A stretch of DNA of 44,213 nucleotides from Clostridia bacterium (GTDB taxonomy: Bacteria; Bacillota; Clostridia; Christensenellales; Borkfalkiaceae). Of the stretch, positions 1 through 44,213 are shown piece after piece. Position 1 is the first letter of the stretch; each line of letters opens with the position of its first letter. The stretch is from the NCBI GenBank assembly GCA_017508105.1, contig JAFVZP010000040.1:1-44213 (forward strand), in the 5' to 3' direction. The notes under the pieces were generated by a model. It was not told where the DNA came from. It ran no database searches and saw nothing but the letters and a program-made list of their open reading frames with translations. A program made the translations under genes and the position numbers.

Positions 1-1154
1 TCAACACCCAATCAAACGTCCAGTTCGGCGAGGGCGGCGCGGGCACGTTTTCGGACGGAAAGCTGAACACGCAGACCAACAGCCTTGAAAACGCCGAGGT
101 GTTGCGCCTTTTCGTAGCATTCGGCGCGCCACAGGAGATTGCATACCTCAACAAGCCGCATATCGGCAGCGACAATCTCAAAAAAGTAATTCAGAATATG
201 CGCCGGCACATCCTCGCCCAAGGCGGGAAAATTGCCTTTCACACGGCGTTAATCGACGTAAACAAAACCCCCGACGGCAAGCTGAACGCGCACCTCTCCA
301 CGGGCGAAAAAATAGAGGCGGACGATATCGTTCTCGCCGTCGGTCACAGTGCAAGGGATACCTTCTCAATGCTCGAAAGCAAGGGGGTATGCCTGCAACA
401 AAAGGAATTTTCGGTGGGGGTACGCATCGAGCATTTGCAGAGCAAAATCTCCTTTTCGCAGTACGGCTCGGCGTATACCAAGCTTCCGCCTGCCGACTAT
501 AAATTGGTGTCGCACGTCAAAGACAGGGCGGCGTTTACCTTCTGCATGTGCCCAGGTGGGTACGTCATGCCGGCAACCAGCGAGGAATACGGGGTGGTCA
601 CCAACGGCATGAGCAATTATTTGCGCAACGAAATGAACGCAAACGCCGCGCTCATCGTGCAGATAAAAAAAGAGGACTTTGCAAGCGACGCGCCCTTGGC
701 GGGCATTGCCTTTCAGCGTAAATTGGAGCAGGCGGCCTACCGTTTGGGCGGCGGCGATTATCGTGCGCCCGTGCAACGGGTGGAGGATTTTTTAAAAAAC
801 CGTCCCTCTCACGGCGCGGGCGAGGTGTTGCCCTCGTACGCACGCGGCGTAAAGTATACCAATTTAAACGGACTGTTTTCCTTGGACGTTGCGCAAACGC
901 TTGCCTCGTCCATTTCGGACATGGGTAGCCGCTTAAAGGGCTTTGACCATGCCGACGCGCTTTTGACGGGCGTGGAATCGAGAACTAGCTCGCCCGTGCG
1001 TATTTTGCGAGGCGAGCAGGGTGAAAGTGTTACCCTACCCAACGTATACCCCTGCGGTGAGGGTGCGGGGTATGCCGGCGGCATCACCAGCGCGGCGGCA
1101 GACGGCTTGCGCACGGCAACCAAAATCGCCCGTAAATACGGCGCAAACGTATAA
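1..1154 (+). CDS. FAD-dependent dehydrogenase (COG2509 family), 3' part
   Basis: The gene is cut by the window edge. The reading frame is open from base 3, upstream of any start codon, and the first visible residues include FGEGGAGTFSDGKL, which is typical of uncharacterised COG2509 FAD-dependent dehydrogenases. The C-terminal end has PCGEGAGYAGGITSAA, the second flavin-contacting glycine-rich segment of this family. About 383 residues are visible. The N-terminal Rossmann dinucleotide-binding motif lies outside the window. The substrate of this family is not established, and cytosolic redox chemistry with bound FAD is the safe reading. No convincing terminator follows, and the next gene has its own promoter. 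The family call is firm and the biochemical role is open. Confidence 0.88.
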   Translation, partial: NTQSNVQFGEGGAGTFSDGKLNTQTNSLENAEVLRLFVAFGAPQEIAYLNKPHIGSDNLKKVIQNMRRHILAQGGKIAFHTALIDVNKTPDGKLNAHLSTGEKIEADDIVLAVGHSARDTFSMLESKGVCLQQKEFSVGVRIEHLQSKISFSQYGSAYTKLPPADYKLVSHVKDRAAFTFCMCPGGYVMPATSEEYGVVTNGMSNYLRNEMNANAALIVQIKKEDFASDAPLAGIAFQRKLEQAAYRLGGGDYRAPVQRVEDFLKNRPSHGAGEVLPSYARGVKYTNLNGLFSLDVAQTLASSISDMGSRLKGFDHADALLTGVESRTSSPVRILRGEQGESVTLPNVYPCGEGAGYAGGITSAAADGLRTATKIARKYGANV

Positions 1155-1231
1155 ATTGCGCAAAAAATTGCTGAAAAGCGCTTGAATTTTTTACAAAAAC
1201 AGACAAAAAATAAAAAACTTGTAAAAAGGGA

Positions 1232-1260
1232 TTGAAATTTTCTAAAATATATTGTATAAT
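1232..1260 (+). promoter_or_regulatory. SigA-type promoter of putP
   Basis: The -35 box TTGAAA (1232-1237) and the -10 box TATAAT (1255-1260) are separated by exactly 17 bases, with an extended TG just before the -10. The leader is about 40 nt. Confidence 0.75.
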
Positions 1261-1305
1261 AGATAAGATTTTTATCAAAATTTCTTTTCTAATCAAGGAG
1301 AGTTT

Positions 1306-2850
1306 ATGAACTATTTTGAACTTGCGGCGTTTATCTTGTATTTTATCGCCGTGCTCGGTATCGGCGTTTTCTTCTTTTTAAAGAGTAAAAACGAAAGCGA
1401 AAAGGATTACTTCTTGGGCGGTAAGAGTATGAACGGCTGGGTATCCGCACTCAGCGCCGGCGCTTCGGATATGAGCGCGTGGTGTTTGATGGGCTTGCCC
1501 GGCGCTATCTATGCCGCAGGTGTAGGACAGATCTGGATTTCCGTCGGCTTGATTGCGGGCACCATCCTCGCTTGGGTATTCATTGCACCCCGTCTTCGCG
1601 TCTACGCCACACATGCAGACGACTCCATCACCATTCCTCAGTTTTTAACCAACCGTTTCCGCACCAAAAACGTCATTTTGCGCATCATCTGCGCTGTGGT
1701 ATTCGTGGTTGCTTATTGCGTATATATGGCTTCGTCGATTTCGGCTTGCGGCACCATTTTCAACACCTTGTCGGGCGGCCTCGTTGATAAGACGGTCGGT
1801 ATGATTATCGCCACGGCGATTATCCTTGTGTATACCACGCTCGGCGGCTTCCGCGCCGTTTGCTGGACGGACTTTTTACAGGGCATGCTCATGCTCGGCG
1901 CATTACTTATTTTGCCTCTCATCGCCGTTGCTTTCGTCGGCACGGGCAATCTCCCCGAAAGCTTCGTTGCCTGGGGTGAAGCTGCAAACAGTGAAAATTA
2001 TTGGAATCTTCTCTCGTCCGGCGCGTTCGATTGGGAGAGCATTGCAAACATCTTAACCGGTCTTGCCTGGGGCTTGGGCTATGCAGGTATGCCGCATATC
2101 CTCGTCAGATACATGGCAATCAAGGACAAGAAGGAGATGAAAAAATCCCAAATCGTCGGTTCCATCTGGACGTTCATCATCCTGATTATGGCATCCGTTC
2201 TCGGCTTGGTTGCGCACGAATACCTTGGCGGTGCGGTAGCCGATACCAAGGACCTCGTGTTCGTTGAAGTCGTTCGCGGCATCTTCTCCTTCGGTGCGCT
2301 CGCGTTCATCGGCGGTATCTTAATTTCCGCCATCGTCGCAGCGTCCATGAGTACCGCAGACTCGCAGCTGCTCGCCGCATCCTCGGCGTTTGCTTCCGAC
2401 CTTTACAAGGCGCAAATCCGTAAAGACGCCAGCGATCAGGAAATGGTCTGGGTCAGCCGCATCGTGGTTGTCGTTATTTCCATCGTCGCCTTCTTCATCG
2501 CACTTTCGGGCGGCTCCATCATGTCCCTCGTATCCGCCGCATGGTCCATCTTCGGCGCAGCGTTCGGCCCCGCCATCATTCTTTCGCTCTATTGGAAGCG
2601 CTTTAACTATAAGGGCTGTGCCGCAGGCATCGTTGCGGGCTTTGCCGTTTCCGTGCTCTGGATGGTACTCTTTAACTTTGAATATTACGGCTTCACCAGC
2701 GTAATCTTCAACACCGGTCTCTATGAAATTCTGCCCGGCTTTATCGTTTCGCTTGCAGCGGCTATCGGCGTATCCCTTGCCACCGGCGAGCCCGACCAAG
2801 CCGTGGTTGAGCTCTTTGAAAAGGCCATCGCCGATGAGGATTTAAAGTAA
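1306..2850 (+). CDS. putP: sodium/proline symporter (SSS family)
   Basis: This 514-residue, highly hydrophobic protein has the length and roughly 13-helix pattern of solute:sodium symporters. It should import proline or a related small solute together with Na+. The stretch SAGASDMSAWCLMGLPGA near residues 50-67 matches the PutP TM2 region that contributes to sodium and substrate binding, and LISAIVAASMSTADSQLLA near residue 345 matches the conserved TM8 region. AAGGAG lies a few bases before the ATG. It is a single-gene unit with its own promoter and a palindromic terminator. The proline specificity rests on overall resemblance, and another solute of the same family is possible. Confidence 0.9.
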   Translation: MNYFELAAFILYFIAVLGIGVFFFLKSKNESEKDYFLGGKSMNGWVSALSAGASDMSAWCLMGLPGAIYAAGVGQIWISVGLIAGTILAWVFIAPRLRVYATHADDSITIPQFLTNRFRTKNVILRIICAVVFVVAYCVYMASSISACGTIFNTLSGGLVDKTVGMIIATAIILVYTTLGGFRAVCWTDFLQGMLMLGALLILPLIAVAFVGTGNLPESFVAWGEAANSENYWNLLSSGAFDWESIANILTGLAWGLGYAGMPHILVRYMAIKDKKEMKKSQIVGSIWTFIILIMASVLGLVAHEYLGGAVADTKDLVFVEVVRGIFSFGALAFIGGILISAIVAASMSTADSQLLAASSAFASDLYKAQIRKDASDQEMVWVSRIVVVVISIVAFFIALSGGSIMSLVSAAWSIFGAAFGPAIILSLYWKRFNYKGCAAGIVAGFAVSVLWMVLFNFEYYGFTSVIFNTGLYEILPGFIVSLAAAIGVSLATGEPDQAVVELFEKAIADEDLK

Positions 2851-2878
2851 TCAGTAAAATTGTTATCAATTAAAAAAA

Positions 2879-2906
2879 ATCGGAGAAGCGCGCTTCTCCG
2901 ATTTTT
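2879..2906. terminator. bidirectional terminator between putP and the Dabb gene
   Basis: A perfect 24-base palindrome (2879-2902) has an A-run to its left and six T to its right, so it can stop transcription from both convergent genes. There is no unpaired spacer at the centre, so a few central pairs must open to form the loop. Confidence 0.85.
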
Positions 2907-2927
2907 TAGTGTCTTTTCAGGCATGGG

Positions 2928-3215
2928 TCAGTCCAAAATAAAGTCTACCGCCACGCTTGCGGTCATGTGCTTATGCATAAACACCTTGACCACGTCGCAG
3001 TGATAGGGGTCGCTCTGGTAGGCGTCCAACGCCGCTCTATCTTCCAACAATACGCTCAGATAAACGTCGTAGGAGCGCGCCGAACGCAATACGTCCAAGC
3101 CCACTTCCAAGCCCTTGAGCATGGGCACCTTGCCCTGCATACTCTTTAAAACTTCCACCGCCTCTTTGGCGCTTTGCTCGCCGTCCATTTTAAAGCAAAC
3201 AACGTGTTTCAACAT
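2928..3215 (-). CDS. Dabb (stress-responsive alpha/beta barrel) domain protein
   Basis: This 95-residue protein is a single Dabb domain. It opens with MLKHVVCFKM, the usual first strand of the family, and has LEVGLDVLRSARSYDVYL in the middle and the YQSDPYH segment that precedes the last helix. Such ferredoxin-like proteins dimerise. Some are implicated in stress responses and others are cyclases or heme-degrading relatives, so no specific reaction can be assigned. AAGGAG sits eight bases before the ATG. It is monocistronic, convergent with putP and divergent from the 445-residue membrane protein gene. Confidence 0.88.
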   Translation of the reverse strand: MLKHVVCFKMDGEQSAKEAVEVLKSMQGKVPMLKGLEVGLDVLRSARSYDVYLSVLLEDRAALDAYQSDPYHCDVVKVFMHKHMTASVAVDFILD

Positions 3216-3246
3216 AATTTTCTTCTCCTTGCTCGGTTTTTTCTAT

Positions 3247-3275
3247 ATTATATCAGCATTTTTTATATTTTGCAA
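3247..3275 (-). promoter_or_regulatory. SigA-type promoter of the Dabb gene
   Basis: On the minus strand, TTGCAA (3270-3275) and TATAAT (3247-3252) are 17 bases apart. The leader to the ATG is about 25-30 nt. Confidence 0.65.
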
Positions 3276-3306
3276 ATCAAACGGTTTATAAATTTTACAA
3301 TAAATA

Positions 3307-3335
3307 TTGACGGAGCGCAGAGAATATGATACAAT
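3307..3335 (+). promoter_or_regulatory. SigA-type promoter of the 445-residue membrane protein
   Basis: TTGACG (3307-3312) and TACAAT (3330-3335) are 17 bases apart. The promoter lies back to back with the Dabb promoter, with about 31 bases between the two -35 boxes. Confidence 0.7.
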
Positions 3336-3370
3336 GAATAAAGTATTAATAAAATACGGAGGTCATTGAT

Positions 3371-4708
3371 ATGCAGGCAAAGCGTTTTATCGTATTTATT
3401 TGCAATATCCTTATCACCATTGCTTGCGCGCTTTCCATCGGTGCTTATTTCGTTTTACCCCTTTGGAAGGTCGAGCTCACCTACAACGTCAACGCGCAAA
3501 TGCTCCAGGAGTTAGTCGGCGCAGAAAGCGACGAAGAAATGGATTTTGAGGAAATTCTTGGCGAAGAAGGTGTAACCCTCTCCCTCGGCTTTGAAATTCA
3601 AACCAAGGACGTGCTCTCCTTGCTCAATTCCGACCCGACCGTTGCCGTTTCCAATCTTATCGATGGTACGGTGGATAAGATTGTCGAGCAGCTTTCAGGC
3701 ACGCTCAACGAAATTGCGCAAGGCGTTGTATCCCAAGTGTCTAAGGAAATGGTCAAGCAATCGGTCAAGCAGTCGGTCGCCGATATATTTGCCGATAGCG
3801 GCAACCAAAAATCCGACCAAGAGCTGCAAGCCATTTTAAACGAGGTCGGTTTTTCTGACGAGTACATAGAAAACAAAACAGACGAGCTGTTGGATTCCAT
3901 GTATGCCGACGGGGCAACGGTTGGCTCGGTTGCCGATAAGGTAACCGAGATCGTAGAGGACGTATACCAAAAGCTCGACAATTCCGACTATGCGGAATTT
4001 GATGGCGCTGCGCTCTCGCCCGAGGATAAGGAACAGCTCAACGAGGATATACAAGAAGTGCTTGCCTCAATTTTATGCGCCGACGAGGACGGCAATATCA
4101 ATATGGACGATATGACCGCTCAGTTGCTCTTAGAGCTTTTGAACAGCCAAAACACGGCGGCTGTAGATCAAGCGAGCGAAATGCGCGTCGGCTACGCCCA
4201 AAGAGTGCAATCTGCCTATGCGGCAGAACCCCAAGAGGACGCCAACGAACAGTTGAAGCAGCAGGTTCGTGATGCCATTAAGCAGCAAATTCCCGAAGAT
4301 GCCGCACAGGGTATTGCACAGGGCATGAAATACGTTTCCTACGCGCTTTTATTTACCTTCTTCACTTGGGCGTATTTAGTTATCAAAATTGTCTTTAAGT
4401 TCTTCTCCAAGGACAATTCCATCAAGGTGAAGCTGCCCATTCTCTTGGGCTGGCTGCCCTTCTTGGTGCTTCAGGGCATTCCCACGCTCGTCATGTGGCT
4501 CTTTAAATCGTCGCCCGCATTCCTCACCGACGTGCTCGGTGCGGAAACGGTTGCGCAAATCACCGCCGCGTTAAACCCTCTGTCCGTCACCTTCTCTTCG
4601 GCGGCAGTGGTATCCTTTGCGGCGGCGGCAGCGCTCGCGGTATTCGTACTCTTCTTCTACGGTGGCATGCGTAAGAGCTTGAAGCGCACAATCCGTGAAG
4701 AACGGTAA
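3371..4708 (+). CDS. unrecognised membrane protein with large acidic extracytoplasmic domain
   Basis: I do not recognise this 445-residue protein. Its layout is clear. One membrane segment lies at residues 6-30. A long soluble, strongly acidic, helix-rich region follows at about 32-318, including repeated amphipathic heptad-like stretches at 95-140 and 160-235. Three membrane segments follow at about 321-345, 354-378 and 405-430, with a basic tail. With four helices, the large domain would face outside and both ends would face the cytoplasm. CGGAGG lies 7-8 bases before the ATG. It is monocistronic, with its own promoter and terminator. A sensor, adhesin or scaffold role would be speculation. 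Confidence 0.8.
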   Translation: MQAKRFIVFICNILITIACALSIGAYFVLPLWKVELTYNVNAQMLQELVGAESDEEMDFEEILGEEGVTLSLGFEIQTKDVLSLLNSDPTVAVSNLIDGTVDKIVEQLSGTLNEIAQGVVSQVSKEMVKQSVKQSVADIFADSGNQKSDQELQAILNEVGFSDEYIENKTDELLDSMYADGATVGSVADKVTEIVEDVYQKLDNSDYAEFDGAALSPEDKEQLNEDIQEVLASILCADEDGNINMDDMTAQLLLELLNSQNTAAVDQASEMRVGYAQRVQSAYAAEPQEDANEQLKQQVRDAIKQQIPEDAAQGIAQGMKYVSYALLFTFFTWAYLVIKIVFKFFSKDNSIKVKLPILLGWLPFLVLQGIPTLVMWLFKSSPAFLTDVLGAETVAQITAALNPLSVTFSSAAVVSFAAAAALAVFVLFFYGGMRKSLKRTIREER

Positions 4709-4724
4709 TCCTTCCTTGTCAACA

Positions 4725-4756
4725 AAAAAATCCCTTTCAGCCGAAAGGGATTTTTT
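4725..4756. terminator. bidirectional terminator between the 445-residue protein gene and argH
   Basis: TCCCTTTC (4731-4738) pairs with GAAAGGGA (4743-4750) around a four-base loop. The A-run at 4725-4730 faces a T-run at 4751-4756, so it can act on both converging genes. Confidence 0.88.
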
Positions 4757-4774
4757 ATTTATCGTTGTATTCAA

Positions 4775-6151
4775 TTATTTCAAAAGGGCAAGGCGCTCTT
4801 CAATAGAGGCAATGCCGTTTTGCGCCATTTGCTTGGAGCTGCCGCCCACGCTGTTTCTCTCGTCGGCGGAATGGGGGGCTTTTACAATGCGCAAAATATC
4901 CTCGTCAAACAACTCGTGCATGTCTTTGTATACGGTCATGGGTACCTTGTCCAACGTGGTTTGGTTGTCCAGGCAGTAGCGCACCAATTTACCCGTAACC
5001 CCGTGCGCCGTGCGGAAAGGCAAGCCCTTTTTCGCCAGATAATCGGCAACGTCGGTGGCACAGGTGAAGTCCTCTTCGGCGGCAACCGCCATGCGTTCGG
5101 TGTTTAAGGTAATGGCGCTGAGCATATTGGCGTAAATAGTCAGGCAGTCCAAAACGGTTTTTTCGGCATCGAACACGCCTTCCTTGTCTTCCTGCAAATC
5201 CTTGTTATACGCCAGGGGTATGCCCTTGATTACGGTTAAAATACCCATCAAATGTCCGTACACTCTGCCCGTTTTGCCGCGCACCAATTCGGAAATGTCG
5301 GGGTTTTTCTTCTGCGGCATAATGGACGAGCCGGTGGAGTAGGCATCGGGCATTTCCCAGAAGCCGAACTCGGTGGCGGTGTATAAAATGGTATCCTCGC
5401 AAAGACGGGAGAGGTGGGTGGAAATCATGCTCAAATCAAAGAGGTATTCCGCCACGAAATCTCTGTCCGAAACGGCGTCGAGCGAGTTTTGCGAAATGCG
5501 CGAAAAGCCCAGCTTTTCACGCGTAATTTCACGGTTGATGGGGTAGCTCGTTCCCGCCAACGCGCCGCTGCCGAGCGGCATCACCGAGGTGCGCTTTTTG
5601 CAGTCGGAAAGCCGTTCCAAATCTCGCAAAAACATCTCGCTGTAAGCGTTGAAGAACTGTCCGCCGTTGATGGGCTGCGCCTTTCTCAGATGCGTATACC
5701 CGGGCATGATATAGTCCACGGCGTCCTTGCTCTTTTGCAAAAGCACTTCAATCATCCGCACGAGGGCGGCTTTGACCCGTTCAATGGAGTCCATGATATA
5801 CAGTCTGAAATCGGTGGCTACCTGGTCGTTTCTCGAGCGCGCGGTGTGCAGTTTCTTGCCCGTATCCCCAATGCGCTTAACCAGATTGCTCTCCACGAAG
5901 GAGTGAATGTCCTCATACCCCTCTACGGCGAGCGTGCCGTTTTCAATATCGTTTAACACCGAGCGCAAGCCCTCCTGAATGAGGTTGCTCTCTTCCTTGG
6001 TAATGATGCCGCACTCGCCCAGCATAAAGGCGTGCGCCAAAGAGCCTTGAATGTCCTGCTTATACAGTTTTTTATCGAACGATAGGCATTCGTTAAAGGC
6101 GTCGGCGTCCTGCGCCGTGCCCTGTGCAAATCTACCTTCCCATAATTTCAT
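4775..6151 (-). CDS. argH: argininosuccinate lyase
   Basis: The enzyme cleaves argininosuccinate to arginine and fumarate, the last step of arginine synthesis, as a cytosolic homotetramer. The protein carries the fumarase/aspartase superfamily signature GSSIMPQKKNPD near residue 280, which holds the catalytic serine loop, plus HTARSRNDQVATD near residue 105 and MPGYTHLRKAQPI near residue 155. At 458 residues it has the family length. An ATG two codons upstream (6157) is also in frame, but the GGAG site lies only two bases from it and eight bases from the ATG at 6151, so the downstream ATG is preferred. No argG or other arginine gene is adjacent. It diverges from ruvC. Confidence 0.96.
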   Translation of the reverse strand: MKLWEGRFAQGTAQDADAFNECLSFDKKLYKQDIQGSLAHAFMLGECGIITKEESNLIQEGLRSVLNDIENGTLAVEGYEDIHSFVESNLVKRIGDTGKKLHTARSRNDQVATDFRLYIMDSIERVKAALVRMIEVLLQKSKDAVDYIMPGYTHLRKAQPINGGQFFNAYSEMFLRDLERLSDCKKRTSVMPLGSGALAGTSYPINREITREKLGFSRISQNSLDAVSDRDFVAEYLFDLSMISTHLSRLCEDTILYTATEFGFWEMPDAYSTGSSIMPQKKNPDISELVRGKTGRVYGHLMGILTVIKGIPLAYNKDLQEDKEGVFDAEKTVLDCLTIYANMLSAITLNTERMAVAAEEDFTCATDVADYLAKKGLPFRTAHGVTGKLVRYCLDNQTTLDKVPMTVYKDMHELFDEDILRIVKAPHSADERNSVGGSSKQMAQNGIASIEERLALLK

Positions 6152-6171
6152 AAACATATCTCCGTAAATTC

Positions 6172-6200
6172 TTGACTTATTTGTCCCATTCGGGTAAAAT
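6172..6200 (+). promoter_or_regulatory. SigA-type promoter of the ruvCAB-queA-tgt run
   Basis: TTGACT (6172-6177) and TAAAAT (6195-6200) are 17 bases apart, upstream of the TTG start of ruvC. Confidence 0.7.
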
Positions 6201-6210
6201 ATATATGGAT

Positions 6211-6239
6211 ATTTTACTATTTTTTTTAATATTTATCAA
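6211..6239 (-). promoter_or_regulatory. SigA-type promoter of argH
   Basis: On the minus strand, TTGATA (6234-6239) and TAAAAT (6211-6216) are 17 bases apart. Its -10 lies only ten bases from the -10 of the opposing ruvC promoter, so the two transcripts overlap face to face. Confidence 0.55.
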
Positions 6240-6258
6240 GTTATTTGAGGATTCTTTT

Positions 6259-6822
6259 TTGATTATTTTGGGAATTGACCCCGGAATTGCCACAATGGGC
6301 TACGGCGTCGTGGAAAAACTGCAAAACGGCAACACGGTTGCGCTCGATTACGGCGTGGTCGTAACGCCCAAGGACGAAAGCCTGCCCGTCCGTCTTGCCA
6401 TGCTGGAAGAGGGACTGAGCCGTATTTTGAATAAATATTCCCCGCAGGAAGTGGCGGTGGAAGAGCTGTTCTTTACCAAAAATATCACCACGGGCATCGC
6501 CGTGGCGCAAGCGAGAGGGGTAATCCTGCTCACCTGCACCAAGCAATGCGGCAGGCTGTTTGAATATACCCCCATGCAGATAAAACAGGCGTTGACCGGC
6601 TACGGCAGGGCGGATAAACAGCAGATGCAGCACGTCGTTGCGTCCATTCTGCGCCTGAAAAACCTGCCAAAGCCCGACGATGCGGCAGACGCCTTGGCTG
6701 TGGCGCTCTGTCATGCGCATACGGCGCGCTTTGGCGGTATGTTCGCTGTGGAAAATATGACCAGAAGAAAGGGAAAGAATACGGCGGCGGCAATCTCGTC
6801 GTTCAATAAGGAGAATTTATGA
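6259..6822 (+). CDS. ruvC: crossover junction endodeoxyribonuclease RuvC
   Basis: RuvC is a dimeric Mg2+-dependent nuclease that cuts Holliday junctions handed over by RuvAB. The chosen start is a TTG at 6259, which gives 187 residues beginning MIILGIDPG, the normal RuvC N-terminus. GAGG sits eight bases before it (6247-6250). An ATG upstream at 6196 would add a hydrophobic stretch foreign to RuvC. The four acidic active-site positions are visible: D7 in GIDPG, E68 in VEELFF, and D141 and D144 in DDAADALAVALCH. The last four bases overlap the ruvA start (ATGA), which indicates translational coupling. It is the first gene of a long operon. Confidence 0.95.
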   Translation: MIILGIDPGIATMGYGVVEKLQNGNTVALDYGVVVTPKDESLPVRLAMLEEGLSRILNKYSPQEVAVEELFFTKNITTGIAVAQARGVILLTCTKQCGRLFEYTPMQIKQALTGYGRADKQQMQHVVASILRLKNLPKPDDAADALAVALCHAHTARFGGMFAVENMTRRKGKNTAAAISSFNKENL

Positions 6823-7424
6823 TAGCCTATTTGCGTGGCAACGTGCTTGCCGTTACAACCGAAAGCGTCATCATTGAAAACAACGGCGTCGGCTACGAGG
6901 TCTTTTGCTCGGGTGCGGCGTTTTCCGCCGTGCAAAACACCCGTCGGGAGGTTGAGCTCTATACCTATTTACAGGTCAAGGAGGACGGCTTCACGCTCTA
7001 CGGTTTTGTTTCCCTCTCGGAAAAACAGGTGTTTTTAGACCTCATTTCGGTATCGGGCGTGGGCCCTAAGCTCGCCATCGGCATTTTGAACGGCATGACG
7101 GCGGACGAGGTAGCCTCCTGCATCGCCACCGCCGACGTAAAACGGCTCAGTCGGGTCAAGGGCTTGGGTAAAAAAACGGCGGAAAAAATCGTTCTCGAGC
7201 TGCACGGCAAGGTGTCGGCGGAAGAACTGCTTTCTGCCGACGGACAAAATACAACCAAAGCGGTAAAGAGCGCACCCATGTCCAAGACGGACGAGGAAGC
7301 CGTTGCAGCGCTTTTAGGTCTGGGCTTTACCCGTAACGAGTGCCTGACGGCGGTTAAAAAGGCCCGTGAAGCAGGCGCTGAAAGCGTAGAGGACGTCATT
7401 CGTTTGGCGCTCAGCGGTATGTAA
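6819..7424 (+). CDS. ruvA: Holliday junction branch migration protein RuvA
   Basis: This 201-residue protein has the three RuvA domains: an N-terminal OB fold (about 1-62), tandem helix-hairpin-helix DNA-binding motifs (about 70-140, with SGVGPKLAIGIL and VKGLGKKTAEKIVLEL), and a C-terminal domain III (about 155-201) that touches RuvB. RuvA tetramers clamp the four-way junction and load RuvB rings. The start overlaps the ruvC stop by four bases, and ruvB follows 27 bases downstream. Confidence 0.97.
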   Translation: MIAYLRGNVLAVTTESVIIENNGVGYEVFCSGAAFSAVQNTRREVELYTYLQVKEDGFTLYGFVSLSEKQVFLDLISVSGVGPKLAIGILNGMTADEVASCIATADVKRLSRVKGLGKKTAEKIVLELHGKVSAEELLSADGQNTTKAVKSAPMSKTDEEAVAALLGLGFTRNECLTAVKKAREAGAESVEDVIRLALSGM

Positions 7425-7451
7425 CGCAAAAAATGCGGAGAAGATAAAGGT

Positions 7452-8534
7452 ATGTTTGACGATTACGAAAACGAATACGAAAGCGATTACGAATATGACG
7501 ACGGCCGTTTGGTGCAAAGCACCAAGGGATTAGAGGATATGGAAGAAAACGTCCTGCGCCCCAAGGTCATGGCAGATTACGTCGGTCAGCAAAAGGTCAA
7601 GGACAATTTGAGCGTATACATCGCCGCCGCCAAGGGTCGGGGCGAGGCGCTCGACCACATTCTGCTGTACGGCCCCCCGGGGCTGGGCAAAACCACGCTG
7701 GCGCACATCATCGCAAGTGAAATGGGCACGCAAATTAAAATTACCAGCGGTCCCGCCATCGAGCGCAGCGGCGATTTAGCCGCCATTTTAACCAACCTCG
7801 GCGAGGGCGACGTGCTGTTCATCGACGAAATTCATCGCCTCAACCGTTCGGTGGAAGAAATTTTATACTCCGCCATGGAGGACTATGCGCTCGACATCAT
7901 CGTGGGCAAGGGACCCTCGGCGCGCAACATCCGCTTTGCGCTCAAAAAATTCACCCTTATCGGCGCCACCACCAAGGCGGGCAATCTCTCCTCGCCACTG
8001 CGGGACAGATTTGGCATTTTAGCCCGTTTGGATATGTATACAAGCGAGGAATTGGGTAAAATCGTCACCCGTTCCGCCCGTGCGCTGGGCATTGAAATTC
8101 AGCCCAAGGCGGCAATGGAAATTGCCGGCCGCAGCCGCGGTACTCCCCGTATCGCCAACCGTCTTTTAAAGCGCGTGCGTGATTTTTCCGCCGTACAGGG
8201 CAACCGTGAGGTTACGCTCAACGACGCGCGCTACGCCCTGCAGCAGCTGGATATCGACGAGCTGGGGCTGGACGGCACGGACAGAACGCTCTTGACGGCA
8301 ATGGCACAAAAATTCAACGGCGGTCCCGTGGGTCTGGATACCCTGGCGGCGACCATCAACGAGGACACCAACACCATCGAGGACGTCTACGAGCCCTATC
8401 TTTTACAGCTGGGTTTTATCGCCCGCACCCCCCGAGGCAGAACGCTGTTGAAGGGCGGTTACGCACATTTGGGCATACCCATGTCTGAAAAAACCGTCAA
8501 AAACATGTCCATTTTCGACGATTGGAAGGAATAA
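7452..8534 (+). CDS. ruvB: Holliday junction branch migration ATPase RuvB
   Basis: RuvB is the AAA+ hexameric motor of branch migration. The 360-residue protein shows Walker [10 protein letters not shown] (74-82), Walker B DEIH (125-128), sensor 1 GATTKAG (171-177) and the arginine-finger segment LRDRFG (183-188), followed by the winged-helix DNA-binding domain near the end (about 280-345). The first 19 residues are unusually rich in Asp, Glu and Tyr and run about a dozen residues longer than in E. coli RuvB, where the N-terminus is also variable. GGAG lies 11-12 bases before the ATG. Confidence 0.97.
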
Positions 8535-8558
8535 CGGCAACGCACCGACACAAACGCT

Positions 8559-9596
8559 ATGGAAAATAAAGTACAGTATAAAAAGAGCGATTTTTATTAC
8601 GATTTGCCTGAAAGCCAAATCGCCCAAACGCCTGCCGAGCCGAGAGATTCGTCCAGGCTCTTGGTGTACGATAGAAAAAATAAGCAAATCGAGCATAAAA
8701 TCTTTACGGATATCATCGATTATCTGCGCGAGGGCGATTTACTCGTGGTCAATAAAACGCGGGTACTGCCCGCCCGTATGTACGCCCAAACCGCCCACGG
8801 CGGCGCGGTGGAGGTGTTGCTGTTAAAGCGGTACGACATTCATACCTGGGAAGTGTTGATGAAGCCGGGCAAAAAGGGCAAAATCGGCGCAAAGTTCACC
8901 GTTAACGAGGCTCTCTCCTTTACGGTCAAGGATATCACCGACAGCGGCGAACGCATCATCGAGTTTTCCTACGAGGGTGTGTTTGAGGAAATTCTGCAAA
9001 AGGTGGGTACCATGCCCTTGCCGCCCTATATTAAAGAGAAGCTTGAAAACCAACAGCGCTACAACACCGTCTATTCCAAAACCGACGGCTCTGCCGCCGC
9101 ACCCACGGCGGGGCTGCACTTCACGCAAGCGCTGCTCGAACGCATCAAAGCCAAGGGCGTGCAGATTGCCGAGGTGCTGTTGCACGTGGGATTGGGCACC
9201 TTCCGTCCCGTCAAGGAAGAAATTATCACCGAGCATAAAATGCACTCGGAATACTATGAAATTTCCCAAGAAGCCGCCGCGCTCATCAATAGCGCAAAGA
9301 GCGAGGGCAGACGGGTAATCGCCGTGGGCACCACCTCGGTGCGCACGCTTGAAACGGTGGCGGACGGTGCGGGCATGGTGCGCCCGTGCAGCGGAAATAC
9401 GCAAATTTTCCTATACCCGCCCTATCAAATGAAGTGTGTGGACGCGCTCATCACCAATTTTCACCTGCCCGAAAGCACGCTGATTATGCTGGTTGCTTGC
9501 CTGACGGGCAGAGAGGAAATTTTAAACGTGTACCAAACGGCGGTAAAAGAGAATTACCGTTTCTTCTCCTTTGGCGACGCAACGCTGATTGTATAA
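8559..9596 (+). CDS. queA: S-adenosylmethionine:tRNA ribosyltransferase-isomerase
   Basis: QueA transfers and isomerises the ribosyl group of SAM onto preQ1 in tRNA, giving epoxyqueuosine. The 345-residue length fits, and the family hallmarks are present: [15 protein letters not shown] at the N-terminus, [13 protein letters not shown] near residue 65, PTAGLHFT near 183, [10 protein letters not shown] near 210 and GTTSVRTLE near 258. It sits 24 bases after ruvB with no good Shine-Dalgarno, so expression may lean on coupling to ruvB translation. tgt, the partner enzyme of queuosine synthesis, is two genes downstream. Confidence 0.96.
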
Positions 9597-9663
9597 ATAA
9601 GCGTGTTATTAACCGTGCATACGGACAATCAATTTTTTTGAAAGCAAAATATTCAGGAAAACA

Positions 9664-12623
<2,960 letters not shown>

Positions 12624-12670
12624 TTTTTAGTGTAAAAGGTAAAAATTGACAAATTGCGCCAAAGAATTAC

Positions 12671-12699
12671 TTGCCAAAGGCGGGTAAAAGGGATATTAT
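12671..12699 (+). promoter_or_regulatory. SigA-type promoter of yajC
   Basis: TTGCCA (12671-12676) and TATTAT (12694-12699) are 17 bases apart. A perfect TTGACA at 12646-12651 has no -10 at the right distance. Confidence 0.6.
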
Positions 12700-12741
12700 T
12701 ATAGATGTAAAATATAAAAAATAAATTTGGAGTAAAAAAAT

Positions 12742-13152
12742 ATGCAATTTCTTTTCAGTATTCTCAGCGGCGGCGCCCCCGAAGGTGGCGATTTTACGAG
12801 CTATATCTTAATCGGCGTATTGCTCGTGGGCTTCGTTGTCATGATGATTTTTTCCAGCCGCAGCAACAAAAAAAAGCAAGAGGAACAGCAAGCCATTATG
12901 AACGCCGTTCGCCCGGGCAATAAGGTAAAGACCATCGGCGGCGTATGCGGCATCGTGGTGGAGGTCAACGAAGAGGAAAACACCTTCGTTTTGGAAACGG
13001 GCAACGAATTGAACGGCAAATCCTACATCAAGTTTGATAAGCAAGCCATTTACCAAACGGACGCCAAGGCAGAAGTGAAGACCGAAGCCAAGGCAGAAAA
13101 GCCCGAAACGGCGGATAGCGCGCAAAACAGCCAAGAAAAATCCGAGCAATAG
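12742..13152 (+). CDS. yajC: preprotein translocase subunit YajC
   Basis: The 136-residue protein has one membrane helix (about 14-33) followed by a basic segment SRSNKKKQEEQQ and the conserved core VRPGNKVKTIGGVCGIVVEV (about 54-73). This is the YajC pattern: a small membrane protein that associates with SecDF and SecYEG. The C-terminal 35 residues are a charged Lys/Glu/Ala-rich tail of low complexity. GGAG lies nine bases before the ATG. secD and secF are 2.4 kb downstream, beyond the SCIFF genes, which is a common arrangement in Clostridia. Confidence 0.95.
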   Translation: MQFLFSILSGGAPEGGDFTSYILIGVLLVGFVVMMIFSSRSNKKKQEEQQAIMNAVRPGNKVKTIGGVCGIVVEVNEEENTFVLETGNELNGKSYIKFDKQAIYQTDAKAEVKTEAKAEKPETADSAQNSQEKSEQ

Positions 13153-13177
13153 GCAAAAAACAGAATAATAAAAATTC

Positions 13178-13222
13178 CCTCCGCATAGGATAGTAAAAAA
13201 TCCACAGCGGAGGTATTTTTTT
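13178..13222 (+). promoter_or_regulatory. terminator-like hairpin that contains the RBS of the next gene
   Basis: CCTCCGC (13178-13184) pairs perfectly with GCGGAGG (13207-13213). Inside, GGAT (13188-13191) pairs with ATCC (13200-13203). A run of seven T follows (13216-13222). The right arm is the only Shine-Dalgarno sequence for the ATG at 13226. The element could act as a partial intrinsic terminator, an RBS lock, or both. Confidence 0.75.
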
Positions 13223-13225
13223 ATC

Positions 13226-13606
13226 ATGGATTTCAATAACGGGGCGATCGGCGTTGTTTTGGAGCTTGTAAAATCCATCGTCATTGCCGTATTTTTCTGT
13301 CTGGCGGCGGTATTGGTGTTTGCCTTCGTCATCAGTCTGGCGTCGTTGCCTTCCACCGTCATCACACCCGTCAATCAGGTCATCAAAGCGGCGGCAATCC
13401 TGTTGGGCTGTATCGTGGGGCTGGGGGACAGCCGAGGGTTGATAAAAGGCGCGGTTGTCGGACTTTTTTCGGTCTTTTTCAGCTTTTTACTCTTTTCTTT
13501 TATCGGCGGAGCGCTGCAATTCACACCCACGTTTGCCTTGGAACTGCTCTTTGGTGCGATTGCGGGGGGCATTTCGGGCGTCGTAGCGGTCAATCTGCAT
13601 AAATAA
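13226..13606 (+). CDS. small four-helix membrane protein, TIGR04086-like
   Basis: This 126-residue, almost wholly hydrophobic protein has about four membrane helices (roughly 15-38, 49-66, 73-93 and 100-122). Its size, topology and place between yajC and the SCIFF precursor match the uncharacterised clostridial family TIGR04086. The assignment rests mainly on context, because the sequence is low in diagnostic motifs. Function is unknown. The start codon follows a GGAGG site that is part of a stable hairpin, so its translation or transcription may be conditional. Confidence 0.75.
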   Translation: MDFNNGAIGVVLELVKSIVIAVFFCLAAVLVFAFVISLASLPSTVITPVNQVIKAAAILLGCIVGLGDSRGLIKGAVVGLFSVFFSFLLFSFIGGALQFTPTFALELLFGAIAGGISGVVAVNLHK

Positions 13607-13642
13607 GTGTTTATAAATAAAGCAGGAATTTACAAAAAACAC

Positions 13643-13671
13643 TTGCAATTTTTTTAAGCGTGTTATATAAT
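13643..13671 (+). promoter_or_regulatory. SigA-type promoter of scfA
   Basis: TTGCAA (13643-13648) and TATAAT (13666-13671) are 17 bases apart. The leader is about 30 nt and carries a strong AGGAG. Confidence 0.75.
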
Positions 13672-13707
13672 AGATTTATTAATTTATAAATTCAGGAGAA
13701 ATCTATC

Positions 13708-13866
13708 ATGATTAAAACCGTTGCAAAACCCGTTGAAAGAAAAGTAACCGCTTGCGGCGAATGCAGAAGCACCTGCCAATCGGCTTGCAAAACCAGCTGT
13801 ACCGTAGGCAATCAGTCCTGCGAACGCATCACCAGAGAACAGAACGTAGAAAAAATCGAAAAGTAA
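13708..13866 (+). CDS. scfA: SCIFF (six-cysteines-in-forty-five) ranthipeptide precursor
   Basis: This 52-codon gene begins MIKTVAKPVERK and has six cysteines at positions 16, 19, 23, 27, 31 and 38, all within a 23-residue window, and ends in a charged tail. This is the SCIFF pattern, a ribosomally made peptide nearly universal in Clostridia, in which a radical SAM enzyme links cysteine sulfurs to neighbouring residues as thioethers. AGGAG (13694-13698) stands nine bases before the ATG and a near-consensus promoter precedes it. The maturase gene scfB starts 132 bases downstream. The biological role of the mature peptide is not settled, and quorum-type signalling has been proposed for ranthipeptides. 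Confidence 0.95.
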   Translation: MIKTVAKPVERKVTACGECRSTCQSACKTSCTVGNQSCERITREQNVEKIEK

Positions 13867-13917
13867 TTTTTTTCCGTTCGCTTCGTTTATTCGGAGTGCA
13901 ATCTACATAACAGTCCT

Positions 13918-13947
13918 TCAGGGAGTGGCGCTTTCGCTACTCCTTGA
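13918..13947 (+). promoter_or_regulatory. stem-loop between scfA and scfB
   Basis: A 13-pair stem (13918-13930 with 13935-13947, including two G-U pairs) has a CTTT loop. No T-run follows, so it is not a classical terminator. A role in RNA stability, processing or partial termination that sets a high precursor-to-enzyme ratio is inferred. Confidence 0.65.
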
Positions 13948-13998
13948 TTTGGCGTTTATCCTTTTGCGCCCGATATACTTTCATCATTCATTCCAGCT

Positions 13999-15324
13999 AT
14001 GATTCACGTTTTCACATATCAAGACAAAAATTATATTTTTGATACGGGTTCTTCCGCTCTGCACGAATGCGACCCCGCCACGGCGGCGTACTTAAAGAGT
14101 CTGTCCGATAAAGAGGTGGACGTTACCCATATCACCGACGCGCAGATGAAAGAAATTCTGTCCGACGTACAAGCGCTCAAGGACCAAGGGCTTTTATACG
14201 GCGAAGAAACCAAGGCCCGTCCGGTCAAGAGTAACGAGGTCAAGGCGCTCTGTCTGCACGTCTGTCACGACTGTAACTTCCGTTGCCGTTATTGCTTTGC
14301 CGACGAGGGCGCATACCACTCCGTGCGGGAGAGTATGTCCTTGGAAACGGCAAAAAAAGCCATTGATTTTCTGCTCGAAAACAGCGGAAAGAGAAAGGTT
14401 CTGGAGGTCGACTTTTTCGGCGGCGAGCCCCTGATGAATTTTGAGGTCGTCAAACAGACGGTGGCGTACGCCAGAGCCCGTGGCGCCGAGTGCGGCAAGA
14501 AGTTTTTATTCACCACCACGACCAACGGCTTGCTTTTAACCGACGAGGTTATTGAATTTTTCAACGCCGAGATGGAGAACGTCGTTCTCTCCTTAGACGG
14601 CAGAAAAGAGGTGCACGACGCCGTTCGTAAAAGCACCAACGGCAAGGGTACGTTCGACGCCGTTCTGCCCAAAATTCAAAAGTTCATCTCTCTGCGGGGG
14701 GATAAGAGCTATTACGTTCGCGGTACGTTCACGGCCAAAAATCTCGATTTTTCCAAGGACGTGCTATTCATTGCCGATCAGGGCATGGACAGCATTTCCA
14801 TGGAGCCCGTCGTCACCGAATTAGAGGATTTACAGCTCAAAGAGGAGCACCTGCCGCAACTCAACGCAGAGTATGAAAAGCTTTGCGACGAGTATTTAAA
14901 GCGTTACGCCGAGGGAAAGGGCTTCAATTTCTTCCATTTCAATATCGATTTGGAGGGCGGCCCCTGTCTTTCCAAGCGGGTGAGCGCCTGCGGCGCGGGC
15001 AACGAATATTTCTCGGTTACCCCCAACGGCGACATCTATCCCTGTCATCAGTTTGCAGGGGATAAAAATTTTAAAATGGGCAGCGTGTATACGAGCATCG
15101 AACGGCAGGATATTCGGGAAAAATTCAAAAATTCCTGTCTGTTCACCCGTGAAAAGTGCAACGACTGCTTTGCGAAATTCATCTGTTCGGGCGGCTGCAG
15201 CGCCAACAACTATCATTTCAACGGGGATATAGAAAAGCCCTACGAAATGACCTGTGAAATGATGAAAAAGCGTATCGAATGCGCCATGCACGCCTTGGCG
15301 GTCAAAAAAACCCTTCAAAAATAA
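13999..15324 (+). CDS. scfB: thioether cross-link-forming SCIFF peptide maturase (radical SAM/SPASM)
   Basis: This 441-residue enzyme should bind the SCIFF precursor and install thioether bonds. The N-terminal 80 residues resemble the precursor-recognition (RRE-like) region of SPASM maturases. The radical SAM cluster motif CxxxCxxC is C92, C96 and C99 in CNFRCRYCF, and FFGGEPLMNF near residue 139 is the GGE SAM-binding motif. The C-terminal part (about 331-420) is a cysteine-rich SPASM domain with CGAGNEYFSVTPNGDIYPCH and CNDCFAKFICSGGC, expected to hold two auxiliary [4Fe-4S] clusters. No strong RBS is visible before the ATG. It lies directly between scfA and secD, the usual clostridial order. 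Confidence 0.95.
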   Translation: MIHVFTYQDKNYIFDTGSSALHECDPATAAYLKSLSDKEVDVTHITDAQMKEILSDVQALKDQGLLYGEETKARPVKSNEVKALCLHVCHDCNFRCRYCFADEGAYHSVRESMSLETAKKAIDFLLENSGKRKVLEVDFFGGEPLMNFEVVKQTVAYARARGAECGKKFLFTTTTNGLLLTDEVIEFFNAEMENVVLSLDGRKEVHDAVRKSTNGKGTFDAVLPKIQKFISLRGDKSYYVRGTFTAKNLDFSKDVLFIADQGMDSISMEPVVTELEDLQLKEEHLPQLNAEYEKLCDEYLKRYAEGKGFNFFHFNIDLEGGPCLSKRVSACGAGNEYFSVTPNGDIYPCHQFAGDKNFKMGSVYTSIERQDIREKFKNSCLFTREKCNDCFAKFICSGGCSANNYHFNGDIEKPYEMTCEMMKKRIECAMHALAVKKTLQK

Positions 15325-15429
15325 TTATTGAACAACTTTTTTCTCAAACGCTTTATGCATCTTTTTGAAAGCAAACGGATTTTTTTGTAAAAGATAGGCA
15401 AAAAAATTTCAATTCCAATTCATTTCGAC

Positions 15430-15458
15430 TTGACGAAATGCGTTGGATTATATATAAT
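15430..15458 (+). promoter_or_regulatory. SigA-type promoter of secDF
   Basis: TTGACG (15430-15435) and TATAAT (15453-15458) are 17 bases apart. AGGAGG (15510-15515) precedes the secD ATG by five bases. Confidence 0.75.
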
Positions 15459-15520
15459 GATTAAGTGTATAAAATCGCATAATCGGCTTTTATCATATTT
15501 TTTAAAATCAGGAGGCAATC

Positions 15521-17173
15521 ATGAGCAAGACTAAATCGGTGATAATGACAACATTGCTCACCGTCGTAATCGTTGTGTTAAGCTTAATGTGCGTTGTACC
15601 CGAATTTACCATTCCCTTCCGTGTGAACGGACTTTGGACAAAGTACAACTCCGTTGTAAGCGTTATCAATTACGGTTCTGACCTGGGCGGCGGCTATTCG
15701 GCTGTTTACTATCCGGAGGGCATCGTTTCCGCACAGGATTACAACACGCAGGCGAAATATTATGAAACCAACGCCATCGACGAACTGAAAGCAGCGGGCG
15801 CTACCGGTGACACGGTGCAAGCGTTGAAGGCAACCTACACCGCCGGCTCTTCCAGAGACGCCGACACGGCGCTTAAAAATTACGAGGACTACGTCGGCAA
15901 GTACGTTGCGTATACCACCGCAAACTTTGGCGAGGACGTAATCAAGGGCGTAACCGACGCAGCTATTTATCTTGAAAAGAATGAAGTTTGCTTTGCAGAG
16001 GACGACGCATTCGTTTTAAACGAGGAGTTCGTTGAAGAATTCGGCAAAGCCGTACAAATTATGGCAAAGCGTTTTGATAAAAAGAACTTCTCTTTCCTGC
16101 AGGTTTCCAAAAAGGACGACTTTACCGTTCAGGTAAAAGTTCCCTATACGGCAACCGACGTGGACACGCTGTTCGAGCAGATGGGCTATACCGGCAACAT
16201 CAGCTTGCGTGCGAGCGCTGACGTCTCCAACACGCCTTGGTGGGGTGGTATCGGCAACGAAGATATTACCAAATACGTTAAAAACGTAGCTTCCAGCACC
16301 ACTCTCGGCGCCGGCGTCGTGCAAGTAGATTTTACCAAGCTCGGCAGAGAGGATTTCTACAACATCACCAATACGATGAAGGACAATGAAACCGACCCTA
16401 AAGTTTACTTCTACGTCGGTGAAAACGAAGTCATCGCTCTGGACCTCAGCACGCAAAAGGAAGGCTTTGACGGAGATACCGTCTACATCCCCGTCAGCGA
16501 AACTCTCACGGTAGACGGTGCGGAAAACCTGACCATCGTCATGGATTCCTGTATCGAACAGGGCGCAATCGACCTGAAGTTCACCGTCAGCCAAACCGTC
16601 GACTACACGGTAGGCTCGGGCGCAGGCGCTATGATGGCAATCTACATCATCTTTGCACTCCTTGTTTTGGGCTCCATTGCATTCTTCATCGTGCGCTATA
16701 AGGGCTTGGGCTTGGCACACGCTTACGCGTTGCTGTCCTTCCTCATCTGCATGATTATGTTCGTAGCGTTCTTGCCCGGCATGCTTCTCAATGCAAGCAG
16801 CGTATTCGCCGTTGCAATCACTGCAATTTTGCTCTCGCTTGTCAACGCATATATCTTTGAAAATATCCGCAAGGGATTCAACACGGGTAAAACCCTTACG
16901 TCGGCAATCAAAGCGGGCTACAAGAGTTCCTTGGCTCCCGTATTGGATACGCATATCCTGCTCTTTGCTATCGCTTTCGTGCTCTACTTCATCAGCATCG
17001 GCGAAATGGCAGTGTTCTCCTTCGTATTCCTCTTGGGTGCTTTGACCAGCGGTATTGCCACCTTGCTCTTGACCCGTTACTATGCGTACATCACCAGAGG
17101 CTTGGTGGTTCGCAGTCAACAACCTAATTTCTACGGCTTTAAAAGGGAGGTAAGCGACGATGACCAAGACTAA
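15521..17173 (+). CDS. secD: protein translocase subunit SecD, divergent
   Basis: SecD with SecF uses the proton or sodium gradient to pull secreted proteins through SecYEG. The 550-residue protein has one N-terminal helix (about 8-29), a long extracytoplasmic P1-type region beginning near GSDLGGGYSAVYYPEG, and five membrane helices from about 369 to 530, the SecD layout. The TM4-like segment reads LVNAYIFENIRKGF where typical SecD has a DANVLIFERIREE-type sequence, so the usual aspartate appears replaced by leucine. The P1 region is poorly conserved. Context (yajC, SCIFF, secF) supports the call. It overlaps secF by 14 bases. Confidence 0.88.
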   Translation: MSKTKSVIMTTLLTVVIVVLSLMCVVPEFTIPFRVNGLWTKYNSVVSVINYGSDLGGGYSAVYYPEGIVSAQDYNTQAKYYETNAIDELKAAGATGDTVQALKATYTAGSSRDADTALKNYEDYVGKYVAYTTANFGEDVIKGVTDAAIYLEKNEVCFAEDDAFVLNEEFVEEFGKAVQIMAKRFDKKNFSFLQVSKKDDFTVQVKVPYTATDVDTLFEQMGYTGNISLRASADVSNTPWWGGIGNEDITKYVKNVASSTTLGAGVVQVDFTKLGREDFYNITNTMKDNETDPKVYFYVGENEVIALDLSTQKEGFDGDTVYIPVSETLTVDGAENLTIVMDSCIEQGAIDLKFTVSQTVDYTVGSGAGAMMAIYIIFALLVLGSIAFFIVRYKGLGLAHAYALLSFLICMIMFVAFLPGMLLNASSVFAVAITAILLSLVNAYIFENIRKGFNTGKTLTSAIKAGYKSSLAPVLDTHILLFAIAFVLYFISIGEMAVFSFVFLLGALTSGIATLLLTRYYAYITRGLVVRSQQPNFYGFKREVSDDDQD

Positions 17174-18179
17174 TTCCTTTAAAATCACAGATAAAGTTCT
17201 CATCTGGTTGGCTATTCCCGTTGTTTTATTGATCGCAGGTTTGATTTTATTCTTCGTTCTGGGCTTTAATCCCGACGCTTCCATTGCAGACAGCAAATCG
17301 CTCGTCATCACGCACGATGCGTTCGTCAACTCCGAAGAGGGCATGCAAGACGACTTGCACGAGCTCTGCGCACAGGAAATCAAGGATGCAAAACTTTCCT
17401 TCATCGACTATGCCGTATCGCAAAACGAAATGGGCGGCAAAATCGAATATACCTTTGCTCCTGAAACCGAAAACGCAACCTTGATTGCTTTGGGCGACGA
17501 TATTATATCCGCTCTCGGCGAAAATAACACCTTGAAGTTCGGCATTTACAGCCGTACCGTAAGCACCAACGTAGTAAACTATGCTTACGATTACATTTGG
17601 CGTGCGGCAATCTCCGTCGGTGTGGCTTTGGTTATTGCATTCGTCTACATCGCCGTGCGTTACCGTTTCTCCATGGGCTTGGCAGCATTGATTTGCGGCA
17701 TTGCCGATTTGGCTGTTATGTTGTCGCTTACTTGCATTTTGCGCATTCCCGTTACCACCGCCTTGGCAACGGCGGCAGTCTTTGCAGTTTTGTATTCCGT
17801 CTTGGTTTCCACCGTATCTTTCAATAGAATGAGAAACCTCTTCAAGACCGAAGAATACCAAGCCATGCCCGTAACCGAAGCTATGGAACAGGCAGCTTCG
17901 CAAACCTATAAGCGCATCGCACTGTTGGGTATCTGTGCCGTAGTATTCTTTGTTCTCTTGGCAATTTTTGGCGGCGCAGCCGTTCGTGCGTTTGCTCTGC
18001 CCGTTATCCTGGGCGTTTTGGCAAGCACCTTCTCGGGCGTATGCCTCGCTCCTTCCTTGGTCACCGTATTCAAGGTACAGGGTGAAAACATGAAGGCAGC
18101 CGGCGAAGAAAAAGTACGCCTTGCCAACAAGCAAGCCGAAGAAGAACGCGCAAAGAAGAGAAGCGCAAAAAAAGACTAA
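17160..18179 (+). CDS. secF: protein translocase subunit SecF, divergent
   Basis: This 339-residue protein has the SecF topology: one helix at about 14-36, an extracytoplasmic domain to about 138, five helices from about 140 to 305, and a basic Lys/Glu/Ala-rich cytoplasmic tail. VSTVSFNRMRNLF aligns with the usual DTVVIFDRIREN motif of SecF, with a non-acidic residue where the aspartate is expected, while the arginine in QTYKRIAL is kept. The ATG lies inside the end of secD (14-base overlap) behind GGGAGG, which points to coupled translation of the two subunits. Confidence 0.88.
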   Translation: MTKTNSFKITDKVLIWLAIPVVLLIAGLILFFVLGFNPDASIADSKSLVITHDAFVNSEEGMQDDLHELCAQEIKDAKLSFIDYAVSQNEMGGKIEYTFAPETENATLIALGDDIISALGENNTLKFGIYSRTVSTNVVNYAYDYIWRAAISVGVALVIAFVYIAVRYRFSMGLAALICGIADLAVMLSLTCILRIPVTTALATAAVFAVLYSVLVSTVSFNRMRNLFKTEEYQAMPVTEAMEQAASQTYKRIALLGICAVVFFVLLAIFGGAAVRAFALPVILGVLASTFSGVCLAPSLVTVFKVQGENMKAAGEEKVRLANKQAEEERAKKRSAKKD

Positions 18180-18193
18180 CCTTCTGTTTACAA

Positions 18194-18227
18194 AAAAGGC
18201 GGTAGAGTACAATACCGCCTTTTCGTT
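18194..18227 (+). terminator. terminator after secF
   Basis: AAAAGGCGGTA (18194-18204) pairs perfectly with TACCGCCTTTT (18213-18223) around an eight-base loop. Confidence 0.85.
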
Positions 18228-18277
18228 TTCAATAAAATAAACCGTATTCAAACAAAACCGAAAAAAATATCGAGTAT

Positions 18278-20614
18278 ATGAAAAAACTAACCTGCGAGTA
18301 TCAATTTAACGCCGAACAACTGCAAAACGTTCGTCGCTTGGCCAAGGAGCTCTCCTTAACGGAAACCGTGGTCAAGCTTTTGTGCGCCCGTGGCGTGGAT
18401 ACTCCGGAAAAAATTAAAAAATTCCTTACACCTTCTCAGAAAAACTTCCTTTCTCCCTACTGTATGCAGGGCATGCGGGAAGCCGTGGCGCTCTTACAGC
18501 AAGCCAAAGCCGAGGGGTGGAACGTCGCCGTATTCGGCGATTACGATGCCGACGGCATTTGCGCCAGCTCGGTTATGTACTATGCGCTTCAGGCCTTTGG
18601 CATTCAACCCGCCGTGTACGTTCCCGAACGCAGCGAGGGCTACGGTCTGAGCGTGGGCGCTATCGATAAAATTTTCGACGAATGTCTGCCCGATTTATTC
18701 ATCACCGTCGACTGCGGTATTTCCAACTATAAAGAAGTAGAATACATCAAAGAACAGGGCGCGTACGTTATCGTTACCGACCACCACGAGCTGCCCGAAA
18801 TCCTGCCCGACTGCATCTGCATCAACCCCAAGTTTTCGGACGAATACCCTTACGACAACCTCTGCGGCGCAGGTGTGGCGTTTAAGCTCGCCTGTGCGCT
18901 CATCGGCGAATCGGCTTACGAGCTGTTAGACTTCGTTGCCCTCGCCACCGTGGCGGACAGCGTTCCGCTCTTGGGTGAAAACCGTGACATCGTGCACGAG
19001 GGCTTACGGCGTATCTCTCAAAATCCCCGTCAGGCGTTCTCGGTTCTGCTTGGTAAGCAGGGCGAAGAGGTAACGGCGCAAACGCTTGCGTTCGTGCTTG
19101 CACCCCGCATCAACGCCGCCGGAAGAATGGGGGATGCGGCAAGCGCGCTCAAGTTATTTTTGAGCAGTTCCCCGCAGGAAATATACCAGCTCGCCGTCAA
19201 ATTAAACGAATACAACCTCGAACGGCAAAAGTGTTGCGATAAACTGTATGAAAGCGCCAAGGCAAAAATCCGTCAAAAGGGCGCTTACGGCAACGTCATC
19301 ATGCTCTCGGACGAGCATTGGAGCTCGGGCTTCGTGGGCATCGTTGCGGCGCGCATCGCCGAGGAATATTCCCGTCCCACCCTGCTCTTCGTCAAGCACG
19401 GCGATATGCTCAAGGGCAGCGCCCGCAGTATTGAAAGCGTCAATATCTTTGAAGCGCTCAAACATTGCAGCGACTGCATCGACGAGTTCGGCGGACACGC
19501 ACAAGCCGCCGGTATCAACGTCAGCGAACAGAATTTTTCGCTCTTGGAACAAAAATTGGACGAGTACATCGGCTCGCACTACACGGCAGAGGACTTCATT
19601 CCCAAGCTCTACGTCAGCGAGCATATCCAGGATGCTTTTTCCCTGCAGCTGGCGCACGAGCTGAACGCCTTGGAGCCGTACGGTGTGGGGCATAAAAAAC
19701 CTCTGTTTTACCTCACGGCGCGTTCGCTTTCCGCCCGTCCCGTCAAGCATAAATCTCCCCATCTGCTCATTAAAACCGACCATATCGACCTCATGTACTT
19801 CAACGGTGCCAAGCACACCAAGCTCATCGAGAGCGACGTGCAAAAGCAGTTGGTATTCGAGTGTAACTGTTCTATTTTCCGTGGCAGAGAATCGGTCAAG
19901 GGCTTCGTCAAGGACATTTTATACGACGGCAACAGCAGTGAAATTCCCTTCTGGCGCTTTTCCGCCGGCTTAAACCGCCTGCGCAAAGAAAGCGCCTTCG
20001 ATCCTGCCTGCGTGCAGTATTTACCGCAGACGGATATAGAAAATTTAATTATGCAAAAGCGCGCGCAAAGCGCCTACGGCTTGTGCATGGTAGCCTCGGA
20101 TTTTCAAACCCTGCGCTCCTACGGCTGTTTAAAGGACATGCCGCCCGACCTCGTCAATCTCTCCGCGCGCAACGTGGCAAACACACTCATCGTATCGCCC
20201 GATGCGCAAATTGACTTGTCCGATTACCGCGAAATCGTCTTTTTGGACCGGCCTTCGGACTTCAACCTGACGGGCTTGGAGGGCAAGCGCTGTTACGCCA
20301 ATGCCGATATCTTCGGATTCAAGCAGATTTTAAACGTAAATACCACCCGTGAGGGGCTGTTGCAGATATTTGCCGCCGTGCGCGCACAGGCAGGCGAATT
20401 GCAGGGCGCAAGCGTCGAAGAAACGGCTATTCTCGGGCATGGGTTGGGCTTTTCCGTCGAAGAGTGTATGTTTGCCTTGGCGGTTTTTGAAGAGCTCGGC
20501 TTAATCGACTATGAAAACGAGCGCCTCATCGTCTACCGTGGCGTGCGGGCGGATTTAAACGATTCCCCGCTGTATAGAAGGGTAGTCGAACTGCAAAGAA
20601 GCGTTTTGGCATAA
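18278..20614 (+). CDS. recJ: single-stranded-DNA-specific exonuclease RecJ
   Basis: RecJ degrades single-stranded DNA 5' to 3' in recombination and mismatch or base excision repair. The DHH-family motifs are present: FGDYDADG (86-93), VDCGIS near residue 147, VTDHHEL near 167, the DHHA1 motif GGHAQAAG near 408, and an OB region near 450-550. At 778 residues it is longer than E. coli RecJ, with a C-terminal extension of about 200 residues of the kind common in Firmicutes. The RBS before the ATG is weak. rel follows 65 bases downstream, an order often seen in Clostridia. Confidence 0.95.
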   Translation: MKKLTCEYQFNAEQLQNVRRLAKELSLTETVVKLLCARGVDTPEKIKKFLTPSQKNFLSPYCMQGMREAVALLQQAKAEGWNVAVFGDYDADGICASSVMYYALQAFGIQPAVYVPERSEGYGLSVGAIDKIFDECLPDLFITVDCGISNYKEVEYIKEQGAYVIVTDHHELPEILPDCICINPKFSDEYPYDNLCGAGVAFKLACALIGESAYELLDFVALATVADSVPLLGENRDIVHEGLRRISQNPRQAFSVLLGKQGEEVTAQTLAFVLAPRINAAGRMGDAASALKLFLSSSPQEIYQLAVKLNEYNLERQKCCDKLYESAKAKIRQKGAYGNVIMLSDEHWSSGFVGIVAARIAEEYSRPTLLFVKHGDMLKGSARSIESVNIFEALKHCSDCIDEFGGHAQAAGINVSEQNFSLLEQKLDEYIGSHYTAEDFIPKLYVSEHIQDAFSLQLAHELNALEPYGVGHKKPLFYLTARSLSARPVKHKSPHLLIKTDHIDLMYFNGAKHTKLIESDVQKQLVFECNCSIFRGRESVKGFVKDILYDGNSSEIPFWRFSAGLNRLRKESAFDPACVQYLPQTDIENLIMQKRAQSAYGLCMVASDFQTLRSYGCLKDMPPDLVNLSARNVANTLIVSPDAQIDLSDYREIVFLDRPSDFNLTGLEGKRCYANADIFGFKQILNVNTTREGLLQIFAAVRAQAGELQGASVEETAILGHGLGFSVEECMFALAVFEELGLIDYENERLIVYRGVRADLNDSPLYRRVVELQRSVLA

Positions 20615-20679
20615 AAATATATAAATACGCGATTATAAGAATATACAAAGAACAAAAGATATACAAGGAGGAGCAGGGC

Positions 20680-22815
20680 ATGGCTGCGCTTTTGCAAAAA
20701 TTCCAAGAAAATTACTCTACGGAGCACTATGAATTATTACAAAAAGCCTACGCCTTCGCCGCGCAGGCGCACGAAGGGCAAAAACGCGCCTCGGGCGAGC
20801 CGTATTTCATTCATCCCTGCGCCGTTGCTGAAATTTTAGTCGATTTGGGGCTGGATGCCGCGACCATTGCGGCGGCGCTCATGCACGACGTCATCGAGGA
20901 TACGCCCGTTACCATGGAGCAGCTCAAAAAGGAGTTCGGCGAAGAGGTTTCCACCCTCGTCGGCGGGGTTACCAAGCTGGATAAAATTGTGTTCAAATCG
21001 CACGAGGAAGAGGCTGCGGAAAATTTCTGTAAAATTTTCTTCGCCATGGCAAAGGACATTCGCGTCATCATCATCAAGCTCGCCGACAGGCTGCACAATA
21101 TGCGTTCCTTGAACTTTTTAAGTCAGGAACGCCAGCACCGCATGGCACGGGAAACGCTCGACGTATTCTGTCCGATTGCGGGGCGGTTGGGTATCAGTCA
21201 AATCAACTGTGAGTTAGAGGACTTGTCCTTAAAATATCTCGACCCTGCCGCATACGAATATTTAATCGAAAACATCAACGAGCAACGCACCGAGCGCGAC
21301 GAATTTGTGGCGTTCGTCGTACAGGAGCTCAAAAATCTCTTAAAAGAGAGCAATATTCAAGGCGAAATTTCGGGCAGACCCAAGCACTTCTATTCCATCT
21401 ATAAAAAGATGAAGAATAAGAACAAAAAGCTCGACGAGATTTACGACTTAACGGCGGTGCGCGTCATCGTCAGCAATATCACCGAGTGCTATGAGATTTT
21501 GGGTAAAATCCATGAAAAATGGAAGCCCATTCCGGGCAGAATTAAGGACTACATCGCCACGCCCAAGCCCAATATGTACCAATCCCTGCACACCACGGTC
21601 GTCACCAACTTCGGCCAGCCCTTTGAAATTCAAATCCGCACGGTGGAAATGCACCAAACGGCGGAATACGGCATTGCGGCGCATTGGAAGTATAAGCTTG
21701 GCGGCAACGAGGGCGGCATTCAAAAGAACCAGAGTGTCACCTGGATTTGGGAAGCAATCAACTGGCAGGGCGGCGTTAAGGACTCCAAGGAGTTCATGGA
21801 CGCACTCAAAACCGAGCTGTATTCCTCCGAGCTTCTGGTCTTCACACCCAAGGGCAAGGTCATCTCCCTGCCCCTCGGCGCAACCCCCGTCGACTTTGCC
21901 TACGCCATTCACTCCGAGGTAGGCAACAAATGTACGGGCGCCAAGGTCAACGGCAAAATCGTCCCCCTCGACAGACCGCTCGGCACGGGCGACGTCGTCG
22001 AAATCATCACCTCTCCCGGCGGCAAAGGCCCCTCGTGGGATTGGCTGAAATTCATCAAATCCTCCTCGGCAAAGGCAAAAATCCGCCAATATTTCAAGCA
22101 CGCCATGAAGGAAGAAAACCTCTCCCGCGGCAAGGAAAAATTGGAAGAGGAAGCCTCTCGCAGAGGGTATAAGCTTTCGGAAATCCTCACGGATGCCGCC
22201 TTTGACCTGCTTTCGGACAGATTTTCCTTCGATTCCAAGGAAGAAATGTACGCCTCCGTCGGCTACGGTGCCGTCGGCGTCAATCAGGTGCTGTTCCGTC
22301 TGATAGACTTCTATAATAAAGCCGTACCCAAGTCCGTCACGCCCGTTGCGGGTCCCAACAAACAGCACACGGGCGGCGTGTCCATCAAGGGCATGAGCGG
22401 GCTGTTAATCCGCCTCGCCGGCTGCTGTTCGCCCATTCCGGGCGATGAAATCGTCGGCTTCGTTTCGCGTGGCAGGGGTGTGGTCGTGCACCGCTCCTCG
22501 TGCCCCAACGTACGCAACGTTGAGCCCGAACGCTTACAGCCTGCCGAGTGGTTAAACTCCACCTACGGCATCAAATATAACGTACACATCGGCGTGCGCG
22601 CCGCCGACCAAGGGGTTATTCTCTCGGCGGTGTCCGCGGTTGCTTCCGATATGCATCTGTCCATCAATTCGGTCAACGGCAGAATGGATAAAAACGGCGC
22701 TGCGGTCGTGGAAGTGGGTATCTCGTTCACCAAAAAAGAGGACGTGGATTTACTCATCAAAAAGATTAAGAGCGATGCACGCATCTTTGACGTCTACCGT
22801 ATGACGGGCGTTTGA
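20680..22815 (+). CDS. rel: bifunctional (p)ppGpp synthetase/hydrolase
   Basis: This Rel enzyme makes and degrades the stringent-response alarmone. Domains in order are the HD hydrolase (about 20-175, with YFIHPCAVAEIL, MHDVIEDT and KLADRLHNMRSL), the synthetase (about 225-340, with YDLTAVRVIV, PGRIKDYIATPKPNMYQSLH and EIQIRTVEMH), TGS (about 385-445), a zinc-finger/helical region with CCSPIPGDEIVGF near 585, and a C-terminal ACT domain (about 640-711). Both active sites look intact, so it should be bifunctional. A strong AAGGAGGAG precedes the ATG. MBL hydrolase and hemZ genes follow; the dtd gene often found between them in Clostridia is absent. Confidence 0.96.
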   Translation: MAALLQKFQENYSTEHYELLQKAYAFAAQAHEGQKRASGEPYFIHPCAVAEILVDLGLDAATIAAALMHDVIEDTPVTMEQLKKEFGEEVSTLVGGVTKLDKIVFKSHEEEAAENFCKIFFAMAKDIRVIIIKLADRLHNMRSLNFLSQERQHRMARETLDVFCPIAGRLGISQINCELEDLSLKYLDPAAYEYLIENINEQRTERDEFVAFVVQELKNLLKESNIQGEISGRPKHFYSIYKKMKNKNKKLDEIYDLTAVRVIVSNITECYEILGKIHEKWKPIPGRIKDYIATPKPNMYQSLHTTVVTNFGQPFEIQIRTVEMHQTAEYGIAAHWKYKLGGNEGGIQKNQSVTWIWEAINWQGGVKDSKEFMDALKTELYSSELLVFTPKGKVISLPLGATPVDFAYAIHSEVGNKCTGAKVNGKIVPLDRPLGTGDVVEIITSPGGKGPSWDWLKFIKSSSAKAKIRQYFKHAMKEENLSRGKEKLEEEASRRGYKLSEILTDAAFDLLSDRFSFDSKEEMYASVGYGAVGVNQVLFRLIDFYNKAVPKSVTPVAGPNKQHTGGVSIKGMSGLLIRLAGCCSPIPGDEIVGFVSRGRGVVVHRSSCPNVRNVEPERLQPAEWLNSTYGIKYNVHIGVRAADQGVILSAVSAVASDMHLSINSVNGRMDKNGAAVVEVGISFTKKEDVDLLIKKIKSDARIFDVYRMTGV

Positions 22816-22845
22816 CGGCATAAAAGTAAAAATAGAGGAAGGGTT

Positions 22846-23454
22846 ATGTTTAAAATTTATACGGTCTTACCCGTGGGCTTTACGTCCAACAGCTATTTGC
22901 TCACTGCCGACAATCAAACCGCCGTGGCAATCGACCCTTCGGGCGCACACGTGCTGCACTTTGCAAAAGAGCATAATTTAAAAATCACCGCCGTGCTGTT
23001 AACCCACGCGCATTTCGACCACGTCGGCGCCTGCGAGGCGCTCCGCAGCGAGGGCGTTCCCGTCTATTGCGCCCAAGCCGAGCGCTGGGCGTTGGAAACG
23101 GATATGCAGACGTATAGCAATTACGGCCTACCCATGCCCAAGATAACCGCGGAATGCGTGTTAAAGGACGGCGACGAGCTCTCGCTTGCGGGTATCAAAA
23201 TAAAAGTCATTGCCACACCAGGGCACAGCGCAGGCAGCGTTACCTATCTCGTGGAAAATTCTTTATTCGTGGGCGATACGCTGTTTGAAGGCAGCGTGGG
23301 CAGAACGGATTTACCCACGGGCGATTGGAACGAGCTGCAAAAGAGCGTTAAGAAATTATACGCCCTTGCGGGCGATTATACGGTATATTGCGGTCACGGC
23401 GATTCAACCACGTTGGATAAAGAGAGAAAATACAACCCGTACGTTCGTGCATAA
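22846..23454 (+). CDS. MBL-fold metallohydrolase, glyoxalase II-like
   Basis: This 202-residue protein has the metallo-beta-lactamase fold. The dinuclear metal motif is THAHFDHVGA near residue 50, with GHSAGSVTYL near 127, FVGDTLFEGSVGR near 141 and YCGHGDSTT near 184 supplying the remaining ligands. It resembles short glyoxalase II-like hydrolases that follow rel in many Clostridia. The true substrate is unknown, and glutathione thioesters are unlikely in such an organism. GAGGAAGGG precedes the ATG. It lies 30 bases after rel and 27 bases before hemZ, so probably in one operon. Confidence 0.92.
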   Translation: MFKIYTVLPVGFTSNSYLLTADNQTAVAIDPSGAHVLHFAKEHNLKITAVLLTHAHFDHVGACEALRSEGVPVYCAQAERWALETDMQTYSNYGLPMPKITAECVLKDGDELSLAGIKIKVIATPGHSAGSVTYLVENSLFVGDTLFEGSVGRTDLPTGDWNELQKSVKKLYALAGDYTVYCGHGDSTTLDKERKYNPYVRA

Positions 23455-23481
23455 CGGACGAAAATAAGGATAAGGTACGGT

Positions 23482-24858
23482 ATGCTGACAACCAATTACG
23501 CCTTTTTAGAAAATGAACTCATGGACGTCGTGCGCCTCTTTCGGGGATATTCTTCCCCCGTGGCGCACACGCTTTTTTATAGCCAAAGCACCTATAAAAA
23601 CCTCTTTGAACTCGAGGGCGAAAGCTATACTTTCGAGGATACCATGCCCACAAACAACGACATTGAGCGAAAGCGTTACGCCAAGCGCTTCGCAAAATTG
23701 GGGCTGTATAAAATACTGAGTAAAAAATACAACCTATCCCTGCCTTGGGGTGCGCTTACGGGCATTCGTCCCACCAAGCTCGCCTACACCGAGCTTGCCT
23801 CGGGCAGAGATTATCTTCCGTTATTGCAAGAGATGGGCGTATCCCAAAGCAATATCCGCCTCGTGCAGGACATTCTGCGCGCGCAAGAGGGCATTTACGA
23901 GCGCAAGGACGGAAATTGCGACCTGTTTATTTCCCTGCCCTTCTGCCCGTCCAAGTGCGTCTACTGCTCGTTTATCACGGCAGACATTCGGTATACCCGC
24001 AAATATTTGGACGAGTATATGGACAAACTGCTCTACGAATTAGAGGCGGGCAAGGACCTCATCGGCAATCTTCGCAGCGTGTATATCGGCGGCGGCACGC
24101 CCTTGGTCCTGGAGGAAGAATACCTCGAACGGCTCCTGCAAAAGGTCGCGCCCCTGCGCACAAACGGCTGTGAATACACCGTCGAGGCGGGCCGTCCCGA
24201 CGTGTTTACCGAGGGCAAGTTACGCCTTTTAAAGGACTACGGCGTGACGAGAATTTGCGTCAATCCCCAGAGCCTCAACGACGCTACGTTGGAGCGTATC
24301 GGCAGAAAACACACGGCAAAAGACATATACCATGCCTACGAATTGGCTAAAAAATACGACTTCGACGTGAATATGGATTTCATCGCCGGCCTGACGGGGG
24401 AGAGCTATGAGGAGTTCGTACATTCCCTGCAACAGGCCATTGCCTTACAGCCCGAAAATCTCACCGTCCATTCGCTGTCCTTAAAATCGGGCGCAAGGCT
24501 CAAAGAGGAGTGCGACTATCTCGCCGGCGGGGAAAGCGCGCGTATGATTGAAACGTCGAGAGAGCTGTTGAGCCAAGCCGATTATCAGCCGTACTATATG
24601 TACCGTCAAAAGTACCAAATCGGCAATCAGGAGAACACGGGCTGGACCAAAAAGGGCAAGGCGTGCGTGTATAATATCGACATTATGGAAGAAATTGCCG
24701 ACAACCTGGCAGTGGGTGCCAACGCCGTGTCCAAAAGGGTATACACGGGCGAAAACCGCATTGAACGCTACGGCGCGCCCAAGGATTTTCAAACTTATTT
24801 CAATAAAATTGACGAGGTTATTGAAAAAAAGCGTGCGTTGTTTGCGAAAATTAAGTAA
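23482..24858 (+). CDS. hemZ: coproporphyrinogen dehydrogenase-like radical SAM protein HemZ
   Basis: The 458-residue protein has the HemZ-specific N-terminal region with PWGALTGIRPTKLAY near residue 90, then the radical SAM cluster motif CPSKCVYC near 155 (CxxxCxxC), YIGGGTPLVLEEE near 200 and GLTGESYEEF near 300. Its C-terminal YMYRQKYQIGNQENTGW is typical of HemN/HemZ-type proteins. HemZ is named for an oxygen-independent coproporphyrinogen III oxidase activity, but no heme genes are nearby and many clostridial HemZ proteins have no proven substrate. It is the last gene of the rel run. Confidence 0.92.
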   Translation: MLTTNYAFLENELMDVVRLFRGYSSPVAHTLFYSQSTYKNLFELEGESYTFEDTMPTNNDIERKRYAKRFAKLGLYKILSKKYNLSLPWGALTGIRPTKLAYTELASGRDYLPLLQEMGVSQSNIRLVQDILRAQEGIYERKDGNCDLFISLPFCPSKCVYCSFITADIRYTRKYLDEYMDKLLYELEAGKDLIGNLRSVYIGGGTPLVLEEEYLERLLQKVAPLRTNGCEYTVEAGRPDVFTEGKLRLLKDYGVTRICVNPQSLNDATLERIGRKHTAKDIYHAYELAKKYDFDVNMDFIAGLTGESYEEFVHSLQQAIALQPENLTVHSLSLKSGARLKEECDYLAGGESARMIETSRELLSQADYQPYYMYRQKYQIGNQENTGWTKKGKACVYNIDIMEEIADNLAVGANAVSKRVYTGENRIERYGAPKDFQTYFNKIDEVIEKKRALFAKIK

Positions 24859-24905
24859 AAAACAAGAAATTTTAGGTTAAAAATATAAAAACCGCTTGCA
24901 AAACG

Positions 24906-24934
24906 TTTTACATTCCATTCAGAATATGGTATGA
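24906..24934 (+). promoter_or_regulatory. SigA-type promoter of rpsO
   Basis: TTTACA (24906-24911) and TATGAT (24929-24934) are 17 bases apart, giving an 80-90 nt leader. Confidence 0.6.
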
Positions 24935-24943
24935 TAATTCGGT

Positions 24944-24990
24944 AGCTTATACGACGCAGTTACGAATCTCGACGGACTGCCTGGTTTAAG
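24944..24990 (+). promoter_or_regulatory. structured 5' leader of rpsO, possible S15 autoregulatory site
   Basis: GCTTA (24944-24948) can pair with TAAGC (24986-24990) and enclose a second stem, GCAGT (24955-24959) with ACTGC (24975-24979), which in turn holds a short CGA/TCG hairpin (24962-24970). S15 is known to repress its own mRNA through unrelated leader structures in several bacterial groups. That this leader does so is inference. Confidence 0.45.
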
Positions 24991-25024
24991 CCGAAATAAA
25001 TTCCATAAGGAGGATAAACGTAAT

Positions 25025-25279
25025 ATGGAAAAGTCTGAAATCATTGCAAAATATGCAACCCACGAAGGTGACACCGGTTCGCCCGAAGTACAAATCGCTT
25101 TGTTGACCTACAGAATCAACCATCTCAACGAGCATTTGAAGGAGCATAAGCAGGACAATCACAGCCGTCGCGGCCTTTTGAAAATGGTCGGTAAGCGCCG
25201 TGGTCTTTTGGATTATCTCAAGAGCATGGATATCGAAAGATACAGAGCGATCGTTGCGGCATTGGGCTTGAGAAAGTAA
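25025..25279 (+). CDS. rpsO: 30S ribosomal protein S15
   Basis: The 84-residue protein carries the S15 core: [17 protein letters not shown] (12-28), [20 protein letters not shown], and the C-terminal [19 protein letters not shown]15 binds the central domain of 16S rRNA and nucleates the platform. It is about four residues shorter than most bacterial S15 at the N-terminus, where [11 protein letters not shown] replaces a slightly longer helix. AAGGAGGA stands about ten bases before the ATG. pnp follows, as in many bacteria. Confidence 0.98.
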
Positions 25280-25283
25280 GAAT

Positions 25284-25337
25284 AAAAAGAGGGCGGCTAC
25301 CGAATTTTTTTTCGGTTGCACGCTCTTTTTTACTTTT
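25284..25337 (+). terminator. terminator after rpsO
   Basis: AAAAAGAG (25284-25291) pairs with CTCTTTTT (25323-25330), and an inner ACCGAA (25298-25303) pairs with TTCGGT around a T loop. Read-through into pnp may occur. Confidence 0.75.
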
Positions 25338-25394
25338 TATTTGCGCATACTATCAAGCAAACGGGCAAAAATATACATCATGCCCAAAAACAAA

Positions 25395-25423
25395 TTGTAT
25401 TTTTAAACGGACATCCGTTATAA
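25395..25423 (+). promoter_or_regulatory. possible promoter and small hairpin in the pnp leader
   Basis: TTGTAT (25395-25400) and TTATAA (25418-25423) are 17 bases apart, a weak match. The spacer holds an inverted repeat ACGG/CCGT (25407-25418). The terminator after rpsO makes a separate pnp promoter plausible. Confidence 0.35.
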
Positions 25424-25495
25424 AAATAAATCTCCAATCAATCAGGTGATTGTGCGGAAAAAGAACAAAACAAGAAAAGGAGTATAGAAGTAAAA

Positions 25496-27598
25496 ATGGC
25501 ATCTTTGAGTAATTACAGAGAATTCAGAACGGACTATGCCGGCAGAGAACTGATTGTAGAAACCGGCAAATACATGGAACAGGCAAACGGCGCCTGTGTG
25601 GTACGCTGCGGCGATACCGTGGTCAGCGTCAGCGTTTGTATGTCGCCTACGGCGAGAGAGGGTATGGATTTCTTCCCCCTGTCCGTCGACTATGAAGAAA
25701 AAATGTTCTCCGTGGGTAAAATTCCCGGCGGATTTAAAAAGCGTGAGGGCAGAGCTGCCGACAAGGCAATCTTAACCGCACGTCTGTTGGACAGACCCAT
25801 TCGTCCCTTGTTCCCCAAGGGCATCTATAACGACGTCGTAGTGGTAGCTACCGCTCTCTCCGTCGACCCCGACATCGCACCCGAGCCCATCGCCATGATC
25901 GGTTCGTCCGTAGCGCTCTCCATCTCGGATATCCCCTGGGCAGGCCCCACGGGCAGCGTACAGGTCGGCCTCATCGACGGTCAGTACGTCATCAACCCCG
26001 ACGAAGCCGGCAGAGAAAAGAGCCGTATTCATTTGAGCCTTGCAGGCACCAAGGACGCGCTCTTGATGATTGAAGCGGGCGCAAACGAAGTTACCAATCA
26101 AGAAATGGTCGGCGCAATCATGTTCGGTCATGAAGAAATCAAGAAGGTCTGCGCCTTCATCGAAGGCATTGCCGCCGAAGTGGGCAAGCCCAAGAAGGAA
26201 ATGGAATTCTACCATGCCCCCGAAGAAATCGATACCGCCGTCAGAGCGTATATTTCCGAAAAGCTCGATTGGGCAATCTCCACCTTTGACAGACAGGAAC
26301 GTCAGGCAAGAGAAGCGCAGGTAGAAGAGCAAACGTTGGCGCACTTTGCGGAAATTTATCCCGACAACATCAAGGACGTCAAGGATACCATCTATTACTT
26401 CACCAAGGAAAAGGTTCGTGCAAGAATTTTCGACGACGGCATTCGTCCCGACGGCAGAAAGCTGGACGAGGTTCGTCCCATCTGGTGCGAGCACGGCATT
26501 TTACCCCGCGTACACGGTTCCGCCGTATTCACCCGCGGACAAACCCAAACCATGACCACCTGTACCTTGGGCATGCTCGACGAAGCGCAGAAATTAGAGG
26601 GCTTGGATAACGAAACCTCTAAGCGCTATATGCACCACTACAACTTCCCCGGCTATTCCACGGGCGAAGCAAAACCCCTCAGAAGCCCCGGTCGCCGTGA
26701 AATCGGTCACGGTGCTTTGGCAGAGCGCGCGCTCGTTCCCGTTATTCCCTCCGAGGACGAATTCCCTTACGCAATCCGTGTCGTAAACGACATTCTCTCC
26801 TCCAACGGTTCTTCCTCCATGGCATCCGTCTGCGGCTCGACCATGGCGTTGATGGATGCAGGTGTACCCATCACGGCACCCGTTGCAGGCTGCGCTATGG
26901 GCTTGATTAAGGACCAAGAAACGGGCAAATACGTCATCATGACGGACATTCAGGGCTTGGAAGACTTCTTCGGCGATATGGACTTTAAGGTAGCAGGTAC
27001 CCAAAAGGGCATCACCGCCATTCAAATGGACATTAAAATCAAGGGTATTTCCGAAGAAATTCTGCTCGACGCCATTGAAAAGGCAAACACCGCCAAGCAG
27101 TTCATCTTGGGTAAGATGCTCGAATGTATCCCCGAACCCAACAAGGAGCTCTCCTACTACGCTCCCAAGATTATCTCCTTCCACATCGATCCCGAAAAGA
27201 TTGGCGACGTCGTCGGCAAGCAGGGCAAGGTTATCAATTCGATTATTGCCGAAACGGGCACCAAAATCGACATCGAAGAGGACGGCAGAGTTTGCGTTGG
27301 CGCTATCGGCGGCAACATGGAAAACCTGCAAAAGGCCAAGGACATCATTCTCTCCATCGTACACGAACCCGAGGTTGGCGATATCTTCATCGGCAGAGTT
27401 GTGAGAATTCTCTCCTCTGTGGGTGCGTTCGTAGAATTTGCTCCCAAGAAGGACGGTATGATTCACATTTCCAAGATGTCCCCCAAGAGAATCAACCAAG
27501 TAGAGGACGTGCTCCAATTGGACGATATGGTCAAGGTGGAAATCATCAAGATCGGCGAAAAGGGCATCGACTTCAAGCTGCTTGAGAAAATGAACTAA
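25496..27598 (+). CDS. pnp: polyribonucleotide nucleotidyltransferase (PNPase)
   Basis: PNPase degrades RNA 3' to 5' using phosphate and works with the RNA degradosome. The 700-residue protein has two RNase PH domains (about 10-230 and 310-540, the second with GRREIGHGALAERAL and the SDILSSNGSSSMASVCG-like segment, here beginning VNDILSSNGSS), an alpha-helical linker, a KH domain (about 555-610, with IGDVVGKQGKVINSI) and an S1 domain (about 620-690, with GDIFIGRVVRILSSVGAFVEF). All domains look intact. GGAG stands about 13 bases before the ATG, longer than usual. Confidence 0.97.
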   Translation: MASLSNYREFRTDYAGRELIVETGKYMEQANGACVVRCGDTVVSVSVCMSPTAREGMDFFPLSVDYEEKMFSVGKIPGGFKKREGRAADKAILTARLLDRPIRPLFPKGIYNDVVVVATALSVDPDIAPEPIAMIGSSVALSISDIPWAGPTGSVQVGLIDGQYVINPDEAGREKSRIHLSLAGTKDALLMIEAGANEVTNQEMVGAIMFGHEEIKKVCAFIEGIAAEVGKPKKEMEFYHAPEEIDTAVRAYISEKLDWAISTFDRQERQAREAQVEEQTLAHFAEIYPDNIKDVKDTIYYFTKEKVRARIFDDGIRPDGRKLDEVRPIWCEHGILPRVHGSAVFTRGQTQTMTTCTLGMLDEAQKLEGLDNETSKRYMHHYNFPGYSTGEAKPLRSPGRREIGHGALAERALVPVIPSEDEFPYAIRVVNDILSSNGSSSMASVCGSTMALMDAGVPITAPVAGCAMGLIKDQETGKYVIMTDIQGLEDFFGDMDFKVAGTQKGITAIQMDIKIKGISEEILLDAIEKANTAKQFILGKMLECIPEPNKELSYYAPKIISFHIDPEKIGDVVGKQGKVINSIIAETGTKIDIEEDGRVCVGAIGGNMENLQKAKDIILSIVHEPEVGDIFIGRVVRILSSVGAFVEFAPKKDGMIHISKMSPKRINQVEDVLQLDDMVKVEIIKIGEKGIDFKLLEKMN

Positions 27599-27611
27599 TT
27601 GAATTGAAATA

Positions 27612-27643
27612 AAAAATGCGTCGGATATATCCGACGCATTTTT
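27612..27643. terminator. bidirectional terminator between pnp and the glycan operon
   Basis: A perfect 32-base palindrome, with A5 at the left end and T5 at the right end, lies between the two converging genes and can serve both. Confidence 0.92.
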
Positions 27644-27666
27644 ATTTGTCTGAAATTATTCTTCAA

Positions 27667-28896
27667 TTATTCTTCTTTCTCGTTGATAGCTACCATGCCC
27701 GTATCTTCCCTTTCTTTGGGCTGTAACTGTTGCATTGCAAAAATGCACAGTCCCACGAGCGCCGCAAACATGATAAAGGCAACGAAGGGGAAATCTATCT
27801 TGCTCATGCCGGTATCGTAGAGGTATACCACGATGGCGCGCAACGAACAGTAAATGGTCGCGGCGGATAGGTAAGATTTCTTTTTGAACGCAAAGGCAAA
27901 CGCCACGGCAAATACGTCCGAAAGATAGAAATATCGCTCGTGCATATGCGGCAATACGAAGGGGAGAAGCAGGGTCGCTAAATAGGCAATGAGCAATAAA
28001 TTTTTATCGCTCAATTCATACTTTGCCCGATACAGCGCCGTACAGAAAACCGCGCACACGCCGATGGCGAAGAATACCAACATCTTTCCCAAGTTCTCGT
28101 TGGCGTACCAATGGGGTAAAATCTGATACAAATTGGGGGCGTGCAGCGTGATTGCGGGATACTCACCCACCTGTTTTACGTATGCGCCCAACAAGGCGTC
28201 GAACACGGGCATGCCTGCGATGATTGCGGGCAAAGCGCACAGACAGTAGACGGCAGGCAAAAAGACGAGCGAGAGGGGCTTGAGCTTTCCTTTCAACACC
28301 GCAATGACGACGAGCGGTGCATAAAAAATGGCTTGAATTTTAAAGGAAAAGGCAATTGCGTAAAACACCATGGATAAATTGCCTCTGTCCTTGATGAGGT
28401 AATAAAAGCTCATCACGCAAAAACAGGAAAAGATGGAATCGCACTGCGCCCAAACGGCACTGTTCAAAAATACGTTGGGCAAGAACAAAGTTACGGCGTA
28501 CGCCAACAGCCCCGAAAGGTCGCTTTGGTTGATGCGTCTGACGATGAGCCCTACGTACACAGCCAATACCACGTCAAAGATACAGGACACCATCTTGTAC
28601 GAATGCAGAGATTTCATCGGAATATACGTTAGCAGCGTGATGATGTACTTATACATCGGCGTATAATCGCCCACGGTAGAGGCAAAGCCTTTCAAACCGC
28701 CCGCCGCTTTTATTTCTTCATACCATCCCTTTAAAAAAGTATTGAAATCGCCGGAAACCTGATCGAAATTGGTGATGCGCAGCAAAATGGCAATTGCCAA
28801 AAATCCCAACGCAAACAGCAAAAGCTCGTATTTTTTATATAACTTTACGACTTTTTCACCGCCGTTATGTAACCATTGGCCGAAAGAACTCTTCAT
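27667..28896 (-). CDS. integral membrane glycosyltransferase (GT87/Gpi18 mannosyltransferase-like)
   Basis: This 409-residue protein has about ten membrane helices and the features of COG5542-type mannosyltransferases related to Gpi18/GT-C enzymes: an early extracytoplasmic loop with SGDFNTFLKGWYEEIKAAGG (about 48-67), then DYTPMYKYI and a C-terminal LPHMHERYFYLSDVFAVAF. GT-C enzymes use polyprenyl-phosphate sugars on the outer face of the membrane. The neighbouring GT2 enzyme could supply such a donor. The exact sugar and acceptor are unknown. Its start overlaps the end of the upstream GT2 gene by four bases, so the two are translationally coupled. Confidence 0.85.
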   Translation of the reverse strand: MKSSFGQWLHNGGEKVVKLYKKYELLLFALGFLAIAILLRITNFDQVSGDFNTFLKGWYEEIKAAGGLKGFASTVGDYTPMYKYIITLLTYIPMKSLHSYKMVSCIFDVVLAVYVGLIVRRINQSDLSGLLAYAVTLFLPNVFLNSAVWAQCDSIFSCFCVMSFYYLIKDRGNLSMVFYAIAFSFKIQAIFYAPLVVIAVLKGKLKPLSLVFLPAVYCLCALPAIIAGMPVFDALLGAYVKQVGEYPAITLHAPNLYQILPHWYANENLGKMLVFFAIGVCAVFCTALYRAKYELSDKNLLLIAYLATLLLPFVLPHMHERYFYLSDVFAVAFAFAFKKKSYLSAATIYCSLRAIVVYLYDTGMSKIDFPFVAFIMFAALVGLCIFAMQQLQPKEREDTGMVAINEKEE

Positions 28897-29834
28897 TTTT
28901 CATCCTTCTCCAAGTTATACAGCTCGCTGACGATGAAGTGCGGTCTGTTTCTGATTTCTTTATAAATTTCCGCTAAATACAGGTTCTGCAAGCCCGTATT
29001 GAGCGAAATTAAGCCCACGGCAAAGCCGATGGAAGGGAATAGCCATGCCGTCAAGCCGCCGTAATCCGTGCCCAGCGCCGCCAGTACGGTGAATACGGCA
29101 AATCCGACGAGCGATAAAAAGCACAGCGCCATGCCCAAGAATAAGGGGAAATCCAACAGCTTATTTGTGTTGGGTACAATGCCGTTTTTGGCGAGGTTTA
29201 ACATTCGTTTGAGCGTATACTTTGTTTCGCCCGCCGCCCGCTCGGGTCGGTCAAATTCAATAACCGTCTGTTTAAAGCCTATCCAAGCGGTCTGCGCGCG
29301 CAGCAGACGGGTATGCTCGTTGAGCGAGAGAATAACGTCCACCGCCTTGCGGTCAAACAGCTTAAAGTCGCCGCAGTCCAAGGGCATATTCAAACCGGTC
29401 ATGCCCTTCAAGGTACGGTAGTATAAAAAGGCGGTCAAGCGCTTGAACACCGTTTCGCCCGCGCGCTTTCTATGCCGCGCGTGCACGATTTCATAGCCCT
29501 CTTTCCATTTTTCAATGAGCTGCAACGTCACTTCGGGCGGGTCCTGTAAATCGGCGTCCATGGCGATAACGGCCTTGCCCGAGGCGTACTGTAAGCCGCA
29601 CAAAAGCGCGCTTTGCTGACCGAAGTTTCGGCTGAAAATGACGCCCTTGATGCGGGAATCCTTTTGGCAGTACTCGTTTAAAATTTCCTGTGTTTTGTCC
29701 TGACTGCCGTCGTTGACGATGATAACTTCAAAATCCCCGTCCAAGCCTTCCCATAAGGGCATGGTACGCTCAAAAAAGAGGGGTAATGCCTCTTGCTCGT
29801 TGTAGGCGGGAACGATAAAAGAATATTTAACCAT
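28893..29834 (-). CDS. GT2 glycosyltransferase, GtrB/DPM1-like
   Basis: The 313-residue protein begins with a GT2 domain: FIVPAYNEQEALP (about 6-18), NDGSQDKT near 41, and the metal-binding MDADLQDPPE near 96. RAQTAWIGFKQ and GETKYTLKRML near 200-230 are typical of the undecaprenyl-phosphate or dolichyl-phosphate sugar transferase branch. Two membrane helices follow (about 230-258 and 265-290). Such enzymes load glucose or mannose onto polyprenyl phosphate on the cytoplasmic face. The next gene upstream in the operon is a GtrA protein, whose family is proposed to help flip that product. Confidence 0.92.
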   Translation of the reverse strand: MVKYSFIVPAYNEQEALPLFFERTMPLWEGLDGDFEVIIVNDGSQDKTQEILNEYCQKDSRIKGVIFSRNFGQQSALLCGLQYASGKAVIAMDADLQDPPEVTLQLIEKWKEGYEIVHARHRKRAGETVFKRLTAFLYYRTLKGMTGLNMPLDCGDFKLFDRKAVDVILSLNEHTRLLRAQTAWIGFKQTVIEFDRPERAAGETKYTLKRMLNLAKNGIVPNTNKLLDFPLFLGMALCFLSLVGFAVFTVLAALGTDYGGLTAWLFPSIGFAVGLISLNTGLQNLYLAEIYKEIRNRPHFIVSELYNLEKDEK

Positions 29835-29857
29835 ATTGCTTTTTCCTGAAAAGTAGT

Positions 29858-30334
29858 TTATTTTTCACTCTTTTTAAATAAAATGAGTTTTTTGGATACG
29901 AAATTGTAGATGAGCACCAAGCCGGTCATCAAAATTTTGACGATCCAGGCGTTTATGCCCCATAAGGTGTTGCCGACGTACATACCCAAGACGTGCAAGC
30001 CCAAACCGATGAGGGAGAGAAGGGCAAACACGACAAAGCCATAGGCGGTTTTGCCCTTATCCGTCTGCTCAAACACGAAGAGTACGGAAAGCGCATAGTT
30101 GACCAAAAGTCCCACGGTAAACCCGAGCGCCGTGCCTAAAATATAGACGTAGCCCGTGCCTTTGGCGGTAAAAATGGATAAAAAGTCGGTATAAAGGGCG
30201 GGCTCCAAGATATATTGTACCAACGCCATCACCAGCATATCCACCAAGGTGGCAATTCCGCCGACAATTAAAAATCTGGCAAATTCACCCAAGAAGGGGT
30301 ATTTTGTAAATAAATCGGTAATAAATTTTTTCAT
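29858..30334 (-). CDS. GtrA family membrane protein
   Basis: This 158-residue protein has four membrane helices and the GtrA/DPMS opening FARFLIVGGIATLVDMLVM (about 18-36), with NYALSVLFVF near 83-92 and a basic C-terminus KKLILFKKSEK. GtrA proteins are proposed to move polyprenyl-phosphate sugars across the membrane or to support the partner transferase. It lies between the Wzz-like and GT2 genes with short gaps (32 and 23 bases), consistent with one operon. Confidence 0.9.
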   Translation of the reverse strand: MKKFITDLFTKYPFLGEFARFLIVGGIATLVDMLVMALVQYILEPALYTDFLSIFTAKGTGYVYILGTALGFTVGLLVNYALSVLFVFEQTDKGKTAYGFVVFALLSLIGLGLHVLGMYVGNTLWGINAWIVKILMTGLVLIYNFVSKKLILFKKSEK

Positions 30335-30366
30335 TTGCGGTTCACTTTATAATCGGTTGCGTTAAT

Positions 30367-31566
30367 TTAATAATCTGCTTCATCCGTCGGCTCGCTGCCG
30401 ATTTCACCCTTTCTCTGCATTTTAACAAACTGTACGACGTAAGCCACCAAGAAGGCTACAAACATACAGGCAGCGGTGAGTAAAGCGACTTCCATCCATC
30501 TCAAAGCGCCCACGGTTTCGTTTTCGATGAGCGAGGAGATAATGACGTAATCGGAAATAATAGATTCGGCGTAATCCTCTGCAATGACGTTATATCTGCC
30601 CAAAATTTGGTCAATTTGCGTCGTAATTTCATCAATTCTATCCGCGATATCATCTTCAATATCGGCGGGAGCGGACGCTTGCGACTGTCCCCATTGCGCC
30701 TGCAAGGTGGTCCATTTTGCAACTTCCGGATAATTTAACGCTTGGGTTCTGAAATAGCTTACGGTGGATACGGTATTTTCTTTTTCAACGGCGTACTTAA
30801 CGACGTCCGATTGCAATTCCTGGATAATGGGCTTTAAGTCGTTGAGTTCACGGTTGATGTCCTCAACACGGCTGTTGTTTTCCTTACACAGATAAGCGTA
30901 AAATTCCGAACGGTTGGGGCTGATGAGAATAGAGGTTTCGGTGATAATTACCTTTTGCGTGATGGCGGAAATTTCTTCTAAAATGGAGTCGATGGAAGAA
31001 ATCAGCGTTTCGGCTTGGCGGTAATAGTTCTGTCTTCTCAAATTTTCGAGTGCGGAGTCGCCCGCAACGGTGGAATGAATGGTATACGACGCCGTTATCT
31101 TTTGGGTATACGTATCAGCGTAGTAATCCATAATCGTCTTTAAAATCTGGTAAAAATTCTCTGCCTTTAAATTAGGGATAACCGCCGAATCGAAGGAGCT
31201 TAAAGTAAAATCGTACGTTTGCTTCTTTTCGTCGTTTACAATTTCCAAATGGTCGTTAATTTCTCTGGTCAGCGTCCAAATTTGCGAATCGGTCAAATCC
31301 GAATCGGCAAAGGAATCCTTCAAAAGTTTATGAATATTCTCCTTCATGGTCGACTGAATGATGGGCACGTCGTAAGAGCTGTCGATTTTTGCAATGGTGG
31401 CGTAAAACTCGTCGTGCGTAACGAATACGGCAAGACAGCTTAAAATGCCGCCTATCAGCAAGCCGACAATGAGCGTGCAAACGACAATCGTCTTCCATCC
31501 GACCAGCAATACCTTTCCGAAATCGGCAACGGTATATTCTTTACTCTTTTGATTTTGCTCGGCCAT
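30367..31566 (-). CDS. Wzz-like chain-length/polysaccharide co-polymerase-type membrane protein
   Basis: The protein has the topology of polysaccharide co-polymerases: a short cytoplasmic N-terminus, a helix at about 19-47, a long extracytoplasmic helical region (about 50-350) and a second helix at about 353-377 with a short acidic tail. The N-terminal YTVADFGKVLLVGWKTIV resembles Wzz/YveK-type starts. I do not see the proline-rich motif that usually precedes the second helix, nor a tyrosine-kinase domain, so a general Wzz-like label is safest. The ATG at 31566 is chosen because GGGAGG stands nine bases before it; an in-frame ATG at 31614 lies next to the promoter -10 and has no RBS. First gene of the glycan operon. 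Confidence 0.78.
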   Translation of the reverse strand: MAEQNQKSKEYTVADFGKVLLVGWKTIVVCTLIVGLLIGGILSCLAVFVTHDEFYATIAKIDSSYDVPIIQSTMKENIHKLLKDSFADSDLTDSQIWTLTREINDHLEIVNDEKKQTYDFTLSSFDSAVIPNLKAENFYQILKTIMDYYADTYTQKITASYTIHSTVAGDSALENLRRQNYYRQAETLISSIDSILEEISAITQKVIITETSILISPNRSEFYAYLCKENNSRVEDINRELNDLKPIIQELQSDVVKYAVEKENTVSTVSYFRTQALNYPEVAKWTTLQAQWGQSQASAPADIEDDIADRIDEITTQIDQILGRYNVIAEDYAESIISDYVIISSLIENETVGALRWMEVALLTAACMFVAFLVAYVVQFVKMQRKGEIGSEPTDEADY

Positions 31567-31602
31567 AGAAAATACCTCCCTAGTATAAAAACATACGCTT
31601 AC

Positions 31603-31631
31603 AGTATATCTCAAAAAACGTCTTTCGTCAA
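31603..31631 (-). promoter_or_regulatory. SigA-type promoter of the glycan operon
   Basis: On the minus strand, TTGACG (31626-31631) and TATACT (31603-31608) are 17 bases apart. This also supports the 31566 start of the first gene. Confidence 0.7.
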
Positions 31632-31705
31632 GTATTTCTGAAAAATAATCGCCAAACTCCCGTCTCTTTTGTATAAAAACGCAAAAGGCGGTAATACTTT
31701 AACCA

Positions 31706-31734
31706 TAGCAATCCGTTCCTTTTTTACATATAAT
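31706..31734 (+). promoter_or_regulatory. probable promoter of the mazF-like gene
   Basis: A clear -10 TATAAT (31729-31734) lies 17 bases after TAGCAA (31706-31711), a poor -35. The TATAAT is 44 bases before the ATG. Confidence 0.45.
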
Positions 31735-31777
31735 AAAAAGAGGGCGTATTGCAAAAGAAAAAAAGAGGCTTTATCGT

Positions 31778-32128
31778 ATGAACGTAAAGAGAGGAGAGTT
31801 ATATTACGCCGATTTATCCCCCGTTGTGGGTAGCGAACAGGGGGGTGTGCGTCCCGTACTCGTCGTGCAGAACGACGTGGGCAATAAATATTCCCCCACG
31901 ATTATTGCGGCGGCAATTACCAGTAAGCTGAACAAGGCAAAGCTCCCCACGCACATCGAACTGCCCTCGTCCTTCGGGCTTGCCAAGGACAGCGTCATTT
32001 TATTGGAGCAAATCCGCACCATCGACAAGCGCCGTTTGAAAGAACGTATCGGCGAGCTGCCCGACGATACCATGAGTCTGGTCAACCGAGCCATTCTGAT
32101 ATCGCTGGGATTTATCGGCAATTCTTAA
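31778..32128 (+). CDS. mazF: MazF/EndoA-type endoribonuclease
   Basis: The 116-residue protein has the PemK/MazF fold signature: [20 protein letters not shown] (3-22), [19 protein letters not shown], and [13 protein letters not shown] near 75-87. These match the B. subtilis EndoA branch, ribosome-independent ACA-type mRNA interferases that act in the cytosol. MazF is normally encoded just after its antitoxin. Here the 147 bases between the glycan operon promoter and this ATG contain no plausible antitoxin reading frame, and the following gene encodes a membrane protein. AGAGG lies nine bases before the ATG. The cognate antitoxin must be elsewhere or absent. Confidence 0.93.
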
Positions 32129-32148
32129 CAATATTTACAAGGCAAAAC

Positions 32149-32182
32149 CGCTTGCGTTTAAAAACGCAAGCGTTCTTTTTTT
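32149..32182 (+). terminator. terminator after the mazF-like gene
   Basis: CGCTTGCG (32149-32156) pairs with CGCAAGCG (32165-32172), extended by T/A pairs towards the loop, and is followed by TTCTTTTTTT. Confidence 0.9.
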
Positions 32183-32183
32183 G

Positions 32184-32212
32184 TTGACCTCGTCGCCTTT
32201 TTGCGGTATAAT
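32184..32212 (+). promoter_or_regulatory. SigA-type promoter of the DUF308 gene
   Basis: TTGACC (32184-32189) and TATAAT (32207-32212) are 17 bases apart, directly after the preceding terminator. Confidence 0.75.
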
Positions 32213-32268
32213 AAAAGCGATCCCGTTGCATATGGAACGCTAAAATTATATTACAGGAGGACTTTTCC

Positions 32269-32883
32269 GTGCAATCCGTCAAAAACCAAAAGCCGTCTAC
32301 CGTCGGCTACATACTCTTTGCCCTCACGTTTATCGCGTTGGGCGTATGCTTCATCGCCTTTTCGCCCCAAGCCGTGGACATCATGTGCTATTTCGTGGGC
32401 GGAGTTACCGTCCTGGCAGGCGCCGTCAACGCCGTACTCACACTCGCCAACAAGAGCCGAGGCGCAGGCTTTTTTATCAAAATTTTACTCTGCATTTTTT
32501 CCATCGCCTGCGGCGTCGCCACCATCGTCAGCAAAGAGCAAGCCTTGGAATACATAGTCTTTGCCGCAGCCTTTCTGCTGATTATCGACTCGTCCTTTAA
32601 GCTGCAAACGGTCATTCGTTGCCGTTCTTTAAAGCTCCCGCTCTGGTGGGCTATCTTTGGGTTAACCGTTGCCTGTTATATCGGTGAGGCCTTTCTAATC
32701 AAGTTCTATGCGCCCTCGTTTGTGCAGGGCATGGTGGGGCTGTTGGGCTTGGTGCTCATCCTGGACGGCGCGCTCAACGCACTCACGCCCATACTGCTCT
32801 CCGCCGTGGAGCGAGAGGCGGCAAAGGCGCGCAATCAAATTAAAATAAAAATTCAACCCGACCAACCGTCGCAAGAAAAATAA
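32269..32883 (+). CDS. DUF308/HdeD-like membrane protein
   Basis: The 204-residue protein has about six membrane helices arranged as three hairpins, with short charged loops and a basic tail KARNQIKIKI. The repeated pattern GVCFIAFSPQAVDIMCYFVGG, LLIIDSSFKLQ and LILDGALNAL is that of DUF308 (HdeD-like) proteins, whose function is mostly unknown. Translation starts at a GTG (32269) placed eight bases after CAGGAGG. The next in-frame ATG lies well inside the protein and would remove conserved helices. Confidence 0.82.
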   Translation: MQSVKNQKPSTVGYILFALTFIALGVCFIAFSPQAVDIMCYFVGGVTVLAGAVNAVLTLANKSRGAGFFIKILLCIFSIACGVATIVSKEQALEYIVFAAAFLLIIDSSFKLQTVIRCRSLKLPLWWAIFGLTVACYIGEAFLIKFYAPSFVQGMVGLLGLVLILDGALNALTPILLSAVEREAAKARNQIKIKIQPDQPSQEK

Positions 32884-32930
32884 ATCCAAACGGTAAAAAA
32901 TAAAAAAATCATAAGTGAGGTAAAAACAGT

Positions 32931-34127
32931 ATGATGACCAATCCCAAAATGCAAGCGTTGGGGGAAAAACGCTCCGTCATTCGTGAAATTTTTGAATACG
33001 CCAAGGTGCGCAAAGCCGAAATCGGCGAACAAAACGTCTTCGACTTTTCCATCGGCAATCCCTCGGTTCCTGCGCCCGACTGCGTGAACGAGGCAATTTG
33101 CCGTATAGTCAAAGAAACGCCCTCCGTCCTTTTGCACGGCTATACCTCTGCGCAGGGCGACGCTTCGGTGCGCAAAACCATTGCCGACTACATCAACGCT
33201 CGCTTCAATACCCGTTTGACGGGCGATAATTTATACATGACCTGCGGCGCGGCGGCTTCGTTGACCATCTCCATTCACGCCCTGGCAAACCCCGGTGAGG
33301 AGTTCATCACCTTCGCCCCTTATTTCACCGAATATAAAGTATTCGTCGAGGGCGCAGGCTGCACGCTCAACGCTCTGCCGTCCGACGAAAAGCTCCTGCC
33401 CGATTTTTCGGCGTTGGAGAAGGCAATTACCGCCAAGACGAGAGGGGTCATCATCAACTCTCCCAACAATCCTTCGGGGGTCGTATACGGCGAACAAACC
33501 ATTCAAAAGCTGGTGGAAATTTTAAACCGCAAGCAAGCCGAGCTGGGTACGGACATCTATCTCATTGCCGACGAACCCTACCGTGAATTGGTATACGATT
33601 GCGAAATCAAAGTGCCCTTTGTCATGAATTATTATGCAAATTCCTTGGTCTGCTATTCCTATTCCAAGTCGCTCTCCCTTCCGGGTGAACGTATCGGCTA
33701 TATCGCCGTCAATCCGGACATGGTAGGCGCAAAATCCGTCTATGCGGCAGTCTGCGGCGCAGGCAGGTCGCTCGGTTACGTGTGCGCTCCCGCGCTCTTA
33801 CAGCGCGTGGTTGCCGCCTGTGTGGATAAGACCGCCGATGTCAGCGTCTACAAGCAAAACCGCGATACCTTCTATCAGGCGCTCACCGCTTACGGCTATG
33901 ACGTCGTCAAGCCCGACGGCGCGTTCTATCTCTTCGTCAAAGCGTTGGAGGAGGACGCTTACGCCTTCTGCGAGCGCGCAAAAAAATACGAGCTTCTGCT
34001 CGTCCCCGGCGACGATTTCGGCACCAAGGGATACGTGCGCATCGCTTACTGCGTTGCGCCCGAAACCATCTCCCGCGCACTGCCCGCCTTTGAAAAATTG
34101 GCGAAAGAATACCAAGCAAAGGTATAA
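32931..34127 (+). CDS. class I/II pyridoxal-phosphate aminotransferase
   Basis: The 398-residue protein is a fold-type I aminotransferase. NSPNNPSGVVY near residue 172 is the substrate and cofactor loop, ADEPYRELVY near 214 holds the aspartate that pairs with the pyridine nitrogen, and SYSKSLSLPGERIGY near 241 contains the Schiff-base lysine. It resembles aspartate/tyrosine-type aminotransferases of the AspC/AspB group, but the substrate cannot be read from sequence. GAGG stands about 13 bases before the first of two ATG codons (MM), so the second is equally possible. An aldo/keto reductase gene follows after five bases. Confidence 0.92.
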   Translation: MMTNPKMQALGEKRSVIREIFEYAKVRKAEIGEQNVFDFSIGNPSVPAPDCVNEAICRIVKETPSVLLHGYTSAQGDASVRKTIADYINARFNTRLTGDNLYMTCGAAASLTISIHALANPGEEFITFAPYFTEYKVFVEGAGCTLNALPSDEKLLPDFSALEKAITAKTRGVIINSPNNPSGVVYGEQTIQKLVEILNRKQAELGTDIYLIADEPYRELVYDCEIKVPFVMNYYANSLVCYSYSKSLSLPGERIGYIAVNPDMVGAKSVYAAVCGAGRSLGYVCAPALLQRVVAACVDKTADVSVYKQNRDTFYQALTAYGYDVVKPDGAFYLFVKALEEDAYAFCERAKKYELLLVPGDDFGTKGYVRIAYCVAPETISRALPAFEKLAKEYQAKV

Positions 34128-34132
34128 TACAT

Positions 34133-35098
34133 ATGCGTTACGCTACCGTTGAGGGCTTACAAAAGCCCGTTTCCCGCATCGTATTGGGCACCTCCTCCAC
34201 CCCCATGCGCCGAGGGGAGAACTGCGACCAAATTTTAGACGCTGCCTTTCAAGGCGGAATCACTACCTTCGATACCGCCCGTGGCTACGGTGAAAGCGAA
34301 AAAATCCTGGGCGATTGGCTCAACCGCCGCGGCTTGGGCAAACAGGTCGTCGTGCAAAGTAAGGGCGCCCTGCACGGACTTTTGGGCAACACGAGGGTAA
34401 AGGAAAAATGCATCCGCGCCGACTTGGAAAAATCTCTTTCGGCGCTCAATATCGACTGCATCGACAGCTATCTTTTGCACCGTGATAACCCCAAAGAGCC
34501 AGTGGGTTGGATGGTGGAGCTGCTCAACGAATTTCACGCTTTGGGCAAGGTCAATCTCTTTGGTGTGTCCAATTGGAGCCATACCCGCATTGAACAGGCA
34601 AACGAATACGCCTACGCCCACAACTTATTGCCGCTCTCTATCTCCCAGCCGCAGTTTTCCTTGGCGGAGGCAGGGCGTTGGACGTGGATAGGCTGTCTGT
34701 CCGTAACGGGCGAAAAAAACCGTGAAGCTCGGGCATGGTATGCTCAAACGCAGTTTCCACTCATGGCGTTTTCGCCCTTAGGCGGCGGGGTTTTATCGGG
34801 CAAGGTCAAGAGCTACGACCTGCCGCATACAAAAAAGCACCTCTCCCTTGCCATGCAGACGACTTTTTGCTCCAAGGACAATATAGAGCGCTTAAAGCGC
34901 TTGGAGAAAATGAGCCAAGAAACGGGGCATGCCCCCGCCGCTTTGGCATTGGCTTGGGCGTTGGCGCAGGATATGAACGTATTCGTCATTTCGGGCGCTT
35001 CCAAGCTACAAAGCCTGCAAACCACGCTGTCCGCATCGGAAATTGCGCTCACCGAGCAACAGCTCCTATACATGAACTTACAGGCGGACACCTACTGA
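34133..35098 (+). CDS. aldo/keto reductase
   Basis: The 321-residue protein is an (alpha/beta)8 NAD(P)H-dependent aldo/keto reductase. The catalytic tetrad is visible: FDTARGYG near residue 43 (Asp and Tyr), QSKGAL near 78 (Lys) and LLHRDN near 118 (His). FSPLGGGVLSGK near 213 and ISGASKLQSLQTTLSA near 288 match the cofactor-binding C-terminal half. The family reduces aldehydes and ketones, and the substrate is unknown. Its close linkage to the aminotransferase suggests co-transcription. Confidence 0.93.
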   Translation: MRYATVEGLQKPVSRIVLGTSSTPMRRGENCDQILDAAFQGGITTFDTARGYGESEKILGDWLNRRGLGKQVVVQSKGALHGLLGNTRVKEKCIRADLEKSLSALNIDCIDSYLLHRDNPKEPVGWMVELLNEFHALGKVNLFGVSNWSHTRIEQANEYAYAHNLLPLSISQPQFSLAEAGRWTWIGCLSVTGEKNREARAWYAQTQFPLMAFSPLGGGVLSGKVKSYDLPHTKKHLSLAMQTTFCSKDNIERLKRLEKMSQETGHAPAALALAWALAQDMNVFVISGASKLQSLQTTLSASEIALTEQQLLYMNLQADTY

Positions 35099-35141
35099 TT
35101 GCAGTGCATTTCAACAGTTCAAACCAAAGGAGATATTTTAC

Positions 35142-35549
35142 ATGAACGTCATCGTATGCTTGGACGATAACAACGGTATGACCTTCAATCACCGCCGTCA
35201 AAGTCGGGATAAAAAGCTTCTTGCCGATATTTTAACCTTACAGCCAAGCAAGCTGTATATCAACTCCTTTTCCAAAAAACTGTTTTCTGCAAGCGGATTG
35301 CCGTATACACTCTGCGAGGATATGCTCTCCGTTGCAAAAAAAGGGGAGTATTGCTTTGTGGAAAATCTTTCTCTAAAGGCGCATATTCCGTCCATTGAAA
35401 AATTAATTATATACCGTTGGAATAGAACCTATCCCTTCGATTTTGCCTTTGATATCCCCGTCCAACAAGCGGGCTTCACCCTGCGCTCGGTCTACGAATT
35501 CGAGGGCAATTCGCACGAAAAAATAACCAGAGAGGTATTTGAAAAATGA
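35142..35549 (+). CDS. conserved small protein of unknown function
   Basis: This 135-residue protein begins MNVIVCLDDNNGMTFNHRRQ and has KKGEYCFVENLSLK near 65-80, EKLIIYRWNRTYPFDF near 87-102 and GNSHEKITREVFEK at the end. I recall similar short clostridial proteins sometimes auto-labelled ribonuclease Z, but the HxHxDH metal motif is missing and that name is not supported. There is no signal peptide or membrane helix. AAAGGAGA lies ten bases before the ATG. Its last four bases overlap the start of the secreted nuclease gene (ATGA), so the two are probably translated together. Confidence 0.8.
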   Translation: MNVIVCLDDNNGMTFNHRRQSRDKKLLADILTLQPSKLYINSFSKKLFSASGLPYTLCEDMLSVAKKGEYCFVENLSLKAHIPSIEKLIIYRWNRTYPFDFAFDIPVQQAGFTLRSVYEFEGNSHEKITREVFEK

Positions 35550-36475
35550 AAAAATTAAAAAACATTCTTCTTTCGCTCGTTCTCCTGTGCTGCCTTATCT
35601 TCCCCGCCTGTGATTTCGGCGGGTTCGACGGCAGCTCCTCTACGGGCAGCAATTCTTCCACGGGCAATATTACGCTTGCGGACATTCCCGAGTATACCAA
35701 CCGCCCGTATGTTGAAATCAACGGCAACCAGCCTGAGTTCACGGCGGCGCAAATGACCACCGTCTCCTACGAGTTTTACAGTGAATTGGACGTCTTGGGC
35801 CGCTGCGGCTACACCATGGCTTGCGTGGGTATCGACATCATGCCCACCGAGGAGCGTGGGGAGATCGGCAGCGTCAAGCCCACCGGCTGGCAGAGCGTAA
35901 AATACGACATCGTGGACGGCAAATATCTCTACAACCGCTGTCATCTCATCGGCTTTCAGCTGACGGGCGAAAACGCCAACAGAAGAAACCTGATCACGGG
36001 CACGAGATACATGAACGTTGACGGCATGCTCCCCTTTGAGAACATGGTCGCCGACTACGTCAAGGAAACCGAAAATCACGTTTTATACCGTGTCACGCCC
36101 ATTTTCATCGGCAATAATTTAGTGGCGCACGGCGTGCAGATGGAAGCGTATTCGGTCGAGGACGAGGGCGAGGAAATTTGCTTCAACGTCTACGTGTATA
36201 ACGTACAACCGGGTATCGTCATCGACTACGCCACGGGCGAAAGCCAGCTTTCGGGTGAGCCGCCTACCACCGCCCCCGAGGGCAGTGACGGGAATAACGG
36301 CAGCGATGAAGGGGAGGTGCAGACCTTCGTGCTCAACACCAATACCAAGCGCTATCACAAGCCCACCTGTTCTTCTGTTTCGGATATGAACCCCGCCAAT
36401 AAGGATAATTTCACGGGCACCAAAGCCGAGTTAGAGGGGCTGGGCTACGTTGCTTGCGGCAGCTGTAAGCCGTAA
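35546..36475 (+). CDS. secreted DNA/RNA non-specific endonuclease lipoprotein with Ada-like C-terminal zinc motif
   Basis: Residues 1-22 form a lipoprotein signal with lipobox FPAC (C22), followed by a Ser/Gly-rich linker. The nuclease domain (about 45-235) carries the NUC1/EndA-type catalytic segment YNRCHLIGFQLTGENAN near 129 and the metal-site stretch RRNLITGTRYMN, in the NRCH variant common in Firmicutes instead of DRGH. A Gly/Ser/Glu-rich spacer leads to a C-terminal unit (about 268-309) with YHKPTCSSVSDM and GYVACGSCKP, which resembles the zinc-binding part of Ada. The enzyme should degrade nucleic acids at the cell surface, for nutrition or DNA uptake. Confidence 0.9.
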   Translation: MKKLKNILLSLVLLCCLIFPACDFGGFDGSSSTGSNSSTGNITLADIPEYTNRPYVEINGNQPEFTAAQMTTVSYEFYSELDVLGRCGYTMACVGIDIMPTEERGEIGSVKPTGWQSVKYDIVDGKYLYNRCHLIGFQLTGENANRRNLITGTRYMNVDGMLPFENMVADYVKETENHVLYRVTPIFIGNNLVAHGVQMEAYSVEDEGEEICFNVYVYNVQPGIVIDYATGESQLSGEPPTTAPEGSDGNNGSDEGEVQTFVLNTNTKRYHKPTCSSVSDMNPANKDNFTGTKAELEGLGYVACGSCKP

Positions 36476-36533
36476 AAAACTGCAAAAAAAAGCCGTTTAT
36501 AAAAATAAACTGAAAGATTTTCCCTATACCCAT

Positions 36534-36573
36534 GCCCGAATATATGCACCAAAACGCATATGGGCGGATTTTT
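36534..36573 (+). terminator. probable terminator after the nuclease gene
   Basis: GCCC (36534-36537) and ATATGC (36542-36547) pair with GCATAT (36556-36561) and GGGC (36562-36565), with a four-base bulge. Five T follow at 36569-36573. Confidence 0.5.
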
Positions 36574-36646
36574 GCCCCGAATGTGCTTTAATACATATGT
36601 AAAAGAGGGCATACGAGGGCAAATTCAAAAAATTTTCAAAAGGGTA

Positions 36647-36675
36647 TTGTGTTTTTGAAAAATATATAGTATAAT
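36647..36675 (+). promoter_or_regulatory. SigA-type promoter of the small lipoprotein gene
   Basis: TTGTGT (36647-36652) and TATAAT (36670-36675) are 17 bases apart. A second TATAAT begins at 36678. Confidence 0.6.
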
Positions 36676-36715
36676 ACGTATAATTTAAAAATATTTTATT
36701 AGGAGTATTTTGAAT

Positions 36716-37222
36716 ATGAAAAAATTAAAGTTTTTATTGACCTCGCTCTTGATAGGCGTTTTGTTGTTTGCGCTCACCGCTTGCGGCGGAGCAGAAGGCG
36801 CGCTTTCCGGCTTTGTAGCCGCTTGCAAGAAAGGGGAGTTTGAAAAAGCAGCCACCTACGTTGTGGGCGATTTCGATTGGGAAGACACGAGAGAAGATAC
36901 CGACGACAGCATCTATAAATACATCTTACAAAAGACCGTTGGCAGCTTTGAATACAAAGTAAAAGAAAGCAGCATGAATTCCGACGAAACGGCTTGCACG
37001 ATAGAAATTTCTTACAGCTGTCACAGCTCCGTAACAGTTTGGACGACGTACGGTTTACAAGTCGCTCTGGGCGCAGAGCAGTCCAAGGCGACGGTAGACG
37101 AAATCCTCAAGATGGATAAGACCGAACGCGATATGACCGTGAATTTGAAAAAGAACGACGAAGGGAAGTGGCTTTTAAGCCTTGACAGCGCCGCCGCACT
37201 CATTGGGGCCATCTATGCGTAA
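36716..37222 (+). CDS. small lipoprotein with DUF4878-like domain
   Basis: The ATG at 36716 is chosen because AGGAG (36701-36705) stands ten bases before it; the in-frame TTG at 36710 is too close. The 168-residue product has a lipoprotein signal with lipobox LTAC (C23). The mature part resembles NTF2-like DUF4878 proteins in layout: a helix with GFVAACKKGEFEKAATYV, then beta strands with CTIEISYSC, and a final KKNDEGKWLLSL strand. No catalytic motif is visible. It is probably an extracytoplasmic binding or accessory protein, anchored to the membrane. It is monocistronic. Confidence 0.75.
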   Translation: MKKLKFLLTSLLIGVLLFALTACGGAEGALSGFVAACKKGEFEKAATYVVGDFDWEDTREDTDDSIYKYILQKTVGSFEYKVKESSMNSDETACTIEISYSCHSSVTVWTTYGLQVALGAEQSKATVDEILKMDKTERDMTVNLKKNDEGKWLLSLDSAAALIGAIYA

Positions 37223-37245
37223 TTTTTAAAATTAACAATTAAAGC

Positions 37246-37277
37246 AAAAAAGCAGTCTTTGAAAGACTGCTTTTTTT
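37246..37277. terminator. bidirectional terminator between the lipoprotein gene and the deacetylase gene
   Basis: A-run plus GCAGTCTT (37252-37259) pairs with AAGACTGC (37263-37270) plus a T-run. It lies between convergent genes and overlaps the last bases of the deacetylase frame. Confidence 0.88.
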
Positions 37278-38037
37278 ATAGCTTCTCAAAGGCATACCCT
37301 GCATCTTTATAATACCGTATAATCTCTTTCAACGCCCAAACGGTGTTATTTTTGTGCGCCGAATCGTGAAAGAGCATAACGATTGTCTGTCTGTCCGCAG
37401 AGGTGCTGATTGCCGACTGCACCAATTCTTCTACCGATGCGTTTATAAGCTCTGCGTCCCGACAGCTTGCGTTCCAGTCGATATAGCTATACCCCAAGGC
37501 TTTTACGCACTCTTTCAGCTCGTCCCGTATGCAAAAGCTCCCGCCGGGGAAGCGGTATAATTGGGGTTTATACCCTAAAATCCCTTCCAACACGTCCGAG
37601 CATTTTTGAATATCCTCTTGCAGCGCCTCGGGCGAGCGGTAAATTTCGGAATAGATATGCGAATAGCTGTGAATACCGATAGAATGCCCCTCGTCTTGTA
37701 TGCGCCGTATCAAATTTTTTCGCCGTTTAGCCTGTCTGCCGATGATAAAAAAGGTAGCAGGGACCCGTTCTTCCTTCAAAACGTCCAAAATAAAGGGGGT
37801 AGTGGAGTCGGAAGGTCCGTCGTCAAAGGTCAAATAAATGGTTTTTTGCGCCTGCGCCAAGGCAAAGGCGGGCTTATCCTGCGCCAGATGCCGTTGGTAA
37901 AAAAACACCATAACCGCCGAGAGAACAATACAAAAAGCCATGCGAACGAGATTCTTTTTCATGCTCGTAGTTTGTACGGTTTTTTTTGGTTTATGTAGCA
38001 AAAACCGCAAATTAAACTTTTTTATACCTGCCTGCAT
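37276..38037 (-). CDS. polysaccharide deacetylase (NodB domain), membrane-anchored
   Basis: The protein has a signal anchor (about residues 32-48 of the longest frame) and a NodB carbohydrate esterase 4 domain. The metal and catalytic motifs are present: TFDDGPSD (Asp-Asp), HSYSHIYSE (His-x3-His), YRFPGGSF, and MLFHDSAHK near the end. It should remove acetyl groups from peptidoglycan or another N-acetylated glycan outside the cell. The start is uncertain: no strong Shine-Dalgarno precedes the ATG at 38037 or the one at 37962 (25 codons later, MKKNLVRMAFC), and the shorter form would still keep the anchor. It resembles PdaB-like clostridial deacetylases. Confidence 0.9.
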   Translation of the reverse strand: MQAGIKKFNLRFLLHKPKKTVQTTSMKKNLVRMAFCIVLSAVMVFFYQRHLAQDKPAFALAQAQKTIYLTFDDGPSDSTTPFILDVLKEERVPATFFIIGRQAKRRKNLIRRIQDEGHSIGIHSYSHIYSEIYRSPEALQEDIQKCSDVLEGILGYKPQLYRFPGGSFCIRDELKECVKALGYSYIDWNASCRDAELINASVEELVQSAISTSADRQTIVMLFHDSAHKNNTVWALKEIIRYYKDAGYAFEKL

Positions 38038-38083
38038 ATACTGTAAATAGAGCTACATTTCTACCAAGGAGGAAACACAGTAA

Positions 38084-38857
38084 ATGCAGTGGTTTTTTGC
38101 GCAAAACAGCGTATTGCAGGCGTTTTTGGCTTCGCTGTTTACATATTTTATGACGGCTTTGGGCGCAGGCCTTATTTTCTTTTCCAAACGAATCAGCGGA
38201 CGATTTCTCACCGTAATGATGAGTGCGGCGGCAGGCATCATGATTGCCGCAAGCTTCTTTTCCTTATTGCTGCCCGCCATTGAATACGAGTACCCCATGC
38301 CCATATATACCGTGGTAACCGTGGGGTTTTTGCTCGGCGGAATTTTCATCGTCGGCAGCGATTTACTTTTAAATAAAGCACAAATTTTCAAGCAGGAAGG
38401 GGGGCGCAAGGGCGCGCTTTTATACGCCGCCATCACCCTGCACAACATTCCCGAGGGTATGGCGGTGGGCGTTGCGTTTGCCTCGGTGGCGGCGGGCAAC
38501 AGCGTGGGAGTGGTTTCCGCCATGATGTTGGCGCTCGGCATCGGCATTCAAAACTTCCCCGAGGGCGTATGCGTGGCATATCCCTTAAAGGCGCAGGGAT
38601 ACAGCAATCTACAGTGCTTCCTTTTTGCGCAAGCCTCGGGCATGGTAGAGGTCTTTGCGGCGGTGTTCGGCGCTGTGGCGGTCAGCTTTTCCAACCGTTT
38701 AATGCCGTGGACGCTCTCCTTTTCGGCGGGTGCCATGATTGCAGTGGTCTGCTCGGAGCTCATTCCCGATTGCTTTGAACGGCATAAAATTACCGCATCG
38801 GCAGGGGTGATTGCAGGCTTCGCCCTCATGATGCTTTTGGATTTGGCGTTGGGATAA
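38084..38857 (+). CDS. ZIP family divalent metal transporter
   Basis: The 257-residue protein has eight predicted membrane helices. TM4 has LHNIPEGMAVG and TM5 has IGIQNFPEGVCVAY, the two metal-binding helices of ZIP proteins of the ZupT/GufA type, which import Zn2+ and other divalent cations. AAGGAGG stands 11 bases before the ATG. It diverges from the deacetylase gene. I see no clear metal-regulator operator in the 46-base gap. Confidence 0.92.
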   Translation: MQWFFAQNSVLQAFLASLFTYFMTALGAGLIFFSKRISGRFLTVMMSAAAGIMIAASFFSLLLPAIEYEYPMPIYTVVTVGFLLGGIFIVGSDLLLNKAQIFKQEGGRKGALLYAAITLHNIPEGMAVGVAFASVAAGNSVGVVSAMMLALGIGIQNFPEGVCVAYPLKAQGYSNLQCFLFAQASGMVEVFAAVFGAVAVSFSNRLMPWTLSFSAGAMIAVVCSELIPDCFERHKITASAGVIAGFALMMLLDLALG

Positions 38858-38935
38858 TTGCAAAATGAGGTGGATTTCTACAGGAAAATACTGACAATCG
38901 TGTATATTTTTCCATTCGGGGCAAATACTCTTGGT

Positions 38936-39811
38936 ATGGAAAAGCATCAAACGGAAATCAGTACAGAAACGGATACGCAGGCAAAAGGCCAAAAGATAAA
39001 GGAAATCACGCCCTCCGCCGAAAAACCCGTGGCGGTTGTCGTGGGCGCATCCTCGGGCATCGGCGCAGAGGTCGCTTCTCTCTTGATTGGCAGAGGGTAT
39101 ACCGTCGTCAACGTCGCAAGGGGGCTGGCTAAAAACGAACGGGTCAAGAACATCACCGCCGACGTTACGCAGGGCGAGGAGCTCGAACACGCGCTGCAAG
39201 CCGTCGGAGCGGAGTTTAAAAACGTAGCCCTTCTCGTCTATTCGGCTGGGTTCTCCATGGCTGCGCCCGTCGAGGCTGCAAAGGAGGCGGACATCCGCTA
39301 TCTCTTTGAGGTCAACTATTTCGGCGCCATTCGTGCCATTCGTTGCGCGTTGCCCTACATGAAGGCAAAGGGCGGTAAAATTTTCTTAATCAGCTCGCTG
39401 GGCAGCTCCTACCCCATTCCCTTCGACAGCTTTTACTCCTCGTCCAAGGCGGCGCTCGATATGCTGGTCAAGGGCGCGAGGTGCGAGCTGAAGCGGTACA
39501 ATATCACGCTCACCACCGTTCAGCCGGGCGGCACGTCCACGTCCTTTACCTTCAAGCGTAAGGTATATTCAGAGGAGGAGAACGGTGAATACGCCAAGGA
39601 CGTACACAAGGCCGTGGCGGCGCTTGCCAATATGGAGCAGGGCGGCATGAACCCCCAGGAGGTAGCGCAGGGCATCGTCTTGGAGACGTTGAAAAACAGT
39701 CCCGCCATCACCTTTGTTCCCGGCGGAAAGAACAAGGCGTATCGCCTGATGCAACATTGGTTGCCCGAAAAATGGACGGAGTTTTTGAACAATAAAAAAT
39801 ACAATCAGTAA
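38936..39811 (+). CDS. short-chain dehydrogenase/reductase
   Basis: The protein is a classical SDR: VVVGASSGIGAEVA near residue 34 is the NAD(P)-binding TGxxxGxG-type loop, VYSAGF stands for the NAG motif, ISSLGSS supplies the catalytic serine and FYSSSKAAL the YxxxK pair. The substrate is unknown. The ATG at 38936 gives a 26-residue charged N-terminal extension before the fold. The frame also extends upstream to a TTG at 38858, and neither start has a good Shine-Dalgarno. The first of these positions is preferred because the upstream part looks non-coding. Confidence 0.88.
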   Translation: MEKHQTEISTETDTQAKGQKIKEITPSAEKPVAVVVGASSGIGAEVASLLIGRGYTVVNVARGLAKNERVKNITADVTQGEELEHALQAVGAEFKNVALLVYSAGFSMAAPVEAAKEADIRYLFEVNYFGAIRAIRCALPYMKAKGGKIFLISSLGSSYPIPFDSFYSSSKAALDMLVKGARCELKRYNITLTTVQPGGTSTSFTFKRKVYSEEENGEYAKDVHKAVAALANMEQGGMNPQEVAQGIVLETLKNSPAITFVPGGKNKAYRLMQHWLPEKWTEFLNNKKYNQ

Positions 39812-39830
39812 ATTATACCGTTTAAAGGGC

Positions 39831-39859
39831 TTGACAACGCTTTTAAATTTTCTTATAAT
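39831..39859 (+). promoter_or_regulatory. consensus SigA promoter of the pheST T-box unit
   Basis: Perfect TTGACA (39831-39836) and perfect TATAAT (39854-39859) are 17 bases apart. Confidence 0.9.
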
Positions 39860-39865
39860 AAAGAA

Positions 39866-40121
39866 AAGGCGTTGAAAAAGACGGGGTTTTATCAAGCGTT
39901 TGTTCAAAGAGAGTGCGACCGCAGGCTGAAAGTCGCATAAGGACGGGTAAAATTCCCTTTCACTTTGGAGCTTCTTTTCTGAAAATTACAGTAGGGAAAG
40001 GCGTGTTTCTCACGTTATAGGGAATTAGAGGGGATCACGGTCAATATCGGCGGTCCTGAATACAGGTGGTACAGCGAAAAGACTTTCGCCCTGTGGGTTT
40101 TAAAGCCCGCGGGGCGTTTTT
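39866..40121 (+). promoter_or_regulatory. T-box riboswitch controlling pheST
   Basis: This leader senses uncharged tRNA. It shows the AGAGAG motif (39908-39913), a hairpin TGCGAC/GTCGCA (39914-39919 with 39932-39937), the conserved TTTGGAGC (39964-39971) and the T-box AGGTGGTACAGCG (40064-40076), whose TGGT can pair with a tRNA ACCA end. The likely specifier codon is TTC (39959-39961), which fits phenylalanine, but I assigned it by layout and it is not certain. The terminator follows at 40087-40121. Binding of uncharged tRNA-Phe should favour the antiterminator and raise pheST expression. This fills the 342-base gap between the SDR gene and pheS. Confidence 0.93.
40087..40121 (+). terminator. 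conditional terminator of the T-box leader
   Basis: A 13-pair stem (40087-40099 with 40104-40116, including G-U pairs) is followed by five T. The sequence just upstream holds the T-box that forms the competing antiterminator. Confidence 0.88.
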
Positions 40122-40154
40122 ATTTTGAAAAAATAATAGGAGTATAGATAAACA

Positions 40155-41168
40155 ATGCAATTAGACCAAGTAAAAGTGCGGGCAAGCGAGGAAATTTCCG
40201 CCGCCAAGTCCACCAAGGAGCTGTATACGGCAAAGCTCAACGTGCAGGCAATGCTCAAGGACGTCATGAGCGGCATGCGCAATTTATCCAAGGAAGAACG
40301 CCCTGCGTTCGGTAAAATCGTCAATGAATTCAAGCAAAAGCTCGAAGAAGAAATTGCCGCACGCGAAGCGGTATTGAAAGCCCAAGAGCTTGAACAAAAA
40401 TACGCCAGCGAACGGGTGGACGTAACCATGCCCGGAAAGAAATACGTCGAGGGCAATCTGCACCCCATCACGTTGGTACGCAATCAACTCATCGATATCT
40501 TCGCCGGTATGGGCTTTCAGGTCTTTGAAGGCCCCGAAACCGAAACCGAATATCATAACTTCACCGCGCTCAATACCTCGCCCGACCATCCGTCGAGAGA
40601 TATGCAGGACACCTTTTATCTCACCCAAGATTTAAACCTGCTCCTGCGCACGCAGACCTCGGCAGGTCAAATCCGAGTGATGAAAAATCAGCGTCCACCC
40701 ATTAAAATTCTCTCGCCCGGCAGAGTGTTCCGTCCGGACGACGACGCTACCCATTCGCCCATGTTCCATCAGATGGAAGGCCTGGTCGTGGATAAGGGCA
40801 TCACGCTGTGCGATTTGAAGGGTATGCTCGAAGAGTTCGCATCCAAAATGTTTACCTCCGCCACCAAGGTGCGTTTGCGCCCGTCCTACTTCCCGTTCAC
40901 CGAACCTTCCGTCGAGGTCGATTTAAGCTGCTTCGTCTGCGAGGGTAAGGGCTGCCGTCTGTGCAAGGGTACGGGCTGGATTGAGGTGCTCGGCTCGGGC
41001 ATGGTCAACCGCCACGTCTTGGAAAACTGCGGCGTAGACCCCGACGAGTACAGCGGCTTCGCCTTCGGTATGGGCATTGAACGTATCGCCATGCTCAAAT
41101 ACGGCGTCAACAACATCAAGAACTTCTACGAAAACGACGTGCGCTTTTTAAAGCAATTTAAGGACTAA
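40155..41168 (+). CDS. pheS: phenylalanine--tRNA ligase alpha subunit
   Basis: PheS is the catalytic subunit of the alpha2-beta2 enzyme that charges tRNA-Phe. The 337-residue protein has the N-terminal coiled-coil (about 1-85), then class II motif 2 [18 protein letters not shown] (about 195-212) and motif 3 [17 protein letters not shown] (about 300-316). The cysteine-rich loop [17 protein letters not shown] (about 258-274) is found in many bacterial PheS proteins. AGGAG stands 12 bases before the ATG. pheT follows after 14 bases. Confidence 0.98.
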
Positions 41169-41182
41169 GGAGGGGAGAGAAG

Positions 41183-43603
41183 ATGAAAGTACCTTTTTCA
41201 TGGTTAAAAGATTACGTAGACATTCAATGCACCGCCCAAGAGCTGCAAGATAAGCTCTTTTCCTGCGGGTTCGAGGTCGAGGAGCTCACCTACTTAGGCA
41301 AGGACGTAACGGGCGTGTACGTCGGCGAAATTACTGACATTCAAAAGCACCCCGACGCCGATAAATTGCAGGTATGTCAAATTTACTTCGGCGAACAAAT
41401 CGGCACCGTGCAAATCTGTACGGCGGCAACCAACGTATTCGTGGGCGCAAAGGTGCCTGCGGCATTGAACGGCGCCACCGTCCTGCACGGCGAGGAAATT
41501 ATCAAAATCAAAAACGGCAAGCTGCGCGGCGTAACCTCCAACGGCATGATGTGCTCGGGCGAGGAGCTCGGCATCAACGACGATTTCTACCCCGGCGCAG
41601 AGGTCTACGGCATCTTAATTTTAGACAAGGACACCCCCGTCGGCATCGACGTCCGTTCGGTTGTCGGCTTGGACGATTATATTTTCGACATTGCCGTAAC
41701 GGCAAACCGTCCGGACTGTCAATGCGTATTGGGCATTGCAAGAGAGGTGGCGGCGGTCCTGCATCAACCGCTCAAAATGCCCGCGTTCGACTATACCATG
41801 TCCGAAGTAAACGGGCAAGAAGCGGATATGAAAGTCACCGTTTCCGCCCCCGAGCTCTGCCCTCGGTATATCGGTCATTCGGTAACCGACATTCAAATCG
41901 GCACGTCGCCTGCATGGCTGCGTCGCCGTCTGGCGCTTTCGGGCATTCGTTCGATATCCAACATCGTCGACATCACCAATTTCGTGCTCTTGGAAATGGG
42001 CCAGCCCATGCATTCCTTCGATATGGATATGCTCTCGGGCAGAGAAATCGTCGTGCGCCGCGCCAAAGCGGGCGAAAAAATTACCACGCTCGATGAAAAA
42101 GAGTTCACCTTGACGGGCGAAAACCTGGTCATCTGCGACGGAGATAAGCCCGTAGCCCTCGCCGGTATCATGGGCGGGCTCAACAGTGAAATTACCGAAA
42201 ACACCAAAAAAGTATTCTTTGAAAGCGCAAAATTTGCCAGAGATAATATCCGCAAAACCTCCCGTGCGCTCGGTCAAAGCTCAGACTCTTCCGCGCGCTT
42301 TGAACGTGGTGTGGACGCCTATACCACCGAATTCGGCATGGCAAGAGCGCTGCACCTGGTGCAACAGCTGGACTGCGGCAAGGTGACGGGCGTACACCTC
42401 GATTGCAACTACGCCGATACAACGGGAAAAACCATGACGGCAAGCGTGCAAAAAATCAACGCGCTCCTGGGCATTACCGTTCCCACCGATACCATCATCG
42501 ACATTTTACAGAGCTTGGAATTTGAAGTGACTTTGGACAAAGACGGCGATACCATGTCCGTAAAAGTCCCCGCATACAGAGAGGACGTGGACGGCTATCC
42601 CGACCTGGCGGAGGAGGTCATCCGTATGTACGGCTACGAGCATATCACGCCTACCTTCCTGGAAAAGGCGTCGGTTACCTCGGGTGGCCTGAACGACGAG
42701 CAAAAGCAAATGAATAAGTTCAAAAACGTTCTGCGCTTGCAGGGGTATTGCGAAGCCATGACCTATTCCTTCTATTCGCCCAAGTCGTTTGATTTATTCA
42801 ATCTGCCTGCAGACGCCCCCGAACGCAACGCCGTTAAAATTTTAAACCCCCTCGGCGAGGACTTGTCCATCTTACGCACCTTCCTGGCGCCGTCCATGCT
42901 GGATAACGTCGTCAGAAATTTACGCCGCGGCAATGAAAACGGCAAGCTCTTTGAGGTTGCCAACGTATACCTGCCCGAAGCTCTGCCCTTAACCGACCTG
43001 CCCAAGGAGAAAAAGACCCTGTGCCTCGGCGCGTGGGGTGACGTGGACTTCTTCGACGTCAAAGGCGCCGTGGAGAGCATCGCCGACGCATTCTCTTTAA
43101 ATCTCACCTTTGAGCGCGGACAAAAGAGCTTTTTGCACCCCGGCATCACCGCCGTTATTAAGCTCGGAACCAAGGAAGTGGGCTACATCGGTGAACTCGA
43201 CCCCCGTCTGTGCCACGAGCTTGCCATCGAACGCAAGGTATATCTTGCCGAGCTCAATTACGCCGACCTCGCCCGTAAGATGGGTAGCGGTATGAAGTAC
43301 GAGGGAATTCCCAAATTCCCCGCCGTCAAGCGTGACTTGGCGCTGCTCGCCGATGAAGAGGTTTCCTGCGGAGAAATCACCCAAACCATTTTGCGCGCGG
43401 TCAAAGCCGTGAAGGCGGTAGAGCTGTTTGACGTATACCGTGGCGGTCAAGTGCCTGCGGGCAAAAAGAGTATGGCGTTCTCGGTCACCTTCCAAGCCGA
43501 GCCGACGGCGGAAAAACCCCTCTCCGGCGAAGCGGTAGACGGATTTATCCGTAAAATTTTAGGCAACCTCAAACACAATTTAAACGTGGAAATGCGCGCA
43601 TAA
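41183..43603 (+). CDS. pheT: phenylalanine--tRNA ligase beta subunit
   Basis: The 806-residue protein has the PheT domain order: an N-terminal B1 part with MKVPFSWLKDYVDI, an EMAP/OB tRNA-binding domain (about 40-155), B3/B4 with the editing site (about 210-385), B5 (about 400-475), a catalytic-like core (about 490-690), and a C-terminal ferredoxin-fold anticodon-binding domain (about 712-806, with YEGIPKFPAVKRDLALL). AAGGAGGGG precedes the ATG. It shares the T-box-controlled transcript with pheS and ends at a strong terminator. Confidence 0.98.
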   Translation: MKVPFSWLKDYVDIQCTAQELQDKLFSCGFEVEELTYLGKDVTGVYVGEITDIQKHPDADKLQVCQIYFGEQIGTVQICTAATNVFVGAKVPAALNGATVLHGEEIIKIKNGKLRGVTSNGMMCSGEELGINDDFYPGAEVYGILILDKDTPVGIDVRSVVGLDDYIFDIAVTANRPDCQCVLGIAREVAAVLHQPLKMPAFDYTMSEVNGQEADMKVTVSAPELCPRYIGHSVTDIQIGTSPAWLRRRLALSGIRSISNIVDITNFVLLEMGQPMHSFDMDMLSGREIVVRRAKAGEKITTLDEKEFTLTGENLVICDGDKPVALAGIMGGLNSEITENTKKVFFESAKFARDNIRKTSRALGQSSDSSARFERGVDAYTTEFGMARALHLVQQLDCGKVTGVHLDCNYADTTGKTMTASVQKINALLGITVPTDTIIDILQSLEFEVTLDKDGDTMSVKVPAYREDVDGYPDLAEEVIRMYGYEHITPTFLEKASVTSGGLNDEQKQMNKFKNVLRLQGYCEAMTYSFYSPKSFDLFNLPADAPERNAVKILNPLGEDLSILRTFLAPSMLDNVVRNLRRGNENGKLFEVANVYLPEALPLTDLPKEKKTLCLGAWGDVDFFDVKGAVESIADAFSLNLTFERGQKSFLHPGITAVIKLGTKEVGYIGELDPRLCHELAIERKVYLAELNYADLARKMGSGMKYEGIPKFPAVKRDLALLADEEVSCGEITQTILRAVKAVKAVELFDVYRGGQVPAGKKSMAFSVTFQAEPTAEKPLSGEAVDGFIRKILGNLKHNLNVEMRA

Positions 43604-43621
43604 CGCACCGTCAGGCTATCT

Positions 43622-43660
43622 ATCCGCCCGGGAAAAAGTTTTTTCTTGGGCGGATTTTTT
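43622..43660 (+). terminator. terminator after pheT
   Basis: ATCCGCCC (43622-43629) pairs with GGGCGGAT (43648-43655), further A/T pairs form inside, and T-runs follow to 43660. Confidence 0.9.
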
Positions 43661-43673
43661 ATTTTCTCACCCC

Positions 43674-43702
43674 TTGCAATTTCAGGAAAAGTATGCTACA
43701 AT
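43674..43702 (+). promoter_or_regulatory. SigA-type promoter of the DUF4011-like gene
   Basis: TTGCAA (43674-43679) and TACAAT (43697-43702) are 17 bases apart, with an extended TG before the -10. Confidence 0.7.
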
Positions 43703-43737
43703 GAAAAAAATCAAAACAAAGTTTTGGAGTGAAAAAT

Positions 43738-44213
43738 ATGGCAGGCAAAAGAGCGATTAAAACCTTACAGGAAAATTTAAAACTTACCCTGCAACCGCAA
43801 AAGTTTTTATCCTATGCGGACTTCGTTTATAGAACGTCCGTCTTTTCCGCATTGAAATTGCGCAACAGCGGTAATACCGTCGTCAACGATATCACGGTCA
43901 GCGTTACGTCTGAGGAGAGCATCATTCTCCCCGGCTCGCACACTATCGAGGAAATCCCGTACAGCACCTCCGTAGAGGTGGTGTTCGACTATATCCTTTC
44001 GCCTGTATACTTCATTGAGTGTGAAGAGGTCAAAACCGTGGGCTTCAACGTCACGGTAACCAGAGAAAAGAGCGTGCTCATCAACGAACGGGTGGAGAGC
44101 ACGGTTCTGCCCTTCGATTATTGGAGCGGGTTGGAGGGCAACTCAGAAAACCTTGCCTACTTCGTGCGCCCCAAGCTCGCCGATTGCGACAGGGTAATTG
44201 CCGACGCTGCCGA
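43738..44213 (+). CDS. 5' part of a DUF4011-like protein, possibly a large helicase
   Basis: The frame starts at an ATG eight bases after GGAG and stays open to the window end, giving 158 residues. The N-terminal part reads MAGKRAIKTLQENLKLTL and continues as a beta-rich module with alternating hydrophobic strands. INERVESTVLPFDYWSGLEG and LAYFVRPKLADCDRVIADAA resemble the start of DUF4011-type proteins, where a PYDEWGG-like segment precedes a superfamily 1 helicase, often with a nuclease domain at the end. Such proteins include the Hhe antiphage type. No helicase motif is visible in this fragment, so the call is tentative. Confidence 0.6.
   Translation, partial: MAGKRAIKTLQENLKLTLQPQKFLSYADFVYRTSVFSALKLRNSGNTVVNDITVSVTSEESIILPGSHTIEEIPYSTSVEVVFDYILSPVYFIECEEVKTVGFNVTVTREKSVLINERVESTVLPFDYWSGLEGNSENLAYFVRPKLADCDRVIADAA

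Follow-up and report, generated by a model that had tools for sequence, protein, structure and literature searches.

The hairpin that lies between yajC and a TIGR04086 (DUF3792) membrane protein gene is probably a promoter-nested insulator of a putative sporulation gene, blocking leakage from yajC and permitting expression under sigma-E. It was analysed within a window of 44,213 nucleotides (the whole stretch of DNA, contig C13), which is part of a 1.16-Mb assembly of a Clostridia bacterium. According to this explanation, RNA polymerase leaving yajC would transcribe the whole hairpin, and the hairpin together with its U tract would end part of the transcripts; in RNA that read through, the hairpin would hide the Shine-Dalgarno (SD) sequence and leave TIGR04086 untranslated. 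RNA polymerase carrying sigma-E would initiate, in the mother cell, within the hairpin loop at the nested promoter, and the resulting mRNA, being without the anti-SD arm, would form no hairpin and would be translated. The 'switch' would consist of promoter choice, not of refolding.

The gene order at the site was tgt, yajC, TIGR04086, SCIFF peptide, radical SAM maturase of SCIFF and a SecD-like gene. Profile matches confirmed the identities of yajC and TIGR04086 that the original prediction had proposed, and the hairpin, SD, T run and ATG were all located where it had placed them (Table 1). The two arms paired at 7/7 positions, with seven T and then the ATG following, and A-U pairs lengthened the stem into the T tract. 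The 111 nt from 13150 to 13260 folded at -29.0 kcal/mol, compared with -17.7 +/- 3.2 kcal/mol for dinucleotide shuffles (z = -3.57), and 0/200 shuffles folded as well. Between 13178 and 13222, a G+C-rich stem was followed directly by a U tract, as in an intrinsic terminator. A consensus terminator scan did not list the hairpin because the loop limit of that scan was 8, while the interior of the hairpin is 22 nt. The hairpin occurred once in the 1.16-Mb assembly, which ruled out a genome-wide repeat. Downstream, the SCIFF peptide gene had a good sigma-A-like promoter of its own (TTGCAA-17-TATAAT, window 13643-13671).

Table 1. Features of the yajC-TIGR04086 junction (positions within the window)
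Feature	Position	Strand	Evidence or remark
yajC (SecDF-associated YajC), transcript runs into hairpin	12742..13152	+	PF02699, 64.7 bits
Putative -35 element GAATAA of sigma-E-type promoter	13163..13168	+	NATA-to-CATA offset of 20 nt in relatives; spoIIIAA PWM
A-rich lower stem AAAAAT, partner of T tract	13170..13175	+	Fold; alignment columns 3-6 with 45-48
5' arm CCTCCGC (anti-SD), only in transcripts from upstream	13178..13184	+	Covariation; absent from predicted own transcript
Putative -10 element GCATAGGATA (GCATANNNTA), overlaps end of 5' arm and loop	13183..13192	+	Identical -10 and spacing before spoIIIAA of own genome
Zone of predicted transcription start (A run; near 13198)	13196..13200	+	Predicted by taking the last T of the -10 as -7
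3' arm GCGGAGG	13207..13213	+	Includes SD GGAGG, 13209-13213
T7 tract, both U tract of the putative terminator and part of SD-to-ATG spacer	13216..13222	+	T tract accompanies masking in relatives
Gene for small membrane protein TIGR04086/DUF3792 (126 aa)	13226..13606	+	TIGR04086.1, 38.6 bits (cut-off 30); PF12670, 34.5 bits (cut-off 31.3)

A search of 61 relatives, counting the window's own genome, located TIGR04086 in 52, of which 35 belonged to the same family, and all 52 junctions were oriented to the gene strand before comparison. Two things were conserved at these junctions, the arm complementary to the SD and a promoter block on the loop side; the length of the loop and the sequence of its 3' part varied freely. 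Among 28 masked family sequences, 87% of positions in an 11-pair helix were paired, compared with 78.7% in shuffles and 44-56% when the arms were slid against each other. Compensatory changes between the arms, which had been set beforehand as the test of the hairpin, were found: there were 25 double-change cells in these 28 sequences against 6.7 +/- 2.2 in shuffles, and 0/500 shuffles reached 25. Such double changes are telling because the 3' arm has to remain an SD. Examples of compensated arms included TCTCCGC/GCGGAGA (G028) and CCTTGC/GCGAGG (G017).

The final two bases of the 5' arm are also the first two of the putative -10 element. Among relatives, GCATANNNTA was conserved on the loop side, and in many genomes a second NATA block (CATA or AATA) was positioned exactly 20 nt upstream; on sequence grounds this pair resembles the -10 and -35 elements used by sigma-E, the sigma factor of the mother cell. 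The sigma-E label was at first an assumption and was then tested. A two-block motif was learned by EM, unsupervised, from 30 family spoIIIAA upstream regions only (the training set, out of 49 upstream regions from 54 matching genomes), and was roughly G-T/G-T/C-A/C-T-A and A/C-ATA-NN-A-NTA. When the 113 nt before TIGR04086 were scanned with it, using a threshold of p <= 0.05 against dinucleotide shuffles, the motif was found in 26/35 family members and 12/17 order relatives; a retest with other shuffles gave 25/35 for the family. Within the same family, control regions were nearly devoid of it: upstream of yajC (1/29), downstream of TIGR04086 (1/25) and inside TIGR04086 (0/35).

The putative promoter at the window's own junction reached 10.1 bits (p = 0.06) and was outscored by at least 12 other sites along the 44 kb, so that a scan of this single sequence would not prove a promoter and the case is a comparative one. 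Within the own genome, 8 occurrences of GNATA-N12-18-GCATANNNTA were counted and 2 of its reversed control, and an identical GCATAGGATA was found at the same spacing upstream of spoIIIAA (TIGR02858). The putative promoter combined an ATA-bearing -35, a CATANNNTA-like -10 and sigma-E spacing, as seen before sigma-E-type genes of the own genome, which also encodes SigE (NF006158, 362 bits, cut-off 339) and SigG. These observations point to sigma-E as the factor that would use the nested promoter, with a contribution from sigma-K or sigma-G being possible.

Since the predicted start lies in the hairpin loop, the transcript belonging to TIGR04086 itself would be without the 5' arm. The cost of opening GGAGG was 14.0 kcal/mol in RNA reading through from yajC and 2.5 kcal/mol in RNA from the predicted start. 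This calculation was tolerant of the exact position: any start from 13186 to 13206 freed the SD (2.3-3.2 kcal/mol), and when the RNA was cut at 13182 the cost was already down to 3.6 kcal/mol. For the 35 family members, the median cost was 12.6 kcal/mol in the long RNA and 3.4 kcal/mol with shuffled upstream sequence; from the predicted start it was 2.6 kcal/mol (computable in 30/35). The SD of TIGR04086 was masked at p <= 0.05 in 28/35 family relatives with the gene but in only 2/17 members of the wider order, and the SDs of yajC in the same genomes, which served as a control, were masked in 0/28. In 5/35 family members the predicted start fell past the first base of the SD, indicating that the start rule is some bases off there or that the SD is shortened. 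The SD was thus paired with upstream sequence in the long RNA, by an arm that the predicted own transcript would not carry; both the start site and the translational muting of read-through RNA are predictions of this model.

Masking was accompanied by a T tract. The eight bases after the SD contained 6.5 T on average in 30 masked sequences, 3.0 in 22 unmasked sequences and 2.5 for yajC (n = 28). Seven family members had no masking hairpin (G007 only just, p = 0.066); these represented six genera, and in three of those a sister species kept the hairpin. Another terminator preceded the promoter in 6/7 of these members (one of the six, G023, being weak in the scan) and in 1/28 of those with a masking hairpin (Fisher, p = 2.9e-5), in a test that ignores phylogeny and intergenic length, the latter being a possible confounder, and that employed a terminator scan which also counted stems with the T tract taken up into A-U pairs. 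The claim that one element serves both as terminator of yajC and as mask of the next SD was therefore supported by the covarying arms and the conserved T tract, as well as by the disappearance of the hairpin from genomes in which TIGR04086 is insulated by a different terminator. The promoter was mostly retained in the hairpin-less members, which shows that promoter and hairpin functions are separable; hairpin-less relatives that were inspected had no CCTCC before the -10, so this arm is not part of the promoter.

At class level, 148 genomes were searched for TIGR04086 and 114 had a match. Among the 30 best-scoring of these, the motif was significant in 13, and the SD was masked in 10 of the 20 where it could be scored. 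Several of these SDs were masked without a T tract (e.g., L295, L298, L299, L301, L306 and L320), so that, deeper in the Clostridia, masking is not merely a by-product of termination.

Application of a covariance model of the hairpin to the 61 relatives suggested that the same arrangement occurs at other genes. Inspection of 24 secondary match places, a subset of those listed, showed that 14 lay directly before genes for SpoIVA (4), YabP (4), MurA (2), TIGR04086 (2), SpoVT (1) and YlmC/YmxH (1), where one of the two TIGR04086 genes and the second murA were identified by eye; one TIGR04086 among the covariance-model matches belonged to another family. Of the remainder, 8 were ordinary terminators or had no fitting gene and 2 preceded unidentified or lipoprotein-like ORFs. 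Matches before spoIVA were found in the own genome (C40:1543-1599) and in three others. The spoIVA comparison used 52 upstream regions from 54 matching genomes (G013 and G030, being partial, were excluded), 50 of them with a usable SD. In 16/32 family members the SD was masked, the median opening cost being 9.6 kcal/mol against 1.8 kcal/mol from the predicted start; for the own genome these values were 11.6 and 2.9 kcal/mol. Many spoIVA sites used a different arm (CCTCTCATA...GGGAGG), which again ended at the -10. For yabP, 56 genomes matched and 29/30 fetched loci were used (one with an in-frame stop was excluded), of which 20 had a usable SD; the SD was masked in 6 of the 9 family members that had one (14 examined).

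An insulator without any purpose in masking is an unlikely explanation for these patterns. It would hold that the element is only the intrinsic terminator of yajC, packed against a separate sporulation promoter within a short gap, and that the SD is masked as a side effect of reusing GGAGG. The intergenic gaps are indeed short, T tract and hairpin do co-occur, and the hairpin is lost where another terminator is present. However, such an account does not predict that other Clostridia mask the SD of TIGR04086 through upstream arms that lack a T tract, nor that spoIVA and yabP use the SD again with unrelated arms, again ending at the -10.

Other junctions displayed variations on these elements. 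In contrast to spoIVA and yabP, spoIIIAA had an SD of at least four bases in only 6/28 family members, and its coding sequence started a few bases past the sigma-E -10 (L145 of the own genome, and relatives); the proximity of the start to the -10 and the rarity of the SD suggest that its sporulation mRNAs are leaderless. Upstream of yabP in this genus (L261, on C71 of the own genome; L260, L263 and L265), the loop of a G+C hairpin, or its close surroundings, held a -35-like CATAAA that was followed by the -10, CATATAGTA, with the ATG a few bases further on and no SD; this is another nesting of terminator and promoter. At L098 (about 1190-1270; own genome C42:12691-12720), a strong terminator, GCCCGACGGCATAGG...CGGGCATTTTTTT, enclosed a -10, GCATAGGTTA, in its loop; this terminator-nested promoter lay upstream of a polysaccharide deacetylase-like gene, named by eye, and there was no SD mask. 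Finally, CCTCC occurred between sigE and the sigG SD, GGGAGG, at the sigE-sigG junction of the own genome (L092, about 3600-3685), which recalls the read-through hairpin of B. subtilis.

At spoVT (L190; G009 C3:73331), the -10 of the device was CATACTA, which by eye fits a forespore (sigma-G/F) consensus. The module may therefore extend beyond sigma-E. This -10 also speaks for a quite improbable alternative, namely that a factor other than sigma-E (sigma-K, sigma-G/F or sigma-A) uses the nested promoter at TIGR04086, with the logic of insulation otherwise unchanged. A TTGACA-like block, inspected for by eye, was absent from the required place. In C. difficile, ATA in the -35 is described as the mark of sigma-E promoters and AC as that of sigma-K promoters (PMC3789822), and the -35 here has the ATA block. 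Furthermore, the gene from which the motif was learned belongs to an operon, spoIIIA, that is listed along with spoIVA and yabPQ among sigma-E genes of B. subtilis in the main text of PMC517825, where yrzE and yrbF are not mentioned.

A regulated RNA switch, in which the hairpin of the yajC transcript would open in response to temperature, a protein, a small RNA or a ligand, is very improbable even though the SD sits inside a stable stem, since the only conserved loop-side bases are those of the sigma-E-type -10 and these are kept in hairpin-less genomes, the loop varies in length and in its 3' sequence, the SD even at 50 C takes 11.4 kcal/mol to open, and there is no credible Rfam match. Particular versions of this idea were rejected also. 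A ligand-binding RNA or riboswitch was discarded because the Rfam search returned chance-level matches only (best E = 3.3); an RNA thermometer was discarded since there would be no melting in the physiological range. A pseudoknot between CATA in the loop and TATG at the start codon was discarded because CATA is accounted for by the promoter, and persists without the hairpin or with other starts. Overall, the original interpretation was partly supported: it was right about terminator and mask, and the sensory switch that it entertained appears wrong, or at least unneeded.

If the element is a promoter-nested insulator, the overlap between terminator and SD is explained as a shield for a developmental gene against an always-on neighbour, and the uncharacterised TIGR04086 membrane protein takes a place in the likely sigma-E sporulation programme. 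With somewhat less assurance, and on balance, we favour a general 'promoter-in-mask' module in Clostridia, whereby many sporulation genes that follow housekeeping genes would have a sigma-E or forespore -10 at the tip of an anti-SD arm, rebuilt repeatedly with different arms (TIGR04086, spoIVA, yabP, spoVT and ylmC/ymxH). Were this true, a single stretch of 50 nt would combine terminator, translational mute and sporulation promoter, and the module could help to identify sporulation genes that have so far escaped recognition, TIGR04086 among them. The covariance model and sigma-E motif together offer a direct route to listing further members.

Literature searches for yrzE, TIGR04086 and DUF3792 found no paper on the gene, and a search for a promoter inside a terminator found no description of such an architecture; neither was a sigma-E -10 fused to a terminator and SD mask described in the literature searched, which lay outside subscription and most older sources. 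Known systems share parts of the design. As with intrinsic (rho-independent) terminators, yajC is followed at its 3' end by a G+C stem and then a U tract, but here the U tract doubles as spacer between SD and ATG, and the 3' arm serves the next gene as its SD. Burial of the SD in a stem is shared with SD-sequestering riboswitches and RNA thermometers; in this case, however, there is no aptamer or loop conserved at the RNA level, the stem is too stable to melt, and relief would come through choice of start site.

Two systems come closer. In B. subtilis, according to portions of PMC5942855, a large hairpin was proposed to block translation of sigG (spoIIIG) from spoIIG read-through RNA, and cannot form in RNA from the gene's own promoter; the likeness lies in a read-through hairpin that is excluded from transcripts of the own sporulation promoter. 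That hairpin has 20 bp or more and belongs to a sigma-F/sigma-G gene after a sporulation-specific operon, whereas in the present case the core measures 7 bp, the promoter is of mother-cell type, the gene upstream is a housekeeping gene and the -10 lies inside the arm. In the leader of T4 gene e (lysozyme), as given in excerpts of PMC3014915, the SD is hidden by a hairpin that forms in long early transcripts, and late promoters situated in the DNA of the 5' strand produce translated RNA without that strand. The mask is confined to the long RNA and the promoter lies within 5'-strand DNA, as predicted here; the differences are that gene e uses phage late promoters, with no terminator described in those excerpts, while on this bacterial chromosome a sigma-E-type promoter and a U-tract terminator are both merged with the mask. 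The masking trick is known, then, in a phage and for a single Bacillus gene, and in this uncultured gut lineage the phage-style timing device seems to be used again at several spore genes.
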